Part shown: piece by piece, positions 1 through 64,000 of the stretch
Layout of the letters: each line of letters starts with the position of its first letter
Position numbering within the stretch: the stretch's first letter is position 1
Source: Clostridia bacterium
GTDB taxonomy: Bacteria; Bacillota; Clostridia; Christensenellales; Aristaeellaceae
NCBI GenBank assembly: GCA_017447185.1
Contig: JAFSOC010000004.1
Coordinates: forward strand, 1-64,000
Direction: 5' to 3'
DNA length: 64,000 nucleotides
The notes under the pieces: model-generated
What the model was told of the DNA's origin: nothing
The model's database searches: none
Seen by the model: only the letters and a program-made list of their open reading frames with translations
Made by a program: the position numbers and the translations under genes

Positions 1-1
1 C

Positions 2-145
2 GTTGAAATGGTTATGCCTGGCGACAACATCGACATGGAAATCACCCTGATCACCCCCATCGCTATGGAGCAGGGACTGCGCTTCGCTATCCGCGAAGGC
101 GGCCGTACCGTTGGTTCCGGCGTTGTGGCGAAGGTCATTGAATAA
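2..145 (+). CDS. tuf: Elongation factor Tu, C-terminal end (partial)
   Basis: The first 47 codons read in frame to a TAA at 143-145 and encode the third beta-barrel domain end of EF-Tu: the segment [19 protein letters not shown] followed by [16 protein letters not shown] and a final VVAKVIE is diagnostic for the family. EF-Tu delivers aminoacyl-tRNA to the ribosome in the cytoplasm. The 5' part lies outside the window. A strong intrinsic terminator follows within 16 nt, so this is the last gene of its transcript (known genomic habit: the str operon or a lone tuf; not decidable here). Confidence 0.97.
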
Positions 146-160
146 TCTGCTGATTATTCC

Positions 161-193
161 GGAACGCTCCCCTGTCGGGAGCGTTCCTTATTT
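161..193 (+). terminator. Intrinsic terminator after tuf
   Basis: An 11-bp perfect stem (161-171 pairing with 177-187, GGAACGCTCCC against its complement) with a 5-nt loop is followed by TTATTTAT. It separates tuf from the following small gene. Confidence 0.85.
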
Positions 194-225
194 ATGCAAT
201 CGCATGTAAATCAAGGAGATCCCAT

Positions 226-468
226 ATGTACAACTATAAGTGCAAAGGCACCTGTTCCACCTCCATTGACCTGGAGATTGACGCGAACGGGATCATCACC
301 TACTGCAAAATCAACAACGGATGCCGGGGCAACACCCAGGGCGTTGCCAGGCTGGCGCTCGGCCGCAAGGCGGAAGAAGTCGCAGCCCAGTTGAAGGGAA
401 TTCCCTGCCGGGGCGATACCTCCTGCCCGGATCAGCTGGCCCGCGCAATTGAATCCTATCCCTATTGA
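226..468 (+). CDS. TSCPD domain protein, TIGR03905-like
   Basis: An 80-residue cytoplasmic protein with the TSCPD signature near its C-terminus (residues 66-70), a GCRGNTQG segment in the middle and five cysteines, one in a CRGDTSCPD context. It matches the small stand-alone TSCPD family found in Clostridia, whose function is unknown; the same domain is appended to some class II ribonucleotide reductases, where it is thought to bind metal. The start has an AAGGAG box 7 nt upstream. The next gene starts about 20 nt after its stop, so the two are probably cotranscribed. Confidence 0.85.
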   Translation: MYNYKCKGTCSTSIDLEIDANGIITYCKINNGCRGNTQGVARLALGRKAEEVAAQLKGIPCRGDTSCPDQLARAIESYPY

Positions 469-487
469 TCCGAAAGGAGATTTCCCT

Positions 488-1669
488 TTGTCACAGGAGC
501 AAGTAACCCCCGTAACCTTTGAATCCATGGACCTCTCGAAGGAAATCCTCCAGGCCGTTCATGCCATGGGCTTCCAGGAGCCTTCCACCGTGCAGGCCCG
601 TACCATTCCGCTGATGATGGCCGGAACGGACATCAATGCCATCGCCCCGACCGGCACCGGCAAAACCTGTGCTTTCGGCATCCCCATGCTGGAATATGTC
701 CAGCTGAAGGACAGCCGGATTCAGGAAGTCGTCCTGGCGCCGACCCGGGAACTGGCGCTGCAGATCGGCGAAGAGTTGACCAACCTGGCAAAGTATATCG
801 ACGGTGTGCGTATCGCGGTCATCTACGGCGGCCAGTCCATCTCCAAGCAGATCGCCGCCCTGAAGCGAAAACCGCAGATCGTCATCGCCACCCCCGGCCG
901 GATGCTCGACCATATGCAGCGCGGAAATATCCGCCTGAATGCCGTGCATACCATGGTGCTGGACGAAGCGGACGAGATGCTAAACATGGGCTTTGTCAAG
1001 GACGTGACAAAGATCATCGAGGCAACTCCCCCGGAGCGCCAGCTGGTGCTCTTCTCTGCCACCACCAACCAGGATGTACTGACGATCGCCTGGAAATACC
1101 AGCATGACCCGGTGGAGATCACGGTCGAAGCCACCAGGGAAGACCGGCCGCAGATTACCCAGTACGTCATTGCCACCGAGCAGGACCAGAAGACGGATCA
1201 TCTGCTCTACCTGCTGGACGCCGATGTCTATCAGCGGATCATGATCTTCTGCAACACGAAGTTCATGACCGACAAGCTGACCCGCCAGCTCTGCCGGGAA
1301 GGCTACAACGCCCAGTGCCTCCACGGGGACATTCCCCAGGCGAAGCGCAACGTGGTCATGAACGACTTCAAGCGCGGCCGTTTCCCGATCCTGGTTTCCA
1401 CGGACGTCGCCGCCCGCGGAATCGATGTGGATGACGTGGAAGCCGTCATCAACTATGACCTTCCCAATGAGAACGAGTATTACCTGCACCGGATCGGCCG
1501 CACCGGCCGGGCTCACAAGCACGGTGTCAGCTTCTCCCTGGTTACCTTCCGGGAAAGCGTCCGCATGGATGAAATCCTGAAGTATATGCTTACCGTTCCG
1601 GCACCGCTGAAGTTTGTCGACGGTGTGCTCTGCCGGGAAGACGGTTCTCCCTTCTTCGAGAATATCTGA
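488..1669 (+). CDS. DEAD-box ATP-dependent RNA helicase
   Basis: A 393-residue cytoplasmic RNA helicase with the full core: Q motif (F11 and the glutamine of STVQARTIP), Walker A APTGTGKT at 53-60, PTRELALQ, TPGR, DEAD starting at D159, SAT, and the HRIGRTGR motif at about 334. There is almost no extension after the RecA2 domain, as in RhlE/CshA-like minimal helicases that remodel rRNA or mRNA. I chose the TTG at 488 because AAAGGAGA lies 7 nt upstream; an alternative in-frame TTG at 449 would overlap the preceding gene and has no ribosome binding site. Confidence 0.93.
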   Translation: MSQEQVTPVTFESMDLSKEILQAVHAMGFQEPSTVQARTIPLMMAGTDINAIAPTGTGKTCAFGIPMLEYVQLKDSRIQEVVLAPTRELALQIGEELTNLAKYIDGVRIAVIYGGQSISKQIAALKRKPQIVIATPGRMLDHMQRGNIRLNAVHTMVLDEADEMLNMGFVKDVTKIIEATPPERQLVLFSATTNQDVLTIAWKYQHDPVEITVEATREDRPQITQYVIATEQDQKTDHLLYLLDADVYQRIMIFCNTKFMTDKLTRQLCREGYNAQCLHGDIPQAKRNVVMNDFKRGRFPILVSTDVAARGIDVDDVEAVINYDLPNENEYYLHRIGRTGRAHKHGVSFSLVTFRESVRMDEILKYMLTVPAPLKFVDGVLCREDGSPFFENI

Positions 1670-1686
1670 GGAAAGAACCGAATATA

Positions 1687-1720
1687 AAAAGGCACACGGT
1701 TTCGCCGTGTGCCTTTTCTT
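1687..1720 (+). terminator. Intrinsic terminator after the helicase gene
   Basis: A 9-bp stem GGCACACGG (1691-1699) and its complement (1705-1713) is flanked by A-run and TTTTCTT, so it can act on both strands and also serves the converging gene that ends at 1732. Confidence 0.85.
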
Positions 1721-1731
1721 GTATCCGTCCC

Positions 1732-2100
1732 TCAGCCCGCCGTAAAGGCGCGGATCCCCTCCACTGTCTGTTCATGCAGTTTCCGGATGGCTTCCAGTTT
1801 CTCCCGGACTTCCTCATCGCTCATCTGCCGTTCCCTGCCGGGGCGGAATTCCTCCGTCAGTTCGCTCGCCAGGGTGCTGAGCTTCGTCAGCCCGAAATTG
1901 GCGGCAACGCCTTTCAGGGTGTGCGCCGCTTCAAAAATGCCTGCCGTATCCATTGTCTCCACAGCAGCCATCAGACGGCCGTATGTGGGATCATCCGGCA
2001 CCTTCACAATGAATTTGGCAATCATGGAATCCATCATCATGATTTTTACTGCGGCATCATAGTCCCCGCCCATCCGTTCATACAGTTCCTTAACGGTCAT
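1732..2100 (-). CDS. Histidine phosphotransfer (Hpt) domain protein
   Basis: A 122-residue protein made of one helical Hpt domain. The phospho-accepting motif is visible as AAHTLKGVAANFG with H60. Hpt proteins carry a phosphoryl group between response regulator receiver domains in multistep phosphorelays. No hybrid kinase or dedicated regulator lies next to it, so its partners are elsewhere. GGAGG sits 9 nt before the ATG. It lies downstream of the zinc-ribbon gene on the same strand, but a terminator hairpin at 2159-2194 lies between them. Confidence 0.87.
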   Translation of the reverse strand: MTVKELYERMGGDYDAAVKIMMMDSMIAKFIVKVPDDPTYGRLMAAVETMDTAGIFEAAHTLKGVAANFGLTKLSTLASELTEEFRPGRERQMSDEEVREKLEAIRKLHEQTVEGIRAFTAG

Positions 2101-2158
2101 CGGTTTATCCTCCGGTCTCTTTTGTGTGCAGTTTTCTTCTCCCCTGCATTATATATGA

Positions 2159-2194
2159 CGAAACCCGGAAAAGCAATCGCTCTTCCGGGTTTCG
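2159..2194 (-). terminator. Intrinsic terminator after the zinc-ribbon gene
   Basis: A 12-bp perfect stem, CGAAACCCGGAA (2159-2170) against its complement (2183-2194), with a 12-nt loop lies 14 nt beyond the stop codon of the zinc-ribbon gene. The U-tract on the minus strand is poor, so efficiency is uncertain. Confidence 0.65.
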
Positions 2195-2208
2195 TTCCGT
2201 TCGTCCGA

Positions 2209-2487
2209 TTATCCGCGGCGTGCTGCAAAGCATTCGCTGCAGTATACGGGACGGTCCTCTCTGGGCTCGAAGGGAACCTGAGTGGGCTTTCCGCATTCTG
2301 CGCAAATCGCATCATGCATTTCACGCGGAGCGCCGGCAGCGCGGCTGGCCTTGCGAGCCTGGCGGCAGGCCTTGCAGCGGGTGGGCTCGTTCTGGAATCC
2401 CTTTTCGGCATAGAATTCCTGTTCACCGGCAGTGAAAACGAACTCAGCGCCACAGTCTTTGCATACCAGCGTTTTGTCTTCGTACAT
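2209..2487 (-). CDS. Small zinc-ribbon protein (zf-trcl type)
   Basis: A 92-residue protein with two CxxC pairs that should bind zinc: C9/C12 with C38/C41 in the first half (CKDCG and CKAC), and C62/C65 with C83/C86 in the second (CAECG and CSEC). The stretch FTAGEQEFYAEKGF is characteristic of a conserved Firmicutes family called probable zinc-binding domain; its function is unknown. I chose the ATG at 2487 because homologs begin MYEDK; longer in-frame readings run into the upstream structured RNA. A GGGGG run 11 nt before the ATG may be the ribosome binding site. Its leader carries the structured RNA at 2526-2731. Confidence 0.85.
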   Translation of the reverse strand: MYEDKTLVCKDCGAEFVFTAGEQEFYAEKGFQNEPTRCKACRQARKASRAAGAPREMHDAICAECGKPTQVPFEPREDRPVYCSECFAARRG

Positions 2488-2525
2488 GGTTAGGTAACCC
2501 CCATAATTGTTGATAGGCGAATTCT

Positions 2526-2731
2526 CCGGCTGACCTGGTCTTTGACCCCACACACGCCGTCTGGGCGTTTGCTCTGCGCGTTCAGCGCCCTCACTCCCGC
2601 CTCTCGGGTGATCCCGGACGGACTTACACCTAGACCGCACCATGCTCCCCGCCGCTTTGGGCGGATTACGTGGACCGTTTTGCCTGCGACTGGCTTCGGC
2701 TTTCAACCACAGACCCGAAGGATTCAACCGG
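2526..2731 (-). ncRNA. Structured RNA in the zinc-ribbon leader, raiA-like candidate
   Basis: The only stretch over 300 bases without a protein gene (2488-2821) holds a compact structured RNA on the minus strand. A closing helix pairs 2724-2731 (CCGGTTGA as read) with 2526-2533 (TCAGCCGG). Inside are hairpins pairing 2694-2699/2715-2720, 2652-2655/2661-2664, 2596-2599/2605-2608, 2576-2579/2585-2588, 2554-2558/2564-2568 and 2537-2540/2544-2547, and a possible pseudoknot between the first hairpin loop and the TCGCAGG just after it. The 5' strand of the closing helix begins about 6 nt after a TATAAT box. Size, multi-helix form and position before a zinc-ribbon gene suggest the raiA motif of Firmicutes, but I cannot run a covariance search. 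No terminator separates it from the gene, so it may be a leader or a processed RNA. Confidence 0.6.
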
Positions 2732-2736
2732 CGACA

Positions 2737-2765
2737 ATTATATCGAACGGATTTTTAAAAAACAA
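2737..2765 (-). promoter_or_regulatory. Sigma-A type promoter of the structured RNA
   Basis: Reading the minus strand: TTGTTT at 2765-2760, 17-nt spacer, TATAAT at 2742-2737. Transcription would begin near 2730, at the first base pairs of the closing helix of the RNA. Confidence 0.8.
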
Positions 2766-2770
2766 TATAT

Positions 2771-2814
2771 TTTTCCTGTTTTTGGCAAAAGACAGGAAAA
2801 AAGCAGTCTTTTTT
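2771..2814 (-). terminator. Possible AT-rich terminator after araD
   Basis: Just past the araD stop, the minus strand reads AAAAAAG-ACTG-CTTTTTT (2814-2797), followed by a second hairpin (2792-2800 with 2771-2779). The stems are AT-rich and weak, so this is a tentative call. Confidence 0.35.
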
Positions 2815-2821
2815 CGCCTGA

Positions 2822-3529
2822 TCAGGTCGATTTCTGTCCATAATACGCATTCGGACCGTGTTTCCGCATGAAATGTTTCTCTTTCACATAGTCCGGCAGG
2901 CATTCCCGCGTCTGGTTCTGCGGCAGGGCCTCCGTGTGCCAGGCCATCATGGCAACTTCTTCCAGCACCACGGCATTGTGCACCGCTTCCATCGCGTCCT
3001 TGCCCCAGGCGAAAGGCCCGTGATGACGCGCCAGCACGCAGGGCACATGGGCGGGATTCAGACCGTTCTGCTCGAAATGGCTTGCGATCACCCGGCCGGT
3101 CTCCAGCTCATAGGCGCTTTCCACTTCCTCCTTCGTCAGGTCGCGGCAGCAGGGAATGTTTCCATAGATATAGTCTGCGTGGGTGGTGCCGTAAGCGGGG
3201 ATATCCCGTCCGCTTTGGGCCCAGATCGTTGCCCAGCGGGAGTGGGTGTGCACCACACCGCCAATGGACGGGAAACGCCGGTACAGCTCCGCATGGGTCG
3301 GTGTGTCGGAGGAGGGATTCAGGCGGCCTTCCACCTTTTTGCCTTCCAGGTCGATCACGACCATATCCTCCGGCTTCAGCTGTTCGTAGGGAACGCCGCT
3401 GGGCTTGATCACGAACAGTCCTTTTTCCCGGTCGATCCCGGATACGTTTCCCCAGGTAAAGGTAACCAGATGATACGCGGGCAGCAGCATGTTTGCTTCG
3501 TAAACCTTTTGTTTCAGTTCCTCCAGCAT
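2822..3529 (-). CDS. araD: L-ribulose-5-phosphate 4-epimerase
   Basis: A 235-residue class II aldolase-fold enzyme that converts L-ribulose 5-phosphate to D-xylulose 5-phosphate in arabinose and pentose use. Visible family features are the substrate-phosphate segment TWGNVSGID and KPSG, the metal-binding [13 protein letters not shown] histidines, and a third histidine in the [10 protein letters not shown] block; the length matches AraD (about 230). It starts only 6 nt after the clpC stop and has GAGGAG upstream, so it should be cotranscribed with ctsR and clpC. No araA or araB is in the window. Related fuculose-phosphate aldolases are shorter and lack this C-terminus. Confidence 0.93.
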
Positions 3530-3535
3530 GGTGTG

Positions 3536-6316
3536 TCACTCCTCTTTCATCGTTTCTTCAGGCTCTGTATTCCCTTCAGCCGTTTCCACGGCTGCCTGTA
3601 CCGTTTCCTCCGGCGCGGCCGGCTTGCCTTCCAGGGTGATCTGGCCGTCCTTCACGGTCAGTTTTACCTCCTGCCCGAGGCTGATCCTCCCCTGCAGCAG
3701 CTCTTCGCTCAGCGTATCCTCCACGGTCCGCTGGATCAGCCTGCGCAGCGGGCGGGCGCCGTACTTCGGATCATATCCGTCCTCCGCCAGCTTCTTTGTA
3801 ACTTCCTCATCCCACAGCAGGCGGATTTCCTGTTCCTCCAGGCGGTCCGCCACCTGCTTCAGCATCATTTCCGTGATGCGGCAGATCTCATCCTCCGTCA
3901 GCGCGTGGAAGACAATCAGTTCGTCCACCCGGTTGATGAACTCCGGACGGAACAGTTCCTTGACTTCCTTCATGACGGATTCCTTCATGGTTTCATAGTC
4001 CCGCACTTCATCCCGCTGCGCGGATCCGAATCCCATGCTCCTGCCGCTGCCTTTCACAGAGGCTCCCGCGTTCGATGTCATGACCACAATGGTGTTCTTG
4101 AAGCTGACGACCCGTCCGGTATTGTCCGTCAGCCGGCCGTCCTCCAGGATCTGCAGCAGCACATTGAACACGTCGGGATGCGCCTTCTCAATCTCGTCCA
4201 GCAGCACCACGCTGTAGGGCTTCCGGCGCACGGCTTCCGTCAGTTCGCCGCCTTCTTCGTATCCCACATATCCGGGCGGTGATCCCATCATCCGGGATAC
4301 GGTATGCTTCTCCATGAATTCACTCATGTCCAGGCGGATCACCGCATCCTCGTCCCCGAACATCGCCTCACCCAGCGCGCGGCACAGTTCGGTCTTGCCC
4401 ACGCCCGTGGGTCCCAGGAAGATGAAGCTGCCGATGGGCCTCTTCGGATCCTTCAGCCCGGCCCTTGCCCGGCGGATAGCCCGCGCCACAGCGCTCACGG
4501 CTTCCTCCTGCCCCACCAGGCGGCGGTGCAGCGTCTCCTCCAGGCGGATCAGGCGCTGGGCTTCCTGTTCGGTCATCCGGCTGACCGGAATCCCCGTCCA
4601 CTGGGAAACCACCTGGGCAATATCCTCTTCCGTCACGGTATCCCGTGCCGTCGTCTGGCTCCGGGTCCATTCGGCGCGTTTCTCTTCGATCTCCCGGTTC
4701 AGGTTCCGCTCCTGGTCGCGCAGCGCGGCGGCCTTTTCGAAGTCCTGGTGGGAAATGGCTTCCTTCTTTTCAATCTGAATGGCTTCCAGCCGTTTCTCCT
4801 GTTCCCGCACATCCGGCGGCGCCGTGCAGGCCTGGATCCGGACCCGGCTGGCCGCCTCGTCCATCAGGTCAATCGCCTTGTCAGGCAGGAACCGGTCCGG
4901 GATATAGCGTTCCGACAGCTTCACCGCCGCCGTCAGTGCCTCGTCCGTGATCCGCACCTTGTGGTGCGCTTCATACCGGTCCCGCAGGCCGTACAGGATG
5001 GACAGCGTTTCTTCCGCCGTGGGCTCGCCCACATTCACCGGCTGGAACCGGCGTTCCAGCGCCGCATCCTTTTCGATATGCTTCCGGTATTCATCCAGCG
5101 TCGTGGCACCGATACACTGGATCTCCCCGCGGCTGAGGGCCGGCTTCAGGATGTTCGCAGCATCCAGGCTGCCTTCCGATCCGCCCGCGCCGATAATCGT
5201 ATGGATTTCGTCAATGAACAGCAGCACGTTTCCAGCCTTGTGCAGCTCATCCATCATGTTTTTCAGCCGCTCTTCAAACTCGCCGCGGTACTTTGTCCCG
5301 GCCACCAGGCTGCCCATATCCAGGCTCAGCACCCGTTTGCCCCGCAGCAGTTCCGGTACGTTGCCCTGCACAATCCGCTGGGCCAGGCCTTCCGCCACGG
5401 CGCTCTTGCCGACGCCGGGCTCACCGATCAGTACGGGATTGTTCTTCGTCCGGCGGATCAGGATCTGGATGATCCGCTGGATTTCCTTTTCCCGGCCGAT
5501 CACAGGATCCAGCTCATTCTTCTCCGCAGCAGCCGTCAGGTCACGGCTGAATTTATCCAGCAGGCTCTTTTCATCCGTGCCGTTCCCGCCCTGTCGGCTC
5601 CGCACCTGGGCAAATGGCATCATGCCGGGGAAACGGCGCAGCGGTTCCTCGTTGCCTGCGTTCTCCCGCATCTGGCGCAGGAGTTCCTCCCGCGCGGCGG
5701 ACAGATCCACGCCGGCCCTGCGCAGCAGCGCGCCGGCCACGCCGTCATCATTACCCAGCAGCGCCAGCCACAGGTGTTCCACCGTGACATAGTTCTGCCC
5801 CAGTTTCCTGGATTCCAGCATACTGTTTTCCAGCGTCTTCTTCGCCCGGGGGCTCAGTTCAATTCGCGCGCCGGCCGTTTTGCTGGATTCCGCGTCGTTC
5901 AGGGCGGCAATTTCCTTTTTCAGTTCTTCCGTGACCGACTCAAAGCTCATCCGGGAGGACACAGCTTCCGGTACGGAGGCGCTGTTCTTCAGCAGGGCCA
6001 GCAGGATGTGCTCCGTCCCCACATAGGGCTGCTGCAGCTCCGCGGCAATCCGCTGGGCCAGCGCCAGCGTCTGCTGGGCTTTCTGGGTAAATCGGCCAAA
6101 AATCGGCATGGAAAATTCCTTTCTGTTTTCTGTGTTCCCGGTTGCTTTAATGGCGTTGAGAACAGTATTGATCAGGTTGTTGACGCCGCCCTTGACCAGG
6201 TCGGCGTTCATCCGGCTCATACAGTCCGCGCACAGATGCCGGACCGATGTTTCTTCTCCCGCCACTACGGAAACGGTAAAGTTCGCTTCGTTGACGTGGC
6301 ATTCCTCACACAGCAT
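3536..6316 (-). CDS. clpC: ClpC-type AAA+ unfoldase with N-terminal zinc finger
   Basis: A 926-residue Hsp100 ATPase that unfolds substrates for ClpP. In order: a Cys-rich N-terminus with C3/C6 and C29/C32, like the zinc finger of McsA or ClpE; two Clp-N repeats (about 72-215); AAA1 with Walker A GEPGVGKS near 297; a UVR-like coiled coil (about 505-545); AAA2 with Walker A GPTGVGKT near 635 and LLDEIEKAHPDV; and a C-terminal D2-small domain. Typical ClpC is about 810-850 residues and lacks the finger; ClpE has the finger but lacks Clp-N. An internal ATG (M70, at 6109) with its own AAAGGA would give a conventional ClpC. The upstream start has AGGAG. The gene follows ctsR by 34 nt; mcsA and mcsB are absent between them. 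Confidence 0.93.
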   Translation of the reverse strand: MLCEECHVNEANFTVSVVAGEETSVRHLCADCMSRMNADLVKGGVNNLINTVLNAIKATGNTENRKEFSMPIFGRFTQKAQQTLALAQRIAAELQQPYVGTEHILLALLKNSASVPEAVSSRMSFESVTEELKKEIAALNDAESSKTAGARIELSPRAKKTLENSMLESRKLGQNYVTVEHLWLALLGNDDGVAGALLRRAGVDLSAAREELLRQMRENAGNEEPLRRFPGMMPFAQVRSRQGGNGTDEKSLLDKFSRDLTAAAEKNELDPVIGREKEIQRIIQILIRRTKNNPVLIGEPGVGKSAVAEGLAQRIVQGNVPELLRGKRVLSLDMGSLVAGTKYRGEFEERLKNMMDELHKAGNVLLFIDEIHTIIGAGGSEGSLDAANILKPALSRGEIQCIGATTLDEYRKHIEKDAALERRFQPVNVGEPTAEETLSILYGLRDRYEAHHKVRITDEALTAAVKLSERYIPDRFLPDKAIDLMDEAASRVRIQACTAPPDVREQEKRLEAIQIEKKEAISHQDFEKAAALRDQERNLNREIEEKRAEWTRSQTTARDTVTEEDIAQVVSQWTGIPVSRMTEQEAQRLIRLEETLHRRLVGQEEAVSAVARAIRRARAGLKDPKRPIGSFIFLGPTGVGKTELCRALGEAMFGDEDAVIRLDMSEFMEKHTVSRMMGSPPGYVGYEEGGELTEAVRRKPYSVVLLDEIEKAHPDVFNVLLQILEDGRLTDNTGRVVSFKNTIVVMTSNAGASVKGSGRSMGFGSAQRDEVRDYETMKESVMKEVKELFRPEFINRVDELIVFHALTEDEICRITEMMLKQVADRLEEQEIRLLWDEEVTKKLAEDGYDPKYGARPLRRLIQRTVEDTLSEELLQGRISLGQEVKLTVKDGQITLEGKPAAPEETVQAAVETAEGNTEPEETMKEE
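6107..6122 (-). promoter_or_regulatory. Internal ribosome binding site and start in clpC
   Basis: On the minus strand AAAGGAAT (6122-6115) lies 7 nt before an in-frame ATG (6109-6107) that begins MPIFGRFTQKAQ, the usual start of ClpC. This could allow two ClpC forms, with and without the zinc finger. Confidence 0.55.
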
Positions 6317-6350
6317 CGGTTTGTTCTCCTGTTCTTTGGTTTTCCTGTCT

Positions 6351-6821
6351 TCAGGTTCTGTTCAGTGCGGCGATGGTCATCAGCATGTTCTTCATCATCC
6401 GCGCCCGCAGCACGCCCTTTGTCGTCTCCGGAATCGGAACCGACAGCGCCCTTGCGCTGATGGAGGCAGCCATCAGGGATGCTTCATCCGCTGTCACAAT
6501 CCGCTGTTCCTTCAGCTGGCTGATCAGCCGCAGGCATTCCTCTTCCTCCAGGGAATCCCCGATCCGTTCATTGATCAGGTACATCAGCCGCTGGCTTCCG
6601 CTCTCCACCACCCGGACAATCCGGATATACCCGCCGCCTCCCCTGCGGCTTTCCGTCAAGTATCCGTGATCCGGAGAGAACCGGGTCGCAAGCACATAGT
6701 TGATCTGGCTCGGCGCGCATTTGAAATACTCCGCCAGCTCATTCCGCTTCAGTTCCACCTGCGTGGACTCTTCATTCAGCAGTGTTTTTATAAAGCTTTC
6801 AATGGAATCGCTCAATCGCAT
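6351..6821 (-). CDS. ctsR: CtsR, repressor of class III heat-shock genes
   Basis: A 156-residue DNA-binding repressor. The N-terminal winged helix (RNELAEYFKCAPSQINYVLATRF, residues about 28-50) and the glycine-rich wing ESRRGGGGYIRIVRV are textbook CtsR features; the C-terminal helical domain dimerises and is the usual target of heat sensing or McsB. I chose the ATG at 6821, because GGAGG lies 8 nt upstream; an ATG at 6836 would overlap that box. The gene heads an operon with clpC and araD and has a CtsR-like half-site on its own promoter, which predicts autorepression. Confidence 0.95.
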   Translation of the reverse strand: MRLSDSIESFIKTLLNEESTQVELKRNELAEYFKCAPSQINYVLATRFSPDHGYLTESRRGGGGYIRIVRVVESGSQRLMYLINERIGDSLEEEECLRLISQLKEQRIVTADEASLMAASISARALSVPIPETTKGVLRARMMKNMLMTIAALNRT

Positions 6822-6847
6822 GTTCAAGACCTCCATCCGTCAAAAAA

Positions 6848-6864
6848 ACTTACTTTCTTTGACC
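6848..6864 (-). promoter_or_regulatory. Candidate CtsR operator
   Basis: On the minus strand a perfect heptad GGTCAAA (6864-6858) is followed after GAA by AGTAAGT (6854-6848), a degenerate copy of the second heptad. The known CtsR box is two direct GGTCAAA-like heptads spaced by 3 nt. It begins at the expected transcription start, just downstream of the -10 box, a good place for repression. Confidence 0.65.
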
Positions 6865-6869
6865 TATGA

Positions 6870-6898
6870 AGCATAACACACTTTCACATGAATTTCAA
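6870..6898 (-). promoter_or_regulatory. Promoter of the ctsR-clpC-araD operon
   Basis: Minus strand: TTGAAA (6898-6893), 17-nt spacer, TATGCT (6875-6870). It begins 8 nt after the stop codon of the upstream hydrolase gene, so the operon has its own start although neighbours run in the same direction. Confidence 0.75.
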
Positions 6899-6906
6899 GG
6901 GGCTTC

Positions 6907-8091
6907 TTATGCTTCCCCGAACGGAATCTCCTGCAGCCCCAGCGTCTCTGACACCGCCCGGTGCAGGTATTCGTCCTTCCGGTGCACCCATTTGACAGAG
7001 GAGGGTATCACTTCACCGTCCGTCCAGCGGAACATCCCGCTGCCGTCCTCCCGCAGGCCGTAATCCGTCAGCCCTTTTCCCTCTTCCGGCACCAGCACCG
7101 TCAGCCGGTTCCGTACCCGGTTCCCCAGGAAGACCGTAAAAAGGTTCCGCTGCGGATCCACGGAAACATGATTGCCGGTAAATCCGCCAATTCCGAAGGC
7201 TTCACACCCCATATACACCGGGATTTCCGACCAGTACTGCACCGGATGGCGTACATAGCACTGCAGTCCCAGGTACTGCGTATAGGTCCCGTCCGGCCGT
7301 TTCTGTCCGGTCCGGTTTACAGCGATCTCCTTCAGCGACTCCTCCCCGACGATCTTCCGGTCCAGCACCGCCCGGCAGAACCGGATCATGTCCGGCACAG
7401 TGGAAAACAATCCCGCGTGTCCGCTCAGGTCACCCGTATCCCCCTGTATCACCGCCGCCTTCGGGTCGTGCGGAATGCCGGGCTTCAGTCCGTCCCGCAG
7501 GATATATTTCCCGTTTTCAATCCGGTGCTCCCGGTCGTAACTCTGACAGTCGCCGATCCGGTTCTCCGGTACCTTCGCCCAGGTCTCCCGCATGCCGGCG
7601 GGTTCCAGGATCATTTCCTGCACACACTTCATCAGGGACTGTCCGCTGACCGCTTCCGCCACATATTTCAGGATCATGGCGGGAATGTCGGAATACACGC
7701 GCCGGTCTGTCTGTAGCATTCCCTCCGCGGCAAACAGCGCGTTCTGCGCCGCTTCCCGGTCCGGACATGCGTCCAGGCGTACCGGTGTGCGGACCGTCAG
7801 CGCGAAGGACATCAGTTCCCATACCGTCCGGTCCTTCAACCCCGTAAAGCGGGGATCATAGGAAAAAACAGACCTGCTGAAATCCAGCAGGCCCTCTTCC
7901 TTCAGTTTCATCAGGCACAGGCCCGTGAACAGTTTTGTCACGCTGGCCAGGTCAAACACGCTCTGTCCGGAAACATTTCCGTCCATGGCGGTTTCCACCC
8001 GGCTGCCATCGCCGCAGGCAATGCTCATCCCGCTCAGGATCTGTGTCCCGCGGGTAAAGTAGCGGATGCCTTCCAGCAGTCTGTCGTTCAT
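6907..8091 (-). CDS. Serine hydrolase, class C beta-lactamase/EstB fold
   Basis: A 394-residue protein of the beta-lactamase-like superfamily. The nucleophile motif SxxK is seen as ASVTKL near residue 50, and YSD stands where the second YxN motif is expected. There is no signal peptide, so it is likely cytoplasmic and acts as an esterase or peptidase rather than a secreted antibiotic-resistance enzyme (inference). The ATG at 8091 overlaps the stop of the upstream kinase gene (ATGA) and has GGAG upstream, which favours it over the ATG at 8115. Substrate unknown. Confidence 0.85.
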   Translation of the reverse strand: MNDRLLEGIRYFTRGTQILSGMSIACGDGSRVETAMDGNVSGQSVFDLASVTKLFTGLCLMKLKEEGLLDFSRSVFSYDPRFTGLKDRTVWELMSFALTVRTPVRLDACPDREAAQNALFAAEGMLQTDRRVYSDIPAMILKYVAEAVSGQSLMKCVQEMILEPAGMRETWAKVPENRIGDCQSYDREHRIENGKYILRDGLKPGIPHDPKAAVIQGDTGDLSGHAGLFSTVPDMIRFCRAVLDRKIVGEESLKEIAVNRTGQKRPDGTYTQYLGLQCYVRHPVQYWSEIPVYMGCEAFGIGGFTGNHVSVDPQRNLFTVFLGNRVRNRLTVLVPEEGKGLTDYGLREDGSGMFRWTDGEVIPSSVKWVHRKDEYLHRAVSETLGLQEIPFGEA

Positions 8092-8915
8092 CCTTCCACT
8101 CCAATTCTGGTGCACGGCACACGCCCTTCCGCCAGTTCCGACAGATGATGGCGCGCATGGCCGATGACCACGGTGGTTCCGCCCCGGACGCAGGACAGCG
8201 CGTATTCCAGCTTGGCCCGCGCGCCGTTGGCGCCGGCCCGGCTGGCGCCGATGCAGCCGGCCTGCAGCTCCCGCACCTTCTTCTCCACTTCCTCAAAGGT
8301 TTTCCCGGTCACATCCCGGACCAGGGAATCGGGATTTCCTTTTTCCCTGTAGATACCTTCCGTGGAGGTCATCAGCACGAGCATTTTCGCTTTCACAAGC
8401 CCGGCAATCACCGCTGCTGTTTCGTCGTTGTCCACACACTCGTACACTTCACCGCCCAGTTTGCGCCGGGCTGCCAGTTCCATCTTCCGGTTTTCCTCGT
8501 CGGAAACCGGGTCATTGTAATTGATAATCGGGATGGTTTTCTGTTCTGCCGCGCGGATCAGCAGCTGCCGGATATGCTCCCGCTTTTCGGGATCGTTGAA
8601 ATGGGTATGCTCCACCAGGATCTGGCGCACGCCGTATTCCGGCCGGATAAACTGCCGGTAATTCTGCATCAGGATGGCCTGTCCCTGGGAGGAGTAGTCC
8701 GTCTTGTCCTGTTCCGGATCGCCGTTCAGTTCCCGTCCGGTCCGCTTGATATAGTCCAGGCGGCCGATTTCGGTCGCGCCGCTGGTTACCCAGATCATCC
8801 CCGGCCGCAGGTCCGCCCCCAGCCGTGAAATGATATTGTAATCAATTTCCTGGTCCTCTTTCCGGATCAGCGCCATGCTGCCGATTTTCCCAACCAGATC
8901 AAACTGATAGTCCAT
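8088..8915 (-). CDS. Amino acid kinase family protein
   Basis: A 275-residue single-domain kinase of the amino acid kinase fold, which phosphorylates carboxylates, carbamate or nucleotides. Visible elements: WVTSGATEIG in the first half, a DNDET motif and the TSTEGIY segment that in glutamate 5-kinase contact nucleotide, and RAGANGARAKLEYA near the end. It resembles glutamate 5-kinase most but begins differently (no typical KxGS start), lacks a PUA domain and has no proA neighbour, so the substrate is open. It lies 20 nt after the shikimate kinase gene and overlaps the following hydrolase gene. Confidence 0.8.
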   Translation of the reverse strand: MDYQFDLVGKIGSMALIRKEDQEIDYNIISRLGADLRPGMIWVTSGATEIGRLDYIKRTGRELNGDPEQDKTDYSSQGQAILMQNYRQFIRPEYGVRQILVEHTHFNDPEKREHIRQLLIRAAEQKTIPIINYNDPVSDEENRKMELAARRKLGGEVYECVDNDETAAVIAGLVKAKMLVLMTSTEGIYREKGNPDSLVRDVTGKTFEEVEKKVRELQAGCIGASRAGANGARAKLEYALSCVRGGTTVVIGHARHHLSELAEGRVPCTRIGVEG

Positions 8916-8935
8916 GCTTCTCTCTCCTCCGCGGG

Positions 8936-9445
8936 TCAGAACCGCTCCTGCAGCAGGCGCGACAGGGTGTAGACCGCCATGTGATAACCCTGGTCATTCC
9001 GGACCGTAACATCCGCAAGATCCCGGTACACCGGCATGCGCTCGCGGTATATTCTTTCCACTTCCGCCAGTCCGCCTTCCCGCAGCGTCGGCCGCCGGTC
9101 CAGCTTGATATCCGTCAGGATTTCCTCCAGCGGGCGGTCGATCCATACGATCCGGCCCCAGCTGCGCATGATATGCCGGTTCTCCGGATTCATCACTGTG
9201 CCGCCGCCGGTGGAAACGATCATCGGCCTGGCCCGTGTCAGGAGAACCAGCGCTCCGGTTTCCGCCCGGCGGAATTTCTCCTCGCCGAAACGGTCAAAGA
9301 AATCGTTCACCGTTCCGCCGGCGCTCTGCGCCACCATGGCATCCGTATCCACGAAAGGAATACCGGTCTCCCGGGCAACCCGCTTGCCCAGGCTGCTTTT
9401 TCCGCAGCCCTGCATCCCGATCAGGAAGATATGTCTGTCCGGCAT
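8936..9445 (-). CDS. aroK: Shikimate kinase
   Basis: A 169-residue P-loop kinase that phosphorylates shikimate at the 3-OH in the chorismate pathway. Walker A is GMQGCGKS (residues 10-17), followed by the shikimate-binding FVDTD, the FRRAETGAL block (family FRxxE), STGGGTV, and a lid arginine in DRRPTL. The ATG at 9445 is preceded by AAAGGAG; an upstream in-frame ATG at 9487 lacks this. Other aro genes are not nearby. It heads a three-gene unit with the amino acid kinase and serine hydrolase. Confidence 0.92.
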   Translation of the reverse strand: MPDRHIFLIGMQGCGKSSLGKRVARETGIPFVDTDAMVAQSAGGTVNDFFDRFGEEKFRRAETGALVLLTRARPMIVSTGGGTVMNPENRHIMRSWGRIVWIDRPLEEILTDIKLDRRPTLREGGLAEVERIYRERMPVYRDLADVTVRNDQGYHMAVYTLSRLLQERF

Positions 9446-9517
9446 GACCGCTGTCTCCTTTCGCAATATTTTCCATACCTGCTCCATCGCGCACCGCGCG
9501 GATGATGCACCTATGCA

Positions 9518-11002
9518 TTATGCATGATTTCCGGTTTCCGTCAAGTCGTTTTCCGTCTCCCCGGCCGGCGCAGGCGCCTCCGCATGTTCCAGCGTAAAGC
9601 AGAACGCGGCGCCTTTATCCGTATCCAGCAGCCGCAGGCTCTGCCCGTGCATCTCCATGATCCGCTTGCTGATGCTCAGCCCCAGCCCTGTGCCCTTGCC
9701 GGAGGTATGCGCCCGGTCCGCCGTGAAGAACCGGTCGAAAATCTTGTCCCGGTCCTCCTCCGCCACGCCGATGCCGTTGTCCCGTACGATGATTTCAGCC
9801 TTTTCCCCGCGCACCCGGGAGGACAAAGTAATTTTTCCGCCCTCACCCGTAAACTTGATGGCGTTGTCCAGCAGATTGATCACCACCTGTTCAATCCGGT
9901 CCCGGTCCGCCCGCACATAGCAGGGATCCTCCTCCGGTTCGCAGGAAATATCAATCTTTTTCTCTTCCACCGCTGTGATCCGGCAGATGATCGCGCGGCG
10001 CAGCATTTCGTTGATATCGAAGACCGAAAGCTCCGGCTTCGCGTCATCGCGCTCCAGCCGGCTCAGCGCCAGCAGGTCGTTCACCAGTCCGCTCAGCCGC
10101 TTGGATTCATCCGCCACCAGCCGCAGGTATTTCGGATGCTCTTCCGCGGGAATCACGCCGTCCGCCATGCCCTCCGCGAATCCGCGGATGCTGGTGATGG
10201 GGCTGCGCAGTTCGTGGCTGACGTTGGATACGAATTCCCGGCGGCCTTCCTCCACGCCTTCCAGCTTCTTCGTCATCGTATTGAAGGCGCGGCTGACTTC
10301 CTTCAGTTCCCGGCCGCCCTTGTTCTCGTCCACCCGGACCTTGAAATTTCCTTCCGCGATGTTCTCAGCGGCGTCCGTCATCTTCCGCAGGGGACGCAGC
10401 GCCGAGCGCACAAACAGGAAAACCGCGATGCCGGACAGCACCAGCACGCCGACGGTGATCAGGATAATCTTCAGCAGGATCTGGTCCAGGCCGGATTCGA
10501 TTTCCTGCGCCCGGGTCTGGATGAACACGGCACCCATCACATAATCGTTCTGCACAAACGGCACACCCACCGTAAAGGTCGGCGCCTGCCCCTCGTTGGA
10601 GCGGACCCGGATACTTTCGCCCCGGAGTACCTTCAGCAGCGCATCCGAGATTTCCTCCCCCGACAGGGATTCGACGAATTCCGGATCCTCACTGTACGCC
10701 GTCTGGATATTGTCCATCACGTTGCCGCGGGGGTCCACCACAGCGATATAGGCGCCGAATTCCCGGTTCACCTTTTCCGCCTTCCAGTTCAGGTGGTCCC
10801 GGCTGGTGCTTCCCCAGTAGCTTTCCATCGTGCTGCCCGTCAGCTCCGAAGCCAGGTATGCGATATCCTCCGCCTCGGAAATCAGGTAATCCAGCCGGGC
10901 ATCAATCTGCTGGTTCCGCAGCGTGATCCACCAGATGCCGGAAAGCGCGACAGCTGTGATCAGGATTGCCGCCATCACCACAGCCATTATCCTTGCAAAC
11001 AT
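9518..11002 (-). CDS. Membrane sensor histidine kinase (WalK/PhoR-like)
   Basis: A 494-residue sensor: TM1 at about 7-28, an extracellular sensing region to about 175, TM2 near 178-200, a HAMP linker, the HisKA domain with phospho-acceptor in VSNVSHELRSPITS (H about 260) and a HATPase_c domain with N, G1 and G2 boxes (NLLDNAIKFT, DNGIGV, GTGLGLS). It ends in an acidic, Ala/Pro-rich tail. It follows its response regulator by 46 nt. The extracellular domain has no recognisable ligand-binding family to my eye, so the signal is unknown. Confidence 0.93.
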   Translation of the reverse strand: MFARIMAVVMAAILITAVALSGIWWITLRNQQIDARLDYLISEAEDIAYLASELTGSTMESYWGSTSRDHLNWKAEKVNREFGAYIAVVDPRGNVMDNIQTAYSEDPEFVESLSGEEISDALLKVLRGESIRVRSNEGQAPTFTVGVPFVQNDYVMGAVFIQTRAQEIESGLDQILLKIILITVGVLVLSGIAVFLFVRSALRPLRKMTDAAENIAEGNFKVRVDENKGGRELKEVSRAFNTMTKKLEGVEEGRREFVSNVSHELRSPITSIRGFAEGMADGVIPAEEHPKYLRLVADESKRLSGLVNDLLALSRLERDDAKPELSVFDINEMLRRAIICRITAVEEKKIDISCEPEEDPCYVRADRDRIEQVVINLLDNAIKFTGEGGKITLSSRVRGEKAEIIVRDNGIGVAEEDRDKIFDRFFTADRAHTSGKGTGLGLSISKRIMEMHGQSLRLLDTDKGAAFCFTLEHAEAPAPAGETENDLTETGNHA

Positions 11003-11048
11003 TCAGACCCTCCAGAATCGTTCAATCCCAAAACCAAAGATCAAAAAA

Positions 11049-11741
11049 CTAACAGCTGAACTTATATCCGACGCCCCGTACCGTATACAGCGACCATCCG
11101 TATTTTTCGCTGTCCGGCAGTTTCTCCCGCAGCCGCTTGATATGAACGTCCACCGTCCGGCTGTCCCCGAAGAAATCGAATCCCCATACCTGGGCCAGCA
11201 GCTGCTCCCGGGTAAACACCTGGTTCGGATGGGACGCCAGGAAATACAGCACTTCCAGTTCCTTCGGCGGCATCTCCAGCTTTTTCCCGTCGTAGTGCAC
11301 GTCGTATTCCGCGATGCTGACAGTCAGTCCCGGCCAGGAAATGTCCGCCTGTTTGCTGTCGTCATCCGTTCCCTGGGCGCGTCGGAGAACCGCCTTGACC
11401 CGGGCCGCCATTTCCTTTCCGTCAAAGGGCTTGGTGATATAGTCATCCGCCCCCAGCTCCAGGCACAGCACCTTGTCGAAGGTTTCCCCGCGGGCTGTCA
11501 CCATGATCACCGGAATATTCCCGCTCTTGCGCACTGCCTTCAGCACCTGGTACCCGTCCATGCCGGGCAGCATCACATCCAGCAGGATCAGGTCCGGCGG
11601 CAGCCGGCGGAATTCCTCCAGTGCCGTATCTCCCCGGTCCGCAACCCGAACCTCGAAATTTTCCGCTTCCAGGTATAACTGCTCCAGCCGGCTGATATTC
11701 GGATCATCATCCACTACAAGAATACTGGGCTTATCCTTCAT
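11049..11741 (-). CDS. OmpR-family response regulator
   Basis: A 230-residue regulator. The receiver domain has the acidic pocket DDD (11-13), phospho-acceptor D55 (LILLDVMLPGMDGY) and K in DDYITKPF; the C-terminal winged helix carries the OmpR/PhoB signature (VFTREQLLAQVWG, RTVDVHIKRLREKL). It is the partner of the adjacent histidine kinase. I chose the ATG at 11741 because GGAGG lies 7 nt upstream; the in-frame ATG at 11759 overlaps that region. It follows mutS2 by 51 nt, so all may be on one transcript. Confidence 0.94.
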   Translation of the reverse strand: MKDKPSILVVDDDPNISRLEQLYLEAENFEVRVADRGDTALEEFRRLPPDLILLDVMLPGMDGYQVLKAVRKSGNIPVIMVTARGETFDKVLCLELGADDYITKPFDGKEMAARVKAVLRRAQGTDDDSKQADISWPGLTVSIAEYDVHYDGKKLEMPPKELEVLYFLASHPNQVFTREQLLAQVWGFDFFGDSRTVDVHIKRLREKLPDSEKYGWSLYTVRGVGYKFSC

Positions 11742-11792
11742 AATCAGGCCTCCGTCCAATCAATTCATTCCCGTTTGCCGATGGTCCCCGTT

Positions 11793-14147
11793 TTACCGCA
11801 GGGTCACCACGGTCACGCCGTCCTCGCCTTCTCCGTACATTCCCCTGCGGAAACTCTTCACATGCTTGTTCTTCCGCAGGTCCTGCTGAATCCCCGCGCG
11901 CAGGATACCGGTTCCCTTGCCGTGAATGATATATACCTCATTCAGCCCGGCCAGCACCGCTTCATCCAGGTACAGACCGACAGCGCCCAGCGCTTCCTCC
12001 AGGCTCATCCCGCGCACATCGCATTCCGATTTCACTGTCCGGCTCATCATGCCGGTTTTCGCCCGGACCGTGCTCTTCTCCGGCGCTTTCGCCGCCTGGA
12101 TCATCCGCAGCTGGCCCAGGGGCGCTTTGAACTTCATCGCACCGGCCTGCAGGGAAACCTCTCCCTTGTCGTCCGGTGCCGCGAGCACCGTTCCCTCCGC
12201 GCCAAGCGTCAGGATCCGCACCCGGTCGCCCGGCTTCACGGTCTTCGGTGCCTCGCTGTCTTCCTGTGCTTCCTGGCGCAGGCCCTCCGACAGGTCGTCA
12301 ATCCCGTGTTCCAGCCTCCGCCGCAGCTCCGCGGCGGATCCGTCTCCCGCGGCGTTCTTCTTCATCTTCTTGAGTTCGGAAATCACGGTTTCGCTTTCGC
12401 GCCGCGCCTGCTCAAGAATCCGCTTTGCTTCCTCCCGGGTTTTCCGCAGGGTCTGTTCCCGTTTGGACTCCATTTCCTTGCGCAGCTTTTCCGCCTCGTC
12501 CCGCAGCCGGATCGTTTCCTTTCCGGCTTCCTGGGCAATCTGCCGTTCCCGTTCCGCCACCTGCCGGTGGTATTCCGCGTTGGCAATCACATCCTCAAAG
12601 CGGACCGTATCCCCGCTCAGGAGTTTCTTCGCCGCGTCAATCAGGTTTTCCGGCAGTCCCAGCCGCCGGCTGATTTCAAAGGCATTGCTCTTTCCCGGCA
12701 CGCCGATGGACAGCCGGTAGGTGGGCCGCAGCGTTTCCACGTCAAACTCCACCGAGGCGTTCTCCACCCCCTTGGTGGTCAGCGCGAAAATCTTCAGTTC
12801 ACTGTAATGGGTGGTCGCCATCGTCCGCACACCGATATGCAGCAGCCGGGTCAGGATGCTCTGGGCCAGTGCTGCGCCTTCCGTCGGATCGGTTCCGGCG
12901 CCCAGCTCGTCGAACAGCACCAGGTCCCGCGGCGTTACCTCCCGCATGATCGTGACGATATTGGTCATATGTCCGCTGAAGGTGGACAGGCTCTGCTCAA
13001 TGCTCTGCTCATCCCCGATATCAGCGAACACCTGCTCAAACACCGCCAGTTCCGTTCCCATGTCCGCCGGCACCTGCAGTCCCGCCTGCGCCATCAGGGT
13101 GAACAGTCCCACCGTCTTCAGCGTCACGGTCTTGCCGCCCGTGTTCGGCCCGGTAACCACCAGCGTCGTAAATTCCTTGCCGAGCCATACTGTTTCCGGT
13201 ACCACCTTCTCAGGATCGATCAGCGGATGCCGTCCGCGGATAATATGCAGGTATCCGTCCCGGTTCAGTTTCGGCTGCACGCAAACGAACCGCCGGCTCA
13301 GCAGCCCCTTGGCAAAAATGAAATCCAGCTCCGCCAGCAGCTCCACCGTCTCAGCCATGCTCTTCGCGTACGGCGCGATCTCCGCGCTCAGCGCCGCGAG
13401 GATCCGGGCGATCTCCTGCTGCTCCTTCACTTCCCACTGTTTCAGTTCGTTACCCATTTCCACCGCTGCCATCGGTTCGATGAACAGGGTTGCGCCGCTG
13501 GAGGACTGGTCGTGCACCAGTCCGGGAACGTTGGCTCGGAATTCCGCCTTGACCGGCAGCACATACCGGTCTCCGCGCATGGTAATGATCGGATCCTGCA
13601 GGTATTTCTGCATGGCCGCCGAGTGGATCATCTGGTTCAGCTTTTCCTTGATCCGTTCCTGGGCGCCGCGCAGGTGCCGCCGGATGTTCATCAGTTCGCT
13701 GGAAGCCCGGTCGGCGATTTCGTCCTCGGACAGGATCGCGTCCGTAATATCCTTTTCCAGGTTCCGCGCAACAAACAGGCCTTCCGCCTTTGCCCGCAGG
13801 ATGGGAGTATTCTCCCGGTCCGTCACCAGCGCGTCCTGCGCCGCCCGCGAGGCCCGGAGCATTTCCGCCACGCTCAGCAGCATACCGGCGCTCAGGGTTC
13901 CGCCCTTGTCGCACACGCTCAGCGCCTGCCGCACATCCGGGAAGGAGATCATCGGATGTCCGCCCACATACTGCAGGATGACCGTGGCTTCCTCCGTCTC
14001 CGCCTGGGCGGCCGCGGCGGATGCCAGGTCGTCCGTCGGCACCAGCTGCCGGCATTTCCCGGCTCCCGCTTCTGTCAGCGCGCCTTCCGCCAGCAGCTCC
14101 CGGATCCGGGTGAACTCCAGCACCCGCATCGTTCTCTCACTGATCAT
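11793..14147 (-). CDS. mutS2: MutS2 ATPase/endonuclease
   Basis: A 784-residue MutS-family protein without the mismatch-recognition domain. Walker A is GPNTGGKT near 331, Walker B LVLFDELGAGTDPTEGAAL follows, then a long helical region (about 500-620) rich in Lys/Glu, a KOW-like segment, and a C-terminal Smr nuclease domain (CDVRGMSLEEA and the HGKGTG motif, about 704-784). MutS2 acts on branched DNA and, in Bacillus, rescues collided ribosomes. Length agrees with the family. It follows the U32 peptidase gene by 33 nt. Confidence 0.96.
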   Translation of the reverse strand: MISERTMRVLEFTRIRELLAEGALTEAGAGKCRQLVPTDDLASAAAAQAETEEATVILQYVGGHPMISFPDVRQALSVCDKGGTLSAGMLLSVAEMLRASRAAQDALVTDRENTPILRAKAEGLFVARNLEKDITDAILSEDEIADRASSELMNIRRHLRGAQERIKEKLNQMIHSAAMQKYLQDPIITMRGDRYVLPVKAEFRANVPGLVHDQSSSGATLFIEPMAAVEMGNELKQWEVKEQQEIARILAALSAEIAPYAKSMAETVELLAELDFIFAKGLLSRRFVCVQPKLNRDGYLHIIRGRHPLIDPEKVVPETVWLGKEFTTLVVTGPNTGGKTVTLKTVGLFTLMAQAGLQVPADMGTELAVFEQVFADIGDEQSIEQSLSTFSGHMTNIVTIMREVTPRDLVLFDELGAGTDPTEGAALAQSILTRLLHIGVRTMATTHYSELKIFALTTKGVENASVEFDVETLRPTYRLSIGVPGKSNAFEISRRLGLPENLIDAAKKLLSGDTVRFEDVIANAEYHRQVAERERQIAQEAGKETIRLRDEAEKLRKEMESKREQTLRKTREEAKRILEQARRESETVISELKKMKKNAAGDGSAAELRRRLEHGIDDLSEGLRQEAQEDSEAPKTVKPGDRVRILTLGAEGTVLAAPDDKGEVSLQAGAMKFKAPLGQLRMIQAAKAPEKSTVRAKTGMMSRTVKSECDVRGMSLEEALGAVGLYLDEAVLAGLNEVYIIHGKGTGILRAGIQQDLRKNKHVKSFRRGMYGEGEDGVTVVTLR

Positions 14148-14180
14148 ATTCCGTCTCCATTAATCATTCACTGTCTGCCG

Positions 14181-16487
14181 TTATTCCACCGGCCTGTTCC
14201 AGTGTCCGCCGGTCGTTTCCATTCCGGTCTTTGTGCCCCGCTCCAGGGCGTCCAGCACCCGTTCCGTTTCCTCTCCGCTCTCCGTTGTCATTTCGATCTG
14301 CGGAAAACGGATTCCTTTCCGGTCTGTCCATTCCGTCGGCAGCCCGTTCATCAGGCGGATCCGGCAGCCTTCCGGAAGCCGCTGCCGCAGCAGCGGGAAC
14401 CGGTGCCCCATCGTATCTTCCAGCACGTTTCCGGCCAGGGCGTCCGGATGATGCGCATCGCACATCCGGCATTCCCGGTGCCCGTCCGTGCATCCCAGGG
14501 CCGTCCGGGCCGGGCAGTGGTGCAGCAGCATTAGCTGCGTCCGTCCGAAAACCGTTACAGCAATTGGCGGATCGCCGGCCAGCAGTTCTTCCAGTTCCTT
14601 TCCCGTCAGTTCCGGGGAAGCCGTCACAAATGCGCAGCCCGCTTCCAGCAGGAAGGCGGCGGCCTGCCGGTTCATCACTGGAACGCCGCTGCCGGCGCCG
14701 AAGGGAACCGGCCATTCCAGGCCCAGCTGGCCCACCGTGCCCAGCACGATGCCACCCAGCTTCTCCCGGTATTTCACCGTCAGACGCCGGATCATCTGCA
14801 GCGTGTCTTCCGTACAGACCCGCGGCAGCTGCAGCCATTCCCCTGCCGGCATTTTCTCCAGCAGCTGCTCCAGCGCTTTCTCCCGCCAGTCCTCCGGATC
14901 CCGGATCACCCGGAACCCGCGTTCCCGTGCGATCTCCGCCTGTTCCTCCGTCCGGACTACCGCCATGGGCGGCAGTTCGCAGCGGGGCAGTTCCGCAGCC
15001 GGCAGTTTCCCTTCTTCGCCGCAGTCCGGCGCGAAAGCGTCCGTCCGGGCCTTTTCCAGGGCGCCCAGGGCCTCCCGCCGGATCCGGTTGATCTCCGATA
15101 CGGGAACAAAAGCGTTCTCCGTTTCGATCTCTATGATTCCCGGATCAAACAGGGTTTCCCCCGTCCGGCCCAGGTTCCGTTTCAGTTCCTCCGCCTGTGC
15201 GGGCCGCGTCCGGGCTCCTGCCACGGTTTCACCCCGGACCGTCACTTCGTTATCCCCGTCCGTCACCCGCAGCGTCAGCTTTTCCCCCGCGACCGCCCGC
15301 AGGAACAGATCCGCCCGCACGCGCCGGCCGGGCATCCGGGCTGCTTCCCGGATCTGCACGGCACTCGTCAGCCGGGCTACTTCGTCCCCGGTTTCCGCCT
15401 TCATTCCTTCCCGGAGGCGCACCAGCGCCACCGCGCCGGATGGCGTATCCTTCCCGGCATAGATCAGGCCGGCGCTGTCCCGGCGTCCGCGGATTTCCAG
15501 CTCGTCCCCGTCCGCCAGGTCCCGGCTCAGCCGCACCCTGGCGAACCGGCTGTCCGCCTGCTCCACCCGGCCGATCACCACGCCGCAATGGCTGACCCTT
15601 TCCGGCCAGATCACCCCGGCATCCTCGCATCCGAAGGCGTATCCCTTCATGAATCCGCCCCGGTTAAAAATCTGTTCCAGTGCTTCCTTGGCTTCCCTGT
15701 CCGCTTTCCGGAAGGCTCCGCTCTGCAGGCTGTCCAGGCCCCGGCGGTACTCCGCCGCCACCACGGCCGCATATTCCGGCCGTTTGGCCCTTCCCTCCAG
15801 CTTCACGGAGGCGACGCCCGCATCCTGCAGCGCCGGCAGGTCATCCCGCAGGCATACGTCCCGCGGACTCAGCCAGGCGCCGCGGCGGCCCCGGTAGAAA
15901 TATTCCTTCCGGCAGGGCTGCGCGCACCGGCCCCGGTTGCCGCTCCGTTCCCCAACCATGCTGGAGAACAGGCATTCCCCACTGACCGCCACGCACTGCG
16001 CACCGTGGCCAAACACTTCAATTTCAACCCCGGTGTCCGCGCATTTGCGGATCTCCTCCAGGGAACACTCCCGGGCCAGCACCACCCGGCCCATTCCCTG
16101 GTCCCGGCACCAGGCTGCCCCGGTCCGGTTATGAATCGCCATCTGGGTGCTTGCGTGCACAGTCAGCCCGGGACACAGGCTCCGGATCATCCGGAAAATC
16201 CCCAGGTCCTGTACCAGCACCGCGTCCACCCGGACTTCCCGCAGCAGCCGGATCACATCCGCCACTTCGTCCAGTTCCCGGTCCTTCACCAGGGTGTTCA
16301 GCGTCACATGCACGCGCATGTGCCGCGCATGGGCATAGCGTACAGCATCCTCCAGCCCCTGCCGGTCGAAATTGCCCGCACCTGCCCGCGCGCTGAATGC
16401 CGCGTAGCCAAGGTACACCGCGTCCGCGCCGGCAGCGTCCGCCCTTTCCAGCGCTTCACGGTTTCCGGCAGGTGCCAGGTTTTCCAT
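14181..16487 (-). CDS. U32 family peptidase with DUF3656-type C-terminus
   Basis: A 768-residue protein. The N-terminal half is a peptidase U32 barrel: LAPAGN start, GADAVYLGY, HVTLNTL, the signature ECSLEEIRKCAD...EVFGHGAQC, and cysteines in SGECLFSS and GRCAQPCR that fit the iron-sulfur or metal site of this family. The C-terminal part (about 380-768) resembles the DUF3656 and second U32 region of RlhA/YrrO-like proteins, involved in rRNA C2501 hydroxylation in E. coli. RlhA-like function is inference. GGAG precedes the ATG. It follows zapA by 24 nt, a common order in Clostridia. Confidence 0.9.
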   Translation of the reverse strand: MENLAPAGNREALERADAAGADAVYLGYAAFSARAGAGNFDRQGLEDAVRYAHARHMRVHVTLNTLVKDRELDEVADVIRLLREVRVDAVLVQDLGIFRMIRSLCPGLTVHASTQMAIHNRTGAAWCRDQGMGRVVLARECSLEEIRKCADTGVEIEVFGHGAQCVAVSGECLFSSMVGERSGNRGRCAQPCRKEYFYRGRRGAWLSPRDVCLRDDLPALQDAGVASVKLEGRAKRPEYAAVVAAEYRRGLDSLQSGAFRKADREAKEALEQIFNRGGFMKGYAFGCEDAGVIWPERVSHCGVVIGRVEQADSRFARVRLSRDLADGDELEIRGRRDSAGLIYAGKDTPSGAVALVRLREGMKAETGDEVARLTSAVQIREAARMPGRRVRADLFLRAVAGEKLTLRVTDGDNEVTVRGETVAGARTRPAQAEELKRNLGRTGETLFDPGIIEIETENAFVPVSEINRIRREALGALEKARTDAFAPDCGEEGKLPAAELPRCELPPMAVVRTEEQAEIARERGFRVIRDPEDWREKALEQLLEKMPAGEWLQLPRVCTEDTLQMIRRLTVKYREKLGGIVLGTVGQLGLEWPVPFGAGSGVPVMNRQAAAFLLEAGCAFVTASPELTGKELEELLAGDPPIAVTVFGRTQLMLLHHCPARTALGCTDGHRECRMCDAHHPDALAGNVLEDTMGHRFPLLRQRLPEGCRIRLMNGLPTEWTDRKGIRFPQIEMTTESGEETERVLDALERGTKTGMETTGGHWNRPVE

Positions 16488-16511
16488 CGTTTTTCTCCTT
16501 TTCTGTCCCGC

Positions 16512-16766
16512 TCAGTTCTTTTTTGCCGCCGCTTCCAGCCGCTGCTGCAGGATCCGGTTTTCATCCTGCGCCTTCAGCAGTTCCTCTGCCATCCGGAAGC
16601 AGGTCAGGATCGCCGCCTGCGCGGAAGGCAGTTTCGTCGCCGCGGCGGTTTCGCTCAGCGTCCGGTCCACGTAGTCAGCCACCCGCTTCACATGCTCCGG
16701 CGGGTCGGCGGAAACCAGCGTATAGGGTTTCCCGGCCACCGTTACCGTAATCTTCTGCTTTTCCAT
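16512..16766 (-). CDS. zapA: Cell division protein ZapA
   Basis: An 84-residue protein with the ZapA fold: an N-terminal strand region (KITVTVAGKPYTLVS), a conserved DPPEHVKRVADYVDR segment and a C-terminal coiled coil (about 55-82). ZapA bundles FtsZ filaments at the septum. The ATG at 16766 is preceded by AAAGGAG; a longer reading from 16826 would run through the terminator hairpin of the upstream gene. Neighbours zapA-U32-mutS2 are a frequent Firmicutes arrangement. Confidence 0.88.
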   Translation of the reverse strand: MEKQKITVTVAGKPYTLVSADPPEHVKRVADYVDRTLSETAAATKLPSAQAAILTCFRMAEELLKAQDENRILQQRLEAAAKKN

Positions 16767-16780
16767 GTTTCTTCTCCTTT

Positions 16781-16816
16781 GCAGAAAAGCGCGGAAGGAG
16801 TTTTCCCCTTCCGCGC
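16781..16816 (-). terminator. Intrinsic terminator between cyclophilin and zapA
   Basis: Minus strand: GCGCGGAAGG (16816-16807), 8-nt loop, complementary stem (16798-16789), then CTTTTCTG. It would end the short cyclophilin transcript and leave zapA with read-through or an unseen promoter. Confidence 0.8.
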
Positions 16817-16829
16817 TGTCAGGCACCTG

Positions 16830-17348
16830 TCAGATCTGTTCAAAAGGATAAATCTGCCCGAACGTATCCACCCGCACAGATTCCATCACCTGCGGTTCCA
16901 GGGGCTTGTCCGAAGCGTCCCGGGGCGTCTTGACGATTTCCTCCGCCGTTTCCATTCCTTCCAGCACTTTGCCGAAAGCCGCGTACTGTCCGTCCAGGTG
17001 GGGGCTGTCGCTCGTCATAATGAAGAACTGGCTTCCGGCGGAATCCTTCATCATGCTCCTGGCCATGCTCAGCACGCCGTAGGTGTGCTTCAGGGGATTG
17101 TCCACGCCGTTGGCGGCAAACTCGCCCTTGATGCAGTAGCCGGGGCCGCCGATGCCCATGCCCCGGGGATCTCCGCCCTGGATCATGAAGCCCGGAATCA
17201 CCCGGTGAAAGATCAGCCCGTCATAGAAGCCGCTGTTGGCCAGGGCCACAAAGTTGCCGACGGACTGCGGCGCCGCATCGGGATACAGCTCGCCTTTCAT
17301 TTCCTTGCCGTTGCGCATTTTGATTGTAAACACAGGATTCTGTGCCAT
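16830..17348 (-). CDS. Cyclophilin-type peptidyl-prolyl isomerase
   Basis: A 172-residue cytoplasmic prolyl isomerase. Family motifs are clear: [30 protein letters not shown] with catalytic Arg in [15 protein letters not shown] and the [12 protein letters not shown] loop. It has no signal peptide. The ATG at 17348 follows AAAGGAGG; the open frame continues upstream through the promoter, so the longer form is not real. It has its own promoter and terminator and so is probably a monocistronic unit. Confidence 0.95.
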
Positions 17349-17418
17349 CTGTCTTCCTCCTTTAAAAACAGGAAACCTGCGGTTCTCCGCTTCTTCCGGA
17401 TAAATCCGGAACGGGACT

Positions 17419-17447
17419 ATTTTATCAGTATTTGCTGTCCATGGCAA
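17419..17447 (-). promoter_or_regulatory. Promoter of the cyclophilin gene
   Basis: Minus strand: TTGCCA (17447-17442), 17-nt spacer, TAAAAT (17424-17419). The start would lie near 17412, giving a leader of about 65 nt. Confidence 0.75.
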
Positions 17448-17452
17448 GCATT

Positions 17453-17481
17453 TTGACACCGTGCCGAATTCCCGCTATAAT
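17453..17481 (+). promoter_or_regulatory. Promoter of the GNAT gene, full consensus
   Basis: TTGACA (17453-17458), 17-nt spacer, TATAAT (17476-17481): a perfect sigma-A consensus. Its -35 box is only 5 bp from the -35 box of the divergent cyclophilin promoter. Confidence 0.9.
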
Positions 17482-17557
17482 CTAGTTCCGCGGAAGTGCC
17501 CGCGAACCGTCAGCAACTGACGAGGCTGCAGCGCAGCCTTCCTGAAAGGATTATGCA

Positions 17558-18361
17558 ATGACGATTATTCATCCCGCCCAGCCGGTGAACGGCCTGAATC
17601 CGGAAGATGTCTTCTACGCGGTGGACGATCTCGGAACCCAGACCGGCTATGGCTTTATTCTTTACCAGTACCAGCCCGGGCTTTATCCGGACTGCCCTGT
17701 CAACCTGTATTTCTCCATTGACGGGGATCCGGCTTCCCGCTACCTCCTTTTCGGAGCGCTGGTGGCCCGTGCCCGCGTGCTCCAGAATGTGAATCCGACC
17801 CTCCGGGCCCGCCTGTATACCAATATTACCCCCGGCGATACCCAGATGAAGGATTTCTACCTGCATAACGGCTTTGACTGCGACGAGACGGACGATATCC
17901 TGCAGCTGTCCATTCCCTTCGGCGACGGCCGGATTCCCATGAGCTGCACCGTAGCCCCCACCCCGCTGAACACCTGGGATGAGCAGAACAGCCTGATCTA
18001 CCGTCTCCAGATGAATGAGATCACCTTTGTGGATCTCAACTATCTCCAGTCGCTGATGCGGATGCCCCATTTCATGACCCTGGGCCTGTACCGCAACGCC
18101 GTCCTCATCGGCGAGGTCATCATGGCCGGCCAGGGCAGCGACTGCGAGCTGGTGGCCATCTATATTGAGCCCGGCAGCCGGAATCAGGGCATGGGCCGGG
18201 CGCTTCTGCACCGGATGATGGCCATCATGGCCGCGGAAGGCGTCGCCCGCGTCACCACGCGGATCATGAGCCGCAGCCTTCCCCAGCAGAAGCTGATGAA
18301 CGATTTCGGCGCCCAGGTGATCGGCGTCAACATGATCTTCCCCGGGATGTACCTGAACTGA
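17558..18361 (+). CDS. GNAT family N-acetyltransferase
   Basis: A 267-residue acyl-CoA-dependent transferase. The C-terminal half (about 145-265) is a clear GNAT domain with the acetyl-CoA loop IEPGSRNQGMGRALL (R/Q-x-x-G-x-G/A). The N-terminal half has features of a second, degenerate GNAT fold (YLHNGFDCDETDDI resembles the end of one). The substrate is unknown. AAAGGA lies before the ATG. It is transcribed alone: consensus promoter in front and terminator behind. Confidence 0.87.
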   Translation: MTIIHPAQPVNGLNPEDVFYAVDDLGTQTGYGFILYQYQPGLYPDCPVNLYFSIDGDPASRYLLFGALVARARVLQNVNPTLRARLYTNITPGDTQMKDFYLHNGFDCDETDDILQLSIPFGDGRIPMSCTVAPTPLNTWDEQNSLIYRLQMNEITFVDLNYLQSLMRMPHFMTLGLYRNAVLIGEVIMAGQGSDCELVAIYIEPGSRNQGMGRALLHRMMAIMAAEGVARVTTRIMSRSLPQQKLMNDFGAQVIGVNMIFPGMYLN

Positions 18362-18391
18362 TTTTCATACCTTTCGCAGATGCATGCGGAA

Positions 18392-18420
18392 GCCGCCGGA
18401 AAGCCCCGGCGGCTTTTGAT
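18392..18420 (+). terminator. Intrinsic terminator after the GNAT gene
   Basis: Perfect 8-bp stem GCCGCCGG (18392-18399) with its complement (18406-18413), 6-nt loop, then TTTTGATTT. Confidence 0.85.
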
Positions 18421-18425
18421 TTCTA

Positions 18426-18454
18426 TTGACGAATCATTACCCCGTGACTATAAT
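18426..18454 (+). promoter_or_regulatory. Promoter of secD-secF
   Basis: TTGACG (18426-18431), 17-nt spacer, TATAAT (18449-18454). Start predicted near 18461, 30 nt before the secD ATG. Confidence 0.85.
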
Positions 18455-18490
18455 GGTTCTATCTGTGTTTCGAAGGAGGAAACGATCGTC

Positions 18491-19810
18491 ATGAAATCCA
18501 ACAAGAAGCGTTCCGGCGGGAAAACCGGTGCCGTCGTAGCGCTGTGCATCGTGCTCGTTGTCACGGTCCTGCTGGGCTGGCTCGGGCTGACAGGAATGAG
18601 CATTCCGCCCCGCGGACTGTACAAAGTGCTCTCCTGGCTGCCGACAACGAATGCGGAAAACTGGCCTGAATCCCTGCCTCTGGGTCTTGACCTGCGGGGC
18701 GGTATGTATGTGGAATATTCCGGCAAGGCTCCGGAAGGTTCCGAAGCGAATTTTGACGACCTGGTCGAAGGTACCATGACCATCATCCGGGAGCGCCTGA
18801 GCGACAAGGGCTACAACGAAGCCAACGTGCAGCGCATCGGCACGGACGGGATCCGTGTTGAAATCCCGGATGTGCAGGACGACACCGTGCTGGACCTCAT
18901 CGGCCAGACGGCTGAAATGCAGTTCCTCGATCCCAGCGGCAACGTCATCATGAAGGGCGATCAGGTTAAGACCGCCACCTATGTCTATCTCGATGGCAAA
19001 CACCAGATCCAGTTCACCCTGACGGACAAGGGCCGCGAGTTGTTCGCCGAAGCGACTTCCAAGAACATCGGCAACCGCATCAGGATCACCCTCGACGGTG
19101 AGACCCTGGTGGACGCCACCGTGCAGCAGGCCATCACCGACGGTACCGGCCTGATCTCCGGCAACTACACCCAGGAAAGCGCGCTGACCACCGCCGCGCA
19201 GATCCAGTCCGGCGCCCTGCCCCTGGAGCTGACGCAGCAGAAGGTGGACAAGGTTTCCGCCACCCTGGGCCAGGATGCCCTTTCCACTTCCGTGAAAGCC
19301 GCCCTCATCGGTATCGGCCTGATCATGCTGCTGATGATCTTCCGCTACCGCCTCAACGGCCTCATCGCCTCCTGGGCGCTGACGCTGTATATCATCCTGC
19401 TGTTCCTGCTGATCGCCCTGTTCCACATCCAGCTGACCCTGCCGGGCCTGGCGGGCGTGGTGCTTGGTATCGGTATGGCAGTCGACGCCAACGTTATCAT
19501 CTTCGAGCGCTTCAATGAGGAAGCGCGCAAGGGCCGCAGCGCCAAGGCCTCCGTGCGGGCCGGCTTCAAAAACGCCATGTCCGCCGTGCTGGACGCCAAC
19601 GTGACCACCCTGATTGCCGCCATCGTGCTGCTGATCTTCGGCACCGGCTCCATCCAGGGCTTCGCCAAGACCCTGCTGCTGGGCGTGCTGGTTTCCATGT
19701 TCTCCGCCATCCTGATCACCCGGTTCCTCATGAACCGCTTCGTGAATGCGGGTGCCACCAGCATTAACCTCTATACGAAAGTGACCGCCGGAAAGGAGGT
19801 TGAGGAATAA
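18491..19810 (+). CDS. secD: Protein translocase subunit SecD
   Basis: A 439-residue membrane protein that, with SecF, uses the proton motive force to help the Sec translocon release exported proteins. An N-terminal TM helix (about 14-34) is followed by the conserved LGLDLRGGMYVEY motif, the P1 periplasmic domain, and five TM helices in the C-terminal half, with the family block TLPGLAGVVLGIGMAVDANVIIFERFNEE. The ATG has AAGGAGG 10 nt upstream. Its stop codon overlaps the secF start by one base. Confidence 0.96.
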   Translation: MKSNKKRSGGKTGAVVALCIVLVVTVLLGWLGLTGMSIPPRGLYKVLSWLPTTNAENWPESLPLGLDLRGGMYVEYSGKAPEGSEANFDDLVEGTMTIIRERLSDKGYNEANVQRIGTDGIRVEIPDVQDDTVLDLIGQTAEMQFLDPSGNVIMKGDQVKTATYVYLDGKHQIQFTLTDKGRELFAEATSKNIGNRIRITLDGETLVDATVQQAITDGTGLISGNYTQESALTTAAQIQSGALPLELTQQKVDKVSATLGQDALSTSVKAALIGIGLIMLLMIFRYRLNGLIASWALTLYIILLFLLIALFHIQLTLPGLAGVVLGIGMAVDANVIIFERFNEEARKGRSAKASVRAGFKNAMSAVLDANVTTLIAAIVLLIFGTGSIQGFAKTLLLGVLVSMFSAILITRFLMNRFVNAGATSINLYTKVTAGKEVEE

Positions 19811-20712
19811 TGATTATTAAGAATCGTTCCAAAATCTGCCTCATCATTTCCGCAGCAATCTTCGTGGTTGCCCTGGTGCTGACCCTCTGCGGCCGCGGTA
19901 TCAACATGGGTATCGACTTCGAGGGCGGCCTCTCCATGCAGTATGACCTGAAGACCACCACCGAGAAGACCGATATCGAATCCGTGCTGAACGGCATGGG
20001 TGTCGGAAGCTACACCATCACCGTGCAGGGCGCCGGCAACAATGAAGTCAACATCCGCATCAAGGATGTGGCCAAGGACGATATCCAGAAGGTCCAGGCC
20101 GATTTCGAAACCGGCGTGAAGGAAAAGTATCCGGATGCCGTTTCCGTCGGTGACGTGAACTACGTCGGTCCCGTAGCCGGTGCAACCCTCGTCAAGAACG
20201 CGATCGTTTCCGTGCTGCTCGCCGCTGTGCTGATGCTGATCTACATCGCGATCCGGTTCGACCTGAACTCCGGTCTTTCCGCCGTGTTCGGCCTCCTGCA
20301 TGACGTGCTGATGATGCTCTCCTTCATGGTCATCTTCCGCAGTGTGATCCAGATGAACTCCTCGTTCATCGCCGCCGCCCTGACCATCGTCGGTTACTCC
20401 ATCAACAACACCATCGTGATTTTCGACCGGATCCGTGAGAATCACAAGAAGATGCCCAACGCCCCGAAGGAAGAGGTTACCAACCGCTCCATCAAGGAGA
20501 GCCTGGGCCGCACCGTTTGCACCACCCTCACCACCCTGATTACCATCGTGGCTCTGTGCATTCTGGGTGTCGCTTCCATCCGTGAATTCGCCCTGCCCAT
20601 TATCGTCGGTATCCTGTCCGGTGTTTACAGCGCCAACATGATCAACGGTTATGTCTGGGCCTTCCTGGAGGAAAAGCGCGCCAGCCGTAAGGCTAAGGGA
20701 AAGAAAGCCTGA
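19810..20712 (+). CDS. secF: Protein translocase subunit SecF
   Basis: A 300-residue partner of SecD: TM1 (about 10-28), the GIDFEGGLSMQY motif, a periplasmic domain, and a bundle of five TM helices with GYSINNTIVIFDRIREN and the NRSIKESLGRTVCTTLTTL block that is nearly invariant in SecF. The start codon shares its A with the secD stop (TAATG), which indicates translational coupling; GGAGG is located inside the end of secD. A terminator follows. Confidence 0.96.
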   Translation: MIIKNRSKICLIISAAIFVVALVLTLCGRGINMGIDFEGGLSMQYDLKTTTEKTDIESVLNGMGVGSYTITVQGAGNNEVNIRIKDVAKDDIQKVQADFETGVKEKYPDAVSVGDVNYVGPVAGATLVKNAIVSVLLAAVLMLIYIAIRFDLNSGLSAVFGLLHDVLMMLSFMVIFRSVIQMNSSFIAAALTIVGYSINNTIVIFDRIRENHKKMPNAPKEEVTNRSIKESLGRTVCTTLTTLITIVALCILGVASIREFALPIIVGILSGVYSANMINGYVWAFLEEKRASRKAKGKKA

Positions 20713-20728
20713 TTCTGCCATTTACGGG

Positions 20729-20770
20729 GAGGGACTGTCGCTTGAAGCAGTCCCTCTCTTCCTTTTTTCA
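20729..20770 (+). terminator. Intrinsic terminator after secF
   Basis: Stem GAGGGACTG (20729-20737) with CAGTCCCTC (20748-20756), 10-nt loop, then TCTTCCTTTTTT. recJ begins 25 nt later and so may depend on partial read-through or on a promoter I could not identify. Confidence 0.85.
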
Positions 20771-20794
20771 TTCCCGGAAAGGAGAAGCACCCGG

Positions 20795-22450
20795 ATGCAG
20801 TTTATTCCCCGCTCCGCCGCGGATTTCACCCCCCTGGGTTCCCTGCCCGGCTGGCTGAGCGCCCTGCTGCGCTCCCGGGGTGTGGATACGGAGGAGAAAG
20901 CATACCGTTTCCTGAATCCGGACCTTTCCGGCCTGCAGGATCCCTTCCTGCTCTCCGGCATGGAGGAAACCGTCCGCCTGATCCGGCACGCTGTCGCGTC
21001 CCGGGAGCGGATCATGATCTTCGGCGATTATGACGCGGACGGCGTCTGTGCCACATCCATCCTGCTGGAAACCCTCACCGGGGAAGGCGCTTCCGTGTCC
21101 TTCCGCCTGCCGGACCGCCGGAAGGACGGTTACGGCCTGAATGAAAGTGCTGTCCGGGAAATCAGCGAAAAAGCCAGCCTGCTCATTACGGTGGACTGCG
21201 GCATCTCCAGCATGGCGGAAGTCGCCCTGGCGAAATCCCTGGGACTGACTGTCATCGTGACGGATCACCATCAGCTGCCGGAAGTCCTTCCCGAAGCGGA
21301 TGCCATACTGAATCCCCTGATCGGCAATTATCCCTGCCCTTATCTGTGCGGCGCCGGCGTGGCCCTGAAGATCTGCCAGGCGCTGCAGGGAATGGAGGGC
21401 GTACAGAAGCGGCTGGACCTGGCTGCCATCGCCACAGTGGCGGATGTGGTTCCGCTGCTGGAAGAAAACCGGATCATCGTCCGGGAAGGCCTGAAGCGGA
21501 TCCAGTCCACAGGCCGCCCCGGCCTGAAGGCGCTGCTGGATGTTGCCGGCACCTCCGCCCCGGTTCAGGCGGATGCCCTCGCCTTCCGTATCGGTCCCCG
21601 GCTGAACGCCGCCGGCCGGCTGGGCGATGCCTCCCTGTGCGTGCAGCTGCTCCTGACCGGGAAACCGGAAAAAGCAGCGGACGTCGCCAGGCAGCTGGAG
21701 GAAATGAACCGCCGGCGGCAGAATATGGAACATGAGATCACGGATGCCGCTTTCCGCAGCATTTCGGAGTCCATGTCCCCGGAAGACCGGGTTCTCATCG
21801 CCGCGGGCGAAGGCTGGAATCCCGGGCTCATCGGTCTTTCCGCCGGGAAGATCTGTGAGAAGTACTACCGGCCCGCCATCGTGCTGAGCCTGCCGGAGGA
21901 CGGCGGTCCCGCCGTGGGATCCTGCCGTTCCATCCCCGGCGTGCATATTTTCGAAATGCTGCAGGCCTGCAGCGACCTGCTGGTCCGTTTCGGCGGACAT
22001 GCCCAGGCCGCCGGCCTCACCGTGGAGCGGGAAAAGATTCCCGCCCTCCGGGAAAAGCTGAACCGGGTCATCCGGGAAAGCTGTGATGAATCCGTCTTTG
22101 TTCCCCGGCAGGAGTATGACCTGGAGCTGCCCTTCCGGAACTGGACGCCGGAAACCCTGAAGGAACTGGATCTGCTGGAGCCCACCGGCTGCGGCAATCC
22201 GCCCCCTGTTTTTCTCCTCTCCGGCGCGTCGGTGCAGTCCATGCGCCGCGTCGGCCGGGACCTGAGCCATCTGCAGCTCTCCCTGGTCACCCCGGAGAAC
22301 ACTCTCGTCCGTGGGATTGCCTTCTTCATGGGCGAAGAGGCGGAGAAGGACCACATGGATGTGGACCTGCTGTACCGCCCCGTAAGGAATGAATTCAACG
22401 GCCGCGTCTCCGTGGAGGCGCAGGTCTCCGCGCTCCGCGCGAGCGTATAA
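20795..22450 (+). CDS. recJ: Single-strand DNA 5'-3' exonuclease RecJ
   Basis: A 551-residue DHH-family nuclease used in recombinational and mismatch repair. Motifs: IFGDYDADGVCATS (motif I), TVDCGISS, VTDHHQLPE (DHH), LCGAGVALKICQAL, and in the DHHA1 domain AAGEGWNPGLIGLSAGKI and RFGGHAQAAGLT, then an OB-like region. The ATG at 20795 follows AAAGGAG. A length near 550-570 is standard for the short Firmicutes RecJ. The gene is followed after 45 nt by relA, a frequent neighbour in Clostridia. Confidence 0.95.
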   Translation: MQFIPRSAADFTPLGSLPGWLSALLRSRGVDTEEKAYRFLNPDLSGLQDPFLLSGMEETVRLIRHAVASRERIMIFGDYDADGVCATSILLETLTGEGASVSFRLPDRRKDGYGLNESAVREISEKASLLITVDCGISSMAEVALAKSLGLTVIVTDHHQLPEVLPEADAILNPLIGNYPCPYLCGAGVALKICQALQGMEGVQKRLDLAAIATVADVVPLLEENRIIVREGLKRIQSTGRPGLKALLDVAGTSAPVQADALAFRIGPRLNAAGRLGDASLCVQLLLTGKPEKAADVARQLEEMNRRRQNMEHEITDAAFRSISESMSPEDRVLIAAGEGWNPGLIGLSAGKICEKYYRPAIVLSLPEDGGPAVGSCRSIPGVHIFEMLQACSDLLVRFGGHAQAAGLTVEREKIPALREKLNRVIRESCDESVFVPRQEYDLELPFRNWTPETLKELDLLEPTGCGNPPPVFLLSGASVQSMRRVGRDLSHLQLSLVTPENTLVRGIAFFMGEEAEKDHMDVDLLYRPVRNEFNGRVSVEAQVSALRASV

Positions 22451-22495
22451 ACCACTGATTCTGCTGGAAATGATGAAGCGGAAGGAGGGATTGAA

Positions 22496-24700
22496 ATGGC
22501 TTTCACATCGTATGAAGCAATGCCGCTGGACCAGATGCTGAACCGGGTGCAGAAATACCACCCCGGCGACGGCTATAAGCTGGTGGAGCGTGCCTGGCGT
22601 TTTGCCGAAAAGGCGCATGAAGGACAGGTCCGCAAATCCGGCGAGCCCTATTTCACCCACCCCTGCCTCGTGGCCTCAATCCTGACGGATCTCATGATCG
22701 ACCCGCCCACCATCGCCGCCGGCCTCCTGCATGACACCGTGGAGGACTGCGAAGGCATTACCCTGGAAACCATCCGCTCCGAGTTCGGCGATGAAGTGGC
22801 CGACCTGGTGGACGGTGTTACAAAGCTGAACAAACTGGACTTTGCCAACCGGGAGGAAGCCCAGGCCGAATCCCTCCGGAAAATGATCCTGGCCATGTCC
22901 CGGGATATCCGCGTCGTGCTGATCAAGCTGGCGGACCGGCTGCATAACATGCGCACCCTGCGTTTCCAGCCGGAGGACCGGCGCCTGGCCATCGCCCGGG
23001 AAACGCTGGATATCTATGCTCCCCTGGCGCACCGCCTCGGCGTGTACGCCCTGAAGCAGGAGCTGGAGGACCTTTCCCTCAAGTATATCGATCCGGACGG
23101 ATACAACCGCATTGTCCACCTGGTGGGCATGAAGCGGGCCGAGCGGGAGGAGAGCATCCGCCTGGTGATCACCGAGCTTTCCGAGCGGCTGGACCAGCAG
23201 CATATCCATTACGATATCGACGGCCGTTCCAAGCACTTCTATTCCATCTACCGCAAGATGGTGCTCCAGCAGAAATCCTTTGACCAGATTTACGACCTGA
23301 TCGCCATCCGCGTCATTGTGGACACCATTCCGGACTGCTATACTGTGCTCGGCATCGTCCATACCCTGTGGAACCAGGTGCCCGGACGGTTCAAGGATTA
23401 TATCTCCGTCCCCAAGGCCAACATGTACCAGTCCCTGCACACCACCGTCGTCGGCGGCCGCAAGATTCCCTTCCCCTTCGAAGTGCAGATCCGCACCTGG
23501 GAAATGCACCGGGTTGCGGAATACGGCATCGCCGCCCACTGGCGCTACAAGGAAGGCGCGACCGCTGAGGATAACCTGGATCACAAGCTGTTCTGGGTCC
23601 GCCAGATGCTGGACTGGCAGACGGAAACCCGGGACTCCCGTGAGTTCCTGGATACCCTGAAGACGGATCTTTTCTCCGAGGAAGTGTTCCTTTTCACCCC
23701 CAAGGGCGATGTCATTTCCATGCCCAAAGGCGCCACCCCGCTGGACTTTGCCTACCGGATCCACTCCGCCGTCGGCAATCAGTGCGTCGGCGCCCGGATC
23801 AACGGCAAGATCGTCCCCCTGGATACCGTGCTGGAAACCGGCGACCGCGTGGAAATCATCACTTCCGCCTCCTCCAAGGGACCGGGTACCGACTGGCTCC
23901 GGATCTGCAAGACGCCGCAGGCGAAGGCCAAGATCCGCCAGTTCCTGAAGAAGGCCCTGAAAGAAGAAAACATCGAGCTCGGCCGGAGCATTATTGAAAA
24001 GGAATGCACCCGCCGGGGCGTGCGCATGAGCGATATCGTCAGGCCGGAGTATTACGAGCCGCTCCTGCGGAAATACGGTTTCCTGGATTTCGAGGATATC
24101 TGCGGCGCGGTCGGTTACGGCGGCATGGCGGCCGTGTATGTGGTCACCCGCCTCATCGAGGAGCAGAAGGCGAAGGAATCGCCGGCTGCAAGCGTAAAAT
24201 CCGTGGACGATCTCGTAACCGCCGAGCAGCGGCTTTCCCAGCGCCGCGCGCATCACGGCATCGTGATGACCGGCAGCGAGGACCTGGATATCCCGGTCCG
24301 CTTTGCCAAGTGCTGCTCCCCGGTTCCCGGCGATGAAATCGTCGGCTATATCACCCGCGGCCGCGGCGTCACCATCCATAAGGCGGAATGCGTCAACGCC
24401 GCCGCCGGCGAGGATGAGCGGAAGGTTGCCGTTGAATGGGCCATGGACGGGGAAGGCACCTTCTCCGCGACGATTACGATCCTTGCCTACGACCGGGTCA
24501 ATATGCTCGGCGAAATTGCAACCATCATCGGCGAAAACGGCGTGTCCATCCGCGCCGCTTCCATCCAGTCCAGCGGCAAAACGCGGATTTCCACCCTGCG
24601 CCTCACGCTGGACGTCCATACCCGCGAGGAGATGGACCGCGTCATCAACGCCCTCCGCAACAAGTCCGACATCCTGGATGTCTACCGCACGACTACATGA
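22496..24700 (+). CDS. relA: Bifunctional (p)ppGpp synthetase/hydrolase
   Basis: A 734-residue Rel enzyme of the stringent response. The HD hydrolase domain is intact (H79-D80 in LLHDTVEDC, plus KLADRLHNMRTL), the synthetase domain shows DLIAIRVIVD and GRFKDYISVPKANMYQSLHTTV, then come TGS (about 395-460), a helical/zinc-finger region with FAKCCSPVPGDEIVGYITRGRG, and a C-terminal ACT domain (about 660-734). It should both make and degrade the alarmone. GGAAGGAGG precedes the ATG. It probably heads a cluster with dtd, the MBL hydrolase and hemZ, although a heptamer repeat lies before dtd. Confidence 0.97.
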   Translation: MAFTSYEAMPLDQMLNRVQKYHPGDGYKLVERAWRFAEKAHEGQVRKSGEPYFTHPCLVASILTDLMIDPPTIAAGLLHDTVEDCEGITLETIRSEFGDEVADLVDGVTKLNKLDFANREEAQAESLRKMILAMSRDIRVVLIKLADRLHNMRTLRFQPEDRRLAIARETLDIYAPLAHRLGVYALKQELEDLSLKYIDPDGYNRIVHLVGMKRAEREESIRLVITELSERLDQQHIHYDIDGRSKHFYSIYRKMVLQQKSFDQIYDLIAIRVIVDTIPDCYTVLGIVHTLWNQVPGRFKDYISVPKANMYQSLHTTVVGGRKIPFPFEVQIRTWEMHRVAEYGIAAHWRYKEGATAEDNLDHKLFWVRQMLDWQTETRDSREFLDTLKTDLFSEEVFLFTPKGDVISMPKGATPLDFAYRIHSAVGNQCVGARINGKIVPLDTVLETGDRVEIITSASSKGPGTDWLRICKTPQAKAKIRQFLKKALKEENIELGRSIIEKECTRRGVRMSDIVRPEYYEPLLRKYGFLDFEDICGAVGYGGMAAVYVVTRLIEEQKAKESPAASVKSVDDLVTAEQRLSQRRAHHGIVMTGSEDLDIPVRFAKCCSPVPGDEIVGYITRGRGVTIHKAECVNAAAGEDERKVAVEWAMDGEGTFSATITILAYDRVNMLGEIATIIGENGVSIRAASIQSSGKTRISTLRLTLDVHTREEMDRVINALRNKSDILDVYRTTT

Positions 24701-24705
24701 TCAGT

Positions 24706-24775
24706 GATTAGTTGTTAGTGGTTAGTGGTTGGAAAAAGTCTCTCACTAAAAACTAATAACTAAAAACTGGCAACT
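24706..24775. repeat. Inverted heptamer repeat element
   Basis: Three consecutive 7-mers of the type NNTTAGT (24706-24726: GATTAGT, TGTTAGT, GGTTAGT) and, after a 21-nt spacer, four 7-mers of the opposite sense ending in ACT (24748-24775: AAAAACT, AATAACT, AAAAACT, GGCAACT). The two arms can fold back on each other. It is AT-rich, unlike the flanking genes, and fills the space between relA and dtd. Confidence 0.75.
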
Positions 24776-24796
24776 AAAGAAGGAGTGACATGACGT

Positions 24797-25246
24797 ATGC
24801 GCTGCGTTGTCCAGAGGGTTTCCTCCTCTTCCGTCACCGTGAACGGGACCGTCTCCGGCCAGATTGATGCCGGACTGATGGTTCTCATCGGCGTTTCCGT
24901 CGACGACACCGAGGCAGATCTGAAGTATATGGCGGAAAAGGTTCCAAACCTCCGCATCTTTGATGATGAAAACGGCGTCATGAACCGCTCCGTGCTGGAT
25001 GTGGGCGGCAGCATCCTGGCCGTCTCCCAGTTCACCCTATACGGGGATGCCCGGGGAGGCCGCCGGCCTTCCTATATCAGGGCCGCCAAGCCGGACAAGG
25101 CGGATGCGCTCTATGAGCAGCTGATCGCCCGCTGGCGGGAAAAAGGCGTCCATGTGGAGACCGGCATTTTCCGTACGGATATGAAGGTTGCCCTCGTCAA
25201 CGACGGCCCCGTCACCATCCTCCTTGACAGCGAAAAACAGTTCTGA
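24797..25246 (+). CDS. dtd: D-aminoacyl-tRNA deacylase
   Basis: A 149-residue enzyme that hydrolyses D-amino acids from mischarged tRNA. Family motifs: [15 protein letters not shown] at the start, the catalytic-site [17 protein letters not shown], and [11 protein letters not shown] near the end (the canonical version has the Gly-cisPro dipeptide here, GP, which is present). GGAG lies 11 nt upstream of the ATG; an out-of-frame ATG sits at 24790. Twelve nt separate it from the next gene. Confidence 0.96.
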
Positions 25247-25258
25247 GGAAACCGGCTT

Positions 25259-25843
25259 ATGAAGATTACGTGTGTAACTGTCGGCCCCGTGGCCACCTGC
25301 TGCTATCTCCTTTCCCGGGAAGACGCCTCCGAATGCATCGTCATCGATCCCGGCGACGAGCCGGAGCGGATTCTCCGCGCCGCAGCCGGGAAGCACATCG
25401 CGGCGATTCTCCTGACCCACGGCCACTTCGATCATATCGGCGCGGTTTCCGCCCTCGCGAAGGACGGGACCCCGATCCTGATCCATGCCCTGGACGCGGA
25501 TATGCTGACCGATCCGAAGCGGAACGCCTCCCTTGCCCTGCTGCGCGCTCCGGTCTCCGCCTGTCCCGCGACGGACCTGCTCCGGGACGGTGACCGCCGT
25601 ACCCTTGCCGGTCTGGAAATTGAAGTTATTCACACCCCCGGTCATACGCCCGGCAGCGTCTGCTACCGGATCGGGGATCACCTGTTTACCGGCGATACGC
25701 TCTTTGCGGACGGCTGGGGCCGTACCGATCTGCCCGGAGGCGACGAGCACGCGATTATGGCTTCCCTCCGGCAGGTGATTCCCCTCGCCAGGACCATGCC
25801 CTTCCATCCCGGCCACGGGGACGATCAGGTATGTGTGCTATGA
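25259..25843 (+). CDS. MBL-fold hydrolase, glyoxalase II-like
   Basis: A 194-residue metallo-beta-lactamase-fold hydrolase. The metal ligands are seen as THGHFDHIG (H54, H56, D58, H59), HTPGHTPGS and TGDTLF, with a final HPGHGD. It belongs to the small YcbL/YqgX-like group between glyoxalase II and other thioester or lactone hydrolases; the substrate is not known. Its stop overlaps the hemZ start (ATGA). Confidence 0.9.
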   Translation: MKITCVTVGPVATCCYLLSREDASECIVIDPGDEPERILRAAAGKHIAAILLTHGHFDHIGAVSALAKDGTPILIHALDADMLTDPKRNASLALLRAPVSACPATDLLRDGDRRTLAGLEIEVIHTPGHTPGSVCYRIGDHLFTGDTLFADGWGRTDLPGGDEHAIMASLRQVIPLARTMPFHPGHGDDQVCVL

Positions 25844-27303
25844 ACGGTGAATTATCTTCCGCCCTGGAGACCATCGGACCGGAGCTGCTCGCCATGACCC
25901 GGCTTTTCGGCCTTCCGGACGGGTACTGGGATCCCCCCGCGCGCTATGTGATGCATGCGGAAGAACTCCCGGACCTTTACCGGATTGCCTTCACCTTTGA
26001 TGCCCTGTCCGCGGAGCGCACCGCCCCGGTCCCTTCGGAAGCGGATCCCCACCTGCAGGCGCTTCACCGCCGCCGCGCGGCGCGCCGCCTCTGCAAGCAG
26101 GCGCTCTATGACCTGCTGCGGAAGATGACCGGTATTCATCCCCCCTGGGGCAGCCTCACCGGCGTCCGCCCCACCCATCTGATGCTGGAAGCCCTGGCGG
26201 AAGGCCTCTCTCCGGAAGCGGCTGTCCGGCGTCTCGTCACCGAATATGACGTAACCCTGCCGAAGGCGGAACTGCTGGCGGAAATCGCCGCGGTCCAGCG
26301 GAAGCTTCCGGCTCCCGGCGATGCCTTCATGGATGTGTATATCGGCATTCCCTTCTGCACAACCCGCTGCGCCTACTGCTCCTTCTCCTCCGGGGAAATC
26401 GGCAACGGGCGGCTTGTCACGCCCTATATGGAGGCACTGGAAAAGGAAATCCGTGCCTGCGCCCCGCTGATCCGCCGCAGCGGCCGGTCCCTCCGGGCGC
26501 TGTATGTGGGCGGCGGCACGCCCACCGCCCTGCCGGAAAAGGAGTTCCGCCGCCTGCTGGATATCATCCGCGGCTGTTTCCCGGACGCCTGTGAAACCAC
26601 GGTGGAAGCCGGCCGTCCGGACACCCTTTCCCGGGACAAGCTCCGGGCCATCCGGGAAGCGGAAATCTCCCGGATCTCCATCAATCCGCAGACCATGAAC
26701 GACCGGACCCTGCAGGTTATCGGCCGGGCCCATACCGCGCAGCAGGTCCGGGAAGCCTATGCCCTGGCCCGGGAGGAAAACATCCCGCATATCAATATGG
26801 ATGTGATCGCCGGCCTTCCCGGTGAGGAAGAGCCCGATTTCGCACGGACCATGGAGGCAGCGGTCCGCCTGCATCCGGAAAGCCTCACCGTCCATACCCT
26901 GGCCATCAAGCGTTCCTCCCGCATGAGCCTGGAGAACGCGCCCCTGCCGGACGGCGAAAAGACCGCCCGCATGGTGGATCTCGGGCTGCAGACCGCCCGC
27001 GCACTGGGCATGGAGCCCTATTACCTTTACCGCCAGAAGTATATGGCCGGCAACCTGGAGAACACCGGTTACGCCCTTCCGGGCCACGCTTGCCTGTATA
27101 ACGTGGATATCATGGAGGAAACCTCCCATATCCTCGCCCTCGGCGCCGGCGGCATCTCCAAGCGGATCTGGCCGGACGAAGGCCATATCACCCGCGCGCC
27201 GAACGTCAGCAACATTCAGGAATACATTTCCCGCGTGGAGGAAATGATTCAGCGTAAATCTGATCTGTTTCTGCAGGACCCTGCATCACAGAATGAACCA
27301 TAA
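25840..27303 (+). CDS. hemZ: HemZ-type radical SAM protein
   Basis: A 487-residue radical SAM enzyme of the HemN superfamily. The cluster-binding cysteines are C173, C177 and C180 (GIPFCTTRCAYCSF), followed by YVGGGTPTAL, the ETTVEAGRPDTL block and NMDVIAGLPGEEE. HemZ has been described as an oxygen-independent coproporphyrinogen dehydrogenase, but many carriers lack other heme genes, so activity is uncertain. The ATG at 25840 overlaps the upstream stop and has AGG at a good distance; an ATG at 25831 is the alternative. The last gene, an oligopeptidase, follows by 12 nt. Confidence 0.9.
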   Translation: MNGELSSALETIGPELLAMTRLFGLPDGYWDPPARYVMHAEELPDLYRIAFTFDALSAERTAPVPSEADPHLQALHRRRAARRLCKQALYDLLRKMTGIHPPWGSLTGVRPTHLMLEALAEGLSPEAAVRRLVTEYDVTLPKAELLAEIAAVQRKLPAPGDAFMDVYIGIPFCTTRCAYCSFSSGEIGNGRLVTPYMEALEKEIRACAPLIRRSGRSLRALYVGGGTPTALPEKEFRRLLDIIRGCFPDACETTVEAGRPDTLSRDKLRAIREAEISRISINPQTMNDRTLQVIGRAHTAQQVREAYALAREENIPHINMDVIAGLPGEEEPDFARTMEAAVRLHPESLTVHTLAIKRSSRMSLENAPLPDGEKTARMVDLGLQTARALGMEPYYLYRQKYMAGNLENTGYALPGHACLYNVDIMEETSHILALGAGGISKRIWPDEGHITRAPNVSNIQEYISRVEEMIQRKSDLFLQDPASQNEP

Positions 27304-27315
27304 GGAGGAAAAACC

Positions 27316-29070
27316 ATGAACGACCGCTGGGATCTCTCTTATCTTTACAAGGGCTTTGACGATGAAGCCTTCCGCCGGGACCTGGAATCCCTGCCGCAGG
27401 AAGTGGAACGCCTGCAGGCGCTCATCGCGGATGAATCCCTCACGCCCCTTAAGAAGCTGGAGTGCTTCCAGGAAGAGGAGGACAAGCTCAGTGCCAGAGT
27501 GGATGCCCTGATGAATTTCACCATGTGCACCCTCGCTGTCGACGCGACGAACGCGGAAGCCTGCGCCGCGGATGACCAGCTGATGACCGCCTTCACTTCC
27601 CTGGAAATGCTCTCCTCCGCCTTCACCCGCTTTGTGGCCGGGCTGGACAACCTGGAAGAGCTCATTGCTGCTTCCCCGAAGCTGCAGGCTGTTGCCTTCG
27701 CCCTGCGGGAAAAGAAGGACGAAGCAGAGCATCTGCTTCCCCCGGCTGCCGAGCCCTGGATGCTGGAAATGCAGCTTTCCGGCGGAAACGCCTTCAGCCA
27801 GCTGCGGGATAAACTGGATTCCACCCTGTCCGTGGATTACCGGGAGGAGCATCTGCCCCTGGCCGCTGTCCGCGGCAAGGCATATGATCCGGATCCTGCC
27901 GTCCGCAGGGATGCGTATGAAGCAGAGCTGGCGGCCTATCCGAAGATGGACCTGCCCATGTCCTTCTGCCTGAACAGCATCAAGATGGAAGCCCGCACCC
28001 TGGCAAAGGCCCGCGGCTTTGACTCCGTGCTGGATATGACCCTGCATTCCAGCCGCATGGACCGCGCCACGCTGGATGCCATGTGGAACGCCATCCGGAA
28101 ATACCTGCCGGACTTCCGCCGCTACCTGAAGGCCAAAGGCCGGCTTCTCGGCCATGCAAACGGCCTGCCCTTCTACGACCTGTTTGCGCCTGTGGGGGAA
28201 AGCACCCGCACCTTCTCCATTGAGGAAGCGCGCGCAACCCTCATCCGGGAAATGGGCAAGTTCACCCCGGAAATGGCGAAATTCATGGATAACGCTTTTG
28301 AACAGCGCTGGATTGACCTGTATCCCCGGGACGGAAAAACCGGCGGCGCCTTCTGCTCCCCTGTCCATTTTGCGGACCGTTCCCTGGTCATGACCAACTT
28401 CCAGGGCAGCTTCTCCGATGTCAGCACCCTGGCGCATGAGCTGGGCCATGCCTGGCACAACCGCTGCCTGGCCGGTCTGCCCTATTCCCTGATCGATACG
28501 CCGATGCCCCTGGCGGAGACCGCCAGCATCTTCAATGAGACCATGCTATCCTGGCAGGTGCTGTCCTCCTGCACGCCGCAGGAGCGCCTCTATCTCCTGG
28601 AAAACGGCCTCATGGAAGCCACCCAGACCGTGGTGGATATTTACAGCCGCTTCCTCTTTGAGAGCGAAGTGATCGATACCCGCGCGAACCACAGCATGTC
28701 CGTGGACGAACTGAAGGATGCCATGATCCGTGCCCAGAAGGAAAGCTACGGCGACGGCTTGGATGAAAGCTTCCTGCATCCCTATATGTGGGCCTGCAAG
28801 AGCCATTATTACTCTTCCGGCTATAACTTCTACAACTTCCCCTATGCCTTCGGCCTCCTCTTCGGCAAGGGCGTCTTTGCCCGCTGGCTGGAAAAGGGAG
28901 AAGCCTTCGTGCCGGATTACTGCCGGCTCCTGCGCTTCTGCGGCAGCGCGCCCGTGGCGGAAGTGGCCGCCAGCGTGGGCATCGATGTCCGCAGCGAAGA
29001 TTTCTGGTGCTCCTCCCTGGAGGTCATCCGGAAGGATATCGACGAGTTCTGCCGCCTGGCGGAGACGTAA
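27316..29070 (+). CDS. M3 family oligoendopeptidase (PepF-like)
   Basis: A 584-residue cytoplasmic zinc peptidase that trims short peptides. The N-terminal F/M3 helical domain is followed by the catalytic domain with HELGH at 374-378 (LAHELGHAWHNR), the downstream glutamate in ETASIFNETML, and the substrate-binding YYSSGYNFYNFPYAFGLL segment. Length fits oligoendopeptidase F (about 600). AAGGAGG lies before the ATG. A strong terminator follows. Confidence 0.94.
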   Translation: MNDRWDLSYLYKGFDDEAFRRDLESLPQEVERLQALIADESLTPLKKLECFQEEEDKLSARVDALMNFTMCTLAVDATNAEACAADDQLMTAFTSLEMLSSAFTRFVAGLDNLEELIAASPKLQAVAFALREKKDEAEHLLPPAAEPWMLEMQLSGGNAFSQLRDKLDSTLSVDYREEHLPLAAVRGKAYDPDPAVRRDAYEAELAAYPKMDLPMSFCLNSIKMEARTLAKARGFDSVLDMTLHSSRMDRATLDAMWNAIRKYLPDFRRYLKAKGRLLGHANGLPFYDLFAPVGESTRTFSIEEARATLIREMGKFTPEMAKFMDNAFEQRWIDLYPRDGKTGGAFCSPVHFADRSLVMTNFQGSFSDVSTLAHELGHAWHNRCLAGLPYSLIDTPMPLAETASIFNETMLSWQVLSSCTPQERLYLLENGLMEATQTVVDIYSRFLFESEVIDTRANHSMSVDELKDAMIRAQKESYGDGLDESFLHPYMWACKSHYYSSGYNFYNFPYAFGLLFGKGVFARWLEKGEAFVPDYCRLLRFCGSAPVAEVAASVGIDVRSEDFWCSSLEVIRKDIDEFCRLAET

Positions 29071-29089
29071 TCCGTTTCAGGTATGTAAA

Positions 29090-29128
29090 AACCGGCGCGA
29101 AATGAGATCGCGCCGGTTGTTTTTTTTG
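29090..29128 (+). terminator. Terminator after the oligopeptidase gene, bidirectional
   Basis: An 11-bp stem AACCGGCGCGA (29090-29100) with its complement (29108-29118) is followed by GTTTTTTTT. On the other strand it is followed by TTTTAC, so it can also end the converging glyS transcript. Confidence 0.9.
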
Positions 29129-29147
29129 CTATTTTGTTCCGGATGAA

Positions 29148-30527
29148 TCAGAACCGCATCCGGTCTTCGATATACTTGCGCACTTCGCTGATCGGTACGC
29201 GTTCCTGCTGCATGGTATCCCGGTCACGGATGGTAACGGTCTGGGTCTCTTCCGTTTCGAAGTCCACGCAGATGCTGAAGGGCGTTCCGATTTCGTCCTG
29301 CCGGCGGTAGCGCTTGCCGATGGATCCGGTTTCGTCGTATTCCACCGGGAAGTACTTGCACAGCTCGGCATGGATATTGCCGGCCAGCTCGCCCAGCTTG
29401 TTCTTCTGCAGGGGCAGCACGGCGGCCTTGTAGGGCGCCAGCGCGGGATGCAGGTGCAGCACGGTGCGGACATCGCCGCCTTCCAGCTCTTCTTCCTCAT
29501 ACGCGTTGCACAGGAAGGCCAGCACCATCCGGTCCACGCCCAGGGAGGGCTCGATGCAGTACGGAATGTAGCGCTCGTTGGTCACCGGATCCAGGTATTC
29601 CATGGACTTGCCGGAATGCTCCTGATGCTGTGTCAGGTCGTAGTCCGTGCGGTCCGCTACGCCCCACAGTTCACCCCATCCGAAGGGGAAGAGGAACTCG
29701 AAGTCCGTGGTCGCCTTGGAGTAGAAGGCCAGCTTCTCGGGCTCATGATCCCGCAGGCGCAGGCTTTCTTCCTTGATGCCCAGGCTCAGCAGCCAGTCGC
29801 GGCAGAAGGAGCGCCAGTAGTTGAACCACTCCAGGTCGTCGCCGGGCTTGCAGAAGAATTCCAGTTCCATCTGCTCGAATTCACGCACACGGAAAATGAA
29901 GTTTCCGGGAGTGATTTCGTTCCGGAAGGATTTACCGATCTGGGCAATACCGGCGGGCAGCTTCTTGCGGGTGGTCCGCATGGCGTTCTGGAAGTTGACG
30001 AAGATACCCTGTGCGGTTTCGGGGCGCAGGTAGATTTCGTTTGCGCTGTCCTCGTTCACGCCCGCGAAGGTCTTGAACATCAGGTTGAACTGGCGGATGC
30101 CGGTGAAATCCTTCTTGCCGCATACGGGGCAGACGATATCATGCTCCGCGATAAACTTCTCCAGTTCGGCGTTGGTCCAGCCGTCGCCGGTCTCCGCGCC
30201 CTGGGTGAAGTCTTCAATCAGCTTGTCCGCGCGGAACCGCGCCTTACAGGCTTTACAGTCCATCAGCGGATCATTGAATCCGCCCACATGGCCGCTGGCC
30301 ACCCAGACTTCCCGGTTCATCAGGATCGCGCAGTCCAGTCCGGTGTTATATTTGCTTTCCTGGACAAACTTCTGCCACCAGGCCTTTTTTACATTGTTCT
30401 TGAATTCGACACCCAGCGGGCCGTAGTCCCAGGTGTTTGCCAGTCCGCCGTAGATTTCGGATCCGGCGAAGATAAAGCCCCGGTTCTTGCACAGGGCAAC
30501 CAGCTTGTCCATTGTCAGTTCAGCCAT
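29148..30527 (-). CDS. glyS: Glycyl-tRNA synthetase, single-chain type
   Basis: A 459-residue class II synthetase of the alpha2 (GlyQS, eukaryote-like) type. Seen: the N-terminal [33 protein letters not shown], motif 2 in [30 protein letters not shown], and motif 3 in [15 protein letters not shown], then an anticodon-binding domain. A CPVCGKKD and CKACK pair in the insertion suggests a zinc site. GTGGAGG precedes the ATG. There is no T-box leader in the 40-nt 5' region after the promoter. Confidence 0.96.
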
Positions 30528-30565
30528 GTTATTTCCTCCACTTCCTCGGGTTCGTTAACGGGCCT

Positions 30566-30594
30566 ATTATCGGTTCCGGCCCTGCTTTTGTCAA
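30566..30594 (-). promoter_or_regulatory. Promoter of glyS
   Basis: Minus strand: TTGACA (30594-30589), 17-nt spacer, GATAAT (30571-30566). The predicted leader is about 30 nt, too short for a T-box. Confidence 0.8.
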
Positions 30595-30605
30595 GGGAAT
30601 TTGCG

Positions 30606-31520
30606 TCAGAACAGCGCTTCCACAAAGTCTTTCGCGTCAAAGGGCTGCAGGTCGTCGATCCCTTCGCCCACGCCGATGTACCATACCGGCACTTCCAGCT
30701 CCTGCCGGATCGCCAGCGCGATACCGCCCTTGGCCGTTCCGTCCAGCTTGCTAAGGATGATGCCGCCGATCTCCGCCACTTCCTTGAAAGCCCGGGCCTG
30801 CATCAGGCCGTTCTGCCCGGTGGTGGCATCCAGCACGAGGATGCAGCGGGTGTCCGCTTCCGGATACTCCCGGTCGATCACCCGGCGCATCTTGTTCAGC
30901 TCGTCCATCAGGTTTTTTTTGTTATGCAGCCGCCCGGCCGTATCCACGATCAGCAGGTCTGCCTGCTGGGCTTTCGCGCTCTTGATCGCGTCGAACACCA
31001 CCGCCGCGGGATCCGCGCCTTCCGCATGCTTCACGATCGGCACCCGGGCGCGCTCCGCCCACACCGTCAGCTGCTCCGCTGCCGCCGCCCGGAACGTGTC
31101 CCCGGCGCACAGCATCACCTTCCGGCCAATGGCCTGGAAGCGCAGCGCCAGCTTCCCGATGGTGGTGGTCTTACCCACGCCGTTCACGCCGACGATCAGC
31201 ATGACCATGGGCCACTTCAGCGGCGGGCGCGGAACGTTCATCTGCTCCACCATGATTTCCTTGAGCATTTCACGGGCCTGCGCGGCGTCCTTCACCTTGC
31301 CGTCCTTCACGCGTTCCCGCAGCTCGTCAATGATGACCGTCGTGGCTTTCAGCCCGCAGTCGGCCATCAGCAGGATGTCTTCCAGTTCTTCATAGAAGTC
31401 TTCATCTATCTTCCGGTTTTCCCGGACCATATCGTCGACTTTCTCGGTCATGTTGCCCCGGGTTTTGCTCAGTCCTTCCCGCAGCCGGGCAAACAGGCCC
31501 TTTTTCTTTTCCTCACTCAC
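30606..31520 (-). CDS. ftsY: Signal recognition particle receptor FtsY
   Basis: A 304-residue SRP GTPase that docks ribosome-nascent-chain complexes at the membrane. It has a short basic N-terminus, the N domain helices, and the G domain with GVNGVGKTTTIGKLA (G1), DTFRAAAAEQL, DTAGRLHN (G3), SKLDGTAKGG (G4) and GVGEGIDDLQPF. The acidic A domain is absent, as in many Firmicutes. I chose the GTG at 31520, since AAAGGAGG lies 7 nt upstream; the open frame starts earlier at 31541 but that codon overlaps the ribosome binding site. Confidence 0.95.
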   Translation of the reverse strand: MSEEKKKGLFARLREGLSKTRGNMTEKVDDMVRENRKIDEDFYEELEDILLMADCGLKATTVIIDELRERVKDGKVKDAAQAREMLKEIMVEQMNVPRPPLKWPMVMLIVGVNGVGKTTTIGKLALRFQAIGRKVMLCAGDTFRAAAAEQLTVWAERARVPIVKHAEGADPAAVVFDAIKSAKAQQADLLIVDTAGRLHNKKNLMDELNKMRRVIDREYPEADTRCILVLDATTGQNGLMQARAFKEVAEIGGIILSKLDGTAKGGIALAIRQELEVPVWYIGVGEGIDDLQPFDAKDFVEALF

Positions 31521-31608
31521 GGAGAACCCCTCCTTTTGCACAGGGAACAGTGTATCATATTTCGCCGGGGAAGAAAAGGCTGGAAAGTGCTGAAATCCTT
31601 TTTCTGAT

Positions 31609-31637
31609 TTGATTTCTGTCCCCTGCTGTGTTATAAT
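31609..31637 (+). promoter_or_regulatory. Promoter of alaS
   Basis: TTGATT (31609-31614), 17-nt spacer, TATAAT (31632-31637), predicting a start about 33 nt before the ATG at 31677. No T-box fits in this space. Confidence 0.8.
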
Positions 31638-31676
31638 GTGCGGAATTCATTCAAACATGAGGGAGAGGACTGTCCA

Positions 31677-33506
31677 ATGATTACCTCCAAGGAACTGAGA
31701 AATGCCTGGATCCGCTTCTATGAAGAACGGGAGCATATCAATATCGGTGCCGTTTCGCTGATTGGTGACGGGAGCACCGGCGTCATGTTCAACGTAGCCG
31801 GCATGCAGCCGCTGATGCCCTACCTGCTGGGCAAGGAGCATCCGTCGGGAAAGAAGCGCCTGTGCAACGTGCAGGGCTGCGTCCGCACCGTCGATATCGA
31901 AAGCGTGGGCGACCCGTCCCATTTCACTTTCTTCGAAATGATGGGCAACTGGTCCCTGGGCGATTATTTCAAGAAGGAAAAGACCCGCTGGAGTTACGAC
32001 CTGCTGACCAAGGTTTTCGGCCTGGACGGCAATGAAATCTGCTCCACCGTTTTTGAGGGAAACGAAGCCGCTCCCCGGGATGAGGAGACCGCCGGCCTGC
32101 TGAAGGAAGTCGGTATCCTGCCGGAGCATATCTTCTACCTGCCCAAGTCGGATAACTGGTGGGAACTGGAAGGCACCACCGGCACTCCCTGCGGCCCGGA
32201 CAACGAATGGTTCTATCCCCGCCACAACAAGCCCTGCGGCCCGAACTGCGGCCCGGCCTGCGGCTGCGGCCGTTATGTGGAAATCGGCAACGACGTCTAC
32301 ATGCAATACGTCAAGAACGCGGACGGCTATGCCCCCCTGGCGAACAAGAACGTGGATACCGGTTTCGGCCTGGACCGGATGCTGGCCTTCCTCAACGGCC
32401 TCACCGACGGCTACAAGACCGACCTGTTCCTCCCCGTCATCCGGCACCTGGAGGAGAAATCCGGCCGCAGCTACGACAATGATCCCGACGCGCAGAAGGC
32501 CATGCGGATCGTTGCCGACCATATCCGCACCTCCACGATGCTCATCGGCGATGTCAACGGCATCCTGCCCTCCAACGTCGGCGCCGGCTACATCCTGCGC
32601 CGCCTGCTCCGCCGTGCCATCCGCTATACGCGGCAGCTGGGCCTCGAATCCACCGTGCTGGCCGAGGTCAGCAAGATCTTCATCGAGCAGATTTATGACG
32701 AAGCTTATCCCCTGCTCGTGAAGAACGAAGCCTATATCCTCGATGAAATCATGAAGGAGGCTGCCCGCTTCGAAGCGACGCTGGCCACCGGCATGAAGGA
32801 ATTCACCAAGTGCATCACCGGCATCCGCCGCAAGAACGAGTTTATGGCCCAGAAGGATCCGTCCTACAAGCCCGAAACCGAAATCAGCGGCAAGCAGGCC
32901 TTCCGCCTCTATGATACCTACGGTTTCCCGCTCGAGCTGACGGAGGAGCTGGCTGCCGAGGAAGGGCTGACCGTCGATGCCGAAGGTTTCGCCGAAGCCT
33001 TCAAGGAGCATCAGGCCATCAGCAAGCAGGAAGGCACCTTCAAGGGCGGCCTTGCAGAACAGAATGAAGTCACCGCCCGCCTGCATACCGCCACCCACCT
33101 GCTCCAGGCCGCGCTGCGCAAGGTCCTGGGCGACGAAGTGGCCCAGAAGGGCTCCAACATCACCACCGAGCGTCTCCGGTTCGACTTCAGCTTCAGCCGG
33201 AAAATGACCCCCGAAGAAATCCAGGAGGTCGAACGCCTGGTCAATGTCGCCATCGACGCCAACGTCCCGGTCGTCTGCGAGGAAATGACTGTCCAGGAAG
33301 CCAAGGACAAGGGCGCCATCGGCCTGTTTGAAAGCAAATACGGCGAACGGGTCCGCACCTACAAGATGGGCGATTATTCCTTCGAAATCTGTGGCGGTCC
33401 CCATGCGGCCAACACCGGTGAACTGGGTTCCTTCAAGATTAAAAAGGAAGAATCCTCCTCCGCCGGCGTCCGCCGGATCAAGGCCACCATCCAGCCGAGG
33501 GCATAA
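31677..33506 (+). CDS. alaS: Alanyl-tRNA synthetase, compact form without C-Ala domain
   Basis: A 609-residue class II synthetase. The catalytic core (1-240) shows the N-terminal RNAWIRFYEEREH, FFEMMGNWSLGDYFKKE (motif 2 region) and GFGLDRMLAF (motif 3); the tRNA-binding helical domain and the editing domain follow, with zinc ligands HTATH (H470, H474) and a final CGGPH (C572, H576). Full bacterial AlaRS (about 870 residues) continues with DHHA1/C-Ala and usually has CGGTH; here the chain ends after SAGVRRIKATI. So it should charge tRNA-Ala and may edit, but lacks the oligomerising and tRNA-elbow-binding tail. GGGAGAGGA lies 7 nt before the ATG. A second, full alaS elsewhere is possible. Confidence 0.92.
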   Translation: MITSKELRNAWIRFYEEREHINIGAVSLIGDGSTGVMFNVAGMQPLMPYLLGKEHPSGKKRLCNVQGCVRTVDIESVGDPSHFTFFEMMGNWSLGDYFKKEKTRWSYDLLTKVFGLDGNEICSTVFEGNEAAPRDEETAGLLKEVGILPEHIFYLPKSDNWWELEGTTGTPCGPDNEWFYPRHNKPCGPNCGPACGCGRYVEIGNDVYMQYVKNADGYAPLANKNVDTGFGLDRMLAFLNGLTDGYKTDLFLPVIRHLEEKSGRSYDNDPDAQKAMRIVADHIRTSTMLIGDVNGILPSNVGAGYILRRLLRRAIRYTRQLGLESTVLAEVSKIFIEQIYDEAYPLLVKNEAYILDEIMKEAARFEATLATGMKEFTKCITGIRRKNEFMAQKDPSYKPETEISGKQAFRLYDTYGFPLELTEELAAEEGLTVDAEGFAEAFKEHQAISKQEGTFKGGLAEQNEVTARLHTATHLLQAALRKVLGDEVAQKGSNITTERLRFDFSFSRKMTPEEIQEVERLVNVAIDANVPVVCEEMTVQEAKDKGAIGLFESKYGERVRTYKMGDYSFEICGGPHAANTGELGSFKIKKEESSSAGVRRIKATIQPRA

Positions 33507-33524
33507 GGAGCAAGGAGAGTCACC

Positions 33525-34091
33525 ATGCAGTTTGATCTGGAAAAGGAAAACAGCCGCCTGCGGGAAGTCCGTACCGGCTCGGAGGAAATCTTCAACGGTG
33601 TCATCCTGCATGTGCAGCGGGATACCGTTCGCCTGCCCAACAACAATGAAACCATCCGGGAAGTCATCCGCCATATCGGCGCCGTTTGCGTAATTCCGGT
33701 CCTGGATAACGGGGACGTCATCGTGGAGCGGCAGTACCGCTATCCGCTGGACCGGGTGATCCTGGAAATCCCCGCCGGCAAGCTGGACGCCCCGGATGAA
33801 AACCGGCTTTCCGCCATTCAGCGGGAACTCCGGGAGGAGACGGGCTACACCGCGGAAGTATGGAAGGAACTCGGTGATTTCCATCCCGCCCCCGCCTACA
33901 GCGACGAATTTATCACCATGTACCTGGCCCGCGGGCTCCACAAGGGCGACCGGTATCTGGACGAGGACGAGTTCCTGGATGTTTATACCGTCCCGCTGAA
34001 GGACCTTGTGGCGGACTGCATGGCCGGCCGCATCTCCGATGCCAAGACGCAGGTCTGCATCCTGAAGGCTGCGCGGATCCTTGGAATCTGA
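33525..34091 (+). CDS. NUDIX hydrolase, ADP-ribose pyrophosphatase-like
   Basis: A 188-residue enzyme that hydrolyses nucleoside diphosphate derivatives, most likely ADP-ribose. The Nudix box is GKLDAPDENRLSAIQRELRE followed by ETGY; it has one residue more than usual before the first glutamate, but the metal-binding REXXEE core is intact. The VIVERQYRYPLDRVILEIPAG lead-in is typical of the ADP-ribose group. It starts 18 nt after alaS with AAGGAGAG upstream and a terminator directly behind. Confidence 0.92.
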   Translation: MQFDLEKENSRLREVRTGSEEIFNGVILHVQRDTVRLPNNNETIREVIRHIGAVCVIPVLDNGDVIVERQYRYPLDRVILEIPAGKLDAPDENRLSAIQRELREETGYTAEVWKELGDFHPAPAYSDEFITMYLARGLHKGDRYLDEDEFLDVYTVPLKDLVADCMAGRISDAKTQVCILKAARILGI

Positions 34092-34092
34092 T

Positions 34093-34130
34093 AAAACAGG
34101 GCTGTCCCTTTGGGGGACTGCCCTGTTTTC
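34093..34130 (+). terminator. Intrinsic terminator after the NUDIX gene
   Basis: A stem AAAACAGGGC (34093 onward) pairs with GCCCTGTTTT (34120-34129), extended by an inner TCCC/GGGGA helix. It starts 1 nt after the stop codon. Confidence 0.85.
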
Positions 34131-34165
34131 CTGTGCATGTTTTATCAACAGAAGAAGTAACGAAA

Positions 34166-34464
34166 ATGAATGCTGTCACACGCGAAATGACATTCTTTTC
34201 CAGTGGTTTCTTCGGATACGGGGAAAAGGGGGATTTCAAGGCCTTCTCCCTGGCACATATTCTTCCAATCCTGCTGGGAATCGCCGCCGTCCTGCTCCTT
34301 TGGAAATACGGAAAGCGCATCCGCAGCTGGACTTCCTGCCGGATTCCCTCTGGGTGATGTACCTGATCATGTTCTCCGCCGTGCTGATTCTGTTCGCCAT
34401 TACCTGGCTGATCTATCGTTTGGTGCAGAAGCACGCCGCAAAATCAGCGGAAACTGATGCCTGA
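34166..34464 (+). pseudogene. Broken YwaF/TIGR02206-like membrane protein gene
   Basis: One frame (34166-34357) reads MNAVTREMTFFSSGFFGYG and then AFSLAHILPILLGIAAVLLLWKYGKRIR, which looks like the N-terminus and first TM helix of the YwaF-like integral membrane family. It then goes out of frame; a different frame continues LPDSLWVMYLIMFSAVLILFAITWLIYRLV up to 34464, which looks like the last TM helix of such a protein. The family is normally about 230-260 residues with six or more helices, so the middle seems deleted. I infer a deletion remnant; a genuine short two-helix gene with a frameshift is less likely. No good ribosome binding site is visible. Confidence 0.5.
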
Positions 34465-34477
34465 TGCCTCCAGCCTC

Positions 34478-35365
34478 TCAGTCCGGCAGCAGCGAAATGC
34501 GGACCGGAGTCCCGTGGGTGGAGACGTAAACCGTGCGGCCGTCGCTCAGGGGGATCTTCGCTTCCGTGATTCCCTCCTCGCTTTCCTCGGCCCCGAATCT
34601 CTCCGTCAGCCATAACCCCAGTCCTTCCCACTGGTTCGATCCGCTCATTTCTCCATTCTCGATCAGGTCGTCCCGTTCATCCACGGTATATCCGTCCGTA
34701 CTCCAGATGGCGTCAGGATCGTCCAGCCATCCGATGCTGTAGATCCCGTCAAATCCGCAGTAATCAATATATGTTTCAGCCCAGAACGCATTGACCGTCA
34801 GGATCGGCTCATCCAGCCTTCCGTGTTCGGTCCGGATATAAATCCAGCTTTCTCCTTCATCACAGCTGAAGCTGATGGTCCCGTCTTCTTCCATTACATA
34901 GTCGCACGCTCCGGTGTCGATCAGGTCCTGCGGTGTGCTTTCCCCGAGGGTAAAGGCATAACCGTCGATCTTCACCGTAAGCCGGTAATGGTCTGTCATT
35001 TCCGCCAGCGCTGCCCACAGCGCTTCGTCGTTCTGCAGCGTGTAATATTCCCCCTCCGCCGTCTTCAGGGTCCGCCCTGCAAAGAAAAGATCTGCAGAGG
35101 ACTGATCCTTGAACCAGAAGCCCAGCTTAGCATTTATCCCGTCCGCCGGAGCTTCCGTTTTTTCGCCGATGGCAAGTGCTTTGACCGCGTCCCACAGGGC
35201 AAGTGTGGTTTCCCGGTCGTTGATGTCAATCCAGTCGCCTTCCGTATATGCTGCGCCGCCGGGTTCTGCAGTGATCGCCAATATTTCCGCGATTTCGTCC
35301 GCCGCCGCGGCGCTGCAGGCCGTCAGCATCACCAGTGCCAGAATCATCGCTATCCGTTTTTTCAT
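34478..35365 (-). CDS. Putative lipoprotein of unknown function
   Basis: A 295-residue protein with a lipoprotein signal: basic MKKR, hydrophobic core and the lipobox LTAC with C17, so it should be anchored on the outer face of the membrane. The mature part is acidic, with many Trp, Tyr and Asp, and no family I recognise; cysteines in the middle (GACDY, SCDEGESW, YCGFDG) may form a disulfide outside the cell. GGGAGG lies before the ATG. It stands alone, divergent from the next secreted protein gene. Confidence 0.75.
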   Translation of the reverse strand: MKKRIAMILALVMLTACSAAAADEIAEILAITAEPGGAAYTEGDWIDINDRETTLALWDAVKALAIGEKTEAPADGINAKLGFWFKDQSSADLFFAGRTLKTAEGEYYTLQNDEALWAALAEMTDHYRLTVKIDGYAFTLGESTPQDLIDTGACDYVMEEDGTISFSCDEGESWIYIRTEHGRLDEPILTVNAFWAETYIDYCGFDGIYSIGWLDDPDAIWSTDGYTVDERDDLIENGEMSGSNQWEGLGLWLTERFGAEESEEGITEAKIPLSDGRTVYVSTHGTPVRISLLPD

Positions 35366-35431
35366 GTTCGTTCCCTCCCTTTCATCAGGGTAGACGCATT
35401 CCCCGGGCAGAAAGTTCCGGCAATTCCTCCG

Positions 35432-35460
35432 TTGATTCGGAGACGCCTGTCAGTTATAAT
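35432..35460 (+). promoter_or_regulatory. Promoter of the secreted-protein gene at 35569
   Basis: TTGATT (35432-35437), 17-nt spacer, TATAAT (35455-35460). The predicted untranslated leader is about 100 nt; I see no clear riboswitch in it. Confidence 0.7.
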
Positions 35461-35568
35461 AGTATCAGAAAAAAGGCAAATGGAACACCCGGTCCCTTCT
35501 GTTCCCCCGGCAAACTGAACAAGAAACCCATCCCGACCCGATTGTTTAATTGAAAAAGGAGAATTACC

Positions 35569-37290
35569 ATGAAGCGCTTATTCACCCTGTTCCTGGTTCT
35601 CTCCCTGGTCCTGCTGTCCGCCGGCTTCGCCTCGGCGGAAGAGGACGTAGTCCTGCCCTTCCCCACCGAAACGGAAGTGAATACTTCCTGGGGCGTTTAT
35701 TCGGTGAATATTCCGGATCCCTCCACCATCCTCAGCGGCGGTTCCGTCCGGGCCTCCCTCTACGCCCAGGATCAGTACCGGTCGGAGGATATTGATGGGC
35801 TGCACATCGGCAGTTCCGTCCAGGTGGCCGGGGAGGTATACCGGGTTGCCGAACTCGACATGCGCCAGGACGGCTGCGTGGTCATAGACGGCGGCGCAGG
35901 CTCGGTGCCCGTCGTTTTCCGGCCCCATGGAGAGCTGTACGTCGCAACCCGGAACGACTTCGCGGTGGGCAGCTATGTGGGCGATTACACGCTGATGCTT
36001 CCCCTGCCGGATCAATTCTGTTTCTACTGGATGCACAGTGACGGAACCATCGGATATTATGACGGCAATGGCTTTGCGGACCTGCTGGCCGGTGGCAGCC
36101 TTTCGATGCTGGACCGTTCCTGCGCGGTCCTCTCCTTCTCCGGCGGCCAGCCGTCGGCCGTGGTCTTTGCGGATTATATGGTAACCAATCCGGAGGAAAT
36201 CCTCCATACGGCAGCCGCCTCCAAAGCCTCTCCCGGCGGTATTCCCAACACGCCTCCCCATACCGGAGGCGGAGCCGGTTCCTTCACCCTTGAGACAATC
36301 ATGTGGAATGGCGCCGGCCTCGGCAAATGCGCTGTGCCGGCGGGATACACCCTGTCTTCGGAAGTGCACCTCGATGATGAAACCACCTGCCTAGGCGCGC
36401 CGCTCCGTCTCAGCGTACAGGTCTATTCACCCTCCGCTTCCTCCACCCTGGGTTACTACAGCAATGAAGTCTATATTGAGCGGGTCAAAGGGCCCTTCCG
36501 CCACAAGGAAGGCGAGCTGGACGGGCAGCTGAACGTCTTCATGATGCACTACATGAACGCATCTGAGTTCTGTGACTGGCTTGCTTCCAGGATGGCTTCC
36601 GGAATTACCTTCTGGAAAAATGAGGATACCTCCTTCCTTGACAGAACGATCGATTCCCAGCTGGCACAATACAGAGAAATCGCCGAACCTGAGCTGGCGA
36701 AGATGAGAGTCAAAACGAACTGGTACGATGTCACCACAGCCCACCGGGTTTATACCTATGAATACGGCGGCGCCACTTACGCCCTGTGCATCCTGGCGAA
36801 AGTACGGGCCTATCAGATGAAGGCCTCATCCGCTGTCGTCACCTGCTGGGATGTGCCGGAGTACTACTATCTCAACTGTCTCCTTTCCGATTATGAACAG
36901 ATCCATGCAACGGATTTCCAGGTCTTCACTGCAAACACCACCATCAGCGACACCTTTGTCCATCTGCAGGAGGATCTTACCGAACAGATCAAGTCAGATA
37001 TCATGGCCGGCTGGGCCAGGGCCATCGCGGCCAGCAATGCCTACACAGCCGCTATGAATGCCCTGGTTTCCCAGTCTGTGGAAAGCTACCTGAATTCCTC
37101 GAATTACAGTTACTCGGACCGGTTCTCGGACTACATCTTTGACCGGAACGAATACACCACCAGCGACGGATATACCTGTGACATTTCCACCTCCTACGAC
37201 TACGTCTGGGAAGGAAGCGGCGGAACCGTGTACTACAGCAACAACGCCCTGGATATGCCCAGCGGCGCCACCCGGTTGTCCCCGCGGTAA
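35569..37290 (+). CDS. Secreted protein of unknown function
   Basis: A 573-residue exported protein. A classical signal peptide ends around FASAEED (residues 22-27). The first 200 residues are beta-rich (VQVAGEVYRVAELDMRQDG, FRPHGELYVATRNDFAVG), a Gly/Pro linker follows (SPGGIPNTPPHTGGGAG, about 220-240), and the C-terminal 300 residues are mixed with many Tyr, Ser and Trp. No catalytic motif or cell-wall anchor is visible. AAAAGGAG precedes the ATG. I do not recognise the family. It may be a surface or host-associated factor, but this is only inference from export. Confidence 0.75.
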   Translation: MKRLFTLFLVLSLVLLSAGFASAEEDVVLPFPTETEVNTSWGVYSVNIPDPSTILSGGSVRASLYAQDQYRSEDIDGLHIGSSVQVAGEVYRVAELDMRQDGCVVIDGGAGSVPVVFRPHGELYVATRNDFAVGSYVGDYTLMLPLPDQFCFYWMHSDGTIGYYDGNGFADLLAGGSLSMLDRSCAVLSFSGGQPSAVVFADYMVTNPEEILHTAAASKASPGGIPNTPPHTGGGAGSFTLETIMWNGAGLGKCAVPAGYTLSSEVHLDDETTCLGAPLRLSVQVYSPSASSTLGYYSNEVYIERVKGPFRHKEGELDGQLNVFMMHYMNASEFCDWLASRMASGITFWKNEDTSFLDRTIDSQLAQYREIAEPELAKMRVKTNWYDVTTAHRVYTYEYGGATYALCILAKVRAYQMKASSAVVTCWDVPEYYYLNCLLSDYEQIHATDFQVFTANTTISDTFVHLQEDLTEQIKSDIMAGWARAIAASNAYTAAMNALVSQSVESYLNSSNYSYSDRFSDYIFDRNEYTTSDGYTCDISTSYDYVWEGSGGTVYYSNNALDMPSGATRLSPR

Positions 37291-37306
37291 CCTTGCATCT
37301 TTTTGA

Positions 37307-37335
37307 TTGACAAATCCCCCGCAAGGGGAGAAAAT
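37307..37335 (+). promoter_or_regulatory. Possible promoter of the MFS gene at 37378
   Basis: TTGACA (37307-37312), 17-nt spacer, GAAAAT (37330-37335). The -35 is perfect and the -10 is weak. Confidence 0.45.
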
Positions 37336-37377
37336 AGACCCATAAAAAAGGAAAATACAGGAAGGGGCGTGATTTCC

Positions 37378-38919
37378 TTGGCTTCCGGCAAGCCCAAGCT
37401 TTTCACGAAAACCGAATGGTCATGGATTTTCTATGACTGGGCCAACTCCATTTATGCCACCAATATCATGGCGGCGATTTTCCCGACGATCTTTGTTTCC
37501 ATTGCCGGTGAAGCGGGCGATATCTGGTGGGGCTACGGCACATCCATCGCCACCTTCTTCGTTGCACTGCTGGCGCCGATCCTCGGTGCCATCGCGGACT
37601 ACAAGGGTATGAAGAAAAAGCTCTTCACCGTGTTCATGCTGATCGGCGTTGTCTTTACCTTCGCCATTGCCCTGGTCATGAACAACTGGAAGCTGATGCT
37701 CGTGGGATATATCCTCAGCCGGATCGGCTTCTCCGGGTCCTGCCTCTTCTATGATTCCTTCCTGACGGATGTCACCACGGATGAGCGGATGGACAAGGTA
37801 TCCTCCTGGGGCTATGCCATGGGCTACATCGGCGGCAGCACGATTCCCTTCGTGATCTCCATCGTCGTCCTGCTGGTGATGGGCTACAGCAATCCCTTCG
37901 CCCAGAAGTTCTCCATCATCATTACCAGTATCTGGTGGCTGGTGTTCTCCATTCCCTTCCTGAAGAATGTGACCCAGACCCATTATATCGAGCGCACGGG
38001 GCATACTTCCGTGGGCCAGATTTTCCGGAATATCGGCCATACCGCCGTGGATATTTTCCGGCGCAGGGGCCTGTTCCTCTTTGTGCTGGCTTACTTCTTC
38101 TATATCGACGGCGTCGGCACGATCATTTCCATCTCCACCGCCTACGGCACCACCCTGGGCCTGGGCTCTGTCGGAATGATCCTGGCCCTCCTGGTTACGC
38201 AGATCGTGGCCATGCCCTGCTCCATCATCTTTGCGAACCTGGCGGATAAGTTCACCGCCCGTAAAGCGCTGATCGGCGCCATCATCATCTATACCCTGAT
38301 CTGTGTGGTCGGCTTCTACATGGGCTTCTCCCTGGAGCCCCACCAGGACAAGTATGAAGCCGCGCTGAAGGCGGATTACACCGAACAGCTGAAGGACCTG
38401 ACGGATGAGAATGCCATTGCCCTGCGCGACGACCTGAAGAACTACTTCACGGATAAGGAAGCGCAGATAAAGGCTGACGAAGCCTTCATCAAAATCATCG
38501 GGGAAAAGGAAACCGCCTCTCCCGAGGTGGAGCGTGTTACCGTCACCTTCGCGAACTTCATCGCCAACCGGTATGAGGAAATTGACGGATTCAAAAAAGC
38601 CATCTCCTTCTCCACCATCCTCTTCTGGGCCATGGCCGTGCTGGTCGGTACGGTCCAGGGCGGTATCCAGGCCGTCAGCCGCAGCTACTTCGGCAAGCTG
38701 ATTCCGAAGAAGCGCAGCAATGAATTCTTCGGTTTCTTCGATATCTTCGGCAAGTTCGCCTCCGTGCTCGGGCCCTTCCTCTATGCCCTCATCAGCGGCT
38801 GGACCGGGCGGAGCAGCTTCGGTGTCCTTGCGCTGATTCTCCTGTTCCTGATCGGCCTGGTCATCATGGTCGCCGGAAAGAAGCACTTCGAAGCCCTGGA
38901 TACCCAGACCGAAGAGTAA
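37378..38919 (+). CDS. MFS permease, UMF1/Atg22-like, with soluble insert
   Basis: A 513-residue, about 12-helix transporter. The start of the mature sequence, WSWIFYDWANSIYATNIMAAIFPTIF written in pieces as WSWIFYDWANS and YATNIMAAIFP, is the hallmark of the UMF1 family, related to yeast Atg22 amino acid effluxers. Unusual is a hydrophilic helical insert of about 85 residues (from about 325 to 405, rich in Lys, Glu and Asp) between the second-half helices; ordinary members have about 420-450 residues. I chose the TTG at 37378, which has AGGAAGGGG at the right distance; a GTG at 37369 abuts that box. Substrate unknown. Confidence 0.88.
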   Translation: MASGKPKLFTKTEWSWIFYDWANSIYATNIMAAIFPTIFVSIAGEAGDIWWGYGTSIATFFVALLAPILGAIADYKGMKKKLFTVFMLIGVVFTFAIALVMNNWKLMLVGYILSRIGFSGSCLFYDSFLTDVTTDERMDKVSSWGYAMGYIGGSTIPFVISIVVLLVMGYSNPFAQKFSIIITSIWWLVFSIPFLKNVTQTHYIERTGHTSVGQIFRNIGHTAVDIFRRRGLFLFVLAYFFYIDGVGTIISISTAYGTTLGLGSVGMILALLVTQIVAMPCSIIFANLADKFTARKALIGAIIIYTLICVVGFYMGFSLEPHQDKYEAALKADYTEQLKDLTDENAIALRDDLKNYFTDKEAQIKADEAFIKIIGEKETASPEVERVTVTFANFIANRYEEIDGFKKAISFSTILFWAMAVLVGTVQGGIQAVSRSYFGKLIPKKRSNEFFGFFDIFGKFASVLGPFLYALISGWTGRSSFGVLALILLFLIGLVIMVAGKKHFEALDTQTEE

Positions 38920-38938
38920 TCTCCCCGGAAAATAACTG

Positions 38939-38970
38939 AACCGCCTTCCGATGAAGGCGGTTTATTTTTT
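38939..38970 (+). terminator. Intrinsic terminator after the MFS gene
   Basis: Stem AACCGCCTTC (38939-38948) with its complement (38953-38962), 4-nt loop, then TTATTTTTT. It overlaps the stop codon of the converging J-domain gene. Confidence 0.85.
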
Positions 38971-39486
38971 CAGGATATTGCGGAATGCTTTTTTCATCTT
39001 TCCGTGGAGCGTTTCCGCTTCCCGCTGCGCGATGACAGCAGCCAGCGCTCCGCTGCGGTATACGTTGTTTTCCGGGCTTCTGCGTACCGCTTCCCGGAAG
39101 GACTGATGGGCGCTCTCGTACTGTTCCATCGCCATCAGCACCTTGCCCTGCATGTAATACCAGTCTCCGTCCCGCTTGTCGCACAGCAGCAGCTGCCGCA
39201 GCGCTCCCTGCGGATTGTCCCGGGACAGCGTGCGTTCCGCCATCAGGATGGCTTCCGCAACGGACGGTGACGGCCCGATCTTGGATTGCGGCTTGGGGGA
39301 AGCCAGCCGGAGCGCTTCCTCATAGGCCAGGTTCAGCCGGACCATGCGCGTCTGCGCTTCCTCTTTCAACTGAGGATCCTGGATCATGTCCGGATGGCAC
39401 TGTTTCACCAGTGTCCGGTAGGCGGTCCGGATCTCATCCTGGTCCGCCCATCCCTTCAGGCCCAGTACCTCGAACGGATTATTCAT
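38962..39486 (-). CDS. J-domain protein with helical-repeat tail
   Basis: A 174-residue protein that starts with a DnaJ J-domain (NPFEVLGLKGWADQDEIRTAYR, then HPD at about 32-34), the part that stimulates DnaK ATPase. It lacks the Gly/Phe region and zinc domain of DnaJ. The rest (about 75-170) is helical and resembles TPR-type repeats (YYMQGKVLMAMEQYESAHQSF), probably a client- or partner-binding part. GGGAG lies before the ATG; murA ends 17 nt upstream, so they are likely cotranscribed. Confidence 0.88.
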   Translation of the reverse strand: MNNPFEVLGLKGWADQDEIRTAYRTLVKQCHPDMIQDPQLKEEAQTRMVRLNLAYEEALRLASPKPQSKIGPSPSVAEAILMAERTLSRDNPQGALRQLLLCDKRDGDWYYMQGKVLMAMEQYESAHQSFREAVRRSPENNVYRSGALAAVIAQREAETLHGKMKKAFRNILKK

Positions 39487-39503
39487 GAACGTCTCCCTTC
39501 CGG

Positions 39504-40769
39504 TCAGAGAACCGGCTCCCGCCGGATTTCCGCGCCAAGAGAACGAAGCTTGTCTTCGATATGTTCATATCCGCGGTCTATATATCCGGGTTCATAGATT
39601 TCGGAAGTTCCGCGGGCCATCAGGCTCGCAATAATCAGCGCGGCGCCGGCCCGCAGGTCCGTCGCGGTCATCGGAGCGCTGTACAGTTCCGGAACGCCCT
39701 CGATAATGGCGGAGCGCCCCATCACGCGGACATGCGCTCCCATCCGGCGGATTTCATCCAGGTGGCGGAACCGCTGTTCGAAAATCGTCTCGGTCACGAT
39801 GCTGGTTCCCTTGGCGGTCGTCAGCAGCGCGCTCATGGGCTGCTGCAGGTCCGTGGGGAATCCGGGATATACCTGTGTCTTGATGTTGATGGCGCGGCGC
39901 GGGCCCACTACGTGCACCCGGATGGCGTCATCCTGGTCCGTCACCTTGACACCCATCTCCAGGAGCTTCGCGCTCAGCGCGTCCATATGCGTCGGAATGC
40001 ATCCGCTGATAATCACGTCTCCGCCGGTGGCGGCCGCCGCGATCATCAGGGTTCCCGTTTCAATCTGGTCCGGAATGACGGCGTAGGTGCTTCCGTGCAT
40101 ATACTGCACGCCCCGGATCCGGATCGTATCCGTTCCGGCGCCGCGGATACGCGCGCCCATACTGTTCAGGAAGTTGGCAAGGTCAACGATGTGCGGTTCC
40201 TTGGCCGCGTTGTAGATCACTGTATTTCCCTTGGCCTTGGAGGCGGCCAGCATCACGTTGACCGTGGCGCCCACCGTCACCATGTCGAAGAAAACATCCC
40301 CGCCGGTCAGGTCGTCGCACTCTGCAGTCAGCATGCCGCCGATTTCACCGGCTTCCGCGCCGATGGACTGGAAGCCCTTCAGGTGCTGGTCCACCGGACG
40401 GGTGCCGATTTCGCATCCGCCGGGGGTCGGGATCTTCGCCCGGCCGCAGCGGCCCAGCAGCGCGCCCAGCAGGTAGTAGCTGGCGCGAAGGCGCTGCGCG
40501 TTATGATAGGAGATGGTAGTTCCCTCCGCAGGGCGGGGGTCTACCCGCATCACTTTTCCGGGTTCGTAGTCCACTTTTGCGCCCAGCTCCTGCAGGATAT
40601 CCGCCAGCGCATGGACGTCCTCAATATCAGGCAGGTTTTCAATGGTGCAGGGTTCATCGCAAAGAAGCGTAGCCGGAATCACCGCGACAGCCGTATTTTT
40701 GCCGCCGCTGACCCGGACCTGGCCCTCCAGGGAGTGACCGCCGGTGACAAGCATCCGCTCCTTACCCAA
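39504..40769 (-). CDS. murA: UDP-GlcNAc 1-carboxyvinyltransferase
   Basis: A 421-residue enzyme for the first committed step of peptidoglycan synthesis, adding enolpyruvate to UDP-GlcNAc. The catalytic cysteine (C119, in TPGGCEIGTRPVDQH) is present, so fosfomycin sensitivity is expected from family knowledge. Other signatures: VRVSGGKNTAV near the start, FPTDLQQPMSALL and the terminal DRGYEHIEDKL. AGGAGGTG lies 6 nt before the TTG at 40769, which I prefer over the GTG at 40778 that is inside the ribosome binding site. Confidence 0.95.
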   Translation of the reverse strand: MGKERMLVTGGHSLEGQVRVSGGKNTAVAVIPATLLCDEPCTIENLPDIEDVHALADILQELGAKVDYEPGKVMRVDPRPAEGTTISYHNAQRLRASYYLLGALLGRCGRAKIPTPGGCEIGTRPVDQHLKGFQSIGAEAGEIGGMLTAECDDLTGGDVFFDMVTVGATVNVMLAASKAKGNTVIYNAAKEPHIVDLANFLNSMGARIRGAGTDTIRIRGVQYMHGSTYAVIPDQIETGTLMIAAAATGGDVIISGCIPTHMDALSAKLLEMGVKVTDQDDAIRVHVVGPRRAINIKTQVYPGFPTDLQQPMSALLTTAKGTSIVTETIFEQRFRHLDEIRRMGAHVRVMGRSAIIEGVPELYSAPMTATDLRAGAALIIASLMARGTSEIYEPGYIDRGYEHIEDKLRSLGAEIRREPVL

Positions 40770-40808
40770 TGAATCCACCTCCTGCCGGAATTATCCATTG
40801 TTCCTCTT

Positions 40809-40837
40809 ATTATACACTTTTCAGGGAAGGCTGACAA
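40809..40837 (-). promoter_or_regulatory. Promoter of murA and the J-domain gene
   Basis: Minus strand: TTGTCA (40837-40832), 17-nt spacer, TATAAT (40814-40809). Confidence 0.85.
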
Positions 40838-40861
40838 GCTGAACCGAAACAGGCGCCTGCA

Positions 40862-40890
40862 TTGACGCCGCCCCCGCAAACAGGTACAAT
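40862..40890 (+). promoter_or_regulatory. Promoter of the small membrane protein gene
   Basis: TTGACG (40862-40867), 17-nt spacer, TACAAT (40885-40890), start near 40897, 31 nt before the ATG at 40928. Confidence 0.8.
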
Positions 40891-40927
40891 GAACCGGAAA
40901 CATTGTCCTTAAGCGGAGGAGGATATC

Positions 40928-41143
40928 ATGAGCAGAAAGCTGATCCTGCCGGGCGGCATTCTCTGGCTTTCCGGGCTGCTGGTGAGCATTATCGGCATGA
41001 ATATTAAGAATGAACATGGTTCCCTGATTGCCGTCATCGGCAACGTCATGTTCTTCGTCGGCCTCGCCATCGTGGCCGCTGCCTGGCTGATCGCCCGGAG
41101 GAATGAAGAAAACAAGCCGGACGAAGAAAAGCGGGAGGAATGA
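40928..41143 (+). CDS. Small two-helix membrane protein
   Basis: A 71-residue protein with two TM helices (about 6-24 and 33-56) joined by a short loop (KNEHG), and a charged Lys/Glu tail (ARRNEENKPDEEKREE) expected in the cytoplasm. GGAGGAGG is 6 nt before the ATG. No family is recognised. It shares a promoter with the next gene, 3 nt downstream, so the two products may act together. Confidence 0.7.
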   Translation: MSRKLILPGGILWLSGLLVSIIGMNIKNEHGSLIAVIGNVMFFVGLAIVAAAWLIARRNEENKPDEEKREE

Positions 41144-41146
41144 CCT

Positions 41147-42049
41147 GTGATCCGGCGTCTTGCCTGTTTCCTGCTGGCGCTGCTGTGCCTGTGCGGCACG
41201 GCAGGCGCGGAATCCGCCTCCCCTGAAGAGGAAACGGTTTTCCCGCCGGAGGAATATGCGTATACCGGAAAGCTGCGGTCCCGCTATGAGTCGGATACCC
41301 TGATCTTTACGGTGGAAAGCTGCACCGCCGGTAACGTCTTCTTCGTCCTCACAAAGATCTGGGTGCAGGACCCGGAACGCCAGATCCGGAAGGTGTGCGG
41401 TTCCTGGGGCAAATCCCTGGCGGATCCCATGCGCCTCATGAAGCAGCTGCCGGAGGCGGTCCTGGCCACAAATGCCAGCGGCTACATCAGCAAAACGTAT
41501 CCGGATCTGCCGGAAGGATATCCCGGCGTCCCCGAGGATTATTATTTCACCACCCTTGGCTCCGTCGTCGTGACTGACGGCGAAGTGCTCCGGAACCTGG
41601 AAGGCGTTCCCTTCTGGGGCCTGGCGCTGACCTCCGCCGGCATCACCCTGTACCGCGGCGCGGACAACGCGGATGTCCTGGCCGATAATCCCAGCCAGAC
41701 ATGGGCTTTCTTTGAGAACTGCGCCATGCAGGTGAACGGGGAAAACACTCTCCCGGAAGAGGGCACCTGGCCCATGGCCCGGGAAAAGCATCCCCGCACC
41801 GTTCTCGCCCGCATCAACCGCAACAACTACGTGCTGCTGCATGTGATGAAATACGGGAATTCAAACGGAGCCAGCCTGTACTGGATCAATGATTTCTTCT
41901 CCCATCACTTCCGGGCAGAATGGGTTTACAACCTGGACGGCGGATCTTCCTCCTCCCTGATTTACCGCACACAGGAAAAAAAGCCCCGCCTGAAGCGGCA
42001 TGTGCCGAACAGGCAGGGCATTATGGATATCCTCTGTTTTACGGAATAA
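41147..42049 (+). CDS. Secreted NAGPA-like phosphodiester glycosidase domain protein
   Basis: A 300-residue exported protein: signal peptide MIRRLACFLLALLCLCGTAGA with cleavage near residue 21, then one domain of the NAGPA (phosphodiester alpha-GlcNAcase) family. Supporting features are LPEAVLATNASGYI, the central ALTSAGITLY and NYVLLHVM strands, and the signature YNLDGGSSSSLIYR near the end. Bacterial members act on cell-wall or exopolysaccharide phosphodiesters. GTG start at 41147 with GGGAGGA 8 nt upstream, tightly coupled to the small membrane gene. Confidence 0.85.
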   Translation: MIRRLACFLLALLCLCGTAGAESASPEEETVFPPEEYAYTGKLRSRYESDTLIFTVESCTAGNVFFVLTKIWVQDPERQIRKVCGSWGKSLADPMRLMKQLPEAVLATNASGYISKTYPDLPEGYPGVPEDYYFTTLGSVVVTDGEVLRNLEGVPFWGLALTSAGITLYRGADNADVLADNPSQTWAFFENCAMQVNGENTLPEEGTWPMAREKHPRTVLARINRNNYVLLHVMKYGNSNGASLYWINDFFSHHFRAEWVYNLDGGSSSSLIYRTQEKKPRLKRHVPNRQGIMDILCFTE

Positions 42050-42068
42050 ACCGGAATCCCGGCGGCGG

Positions 42069-43220
42069 TTACTGGGCGTCCGCCGTCAGTTCATCCATGG
42101 TCACAAATTCCTTCAGGATGAATACGTGGTATCCGTTCACGTCCACTTCGCACCATTTTTTGTTCTGGGCGTAGATCGTCAGCGTATCGCCCGGATAAAC
42201 GTTCTCCACTTTCTGGTATTTGCTGCTGTCCCCTGAGCGGACCCCGATGGGTTCCTTGCTCTTCGTCTTCCCGTTGATGGTCACCTTCGCGGTGCTGTAT
42301 TCCCGGGGAATGTTGGACCAGAAATCCAGGCACGTATTGGGAACGAACACCCGGGGAACCCCTGCCTCCTGCAGGTCAATCAGCGACCATTCGTTGCCGA
42401 CCCGGACCACCTGGACCACCTTGCCTACCGTCGCCCGGCCCAGGATTGTGGATTTGTCGCTCTTGTCAGCGTGGTAGCCGACTTCCTTGGACATCCGCGG
42501 GGACTTGACCACCGCGAGCACTTTCTCCTCGGGAGCTTCCGTTTCCCAGGACAGGTGCCAGGTCTCCACCATCTGCTGTTCCCCGTTGATCTCGATCAGG
42601 GAGCGGATCACGCCCAGGTGGATCACCTTGATCTCGGTTTCGTTTCCCGCCTCGTCCCGGTATACGGTTTTCGTTTCCGAGCCGTTGTTGACAAATGCCC
42701 AGTTCAGGGCTTTCCAGTATTTCGCATCCCCGGCGGCGTTTCCGTTCTGTTCAACGTCTGCCGGGTCTTCATCGCCGATATCGTGCTGCTCGCCGTTTTC
42801 ATCGGTATAGGTGCTGTCCAGCGTCTCGCCGTATTCCATATCCAGCCAGAGGTTCAGCGCCTGCCTGCTCCGCAGCAGTGCTTCCCCGACGGTGGCCTTG
42901 GTCCCGCTGGGCAGGACAATCGTATGGCCTACGTAGGAAATGACGGATCCGTCGATATAGCCGTAATAGGGATCGGCGTTGTTGGCGCTGTAGGATATGC
43001 CGGTTTTCCCGTCCACCGTTTCACCGGTTTTGCGGATATAGGTGCCGGCGCCGAGCGTGCTGCTCGCCCTCAGCTCCCCGTCAATCATCACATACAGCTG
43101 GGTGGACGCGTTGGTTTTATAGAGACAGGTCTGGTTCCAGGTCAGTGAGATGGCAAAGGCAGACGTGCAAAGGCACACCACCGCAGCCAGCATGCACAGG
43201 AGAAAGACCCACCGCTTCAT
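42069..43220 (-). CDS. Secreted protein with SH3-like domains
   Basis: A 383-residue exported protein. Signal peptide MKRWVFLLCMLAAVVCLCTSAFA (1-23). Three SH3-like beta modules can be read: about 25-95 (TGETVDGKTGISYSANNADP), about 245-300 (ATVGKVVQVVRVGNEWSLID) and the last 55 residues (NVYPGDTLTIYAQNKKWCEV). Such bacterial SH3 modules bind peptidoglycan or peptides. No catalytic domain is evident in the middle. Upstream TTGATT-like signals are unclear. It probably acts at the wall; partner unknown. Confidence 0.75.
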   Translation of the reverse strand: MKRWVFLLCMLAAVVCLCTSAFAISLTWNQTCLYKTNASTQLYVMIDGELRASSTLGAGTYIRKTGETVDGKTGISYSANNADPYYGYIDGSVISYVGHTIVLPSGTKATVGEALLRSRQALNLWLDMEYGETLDSTYTDENGEQHDIGDEDPADVEQNGNAAGDAKYWKALNWAFVNNGSETKTVYRDEAGNETEIKVIHLGVIRSLIEINGEQQMVETWHLSWETEAPEEKVLAVVKSPRMSKEVGYHADKSDKSTILGRATVGKVVQVVRVGNEWSLIDLQEAGVPRVFVPNTCLDFWSNIPREYSTAKVTINGKTKSKEPIGVRSGDSSKYQKVENVYPGDTLTIYAQNKKWCEVDVNGYHVFILKEFVTMDELTADAQ

Positions 43221-43313
43221 AAATCAACCTCCCCATCCGGATCGGACAGATGTTCTTCTCATTTTCCCATATTCGGTTCAGAATGTCAAACTTCACGAAA
43301 GGACGCCCGCTTT

Positions 43314-44480
43314 ATGAAAATACCGAAAAAAGATGCCCTGAACTGGTTCCGCTTCTTTGCCTCCCTGCCCGAGGAAGAGTCCCTCGGCTGCCGCCAGCAG
43401 GAACTCGCCCTTGCCGCCTTCGCGCAGATCGAGACGGCCGTGGAAGCCCGCCGGGCGGAAATGCTCCGCGCCATTCCGGGGCTGAAAGCGGTTCTTCCGG
43501 GGCATCCGGAGGGGGTCCCCTGGTCTCCGGATCTGCCGGCCTGCACGCTCTACGTCGGCCCGGCGGAGCATTTCCCTGCCGGCTGTAAAAGCTGCCTGCT
43601 GGGCAGCGGCCTGTCCGCCGTCCGGAAAACCAACCGCTGCAACGCGGCCTGCCCCTTCTGCTACGATTACGGCCTCCTGAACTGTATTCCGCCCATCGGG
43701 GAGGGCATGTGGGAAATCGGCGGCACCCGTTACCGGGAGGAGGATCTGCCCCTGCTCTTCTCCCTCCAGCGGAAGCCTACCGGCATCGCCTATGTCTACC
43801 TGGAGCCCTTTACGGAGATTGAGAAATACTATGGCATCGTCCGCCGTTTCCATGAGGCGGGGATCCATCAGCATATGTATACCAACGGCATTGGTGCCAC
43901 GGAAGAGCAGCTGAAGACGCTGGCAGAATCCGGCCTGGATGAACTGCGTTTCAACCTGGGAGCCACTTCCTGTTCGGACACGGTCATTCATGCCATGGAA
44001 ACCGCCCGGAAGTATTTCCCGCAGGTCGGTATCGAAACCCCCATGACCCGGGAATTCGACCGGATCTTCCGCCAGAAAAAAGAGCAGATCCTTTCCACCG
44101 GCATCGATTTTATCAACTGCGCTGAACTCCATCTGAACAGCAATAACCTTCCCAACTACCTCGGGGAAAATATGTACTTCTGCCGCCTGGGCTACCTGAG
44201 TCCCATCATCAGCCGGGACCTGACCCTTGCCTTCCTGCGCACCGCCGCGGAAGAGGGCTGGTCGGTGGCCGTCCACGACTGCTCCAACCATACCAAGTTT
44301 GCCCGGGACCTGAACCTGGCGGCAAAGGAAGGGGGATGGTTCGGCCGGAGCAGCTATGGCTCCGAGTTCGAACGCATCCCCTATGAGGCTTTCCTTCCGG
44401 TGCTGGAGGATCCGGCCTTCTCCTTTGTGGAGGAGGAACCGCTTCCCCCAGGTTACCGTCCGGGTGATATCGTGCTGTAA
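43314..44480 (+). CDS. Radical SAM protein of unknown function
   Basis: A 388-residue radical SAM enzyme. The 4Fe-4S site is CNAACPFC (C109, C113, C116), and the barrel shows YVYLEPFTEIEKYYGI, HMYTNGIGATEEQL and LDELRFNLG. Upstream cysteines C91 and C94 (CKSC) and C124 (LLNC) may bind metal or a further cluster. The product is hard to place: the pattern recalls radical SAM proteins that act on small molecules or proteins without a SPASM domain. GAAAGGA precedes the ATG. It converges with lysA, only 13 nt apart. Confidence 0.83.
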   Translation: MKIPKKDALNWFRFFASLPEEESLGCRQQELALAAFAQIETAVEARRAEMLRAIPGLKAVLPGHPEGVPWSPDLPACTLYVGPAEHFPAGCKSCLLGSGLSAVRKTNRCNAACPFCYDYGLLNCIPPIGEGMWEIGGTRYREEDLPLLFSLQRKPTGIAYVYLEPFTEIEKYYGIVRRFHEAGIHQHMYTNGIGATEEQLKTLAESGLDELRFNLGATSCSDTVIHAMETARKYFPQVGIETPMTREFDRIFRQKKEQILSTGIDFINCAELHLNSNNLPNYLGENMYFCRLGYLSPIISRDLTLAFLRTAAEEGWSVAVHDCSNHTKFARDLNLAAKEGGWFGRSSYGSEFERIPYEAFLPVLEDPAFSFVEEEPLPPGYRPGDIVL

Positions 44481-44493
44481 GATTCCCGATGGA

Positions 44494-45753
44494 TTATCTC
44501 TTTGTCAGTTCCGCGCCGGCGGGATCGATGTCCAACGTCGCGAAATAGTCCGCCGCGGTCTCGGCCCGCCGGATCATCCGGAAGCCGTCCGCTTCCGTGT
44601 GCAGGATCTCCGCGCTCCGGGTCCGGCCGTTGTAGTTGTAGCCCATGGAGTATCCGTGGGCGCCAGTATCGTGGATCACCAGCAGGTCGCCGATGTTGAT
44701 TTCCGGCAGTTCCCGCTGGATCGCGAATTTGTCGTTGTTTTCGCACAGGCTGCCGGTCACGTCGTATACATGGTCCGCCGGCAGGTCCCGCTTTCCGCAG
44801 ACCGTAATATGGTGATATGCGCCGTACATTGCCGGGCGCATCAGGTTTACCGCCGAGGCATCCGTGCCGATATAGTCGCGGTAAATCTTTTTTTCATGCA
44901 CCGCATGGGTCACCAGCCATCCCACCGGCCCGGTCATCCACCGGCCCAGTTCCGTCTTGATGGCAACGCTTCCGTCCGGGATGATTTCTTCATAAACCTT
45001 CCGCACGCCTTCGCCCACAGCCTGCACATCCGTCTCCGGCTGCTCCGGCCGGTAGGGAATGCCGATGCCGCCGCTCAGGTCCACAAACGCGAACCTGATC
45101 CCCTGCTCCGCTTCCAGCTCCTTGCCCAGGGTCAGCAGGGCCTTGGCCAGGCTGGGATAGTAGTTGTTGTCCGTCGTGTTGGAGGACAGGAAGGCATGCA
45201 GTCCGAAGGATTTCGCGCCCAGCGCCTTCAGCTGCTTCAGGCCTTCCTTCAGCTGGGAGGGCATAAAGCCGTACTTCGCTTCGCCGGGGTTCCCCATGAT
45301 CGTGTTCCCGATGGAGAACTGTCCGCCGGGATTGTAGCGCAGGCATACGCATTCCGGAATGCCGCCGTGGGTCCGCAGCAGTTCAATGTCCGAGATGTCG
45401 TCCAGGTTGATGAACGCGTTCAGCGCCCGGGCCTGGGCAAATTCTTCCGGCGGCATGGCGTTGGCGCTCAGGATAATTTCCTCTCCGGAAAAACCGCAGA
45501 CCTTTGCCAGCGTCAGTTCCGTTGCCGACGAGCAGTCCAGCCCGCAGCCTTCCTCCTTCAGGATCCGCAGGATCGCGGGATTCGGCAGCGCTTTCACCGC
45601 AAAATACTCTTTGAAATCCCTGCACCAGGAGAAGGCGCTGTTCAGCTTCCGGGCACGCTCCCGGATCCCCGCTTCATCGTACAGATGGAAGGGCGTCGGA
45701 AACTGTTCCGCCGCCCGGAAAAAAACATCGTCATTCAGTGCAAAATTCGGCAT
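44494..45753 (-). CDS. lysA: Diaminopimelate decarboxylase family protein
   Basis: A 419-residue PLP enzyme (fold III, alanine racemase-like barrel). The PLP lysine is K54 (YFAVKALPNP), then the SSATELTLAK block, NPGG, the phosphate-binding GGGIGIPYRPE-like run as LSGGIGIPYRPE, and the CENND and YSMGYNYNGRTR motifs of the C-terminal domain. LysA makes lysine from meso-diaminopimelate. The C-terminal NYNGRTRSAEIL fits DAP decarboxylase better than carboxynorspermidine or arginine decarboxylases, though the window gives no pathway neighbours. It lies 16 nt after the gene upstream. Confidence 0.88.
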   Translation of the reverse strand: MPNFALNDDVFFRAAEQFPTPFHLYDEAGIRERARKLNSAFSWCRDFKEYFAVKALPNPAILRILKEEGCGLDCSSATELTLAKVCGFSGEEIILSANAMPPEEFAQARALNAFINLDDISDIELLRTHGGIPECVCLRYNPGGQFSIGNTIMGNPGEAKYGFMPSQLKEGLKQLKALGAKSFGLHAFLSSNTTDNNYYPSLAKALLTLGKELEAEQGIRFAFVDLSGGIGIPYRPEQPETDVQAVGEGVRKVYEEIIPDGSVAIKTELGRWMTGPVGWLVTHAVHEKKIYRDYIGTDASAVNLMRPAMYGAYHHITVCGKRDLPADHVYDVTGSLCENNDKFAIQRELPEINIGDLLVIHDTGAHGYSMGYNYNGRTRSAEILHTEADGFRMIRRAETAADYFATLDIDPAGAELTKR

Positions 45754-45769
45754 GGGTGCTGCCTCCTTT

Positions 45770-47101
45770 TTATTTTGTCAGTGTGAAGCTGAAGCTGGCT
45801 GCCAGCTTGCCGTTGATATACATGCTCACATCGTAGGTTCCGGCCGGGATATTTTCATCCATCATATCCAGCAGCCCGGAATCCTTCATCGTCACGTACC
45901 ATTCGTCCTTCTCGTTGTATTCCGGCAGGTAATACCAGGAGCTTTCATAGCGGTAGTTGTTCCCGTCCGGAGCCGTCATGGCAATCAGCAGCGATAAGCC
46001 GGAAATCTCCTTCTCCACCTCGTAGGAGGACACGGAGTAGATGCAGCAGCGGTCGCTGCGGAGCAGCTCCTCCGTCACATCGGTCACCACGGTCGGCATT
46101 GTGTCGGAGGTGGCGCCCTTCGGCAGTTCGCCGAGAGCGAAGGTCAGTTGGCGGAAGGAATGGTCCGTCATCGGTTCCGCTTCCGGCAGGGTGATGACCG
46201 CATACTGGTCCGGCAGGCTGTCCGGCTGATTTGCAAACACAGCCAGTCCGGCCACATACGTCCTTCCGGGCGTCAGCACCATTCTCAGTGTTTTCTGGTT
46301 GTGCTCGATTTCCATAAAGGTCAGGTAGCTGGATGCCATGTCCGCCACGATGTGGTACAGCTTCTCGCCTTCCCCGATCTCCGGCAGCTGCACTTCCGAC
46401 CAGTCAAACACGACCACATTCCCGTTGACGGTTGTCTTGTATCCTTCCGGTGCCGTTCCCGTCTCCGGCCCGTTCAGCAGCGCATCCGCTTCCTGCAGGC
46501 AGGCGTTGATGGACGGAATTGTCAGCGCGAGATAGCGGTTCTGGCCTTCCGCGTATTCCGATATGATCACGCCCGCCAGCTTTCCGTCCCAGGTGATCAC
46601 GGGGGAGCCCGGCGCCGTGTCCCCGCTCAGGGTCAGCAGCATGGCTTCCCGGTTCTTCCACTTCGTCACGGACAGGTCATATACCGCCCGGTTGATGCGG
46701 GACTGCATCCAGTCTCCGGACCGGACCAGCAGGTCATCCGCCTGCACCGACCGGGCTGCTTCCAGGAAGGGGAACGCGGGAATCCCCTGCGCCTTCTCCT
46801 CCGTCTCATGCAGCAGCACCGCCACCGTTCCCTGGCCCGTCTTCATCATGACGGCAACTTCCCGGAGGGTGTTCCCGTCCCAGATCTCCAGCTTGTCCGG
46901 ATTGTCCGGGAGTCCGGCGGCCGAAGTGATCGTCACCCCGTCTGCCACCGGAATTGCGGAGCAGACCCAGTTCTTTCCGCTTTCCGTCACTTCGTATACA
47001 TCGTACAGGTCCGGGATCCCCTCAGTGGATTCCGCCCAGGCTCCGGCCGCTGCGCACAGCAGCACCAGCGCGGTCAGAAGCGCGGTCCATTTCTTCATCA
47101 T
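45770..47101 (-). CDS. Secreted HtrA-like protein with degenerate catalytic triad
   Basis: A 443-residue exported protein: signal peptide MMKKWTALLTALVLLCAAAGAWA (1-23). Residues about 40-200 follow the course of a trypsin-like HtrA domain: VADGVTITSAAGLPDNPDKLEI (written here VADGVTITSAAG then LPDNPDKLEI) takes the place of the TxxHV segment, GTVAVLL stands for xDLAVL, and GDTAPGSPVITWDGKLAGVI for GNSGGPL. The histidine and aspartate are missing and the serine loop lacks SGGP, so activity is unlikely. No PDZ domain; the C-terminal 220 residues are beta-rich and unknown. It starts 33 nt after smc with AGGAGG. Confidence 0.7.
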   Translation of the reverse strand: MMKKWTALLTALVLLCAAAGAWAESTEGIPDLYDVYEVTESGKNWVCSAIPVADGVTITSAAGLPDNPDKLEIWDGNTLREVAVMMKTGQGTVAVLLHETEEKAQGIPAFPFLEAARSVQADDLLVRSGDWMQSRINRAVYDLSVTKWKNREAMLLTLSGDTAPGSPVITWDGKLAGVIISEYAEGQNRYLALTIPSINACLQEADALLNGPETGTAPEGYKTTVNGNVVVFDWSEVQLPEIGEGEKLYHIVADMASSYLTFMEIEHNQKTLRMVLTPGRTYVAGLAVFANQPDSLPDQYAVITLPEAEPMTDHSFRQLTFALGELPKGATSDTMPTVVTDVTEELLRSDRCCIYSVSSYEVEKEISGLSLLIAMTAPDGNNYRYESSWYYLPEYNEKDEWYVTMKDSGLLDMMDENIPAGTYDVSMYINGKLAASFSFTLTK

Positions 47102-47134
47102 TGTTATTCCTCCTGTATCGTCAGGCCGGCAGCC

Positions 47135-50100
47135 TTATTCGTGATAATCCTGCAGGGATACGGAGACCATCCGGCTCACGCCCTGCTCCTCCATTGCGAC
47201 GCCGTACAGTCCGTTGGCCCGCTCCATGGTTCCCTTCCGGTGGGTAATGACCACGAACTGGGTGGACTTGGAATACTCCGCCAGGTAATCCGCAAAATAG
47301 CCGATGTTCGCATCGTCCAGCGCCGCTTCGATTTCGTCCAGGATACAGAAGGGCGTGGGCTTCAGCTTCAGCGTGGCAAACAGGATCGCGATGGCGGTCA
47401 GCGCCTTCTCGCCGCCGGACAGCAGCGACAGCAGCTGGAGTTTCTTTCCCGGCGGCTGCGCGTTGATCTCGATGCCGCAGTTCAGCGGGTCATTCGGGTC
47501 CGTCAGCTGCAGCTCCGCGTGTCCGCCGCCAAACAGCCGCTCAAAGGTTTCGGTAAAGAATCCCTGCAGCAGCGAGAAGCGCTCCACAAAGGTTTCCTTC
47601 ATCTGTTCCAGCAGCCGGGCGATCAGGTCCCGCAGGTCCTTCTCGGCCTTTTCCAGGTCCTCCCGCTGCACATACATCTCGTCGTACCGCGCCTTGGTGG
47701 ATGCGTATTCCTCCACCGCGTGCACGTTCACCGGGCCCAGGGCCCGGATCTCCGCGGACAGCTGCGCGGCCTGCCGGTCCGCCTCCGTCACGTTGATTCC
47801 CTCCGGCCGGCGGAATTCCTCCGCTCCCGCGTAGGTCACCTCGTACATGTTCCAGATCCGGTCCTGCATTGCCTTCAGGTCGCCTTCCGTCCGCGACCGG
47901 GCCAGTTCCAGCCGGTGGGCCCTGTCGCTGTCGCGGCTGAAGGACTGGTGCAGTCCCTCCATCTCCGTCAGCAGCTCCCGCAACAGGTTCTGCCGGCCCG
48001 TGCGCGTTTCTTCCAGTTCCGCGGTGATCCGTTCGCGCCCGGCCTGCTCCCCGGTGGCTTCGTCCACGGCTTTGCGCAGTTCCGCTTCTTTTTCGCTTTC
48101 CGCCTCATCCTGCGCGCTGAGCGCTGCCAGGGCAGCCTTCCGCTGCTCCTGTTCCCGGGTGATCCGCTCCTGCTCCTGCTCCAGGCGGGCCTTGTCCCGC
48201 TGCAGGATTTCCAGTTCATGCTGCAGGTCGTTCACCGCCAGCGTCAGGCGCATGGTTTCCGCCGCCAGCTCCTCGGCGTTCTGCCGGGCTTCCGCGGCGG
48301 ACTGCTGGAGCGCGGCCGCTTCCTTTTCCATCTCGCCGTGGGTCTCCTCGGTCTTTTCCGTCTGGTCGTCCGCCATGGACAGCTGTTCCCGGATCTGCAG
48401 GATGGATTCCATCAGCTGCTCCCGGGCCGCTTCCGTCTCGCCGACCCGCAGCTGGTGCGTCCGCTGTTCGTCCTCGGCGCTCTGCAGGCGCTCGGTTTCC
48501 CGCGCCACGGCAATTTCCTGCTGGTGCAGCTCTTCCAGTGCTTCCGCGGACCGGTTCTTCAGGCTGTCCTTTTCCGCCTGCCCGTCCCGCATGCATTTCA
48601 GCAGCCGTTCCAGCTCGTCCTGTCCCTTGTTCAGGGCTTCCGTCAGTTCCTTCAGTTCCCGCTCCCGGGAGAACAGGTTCATGCTCCGGGAGGATACGGA
48701 TCCGCCCGTCATCGATCCGCCGGAATGGATCACGTCGCCCTGCAGCGTCACCAGGCGGAATTCATGTCCGCCCTTCCGCATGATCGCGATGCCGTGGGCC
48801 AGGTTGTCCGCCACAACGGTGCGCCCCAGCAGGTTCTCCACAACGCCGCGGTAGTGCGCGTCGCAGGATACCAGCTCCGAGGCCACGCCCAGGGCGCCGG
48901 GCATGGTCAGCACTTCCCGCTCCCTGTCCGTCAGCACCCGGGGGCGTACGGTCGTCACCGGCAGGAACGTAGCCCGGCCCAGCCGGTTGGTCCGCAGGAA
49001 TTCGATCAGCGTCTTGGCGGTTTCCTCGTCCTCTGTCACCACGTTCTGTTGCGCGTTGCCCAGCACCATGTCCATGGCGGTTTCATATTCCCGGGGCACG
49101 TCCAGCAGCCGGTTCAGGGGGCCGTAGACCTTGTCCATGCCCTCTTCCTGGGCATAGCGAACTACGGACCGCACCGAGTTTGCGTATCCTTCCATTTCCC
49201 GGGACATTTCATCCAGCAGTTTCTGCCGGGATTCCATATCCCGCATCTCCGCCAGTTTTTCGTCATAATCCTTCCGGGCCCGGATCACGGAGGCGTCCGC
49301 TTCTTCCAGCTGGGCGCGCACATCCTGCACGTCCTTTGCCAGGCGGTTCTGCTTCTCCTGTTCCGCCTGCAGGCGCTCCCGCGCTTCCTTCACCGTGTCG
49401 TCCAGGTCCAGCCCGGCGCACTTCATGGCCTCACAGGTTTCCGTAACCTCCTGCAGCCGTTCCTCCATGGTGGTCAGCATGGTTTTCAGGCGGGTCTGGT
49501 CGTTCAGGGCGGCCGTACGCCGGTTGATGGCGTCCATCATGGCCGTCTTCTGCGCTTCCAGCTTTTCTTCCCGTTCGTCCTGCGTCCTGCGAGCCTCTTC
49601 CTCCGCCTGTTTCGCCTTTTCCAGGGCCTCGGTCTGCTGCTGCAGCACGCCGGAGCGCGTCTCCGTTCCGCTGCCGCTTTCCTCGGCCATCCGGCCCAGC
49701 TCCTCCAGGCGCTCGCCGTTCAGGCGCATTTCTTCCTCAATGCGTTCCCGGTTTTCCTGCCGGCTGCGCTTCCGCTCCTCCGCGGCATGCAGCGCGTCAC
49801 CCGCCGCATGGACCGCTTCCATGCCGGCCAGCATTGCCGCGTGCGCTTCGGAGATTTTCCCGTCCAGTTCAGTGATCTCCGCCTGCTTCCGGTCGCGCTC
49901 CTGCGCCTTTTCCTGCAGCGTGATCTCCGTCTGCTCCAGCACAGCCTTCAGGCCCTGCAAGTCCTGGTCGTAATCCCGGAGCTTTGCTTCCATCTTGTCC
50001 GACCGGACCAGGAACAGGTTCAGGTCCAGTTCCTTCAGTTCCTCCGCCAGGGTCATGTATTCCCGCGCGTTTTTCGACTGTTCCTCCAGCGGGCCCAGCT

Positions 50101-50701
50101 GGCGCTTCAATTCGTCCAGGATATCGTCAATCCGGGTGATGTTCTCCAGCGTCCGGGTCAGCTTCCGGTCCGCTTCTTCCTTCCGGGCCTTGAATTTGAC
50201 AATGCCCGCCGCTTCCTCGAACACCAGGCGCCGGTCCTCGCCCTTGCGGGAAAGGATCTCGTCAATCCGGCCCTGCCCGATGATGGAATAGCCTTCCCGG
50301 CCGATACCGGTGTCCCGGAACAGGTCTACCACGTCCTTCAGGCGGCAGGAGGAGCGGTTCAAGAAATATTCGCTGTCCCCGCTGCGGTATACCCGGCGGG
50401 TGACCATGATTTCGGAGTATTCCAGTGGCAGGGAATGATCCTCGTTATCGAAAACCAGGGAAACTTCGCAGTAGCTCAGCGGCTTGCGCGTCTGCGTTCC
50501 GCTGAAAATCACGTCCTGCATGCTGGCGCCGCGCAGGGTCTTGGCACTTTGCTCGCCCAGGACCCAGCGCACCGCGTCGCCGATATTGCTTTTTCCGGAG
50601 CCATTGGGACCGACGATCGCCGTGATGCCTTCATTGAAGACGATCTCTGTCCGCTGGGCAAAAGACTTGAATCCGTACAGCTCCAGTTTCTTTAATCGCA
50701 T
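47135..50701 (-). CDS. smc: Chromosome segregation ATPase SMC
   Basis: A 1188-residue condensin subunit that folds and segregates the chromosome. The N-terminal head has Walker A GPNGSGKS (31-38), long coiled coils (about 170-500 and 670-1020) flank a hinge (about 505-660, with NVVTEDEETAKTLI and GGSMTGG), and the C-terminal head has the signature LSGGEKALTAIA, Walker B FCILDEIEAALDDAN and the D-loop. Length is standard. AGGAGG-like GGAGGA lies 5 nt before the ATG. It is followed by the HtrA-like and lysA genes; scpA and scpB are not in the window. Confidence 0.97.
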   Translation of the reverse strand: MRLKKLELYGFKSFAQRTEIVFNEGITAIVGPNGSGKSNIGDAVRWVLGEQSAKTLRGASMQDVIFSGTQTRKPLSYCEVSLVFDNEDHSLPLEYSEIMVTRRVYRSGDSEYFLNRSSCRLKDVVDLFRDTGIGREGYSIIGQGRIDEILSRKGEDRRLVFEEAAGIVKFKARKEEADRKLTRTLENITRIDDILDELKRQLGPLEEQSKNAREYMTLAEELKELDLNLFLVRSDKMEAKLRDYDQDLQGLKAVLEQTEITLQEKAQERDRKQAEITELDGKISEAHAAMLAGMEAVHAAGDALHAAEERKRSRQENRERIEEEMRLNGERLEELGRMAEESGSGTETRSGVLQQQTEALEKAKQAEEEARRTQDEREEKLEAQKTAMMDAINRRTAALNDQTRLKTMLTTMEERLQEVTETCEAMKCAGLDLDDTVKEARERLQAEQEKQNRLAKDVQDVRAQLEEADASVIRARKDYDEKLAEMRDMESRQKLLDEMSREMEGYANSVRSVVRYAQEEGMDKVYGPLNRLLDVPREYETAMDMVLGNAQQNVVTEDEETAKTLIEFLRTNRLGRATFLPVTTVRPRVLTDREREVLTMPGALGVASELVSCDAHYRGVVENLLGRTVVADNLAHGIAIMRKGGHEFRLVTLQGDVIHSGGSMTGGSVSSRSMNLFSRERELKELTEALNKGQDELERLLKCMRDGQAEKDSLKNRSAEALEELHQQEIAVARETERLQSAEDEQRTHQLRVGETEAAREQLMESILQIREQLSMADDQTEKTEETHGEMEKEAAALQQSAAEARQNAEELAAETMRLTLAVNDLQHELEILQRDKARLEQEQERITREQEQRKAALAALSAQDEAESEKEAELRKAVDEATGEQAGRERITAELEETRTGRQNLLRELLTEMEGLHQSFSRDSDRAHRLELARSRTEGDLKAMQDRIWNMYEVTYAGAEEFRRPEGINVTEADRQAAQLSAEIRALGPVNVHAVEEYASTKARYDEMYVQREDLEKAEKDLRDLIARLLEQMKETFVERFSLLQGFFTETFERLFGGGHAELQLTDPNDPLNCGIEINAQPPGKKLQLLSLLSGGEKALTAIAILFATLKLKPTPFCILDEIEAALDDANIGYFADYLAEYSKSTQFVVITHRKGTMERANGLYGVAMEEQGVSRMVSVSLQDYHE

Positions 50702-50742
50702 AGTTCCTCCAGATCGTTCCGTGCCGTATGCACGAACACTTT

Positions 50743-50771
50743 ATTATACCATGAATGCCCTCCTGGAAAAA
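50743..50771 (-). promoter_or_regulatory. Promoter of smc
   Basis: Minus strand: TATAAT at 50748-50743, with a poor -35 (TTTTTC, 50771-50766) at 17 nt. The -10 box is perfect. Confidence 0.5.
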
Positions 50772-50797
50772 GCCTGACAACATCAAAAATACATGGC

Positions 50798-50825
50798 TTG
50801 ACTTTGTCCCCCATCGTTGTAAAAT
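50798..50825 (+). promoter_or_regulatory. Promoter of the MATE exporter gene
   Basis: TTGACT (50798-50803), 16-nt spacer, TAAAAT (50820-50825). It is back to back with the smc promoter. Confidence 0.65.
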
Positions 50826-50870
50826 GGTCCCTGTGCAAGAATGATCAAGGGATTGAGGTTTTCCTGATTT

Positions 50871-52277
50871 ATGCTGAAACGGTATATCGGTACCAAAGCT
50901 TTCTATAAAAGTGTACTGACTCTCCTGATTCCCATTATCATCCAGCAGTTCATCACTTCCTTCGTTTCCCTGCTGGACAATGTGATGGTGGGCAGCCTGG
51001 GAACGGAAGCCATTTCCGCCGCCTCCATTGCCAATCAGGTGATGCTCGTTTTCAACCTGGCTATTTTCGGCGGCATGAGCGGCGCCAGCATCTTCGGCGC
51101 CCAGTTCTACGGCAAGGGCGATATGGACGGCATGCGCTATACCTTCCGGTATAAGATGTATTTCGGCGTGCTTTGCAGCGCCGCCGCCATCCTGGTCTAT
51201 CTCCTCTGCGGACAAAACTTCATTGATTCCTTCCTCCGGGGCGAAAGCAACGGCGGAGACATGGCGCTTACCCTGCGCAGCGGCTGCAACTACCTGAACA
51301 TCATGCTCTGGGGCCTTCCGCCCTTCGCGCTGGTCCAGGTCTATGCCGGCACCCTCCGTGAGTCCGGGGAAACCCGGGCCCCCATGTTCGCCGGCATCTG
51401 CGCCATCCTCACCAACCTGCTTGGCAACTGGATCCTGATCTTCGGCAATCTCGGCGCGCCGGCCATGGGCGTGGAAGGCGCCGCCATCGCCACCGTCATC
51501 TCCCGCTATGTGGAGCTGCTGATTGTGGTCATTCACGCACACCGCCATACCGACCGCTATATCTTTATCGCCGGCGCTTACAAGAGCGCCTACGTGCCCG
51601 GCAAGCTGGTCCTGCGCATCACCCGCACCGCGGCGCCCCTGCTTGTCAATGAAATCCTCTGGTCCCTGGGCATGACCTTCATCAATCAGTTCTACTCCTC
51701 CCGCGGGCTGAACGCCGTGGCCGCGCTGAACATCAACGGTACCGCCTTCAACCTCTTCTGCGTCATCATGTTCGCCATGGGCAGCGCGGTTTCCATCATG
51801 GTGGGCCAGCGCCTCGGCGCCGGCAAGATGGAGGAGGCCCGGGATGTGGACCGCAAGCTGATCTTCCTGACGGAGGTTGTCCATGTCATTATGGGCGGCC
51901 TGCTGATCCTGGTTTCCCCGCTGATCCCCCGGCTGTACAACGTCAGCGCCGAAGTGCAGGACCTTACCCGCCAGCTGCTGGTCATCGTCGGCATGACCCT
52001 GCCGATCCATTCCTTCGCCCATGTGGCGTATTTCACCATCCGCTCCGGCGGGCGCACGGTCATCACCTTCTTCTTTGACGCGGTCTACACCTGGGCCGTC
52101 ACGGTGCTGCTGGCCTTCCTGCTCACCCGGTATACGGACTGGCCCATCGTGAATATCTACTTCTGCGTCATGTTTATCGATATCGTGAAGGTGATAATCG
52201 GCCTGCTGATGATCCGCTCCGGCTTTTGGGTCCGGAATGTGGTCAACGATCCGAAGCCGGAACCGGATCGGGAGTAG
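50871..52277 (+). CDS. MATE family efflux transporter
   Basis: A 468-residue, 12-helix exporter with two six-helix halves. The first half has LIIQQFITSFVSLLDNVMVG in two parts (LIPIIIQQFI and SLLDNVMVG), typical of the DinF/NorM group, and the second repeats the pattern (LLVNEILWSLGMTFINQFY). MATE proteins export cationic drugs or metabolites with sodium or proton. The substrate cannot be read from sequence. GAGG precedes the ATG at 10 nt; the gene has its own promoter. Confidence 0.93.
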   Translation: MLKRYIGTKAFYKSVLTLLIPIIIQQFITSFVSLLDNVMVGSLGTEAISAASIANQVMLVFNLAIFGGMSGASIFGAQFYGKGDMDGMRYTFRYKMYFGVLCSAAAILVYLLCGQNFIDSFLRGESNGGDMALTLRSGCNYLNIMLWGLPPFALVQVYAGTLRESGETRAPMFAGICAILTNLLGNWILIFGNLGAPAMGVEGAAIATVISRYVELLIVVIHAHRHTDRYIFIAGAYKSAYVPGKLVLRITRTAAPLLVNEILWSLGMTFINQFYSSRGLNAVAALNINGTAFNLFCVIMFAMGSAVSIMVGQRLGAGKMEEARDVDRKLIFLTEVVHVIMGGLLILVSPLIPRLYNVSAEVQDLTRQLLVIVGMTLPIHSFAHVAYFTIRSGGRTVITFFFDAVYTWAVTVLLAFLLTRYTDWPIVNIYFCVMFIDIVKVIIGLLMIRSGFWVRNVVNDPKPEPDRE

Positions 52278-52289
52278 ACCTCCCCGGTC

Positions 52290-52317
52290 TTGTATTTTTC
52301 CGTTGATCCGTTATAAT
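52290..52317 (+). promoter_or_regulatory. Promoter of the malic enzyme gene
   Basis: TTGTAT (52290-52295), 16-nt spacer, TATAAT (52312-52317), start about 31 nt before the TTG at 52355. Confidence 0.7.
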
Positions 52318-52354
52318 GTTTCCCGCTGAAACCTTTATGAAGGAGGGCACTTCA

Positions 52355-53524
52355 TTGAATTACGCTGAGGAATCCCTGCGCCTGCACGGCGAATGGAACG
52401 GGAAAATCGAAGTCGTTTCCCGCGTCCCCGTTAAAACCAAGGAAGACCTTTCCCTGGCCTACACTCCCGGTGTGGCCCAGCCCTGCCTGGAAATCCAGAA
52501 GGATTACGATAAGTCCTTCACCCTGACCCGGCGGAGCAACCTGGTCGCCGTCATTACCGACGGCACCGCGGTCCTCGGCCTCGGGGATATCGGTCCGGAA
52601 GCCGGCATGCCGGTCATGGAAGGCAAGTGCGCCCTCTTCAAGGCCTTTGGCGATGTGGATGCCTTCCCCATCTGCGTCCGCAGCAAGGATGTGGATGAAA
52701 TCGTCCGCACGGTTTACCTGATCTCCGGTTCCTTCGGCGGCATCAACCTGGAGGATATCGCCGCCCCCCGCTGCTTCGAAATCGAGCGGAAGCTGAAGGA
52801 AATCTGCGATATCCCGATTTTCCATGACGATCAGCACGGCACCGCCGTGGTTGTGGGCGCCGCCCTGCTCAACGCCCTGAAGGTCACCGGCAGGCAGATC
52901 GGCGACATCAAAGTCGTCATCAACGGTGCCGGCAGCGCCGGTATCGCCATTGCGTACCATATTATGGCCCTCGGCGTGAAGCACCTGAAGGTGGTGGACA
53001 GCAAGGGCATCCTGGCGGATCCGGAAAACCCGAATCCCGCCAAGGCCGAAATGGCAAAGATCACCAATCCGGAAAAGTTCACCGGCAAGCTGGCGGACGC
53101 GCTTTCCGGCGCGGATGTGTTCATCGGCGTCAGCGCGCCCCACGTGGTCACGAAGGAAATGATTCAGTCCATGGCAAAGGATCCCATCGTCCTGGCCATG
53201 GCCAACCCCGTTCCGGAAATTGAGCCGAAGGACGCGCTGGAAGCCGGCGCGGCCGTCGTCGGCACCGGCCGGAGCGACCATCCGAACCAAATCAATAACG
53301 TGCTCGTCTTCCCCGGCCTGTTCCGCGGCGCCCTGGATGTCCGTGCCCGGGATATCAACCAGGCCATGAAGCTGGCCGCCTCCCATGCCCTGGCGGACCT
53401 GGTTTCCCCGGAAGAGCTGAACCGTGAATATGTCCTGCCCGCCCCCTTCGATCCCCGGGTCGGCCCGGCTGTCGCCAGGGCGGTTGCCCAGGCCGCGAGG
53501 GACAGCGGCGTGGCCCGTATTTAA
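52355..53524 (+). CDS. Malic enzyme (malate dehydrogenase, decarboxylating)
   Basis: A 389-residue short-form malic enzyme that converts malate to pyruvate and CO2 with NAD(P). Active-site features: YTPGVAQPCLEI, GLGDIGPEAGMPVMEGKCALFK with the catalytic lysine, the metal-binding FHDDQHGTA, the GAGSAGIAIA cofactor loop and MANPVPEI. Cofactor choice is not decidable by eye. I chose the TTG at 52355 because AAGGAGG lies 8 nt upstream. It is 18 nt ahead of the Dabb gene. Confidence 0.94.
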   Translation: MNYAEESLRLHGEWNGKIEVVSRVPVKTKEDLSLAYTPGVAQPCLEIQKDYDKSFTLTRRSNLVAVITDGTAVLGLGDIGPEAGMPVMEGKCALFKAFGDVDAFPICVRSKDVDEIVRTVYLISGSFGGINLEDIAAPRCFEIERKLKEICDIPIFHDDQHGTAVVVGAALLNALKVTGRQIGDIKVVINGAGSAGIAIAYHIMALGVKHLKVVDSKGILADPENPNPAKAEMAKITNPEKFTGKLADALSGADVFIGVSAPHVVTKEMIQSMAKDPIVLAMANPVPEIEPKDALEAGAAVVGTGRSDHPNQINNVLVFPGLFRGALDVRARDINQAMKLAASHALADLVSPEELNREYVLPAPFDPRVGPAVARAVAQAARDSGVARI

Positions 53525-53542
53525 TTAAAGGAGGAGAAGCCG

Positions 53543-53836
53543 ATGGTACGTCATATCGTTCTGTTTAAGATCAAGGAGGAATATAAGGCGGCTATCCCGG
53601 ACATGGTGGAGAAGTTCTACGCCATGAAGGGAAAGATCGAAGGCATGGTCAGCCTGGAGGCCGGTGCGGATTTCCTGCAAAGCGACCGTTCCTATGACGT
53701 AGCCCTGATCACGGAGTTCGTCAGCCGCGAAGCCCTGGAAGCTTACCAGACCCATCCGGTTCACCTGCCGGTGAAAAAGCGCATGGGCGAGGTGCGGATC
53801 TCCTCCGTCGCCTGCGACTACGAGATTCCGGAATAA
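53543..53836 (+). CDS. Dabb family (stress-responsive A/B barrel) protein
   Basis: A 97-residue dimeric alpha-beta barrel. It begins MVRHIVLFKIKEE, has the central SYDVALITEFVSREALEAYQ and the final HPVHLPVKK pattern of the Dabb family; function is mostly unknown, some members are involved in stress or polyketide cyclisation. AAAGGAGGAG precedes the ATG. Probably cotranscribed with malic enzyme. Confidence 0.9.
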   Translation: MVRHIVLFKIKEEYKAAIPDMVEKFYAMKGKIEGMVSLEAGADFLQSDRSYDVALITEFVSREALEAYQTHPVHLPVKKRMGEVRISSVACDYEIPE

Positions 53837-53848
53837 TCCCTCCCCCTT

Positions 53849-53897
53849 GTCATCCTGAGCGCAGTGCTGCGAAGCAGCACGGAGTCGAAGGATCTCA
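53849..53897. repeat. Dispersed intergenic repeat with hairpin core
   Basis: The run GTCATCCTGAGCGCAG, a hairpin GTGCTGC-GAA-GCAGCAC (53864-53880), then GGAGTCGAAGGATCTC. The outer ATCCT/AGGAT can also pair. It looks like the widespread bacterial repeat of the CATCCTGAGCG...GAAGGATCTC type found between genes in many genomes. Confidence 0.65.
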
Positions 53898-53928
53898 CTG
53901 TCGGGTTCATCCTGCTGAATCGTATCAA

Positions 53929-53963
53929 AAAAACTGCTCCGATCGCTCGGAGCAGTTTTCTTT
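53929..53963. terminator. Bidirectional terminator between Dabb and rpsR genes
   Basis: Stem AAAACTGCTCCGA (up to 53942) pairs with TCGGAGCAGTTTT (53947-53959), 4-nt loop, flanked by A-run and TTTTCTTT. It ends both converging transcripts. Confidence 0.9.
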
Positions 53964-53969
53964 GTGAAC

Positions 53970-54227
53970 TCAATCAACCGTGTAGGGCATCAGCGCGATG
54001 GCACGTGCGCGCTTGATGGCCTCGCTCAGCTGACGCTGATGCTTGGCACAGTTGCCGCTCATCCGGCGGGGCAGGATCTTGCCGCGCTCATTGGTGAAGC
54101 GGCGCAGGCGATTGACATCCTTGTAATCGATGAATTCAATCTTATCGACACAGAAGGTGCAGACCTTCCGGCGGGGACGGCGTCCTCCGCGGGGGCGCGG
54201 CCTTCTTTCGCCACGATCTTCAGACAT
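53970..54227 (-). CDS. rpsR: 30S ribosomal protein S18
   Basis: An 85-residue ribosomal protein; basic N-terminal tail with Arg repeats, then KVCTFC (a CxxC zinc-type pair typical of some Clostridia), [38 protein letters not shown]. It binds 16S rRNA with S6 at the platform. It is the last gene of the rpsF-ssb-rpsR operon, 24 nt after ssb, and a terminator follows directly. Confidence 0.97.
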
Positions 54228-54251
54228 AGGGCTTAACCTCCTTACTCAGCG

Positions 54252-54689
54252 TTAGAAAGGCAGTTCATCGGTCTCCACAGCGGTGAAGCCGGCTGCCTGG
54301 GGTTCTGCAGAGGGAGCATCAGCCGCAGCGGGGGCACTGTAGCCGCCGGCAGCTTCTGCGTCGTTGCGGGAAGAAAGGAATTCAACTTCATCAGCGGTCA
54401 CTTCCAGGCTGGCGCGGGTTGTCCCGTCGTTTGCCTGATAGGTGCGGACGCTGACCGGCCCGACTACGCAGACCTTCCGGCCCTTGGCCAGATACTTCGC
54501 ACACAGTTCGCCGCGTTCACGCCAGGCGGATACACGGAAGAAATCAGCTTCCGGCTGTCCGTTCTGGGCATCCCGGTTACGGTTCCTGCGGTTCACCGCG
54601 ACGGTGAAGTCACAGACGTTGACGCCGGCGGATGTGGTACGCAGTTCAGGATCACGTGTCAGATTTCCGATAATAGTCAGCTTATTCAT
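54252..54689 (-). CDS. ssb: Single-stranded DNA-binding protein
   Basis: A 145-residue SSB with the OB fold (MNKLTIIGNLTRDPELRTT, then VNRRNRNRDAQ, FFRVSAWRERGELCAKYLAKG), a Gly/Ala-rich linker and the acidic C-terminal tip DELPF, the docking peptide for repair proteins. Position between rpsF and rpsR is the canonical arrangement, so it is coexpressed with the ribosomal proteins. Confidence 0.97.
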   Translation of the reverse strand: MNKLTIIGNLTRDPELRTTSAGVNVCDFTVAVNRRNRNRDAQNGQPEADFFRVSAWRERGELCAKYLAKGRKVCVVGPVSVRTYQANDGTTRASLEVTADEVEFLSSRNDAEAAGGYSAPAAADAPSAEPQAAGFTAVETDELPF

Positions 54690-54710
54690 TCTTTCTTCTC
54701 CTCTTGGATC

Positions 54711-55172
54711 TTACTCTGCGTCTGCGGGGGTCTCTTCTGCTGCAGGTGCTTCTTCAGCAGGAGCCGCTTCTTCCGCGGGAGCTTCTTCGGCGACGGGCGC
54801 TTCTTCAGCAGGAGCGGCTTCGTCGGCAGGAGCTTCCATGGGAGCGGGCTTGTTGGCGCGCGGCTTCACAGCAGAGCGCTTCTCGACCAGCTTCACGACC
54901 AGATAACGGAGCACGCTCTCGTTGATCTGCAGGTTACGCTCGAGCTCGCGGGGCAGTTCGACGGGTGCCTGGAAGGTCACCAGTACGTACCAGCCTTCGG
55001 TCTTGTAGTCGATCGCATAGGCCAGGCGGCGCTTGCCCCATGTTTCATCGACCTTTTCGATCTCACCACCGTTGTTTGTGATCAGGGCGGAAACCTTTTC
55101 AATCAGCTCTTTCCGGGCCGTTTCCTCCAGATCGGTGTCGATGATGTAGATCATTTCATACCTGTTCATCAT
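54711..55172 (-). CDS. rpsF: 30S ribosomal protein S6 with long acidic tail
   Basis: A 153-residue protein; residues 1-95 are an ordinary S6 ferredoxin-like fold (NRYEMIYIIDTDLEE, WGKRRLAYAI, YVLVTFQAP, RYLVVKL), the partner of S18 in the 30S platform. From about residue 110 on, a tail built from repeats of the type EEAPAEEAAP extends about 43 residues; usual S6 has 95-100 residues. The ATG at 55172 follows AGGAGG by 7 nt. It heads the operon and follows a possible autoregulatory hairpin. Confidence 0.95.
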   Translation of the reverse strand: MMNRYEMIYIIDTDLEETARKELIEKVSALITNNGGEIEKVDETWGKRRLAYAIDYKTEGWYVLVTFQAPVELPRELERNLQINESVLRYLVVKLVEKRSAVKPRANKPAPMEAPADEAAPAEEAPVAEEAPAEEAAPAEEAPAAEETPADAE

Positions 55173-55187
55173 TCTTTCACCTCCTCA

Positions 55188-55228
55188 CGGACTTTTGGCG
55201 CTGCTTTCTGCAGCGCAAGGATGTGCCG
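55188..55228 (-). promoter_or_regulatory. Candidate S6:S18 leader hairpin
   Basis: In the leader of rpsF the minus strand folds with an outer helix CGG-AC/GT-CCG with one bulged C (55228-55223 with 55192-55188), an asymmetric internal loop, and a perfect 7-bp inner stem GCGCTGC (55216-55210 with 55204-55198). Its position and CCG-containing outer helix fit the known S6:S18 autoregulatory motif; this is not proven. Confidence 0.45.
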
Positions 55229-55235
55229 ATTAGGG

Positions 55236-55264
55236 ATTATAGCAGAACACCCGTTGATTTGCAA
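55236..55264 (-). promoter_or_regulatory. Promoter of the rpsF-ssb-rpsR operon
   Basis: Minus strand: TTGCAA (55264-55259), 17-nt spacer, TATAAT (55241-55236), start near 55229, so the hairpin at 55188-55228 would be right at the 5' end. Confidence 0.85.
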
Positions 55265-55387
55265 GGGGAACAATCATCTTTTTGGTTGATTTTCCAAATC
55301 CTGTCAGCCCCCTCTTTTTACTTGCAAAACAGGATGTTCTCCGTTATACTTGACCGGACTTTTACTGATGGTTATGGGGGTTTTCCA

Positions 55388-56356
55388 ATGAGCTGGTTCT
55401 TCTTCGCCCTGATCTGCCTCCTGGGCTGGGGCTGCGCCGATCTGTTCTACAAGAAGGGGACAGATGAGCACGACCGTTATTCCCACCTGCGCATTGCCGT
55501 CTGGGTCGGCCTGGTGATGGGCATCTGCGCTATCATCATGATGCTGATCCCCTTTGACGAAGAGCTGAAGACGCCGATGTCCGTCGGCGCCCTGATTGAA
55601 AACGGCATCAAGTATTCTCCCGCTTCCCTGTGCTATATCCTTTCCATGGTCATTGGCTATGCCGGCCTGCGCTATATGGAAGTCAGCATCGTTTCCCCGG
55701 TGCAGAATGCTTCCGGCGGCCTCTCCGCTATTTTCATGACCGTGTATTTCCTGATCGTCGGCCGGCTGGAGAGCATTTCCGAGATCTTTGATCCCCTGAC
55801 CACGGTCGGTACCATCCTGATCGTCCTGGGCGTCATCGCCCTGGCCATTGTGGAGCAGCGCCTGGCCCGGGAGGAACGCCGCCTGAACCCGCCGGAGAAG
55901 AAATACCGTTTCGGTGCCCTGGCGCTCCTGTTCCCGATCCTCTACTGCCTGTTTGATACCCTGGGCACCGCCGCCGACGGCATCATCCTTGATGAGGAAG
56001 TCGGCCTGGGCCTGGGCGAGGTTGATGTCCTGATCCTCTACGGGCTGACCTTCCTGCTGGCGGGCCTGATCGCCTGGATTTTCCTGTGGATCCGGGAAAA
56101 GAAGCCCTACAATCCCTTCGCGAGAACGGAGCTCACCAAGGGCATCGCCGCCTGCTGCGAGGAATTCGGCCAGGTGTTCTACGTCTTTGCCATGGCCCGC
56201 AATCCGGTGGTGGCCGCTCCCATTGTCGCCAGCTACTGCGTCGTGTCCGTGCTGCTGGCCCGCATCTTCCTGAAGGAGAAGCTGAAGGCCGCCCAGTACG
56301 CCTGCATTTTTGCCGTCATTGCCGGCATTATCGTCATCGGATTTGTCGGGGACTGA
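55388..56356 (+). CDS. DMT superfamily transporter (EamA-like)
   Basis: A 322-residue membrane protein with ten predicted helices in two EamA-like halves; the first opens with SWFFFALICLLGWGCADLFYKKG and the end has AAPIVASYCVVSVLLARIFLKEKL, the pattern of drug/metabolite transporters. Substrate unknown. The start codon at 55388 has a GGGGG run upstream. It is divergent from rpsF; the intergenic region contains the rpsF promoter. Confidence 0.87.
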   Translation: MSWFFFALICLLGWGCADLFYKKGTDEHDRYSHLRIAVWVGLVMGICAIIMMLIPFDEELKTPMSVGALIENGIKYSPASLCYILSMVIGYAGLRYMEVSIVSPVQNASGGLSAIFMTVYFLIVGRLESISEIFDPLTTVGTILIVLGVIALAIVEQRLAREERRLNPPEKKYRFGALALLFPILYCLFDTLGTAADGIILDEEVGLGLGEVDVLILYGLTFLLAGLIAWIFLWIREKKPYNPFARTELTKGIAACCEEFGQVFYVFAMARNPVVAAPIVASYCVVSVLLARIFLKEKLKAAQYACIFAVIAGIIVIGFVGD

Positions 56357-56409
56357 CCTCCCCGTTCCTTCCCTATCGTTCCCCCGACCCCGCAAAGGAG
56401 ATGAAAGCC

Positions 56410-57861
56410 ATGCCGCGGAAAGCCACCGGATCCTTCCGTCCTGCCCGCGTGCTGGCTTTTTTGCTGTGCCTTTCCCTGTGCCTGCTTTCCCTGCCTGCAT
56501 CCCTGGCGGAAAGCCCGGCGGAAAGCGCCCTCACCCTTTCCCTCCCGAAGGAAGTGAAAGGCTATGCCCATTGTGAGATTACCGTCACCGCGCCGGCCGC
56601 GGGGGATCTGCTCCTGACCCTGTATGACAGCCTGGACAATCCGTGGCTTTACCGGCGTGAGCAGCTGACCGACGGGGAAAACCTCCTGTCCTGGGACGGG
56701 CGGGGCGCCGGCGGGGAGCTGCTGATGAGCGGGCCCTACCGTTTTGAAGCCGTGTTTTCCGCCGCGGACGGCCGGGAGTTCACCGCCTCCGCTTCCTTTG
56801 ACGTACGGGGGTACGCCCCTGCGCTGGCCCTGGCGCTTCCCTCCTCCGAAACCCTGTATCTGGACGGGGGAGAAAGCTGGTTTGTCGAATGCTGGGTGCC
56901 CAACGCCTGCATCGTGGCCATGGATGTCCTGGACGCGTCCGGTAATCCCGTTTATACGAAAAGCGTCTCCATGGGGGACCGGGACCGGGATGTGATCCGC
57001 TGGGACGGTACGGGTTCCAATCACCGGAAACTCACCCCCGGCGAATATACCGTCCATCTGTATCCGAAGAAAAATCCGGATTTTGATTATACCTGGCCCC
57101 TCACCGTGGCAGAGGCCGCGCCGGAAAAGCCAGCGGTGGCTGTCACCGGTCCGGTAATCCCGGAGCGGGGCATGTCCGATGCGGAAATCTGGGAAATCAT
57201 GATGAAGCCTTCCGTTGTCGTCAACGCCACGGGATCCTCCAGTCGCTTTGTCCTGCGGGAATCCCCCACGAACCGCAGCGCCGCTGTCGGCCTCGTCTGC
57301 TGCGCCACCCAGGGGCTGGAAGTCCTGGCCATTGAGGGTGACTGGGCCCAGGTCCGTGCCGGCAATTATTCCGACGGCCATTTCATCACCGGCTGGTATC
57401 CCGTGAAGGGCCTGACGGTGGTTACCCCCGCGCCGCATTACGCCGTCCTCGTGGACAAGCGGACCCAGACGCTGACCGTTTATCACGACGGCGTTCCCTT
57501 GGGCACCGTTCCGGTCTCCACCGGCCTTCCCACTGAAAAAAAGCCCCAGCGTGAAACCTCGCCCGGGGCCTTCCTCACCGATATTCACTTCAGCCGGGAC
57601 TTTGCCCAGGATGGCGCCCGCTATGACTATCCCCTGCGCTACCAGGGCGGCAATATCATCCATTCCACCGGCTATGCCCGGATTCCCCACGCCGCCTACA
57701 GCGTCAAGGATTACAGCAAAAACCTGCCCAGACTGGGGCAGAAAGCCTCCCACGGCTGCGTCCGGGTCAGCCCCTTTACCACGCCGGACTGCGAAATCAA
57801 CAGCTACTGGCTCTGGACCCACCTGCCGTTCCACACCCGGGTGATCATCCTGGACGATTAA
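56410..57861 (+). CDS. Secreted L,D-transpeptidase with Ig-like modules
   Basis: A 483-residue exported wall enzyme. A signal sequence (PARVLAFLLCLSLCLLSLPA) ends near residue 35. Two FlgD-like Ig modules follow (LSWDGRGAGGELLMSGPYRF, about 90-125; IRWDGTGSNHRKLTPGEYTV, about 195-225), then an SH3-like domain (about 265-335), and a C-terminal YkuD catalytic domain with HGCVRVSP, C450 as nucleophile. Such enzymes make 3-3 cross-links or attach proteins to peptidoglycan. The ATG at 56410 is preceded by AAAGGAG; the ATG at 56401 directly abuts it. Its stop overlaps the converging GH43 stop. Confidence 0.88.
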   Translation: MPRKATGSFRPARVLAFLLCLSLCLLSLPASLAESPAESALTLSLPKEVKGYAHCEITVTAPAAGDLLLTLYDSLDNPWLYRREQLTDGENLLSWDGRGAGGELLMSGPYRFEAVFSAADGREFTASASFDVRGYAPALALALPSSETLYLDGGESWFVECWVPNACIVAMDVLDASGNPVYTKSVSMGDRDRDVIRWDGTGSNHRKLTPGEYTVHLYPKKNPDFDYTWPLTVAEAAPEKPAVAVTGPVIPERGMSDAEIWEIMMKPSVVVNATGSSSRFVLRESPTNRSAAVGLVCCATQGLEVLAIEGDWAQVRAGNYSDGHFITGWYPVKGLTVVTPAPHYAVLVDKRTQTLTVYHDGVPLGTVPVSTGLPTEKKPQRETSPGAFLTDIHFSRDFAQDGARYDYPLRYQGGNIIHSTGYARIPHAAYSVKDYSKNLPRLGQKASHGCVRVSPFTTPDCEINSYWLWTHLPFHTRVIILDD

Positions 57862-59348
57862 TCCGCGTCCCCTGTCCGGATGCGGAACTTCCGGAATCCC
57901 GCGCTGCCGCCGGTCTCCCTTGTAGCGTACAGGAACAGGCCAAACCGGCATCCGGTAAAGTGGTCCAGCGCGAATACCATGGTGTGCGCCGGTCCCAGCG
58001 GTTCCCACGTGTCTCCCCGCAGGAAGGAGAACCGGACAATCCCGTTCATTCCCTCAAAGCGTACCTCCGCCCGCAGCCGGGCGGTTTTTTCGTTCCACGG
58101 AATCCGGGCCGGTTCCTTTTCCTCTTTTGCTCCCGGCTCCCGGGCCTTCATCACCAGGGCATATCCGTCCTTCTCCCGCGTGATGCCGATCAGCCCGTAA
58201 CTGCCGATCAGCAGGCACAGTCCGGCGGTGTCGCCTTCCCGCAGGTCTTCCGCGTCCACGGTGATCTCCGCGCTGCCCCCGGGCAGCGCCGTCCGCTGGG
58301 TAATGGTGTTCCGGGCATGTTCCACCGTCCGGCTGATCTTATCCGTCCGGATGCGGTATTCGCCCTTCCCCGTCTCCCGGCATCCTTCCCGCGGCTCATG
58401 GTTGAACTGCCACAGCGGGTGCAGCGCGGAAGCGGTGAAATCGTCGTCCGTCTGCAGCGGTGCGGCGGTCCATCCCGGCCGTGTTGAAGCGTTCTCCACC
58501 GCTTTCGTCACGTCCCCGAACACCGGATACCCGGCCCGGTTCCATTCCACCGGCACCAGCACCGGAATCCGCCCAATGGCGCCCCGGTCCTGGAACAGGA
58601 TGGCGAACCATTTCCCTTCCGGCGTGTCCACGATGCCGCCCTGGGCGGCCCCGCTGTTCATCCCGTCCAGGTCCATGGCCAGCACGTCCCCGCCGGCCCA
58701 TACGCCTTCCAGATCCTCCGTCACGAAGCAGGCCTCCGTCCGGAACCACTTCCGCTGCTGGCTGTGGATCAGGAAAAGCACATATTTCCCGTTGATTTTG
58801 TACAGGTGGGATCCCTCGTAGCCCAGTATTCCCCCCGGCGCGTCCCGCAGGATGATCCGGTCCAGCCCGCCTTCCTTCGGTCCGCTCAGGTCCTCCCGCA
58901 GCTCCGTCAGGCGGATATTCCGGTTGCCGTAGACAATGTAGACCCTTCCGTCGTCGTCAAACAGCAGCGACGGATCGTGGTAGATGCCCTCGATGTACTG
59001 CTTTGTCCAGGGGCCTTCGATCCTGTCCGCCGTGAACAGGAAGGTCTTCGGCCATTCATGGGCGATGAACACCGCGTAGAATTTCCCCTTGTGATACCGC
59101 AGGGAGGCGGCCCACATCCCGTGGCCGTAGATGGTTTCCTCCCCCTCCAGTTTCTCCCCGTCCGTGTGCTCCAGCGTGTCATACAGGTACGCGCAGTGTT
59201 CCCAGTGGATCAGGTCGTGGGATTTCAGGATATTCCCGCCGGGAAAGAAGTGCATCGTCGTGCTGATCATGTAATACGTGTCCCCGACCCGGATCACGTC
59301 CGGATCCGGATAGTCCATCCCGGTCAGCGGGTTTGTTCCGTGTTCCAT
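57858..59348 (-). CDS. Glycoside hydrolase family 43 enzyme
   Basis: A 496-residue beta-propeller glycosidase, probably a beta-xylosidase or arabinofuranosidase. Catalytic residues are expected in YPDPDVI (D15), HDPSLLFDDDG (pKa-tuning Asp) and GYEGSHLYK (general acid Glu). The C-terminal 190 residues are a concanavalin-like beta-sandwich, usual in the GH43_C2 type. No signal peptide, so it works in the cytoplasm on imported oligosaccharides. GGAGGG precedes the ATG. It is the third gene in the sugar locus with the symporter and GH2 genes. Confidence 0.88.
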   Translation of the reverse strand: MEHGTNPLTGMDYPDPDVIRVGDTYYMISTTMHFFPGGNILKSHDLIHWEHCAYLYDTLEHTDGEKLEGEETIYGHGMWAASLRYHKGKFYAVFIAHEWPKTFLFTADRIEGPWTKQYIEGIYHDPSLLFDDDGRVYIVYGNRNIRLTELREDLSGPKEGGLDRIILRDAPGGILGYEGSHLYKINGKYVLFLIHSQQRKWFRTEACFVTEDLEGVWAGGDVLAMDLDGMNSGAAQGGIVDTPEGKWFAILFQDRGAIGRIPVLVPVEWNRAGYPVFGDVTKAVENASTRPGWTAAPLQTDDDFTASALHPLWQFNHEPREGCRETGKGEYRIRTDKISRTVEHARNTITQRTALPGGSAEITVDAEDLREGDTAGLCLLIGSYGLIGITREKDGYALVMKAREPGAKEEKEPARIPWNEKTARLRAEVRFEGMNGIVRFSFLRGDTWEPLGPAHTMVFALDHFTGCRFGLFLYATRETGGSAGFRKFRIRTGDAD

Positions 59349-59383
59349 CCTCTTCCCTCCTGCATTGAGCAGATCGATGTTTG

Positions 59384-59413
59384 CAAAAGGACGGCCCCCA
59401 AAGGACCGTCCTT
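59384..59413 (-). terminator. Intrinsic terminator after the symporter gene
   Basis: Minus strand: AAGGACGG (59413-59406), 11-nt loop, complement (59394-59387), then TTTTGC. It lies between the symporter gene and the GH43 gene, so GH43 expression probably needs read-through or another promoter. Confidence 0.65.
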
Positions 59414-59450
59414 CAAGTTCCCGTTACTGTTTTTATCGTACTTTCGGGTT

Positions 59451-60872
59451 TTATTGTTTTTCACCCTGGATTGTTTTCATAACCTTCTTCTCGTCGTAAG
59501 CCAGCAGGATGACCGCGCCCAGCACACAGAAGCACACCGCAACGATGGCAACAATGCGCAGGCCCGGTTCCGATGCTGTCAGGTCATTACCAGTCGTAAC
59601 CTGTTCGGCACCCAGTACTGCCAGCGACGTGAATACAAGCATCGCGATGGATTGCCCCAGTTTCATTGCGAAAGTCCGGGCCGCAAAGAACATTCCCTCA
59701 CGGTTTTCCCCGGTCAGTTTGGCATCCTCCTCAGCCACATCGGCGACGATCGCCTGCGGGATGATCCCCAGCAGCGCCATCGGGAAGGCGGAGATCAGGA
59801 CTATCAGAATACCGGGAATCATGGATCCCGCGCCCAGGAACGGCACGACGCCGATCAGTGCCGTAATCAGATAAGCCACTGCCAGCCCCAGGAATCCGAT
59901 AACAACCAGCTTCTTCTTTCCGTGTTTCGCCACAAGCCGGCTCACAAACGGATAGAAGCATGCGCTCAGCACCGTCATCGCTCCCATGAACAGCATCGTA
60001 TTTGATTCATTCAGCTTCATGGAGACTTTGACAAAGAACGGCAATCCCGTCTGGAACAGCGTCAGTCCGACCCAGTACATGATATCGGACAGGGAAAATT
60101 TACGGAATTCCTTGTTCCTGAACGTCTTGGCCAGGCTTTTGAAAGCATTGCTGTCACTCGGCTTCGCGTCCACGAAGTCCTTTTCGTTCAGTTTGAACAC
60201 CGGAACCAGCATGCAGATCAGCGCAATTACAGCCAGCACAATGAACCAGATCCGGTAACTCCACGCGTATCCGACCATCCCCTGCAGCGGTCCGGCCAGC
60301 GCAAAGGGCAGGTAGGCCAGCAGCGTCCCGAAGAAGAAAGTCAGGGAAATTGCCGTGGAAATGTACATGCGGTCTTCCTGTGTCTTTCCGAACTCGGAGA
60401 TCAGCGCGTTATACGGCGTACAGTACATCGTCATGAACAGATAGAACAGGATCAGCGTCACCAGCACCCAGACAATGTTCAGCGGGTTGGTGTCTCCGCT
60501 TTTGACTCCGCCGAAGGGCGTACAGAATACCAGTACCGTTACGATCGCAAACGGAATGGCCGCCCGCTTCATAAACGGGATCCGCCGTCCCTTCGGATTC
60601 CGGCTCCTGTCTGATAAGGACGCGATCCATGGATCGGTCACCGCGTCAAAAATCCTGCATATGAAGGTGATCAGTCCGAGGATTGTCAGTACACCCAGAA
60701 TCACCAGCCCGGTAGGCACATAGAACAGTGCCCCCGCATCCTTTACCGCATCGGACGTCGGCAGATAGAACGTCACCAGCCATGTGCCGATGATTCCGCT
60801 CAGGATAGACCATCCTAGCTGGCCGATCGCGAAAATACGCATCTCTTTTTTGGTCAGACGTCTTGTATTCAT
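59451..60872 (-). CDS. GPH-family sugar:cation symporter (MFS)
   Basis: A 473-residue, 12-helix transporter of the glycoside-pentoside-hexuronide family (MelB/XylP/UidB-like). Indicators: the cytoplasmic DPWIASLSDRSRNPKGRRIPFM block with the conserved D and R after TM2, the second-half PFVSRLVAKHGKK repeat, and a start RIFAIGQLGWSILS. It imports a sugar or glycoside with Na+ or H+. The ATG at 60872 has AGGGAAA upstream; a longer open frame to 60956 starts inside the promoter. Confidence 0.9.
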   Translation of the reverse strand: MNTRRLTKKEMRIFAIGQLGWSILSGIIGTWLVTFYLPTSDAVKDAGALFYVPTGLVILGVLTILGLITFICRIFDAVTDPWIASLSDRSRNPKGRRIPFMKRAAIPFAIVTVLVFCTPFGGVKSGDTNPLNIVWVLVTLILFYLFMTMYCTPYNALISEFGKTQEDRMYISTAISLTFFFGTLLAYLPFALAGPLQGMVGYAWSYRIWFIVLAVIALICMLVPVFKLNEKDFVDAKPSDSNAFKSLAKTFRNKEFRKFSLSDIMYWVGLTLFQTGLPFFVKVSMKLNESNTMLFMGAMTVLSACFYPFVSRLVAKHGKKKLVVIGFLGLAVAYLITALIGVVPFLGAGSMIPGILIVLISAFPMALLGIIPQAIVADVAEEDAKLTGENREGMFFAARTFAMKLGQSIAMLVFTSLAVLGAEQVTTGNDLTASEPGLRIVAIVAVCFCVLGAVILLAYDEKKVMKTIQGEKQ

Positions 60873-60916
60873 ATATTTCCCTGCTCTCTGTACATTTGTA
60901 TGGTGCCCGTGTAACA

Positions 60917-60945
60917 AGTATATCAGCAGTACAAAGAAAAAACAA
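60917..60945 (-). promoter_or_regulatory. Promoter of the symporter gene
   Basis: Minus strand: TTGTTT (60945-60940), 17-nt spacer, TATACT (60922-60917), start near 60910, about 40 nt before the ATG. Confidence 0.6.
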
Positions 60946-61011
60946 GTTGGTTTCACAGATGCCCGATGCGGCGCTTTCCCGGCTCACTGCTGACGATGAA
61001 AAACAGATCGC

Positions 61012-64000
61012 TTAAATTCCCCGGAAGGAGAAGTTGAATTCCACCGGCTTCGTCACGTCGATCAGGTACTCCGGATGCGTCCTGGCGCCCCAGCTGTCGT
61101 CTCCGGCAATGCCCATCTGCCGGCTGCTCATCTTCACCACCGTGTAGTTCACCGGCGGCAACTCGTAGCCGTGGGCGGCGTTCTCGATCTCGTGCGGCGT
61201 CCAGGGCAGCGCGGAGAACTCCCCGCCGTTCAGCCACAGCTTCAGTCCCTGCCCCCGGTCGTTGGTTACTTCCGCCCAGCGCACGCCGGTACGGTTGCCG
61301 CATTCCTGGGGCATCAGGTAGGGTGTCCAATTCTCCTCCGCCTCGTATTCAAACAGGCCCAGCCGCGCGCCTTCCCGGCGGTCGATATAGTTCTCCTGCG
61401 GCCCCAGGCCGAAGAAGCGCACCTTCCCGTAGTCCGCGTCCAGCTTCATGATCATGCCGAATTCCGGCATATCCCCCAGTTCCTTCACCGGATCATACCG
61501 CATCTGCACGTCCACCTTCCCGCAGCGGTGCACCCGGTAGGTGATGGCGCAGGCAGCCTTCGGGCTGGTCGGCAGGTCGTATTCCATCGTGAAGGATACG
61601 CACCCGTTCGCTTCCCGCACAGGACGGACCGCCGCGTTCTTTTTCGCGGAAGCTTCCTCCAGTCCGGTATGGACGTAGAGGGAAGCGATCTTCCACTGGG
61701 CGTAGCGCACCGGCATCCGGTTGCCCATGTCGTTGTTCGTGGGCGCGCGCCAGAAGTTCGGCACCAGCGGCCCCTTCAGCAGTTCCTTCCCGCCCCAGCG
61801 GTAGGAATCGATGGCACCCATGCCCCGGTTGAACATCACCTCGAAGGTCTCGCCCCGGATGCCGATGTTCCACAGGTTTTCGTTTATCTCCAGCTCCCTG
61901 CGGGGCAGGCGTTTCTTTTCGCCCGCGACGTTCCAGGCCGGGCTCTGGCCGAAGGCGATTTCATATCCTTCCTCCGCCCATTCCGTATCCTCCTTCAGCC
62001 GGAAGGAAACCGTCACCGCATATTCTCCCGGAACCGTCTGCTCCCCGAAGGGCAGCGGGTACTGCTTTTCGCTCAGCGGCGGCACATCCGTTTCGACCGT
62101 CTCCCGCCGGATCACCTTTCCGTCCCGCTCCAGGATCGCCACGCAGCTGTAGGCCGCCGTGGAGGTAAACATATGCCGGTTGATCACCGTCATCTGTTTC
62201 GCGTCCGCCTTCACCACGATGTTCTGGTAGTTGTATTTGACCTCCTGCAGCTTGGGCGTCGGTTTCCCGTCGGCAAACACGATGCCGTTGCCGCAGAAAA
62301 TACCGTCGTTCGGCCGGTCGTCCCAGTCTCCGCCGTACAGCAGCGTTTTCTTTCCGAACCGGTCCCGGCCCGTCATTGCCTGGTCGATAAAGTCCCAGAT
62401 GAATCCGCCCTGGTACAGTTCCTCTTCATACGCCAGTTCCGTATATTTGTGCATGGCGCCGTTGGAATTACCCATGGAGTGGGTGTATTCGCACAGGATA
62501 AACGGCTTCTCCCGGTGCTCCTTCAGATAAGCCCGCACCCGGTCCGCCGGGGTGTACATTTCCGTCTCGATATCCGTGATTTCGCGGATCCGCAGTTCGC
62601 TCTTCCCCGCGTAATCCACCTGGTGATCCCCTTCGTAGTGCACCGGCCGGCTGGGATCCAGCCGCTTCATCTCCCGGCTCATGGCCAGGATCACGGTTCC
62701 GGTCAGGCTTTCGTTGCCGCAGCTCCAGATCAGGATGCTCGGATGGTTCCGGTCCCGGCCCACCATGGAGCGCACCCGGTCCACCAGCAGCGGTTCCCAG
62801 TCCTTCCGGTTCCCCGGGAACATCTCGTCCGGCCCGATCCGCCCGTTCCACAGCATGTCCCACATGCCGTGGCTTTCCATATTGTTCTCGTCGATCACGT
62901 ACAGTCCCAGCTCGTCGCACAGGCGGTAAAGCGCGCTTGAGTTCGGATAGTGGCTGGTCCGTACCGCGTTGATGTTGTTCCGCTTCATCAGGATCAGGTC
63001 CCGCCGGATCTTCTCCTCCGTCACAGCGCGCCCGGTTTCGCCGCAGAAGTCATGCCGGTTCGTTCCCTTGAAAACCACCCGCACGCCGTTCACCCGGATT
63101 ACGCTGTCCCGGATCTCAATCTTCCGGAATCCGACCCGCGCAGGAACGATTTCTTCCGCCCCGTCCGGCGCTGTCAGCCGCATTTCCGCGCCGTACAGGT
63201 ACGGATCCTCCGCGCTCCACAGGCGCGGCGCGTCGATCTCCAGGCTTCCGCTGATCTCCGTATCCCCGGAGACCTTTCCTTCCGCCTGTGCCAGCGTTTC
63301 CCCGCCGTCCAGCAGGCGGAATATCATGGCCGTTCCTTCCGGCGCGCTGATCTTCGCCTTCCACTGCAGCACGCCCTTTTTCATGGATCTGTCCGGTTCC
63401 GCCTGCAGCTGCAGGTCCCATACATGCGCTTCCGGTACCGCGTACAGGATCACGTCCCGGTACAGTCCGGAGAACCGCAGGAAGTCCTGGTCCTCCAGCC
63501 AGCTGCCGGCGCAGAACCGGTATACCCGGCAGGCCAGCTTGTTTTCCCCCTCCCGGAGCGCCCCGGTCAGTTCAAATTCATGCGGGGTGAAGCTGTCCGA
63601 GGAGAAGCCGATGTACTGCCCGTTCAGCCAGACCGCCACGCAGCTTTCCGCTCCCTGGAAAGACACGAAAACCCGCCGGCCCTTCATGGCCTCCGGCAGA
63701 AAAAAGTTTTTCACATAGCAGGCGACGGGATTGAACCGCTCCGGGATCTCCCCGGGCAGCAGCGTTTCATGTCCGGTCCAGGGATACTGGGTATTGCAGT
63801 ACTGCGGAACCCCGTATCCCTCCCGCTGGATATGCGCGGGCACCGTCATGTCCGCCCATCCGTCGCAGTCGTATTCCGGCTGCTCGAATCCGGGAATGAT
63901 CTGTCCCGGGTTCATGGCGTGGAAGAATTTCCATTGCCCGTTCAGGCTCATGCGCAGGGAGGAAGCGCCCGCCTCCTTCTCAGCGTCGGATATATACCAT
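61012..64000 (-). CDS. GH2 beta-galactosidase (5' end beyond the window)
   Basis: At least 995 residues of a LacZ-type glycosidase. In order: the jelly-roll sugar-binding domain (NGQWKFFHAMNPGQ, ESCVAVWLNGQYIGFSSDSFTPHEF), Ig-like domain, the TIM barrel with GTNRHDFCGETGR, acid/base in IWSCGNESL, nucleophile in ILCEYTHSMGNSNG, then Ig-like and the C-terminal Bgal_small_N sandwich (LGPQENYIDRREGARLG). The ATG at 63951 is not the start: the frame stays open to 64000 and encodes YISDAEKEAGASSLRMSLNG, as in other family members. It probably releases galactose from imported oligosaccharides in the cytoplasm. Confidence 0.92.
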   Translation of the reverse strand, partial: WYISDAEKEAGASSLRMSLNGQWKFFHAMNPGQIIPGFEQPEYDCDGWADMTVPAHIQREGYGVPQYCNTQYPWTGHETLLPGEIPERFNPVACYVKNFFLPEAMKGRRVFVSFQGAESCVAVWLNGQYIGFSSDSFTPHEFELTGALREGENKLACRVYRFCAGSWLEDQDFLRFSGLYRDVILYAVPEAHVWDLQLQAEPDRSMKKGVLQWKAKISAPEGTAMIFRLLDGGETLAQAEGKVSGDTEISGSLEIDAPRLWSAEDPYLYGAEMRLTAPDGAEEIVPARVGFRKIEIRDSVIRVNGVRVVFKGTNRHDFCGETGRAVTEEKIRRDLILMKRNNINAVRTSHYPNSSALYRLCDELGLYVIDENNMESHGMWDMLWNGRIGPDEMFPGNRKDWEPLLVDRVRSMVGRDRNHPSILIWSCGNESLTGTVILAMSREMKRLDPSRPVHYEGDHQVDYAGKSELRIREITDIETEMYTPADRVRAYLKEHREKPFILCEYTHSMGNSNGAMHKYTELAYEEELYQGGFIWDFIDQAMTGRDRFGKKTLLYGGDWDDRPNDGIFCGNGIVFADGKPTPKLQEVKYNYQNIVVKADAKQMTVINRHMFTSTAAYSCVAILERDGKVIRRETVETDVPPLSEKQYPLPFGEQTVPGEYAVTVSFRLKEDTEWAEEGYEIAFGQSPAWNVAGEKKRLPRRELEINENLWNIGIRGETFEVMFNRGMGAIDSYRWGGKELLKGPLVPNFWRAPTNNDMGNRMPVRYAQWKIASLYVHTGLEEASAKKNAAVRPVREANGCVSFTMEYDLPTSPKAACAITYRVHRCGKVDVQMRYDPVKELGDMPEFGMIMKLDADYGKVRFFGLGPQENYIDRREGARLGLFEYEAEENWTPYLMPQECGNRTGVRWAEVTNDRGQGLKLWLNGGEFSALPWTPHEIENAAHGYELPPVNYTVVKMSSRQMGIAGDDSWGARTHPEYLIDVTKPVEFNFSFRGI

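Follow-up and report, generated by a model that had tools for sequence, protein, structure and literature searches.

The window, by which we mean the whole stretch of 64,000 nucleotides that was analysed, carries a complete raiA RNA and, close behind it on the same strand, the gene of a small zinc-ribbon protein (Table 1). The RNA family itself is already known, and the new part is the conserved unit that raiA forms with the zinc-ribbon gene. Judging from comparison of related loci, we consider it likely that the two are functionally coupled. That the protein binds the RNA, or that the RNA controls the gene in cis, is at this stage a hypothesis.

Table 1. Features of the raiA/zinc-ribbon locus and its neighbours, in window coordinates.
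Feature	Positions	Strand	Basis or remark
araD	3529-2822	minus	upstream of the raiA RNA
-35-like hexamer TTGTTT	2760..2765	minus	sequence; 3/6 to consensus
-10 hexamer TATAAT	2737..2742	minus	sequence; 17 nt from TTGTTT
raiA RNA (RF03072), full length, model 1-209	2521..2723	minus	cmscan 170.3 bits and covariation
Spacer, 33 nt	2488..2520	minus	without recognised terminator
Shine-Dalgarno-like GGGGG	2498..2502	minus	sequence; ATG 10 nt downstream
Two-domain treble-clef (zinc-ribbon) protein, 92 aa	2209..2487	minus	PF13451, PF23477, TIGR04272 matches
Hpt-domain protein	2100-1732	minus	downstream of the zinc-ribbon gene

The initial annotation had suggested raiA from the letters alone, and the Rfam run bears this out. 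The match to RF03072 has an E-value of 4.8e-43, covers all 209 model positions, and its 170.3 bits lie far above the Rfam cut-off (gathering threshold) of 101.3 bits. It spans 203 nt, where a size of 206 nt had been given. RF03072 is the sole Rfam match at the gathering threshold within the 64-kb window, and one raiA copy was found in the 2.91-Mb assembly (88.7% complete). We conclude that the window's RNA is an ordinary, complete member of the known ModT/raiA family. When we searched viral contigs with one exact raiA pattern, there was no match. Rfam labels the family 'Cis-reg; riboswitch'.

Covarying base pairs in relatives had been named as a further check, and they are plentiful. We took 46 RNAs of the window's family (f1) with the Rfam structure, and as controls we used shuffled and slid partners. 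Of all cells, 89.4% are paired, compared with 77.3% for shuffled and 32–44% for slid partners. Changes on both sides occur in 30 of 55 pairs (19.7 in shuffles, and 0 of 500 shuffles reached as high). Double-change cells number 315, whereas shuffling gives 106 and sliding no more than 90. The helices of the raiA consensus structure thus covary strongly, the exception being two inner pairs of helix 5, which are mostly unpaired. By eye, the closing helix P1 may reach as far as about 2728/2516. A column comparison of linked and unlinked RNAs (mini-RNAs, described below, excluded) gave no clean signature that distinguishes them; the differences are mainly in the length of one peripheral helix, and they are confounded with family. 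Here and below, a locus is linked when the zinc-ribbon gene is the next gene after raiA.

A near-consensus promoter had been described in front of the RNA. Our simple promoter scan did not list this site, and 'near-consensus' applies to the -10 hexamer alone, because the -35 hexamer matches at only three of six positions. The -10 hexamer itself is exact, and it is conserved across linked loci: among 114 such loci with an RNA of at least 150 nt and 60 nt upstream (mini-RNAs excluded), there is an exact TATAAT in 98 and a match of at least 5/6 in 113, versus 33% of shuffled stretches. The distance from the end of the -10 to the start of the RNA model is 8–19 nt in 106 of 113 loci. The transcript start had been placed on the 5' strand of a closing helix, and the expected start, at about 2730, does fall there, in P1. 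The earlier statement that the RNA contains no open frame with a ribosome binding site has to be amended, as a 172-aa frame with a TTG start crosses it, in the frame of the zinc-ribbon gene. We regard this frame as chance, because the zinc-ribbon frame is open across the whole RNA in just 13 of 124 linked loci. On the same count we reject the idea that raiA encodes an N-terminal extension of the zinc protein.

The 92-aa protein has two domains, zf_Tbcl (PF13451, 3.6e-27) and zf_Tbcl_2 (PF23477, 2.1e-21), and a CxxC-x17-CxxC pattern; TIGR04272 also matches. A sequence search of the PDB gave weak matches only, of which the best was a LIM-type cysteine-rich protein (E 0.0024). In the protein tree, the 122 linked proteins separate from 39 paralogs of the window's family with zero misplaced (split support 0.82). 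The two groups of genes also differ in the Shine-Dalgarno core that they favour: GGGGG in 52 of 93 linked genes and GGAGG in 39 of 39 paralogs. Elsewhere on the minus strand of the window (3536-6316), a Clp ATPase gene adjoins ctsR. The N-terminal extension of its product is weakly McsA-like (residues 1–63, 24 bits, under the curated cut-off of 210), and the gene is possibly an mcsA-clpC fusion.

To see how widely the RNA and the gene go together, we sampled 200 genomes from the window's family; raiA is present in 168 of them and a homolog of the zinc protein in 184. At least 115 of the best 150 raiA matches in this sample have a same-strand gene for the protein 28–66 nt downstream. After the loci for these 150 were fetched, 119 were linked, 24 were unlinked and 7 were cut by a contig end; of the 143 loci that could be assessed, 119 thus have the zinc-ribbon gene next on the same strand. 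In a wider set of 201 fetched loci, from searches at family, order, class and phylum level, 124 are linked, and these come from 23 of the 38 families represented. This set is not random, as it consists of top-scoring matches and hand-picked genera. Twenty of its loci were fetched because they were not listed as adjacent, and it leaves out the superseded loci L004 and L010-L012 and seven loci with a contig end too close past the RNA. Of the 23 linked families 11 depend on a single locus, and 10 of the 124 linked RNAs score below the Rfam cut-off. The gap between RNA and gene is 28–50 nt in 116 of the 124 linked loci, 66 nt in one locus of the window's family, and 113–120 nt in seven, which are all seven loci of family f52. 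From a search with a raiA pattern, 24 of 80 named loci among the matches listed are linked; these carry the label Clostridia, one of its subgroups or unresolved Bacillota, plus Pelosinus. In Pelosinus propionicus DSM 13327 (L195), the homolog lies about 45 nt past the motif used in the search.

The genes on either side of the pair are far less constant. We compared the flanks of 87 linked loci that had both flanks, taking one locus per recorded genus and counting each genus-less locus; all of these share the RNA and the gene by selection of the set. Among 666 pairs of loci within the window's family, 92 share a homologous upstream gene and 12 share a homologous gene beyond the zinc gene, so the flanks turn over while the raiA-zinc pair persists. 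Between families (2985 pairs), a flank gene is shared upstream in 264 and downstream in 120. The linked state undergoes about 15 changes along the RNA tree, compared with a mean of 60 in shuffles (mini-RNAs excluded).

Nothing that we recognise as a terminator separates the RNA from the gene. The initial annotation had said so for the window, and a simple scan indeed lists no terminator on the window's minus strand. Intrinsic terminators are found in 0 of 116 linked spacers, and within 80 nt of the RNA in 18 of 77 unlinked loci; the search starts 3 nt before the end of the RNA model and mini-RNAs were excluded, so a terminator based on P1 would escape it. Inside the window's family this contrast is weak, since it comes down to 0 of 58 linked against 3 of 24 unlinked loci. 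Five T in a row occur in 35 of the 116 linked spacers.

Other genes can also follow raiA. The labels that we use for neighbours (comFC, hpf, secA, flgN, fliS, binding protein, HAD) were given by eye from the sequences. In 30 unlinked loci, an hpf-like gene lies 67–449 nt downstream of raiA. Five loci from genera g6 and g47 of the window's family (L013, L281, L284, L287 and L299) have another gene beginning 24–36 nt after raiA, which we take to be the start of a HAD-type hydrolase (by eye, from a sequence motif). Named records of Coriobacteriia and Acidimicrobiia have other genes within about 40–140 nt of the raiA motif, and Acidimicrobiia records often have a secA-like or hpf-like gene (by eye). 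Close spacing is therefore not peculiar to the zinc gene. Many Coriobacteriia records, for example L122, L124 and L128, have a binding-protein-like gene (by eye) within about 400 nt of raiA; the two make a further candidate pair, outside the phylum of the window.

We also asked whether the RNA and the protein occur in the same genomes. In a sample at order level, strong homologs of the protein (E<=1e-30) are present in 53 of 68 raiA-bearing genomes versus 10 of 132 raiA-less genomes (Fisher 1.8e-24, a value that is inflated by ignoring shared descent and for which the threshold was chosen after the table was seen). With any match at E<=0.001, the counts are 59 of 68 versus 33 of 132. Both sets of counts are affected by incomplete assemblies, which lose neighbouring loci jointly.

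The link is not exclusive. Among 28 raiA genomes that were reached from named loci and chosen mostly for an absent neighbour gene, 19 are without any homolog of the zinc protein, including records of Paraclostridium, Veillonella and Collinsella. Of the raiA-less strong homologs in the order sample, 7 of 9 fetched group with the linked proteins in the tree, here called the linked side (split support 0.62); four are from f12 and one each from f10, f17 and f19, and they have other leaders in front. In genome G281 (f17), a raiA RNA and a linked-side gene are both present, but separate. A tenth raiA-less genome, G072, has a raiA-like 3' end (GTGGGGTCAAAGACAGGTC) just before its zinc-ribbon gene (L350). 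Neither search recognised raiA there, and this sequence is a decayed or cut raiA copy.

The zinc-ribbon genes that do not follow raiA have leaders of their own. The unlinked paralog in the window's family (G000:C8:28875-29162, L355/L356; L335-L347, L357-L385) has one of about 125 nt, with a TATAAT-like promoter ahead of it in most loci. A CCTCC-like stretch in this leader can pair with the GGAGG Shine-Dalgarno sequence, and the probability that the latter is unpaired is 0.11 versus 0.28 in shuffled leaders (39 loci). We found no Rfam match at gathering in 14 loci of this leader, a consensus fold from the sequence alignment gave zero consensus pairs, and the energies of single-sequence folds do not stand out (mean z -0.70, with 2 of 39 below -2). 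The case for the paralog leader is thus the Shine-Dalgarno test together with complementarity by eye, because neither consensus fold nor energies support it. The linked-side genes L386-L389 (f12), L394 and L395 (f17), L391 (f19) and L393 (f10) stand behind non-raiA leaders as well, and at E<=0.05 these leaders gave no Rfam match above a family cut-off. Both f17 genes have in their leader the sequence CCTCGCTTT, which is complementary, by eye, to the Shine-Dalgarno sequence AAAGCGAGG.

Mini-raiA. Eight loci (L115, L116, L117, L119, L330 (f135), L331-L333 (f186)) have a raiA of 113–120 nt in which P1 and the conserved core are retained and most else is missing. These mini-RNAs score 42–59 bits, under the Rfam cut-off, and all 8 of 8 have the zinc-ribbon gene behind them. 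Their 3' end, AATGCC in most, can pair over 8–9 nt with the start-codon region, where about 5 would be found by chance, and by eye it has an alternative partner in the RNA's own 5' end. On this modelled pairing, mini-raiA is a possible candidate for a translational switch.

Published work on raiA describes an abundant, stable, trans-acting RNA in Clostridium; C. difficile knock-outs were rescued by complementation in trans, and the same source cites this for C. acetobutylicum as well (PMC11706538). Its neighbours in that source are comFC upstream in 74% and the raiA gene downstream in 66%, with varying distance and orientation, and a second source notes that ORFs near raiA are often hundreds of nucleotides off (PMC11477304). 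Cryo-EM structures exist (PMC11751092, PMC12286853), with two core pseudoknots, pk-1 and pk-2 (PMC11751092). The window's RNA resembles these ModT/raiA RNAs in its full-length model match, covarying helices and own promoter. It differs in its surroundings, with araD upstream and the zinc-ribbon gene 33 nt downstream, not comFC and the raiA gene.

No protein partner of raiA is named in the passages of PMC11706538, PMC11751092, PMC12286853 and PMC11477304 that we covered, and the word 'zinc' does not appear in PMC11706538, PMC12286853 or PMC11751092. The tight raiA/zinc-ribbon pair is absent from the literature that we searched, part of it in excerpt, and an earlier mention in Soares et al. PNAS 2024 is possible. 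A known parallel for such a pair is OLE with OapA and OapB. There, according to PMC11332333, adjacency was the first clue to OapA, phylogenetic profiling concurs, and OapA almost always accompanies OLE. The likeness is in a conserved structured RNA that often lies beside a protein gene, here in the 119 of 143 and 124 of 201 loci given above. The differences are that many genomes with raiA have no zinc protein and that RNA-protein binding is here only proposed.

With these observations we tentatively favour, at somewhat under even confidence, a transcription unit with two products, in which the zinc protein acts with raiA as an accessory RNA-binding partner. RNA polymerase would start at the RNA's own promoter and make the full-length raiA RNA, and it would then read through into the zinc-protein gene, as no recognised terminator lies between. 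The raiA domain would fold as in Clostridium and probably persist as a stable trans-acting RNA, either by processing or by a decay-resistant fold, as the published ModT/raiA work suggests. The zinc protein would be produced along with the RNA and, by analogy with OLE and OapA, would most likely serve as an accessory RNA-binding partner in these lineages. We say accessory and not core because raiA RNAs elsewhere manage without the protein. The initial annotation had already raised a functional partnership as a possibility, and the proposal gains comparative support because the pair is kept at short spacing, its flanks change, and the two co-occur in the order sample. The pair also persists in the two families with mini-raiA, and the linked proteins part cleanly from the paralogs. 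Against it stand the 19 of 28 raiA genomes without the protein, the 7 of 9 raiA-less homologs that group with the linked proteins, the other genes found close behind raiA and the roughly 15 changes of the linked state.

Translational riboswitches and ribosomal-protein autoregulatory leaders sit just before one gene. The window's raiA has the same position, and with them in mind one can read it as a cis-acting leader that sets the output of the zinc protein in response to a ligand or to the zinc protein itself, its trans role being secondary or lost. The leader-like position, the short spacing, the own promoter and the Rfam type label fit this reading. So does the finding that several unrelated leaders serve one protein family, two of them (the paralog leader and that of the two f17 genes) with possible pairing to the Shine-Dalgarno sequence.

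We folded the leaders with their genes to see if raiA hides the start site. The Shine-Dalgarno test covered 93 of the 124 linked loci (those with a gap under 70 nt, an RNA longer than 150 nt, an ATG where the aligned start lies and a recognisable Shine-Dalgarno sequence). The probability of its being unpaired is 0.35 versus 0.37 with a shuffled leader (n=93), and 0.33 versus 0.30 in the window's family (n=58), which is no sequestration in either case. The start codon is as open as in shuffles, at 0.41 versus 0.42 in all 124 linked loci and 0.44 versus 0.42 in the window's family. Sequestration of the Shine-Dalgarno sequence or the start codon by full-length raiA in the window's family is thus unsupported at the level of secondary structure. 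This result is not final, because secondary-structure folding omits the raiA pseudoknots. There is also no sign of the usual transcriptional switch, because no terminator was found. For the raiA of the window and its family we therefore have no riboswitch expression platform, neither a terminator nor a sequestered site in secondary-structure folds, and the window's RNA appears not to be a simple Shine-Dalgarno switch, with tertiary structure outside the model.

Together with the trans complementation in two Clostridium species and with raiA that also lies away from the gene, these folds make control in cis, the chief alternative, less likely than partnership for the window. It keeps real weight all the same, because sister genes have their own leaders and another gene can take the leader position. 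The start codon is also less open than with shuffled leaders in four families, f52, f73, f135 and f186, the last two being those with mini-raiA and its pairing to the start region.

A further alternative to the two-product unit with an accessory partner is that the gene is a passenger, sharing the raiA promoter with no functional tie. raiA occurs without the zinc gene in many lineages, its position is taken by another gene in genera g6 and g47, and elsewhere hpf-like, secA-like or binding-protein-like genes follow, all as a passenger would predict. We nevertheless think it improbable, as the same type of gene is found in 23 of 38 families with differing flanks, and mere descent leaves unexplained why the zinc neighbour stays and others do not. 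An unstructured mRNA leader that is not raiA has next to no chance of being right, as it is already refuted by a 170.3-bit match over the full model with strong covariation.

raiA is a widely conserved and complex bacterial RNA. With a protein gene close behind it in 23 of the 38 families of the fetched set, there is now a named candidate partner or target to test, and the unlinked RNAs and mini-raiA offer comparisons made by nature to show which part of the RNA accompanies the protein. A bolder idea, which we put forward as speculation and would not expect to hold, is that raiA and the double treble-clef protein form an RNP module that has persisted, or been rebuilt, across much of Clostridia, with the core of 113–120 nt in f135 and f186 doubling as a start-codon switch. 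If this were true, the f135/f186 core would bridge a trans-acting non-coding RNA and an ancestral cis-acting leader.
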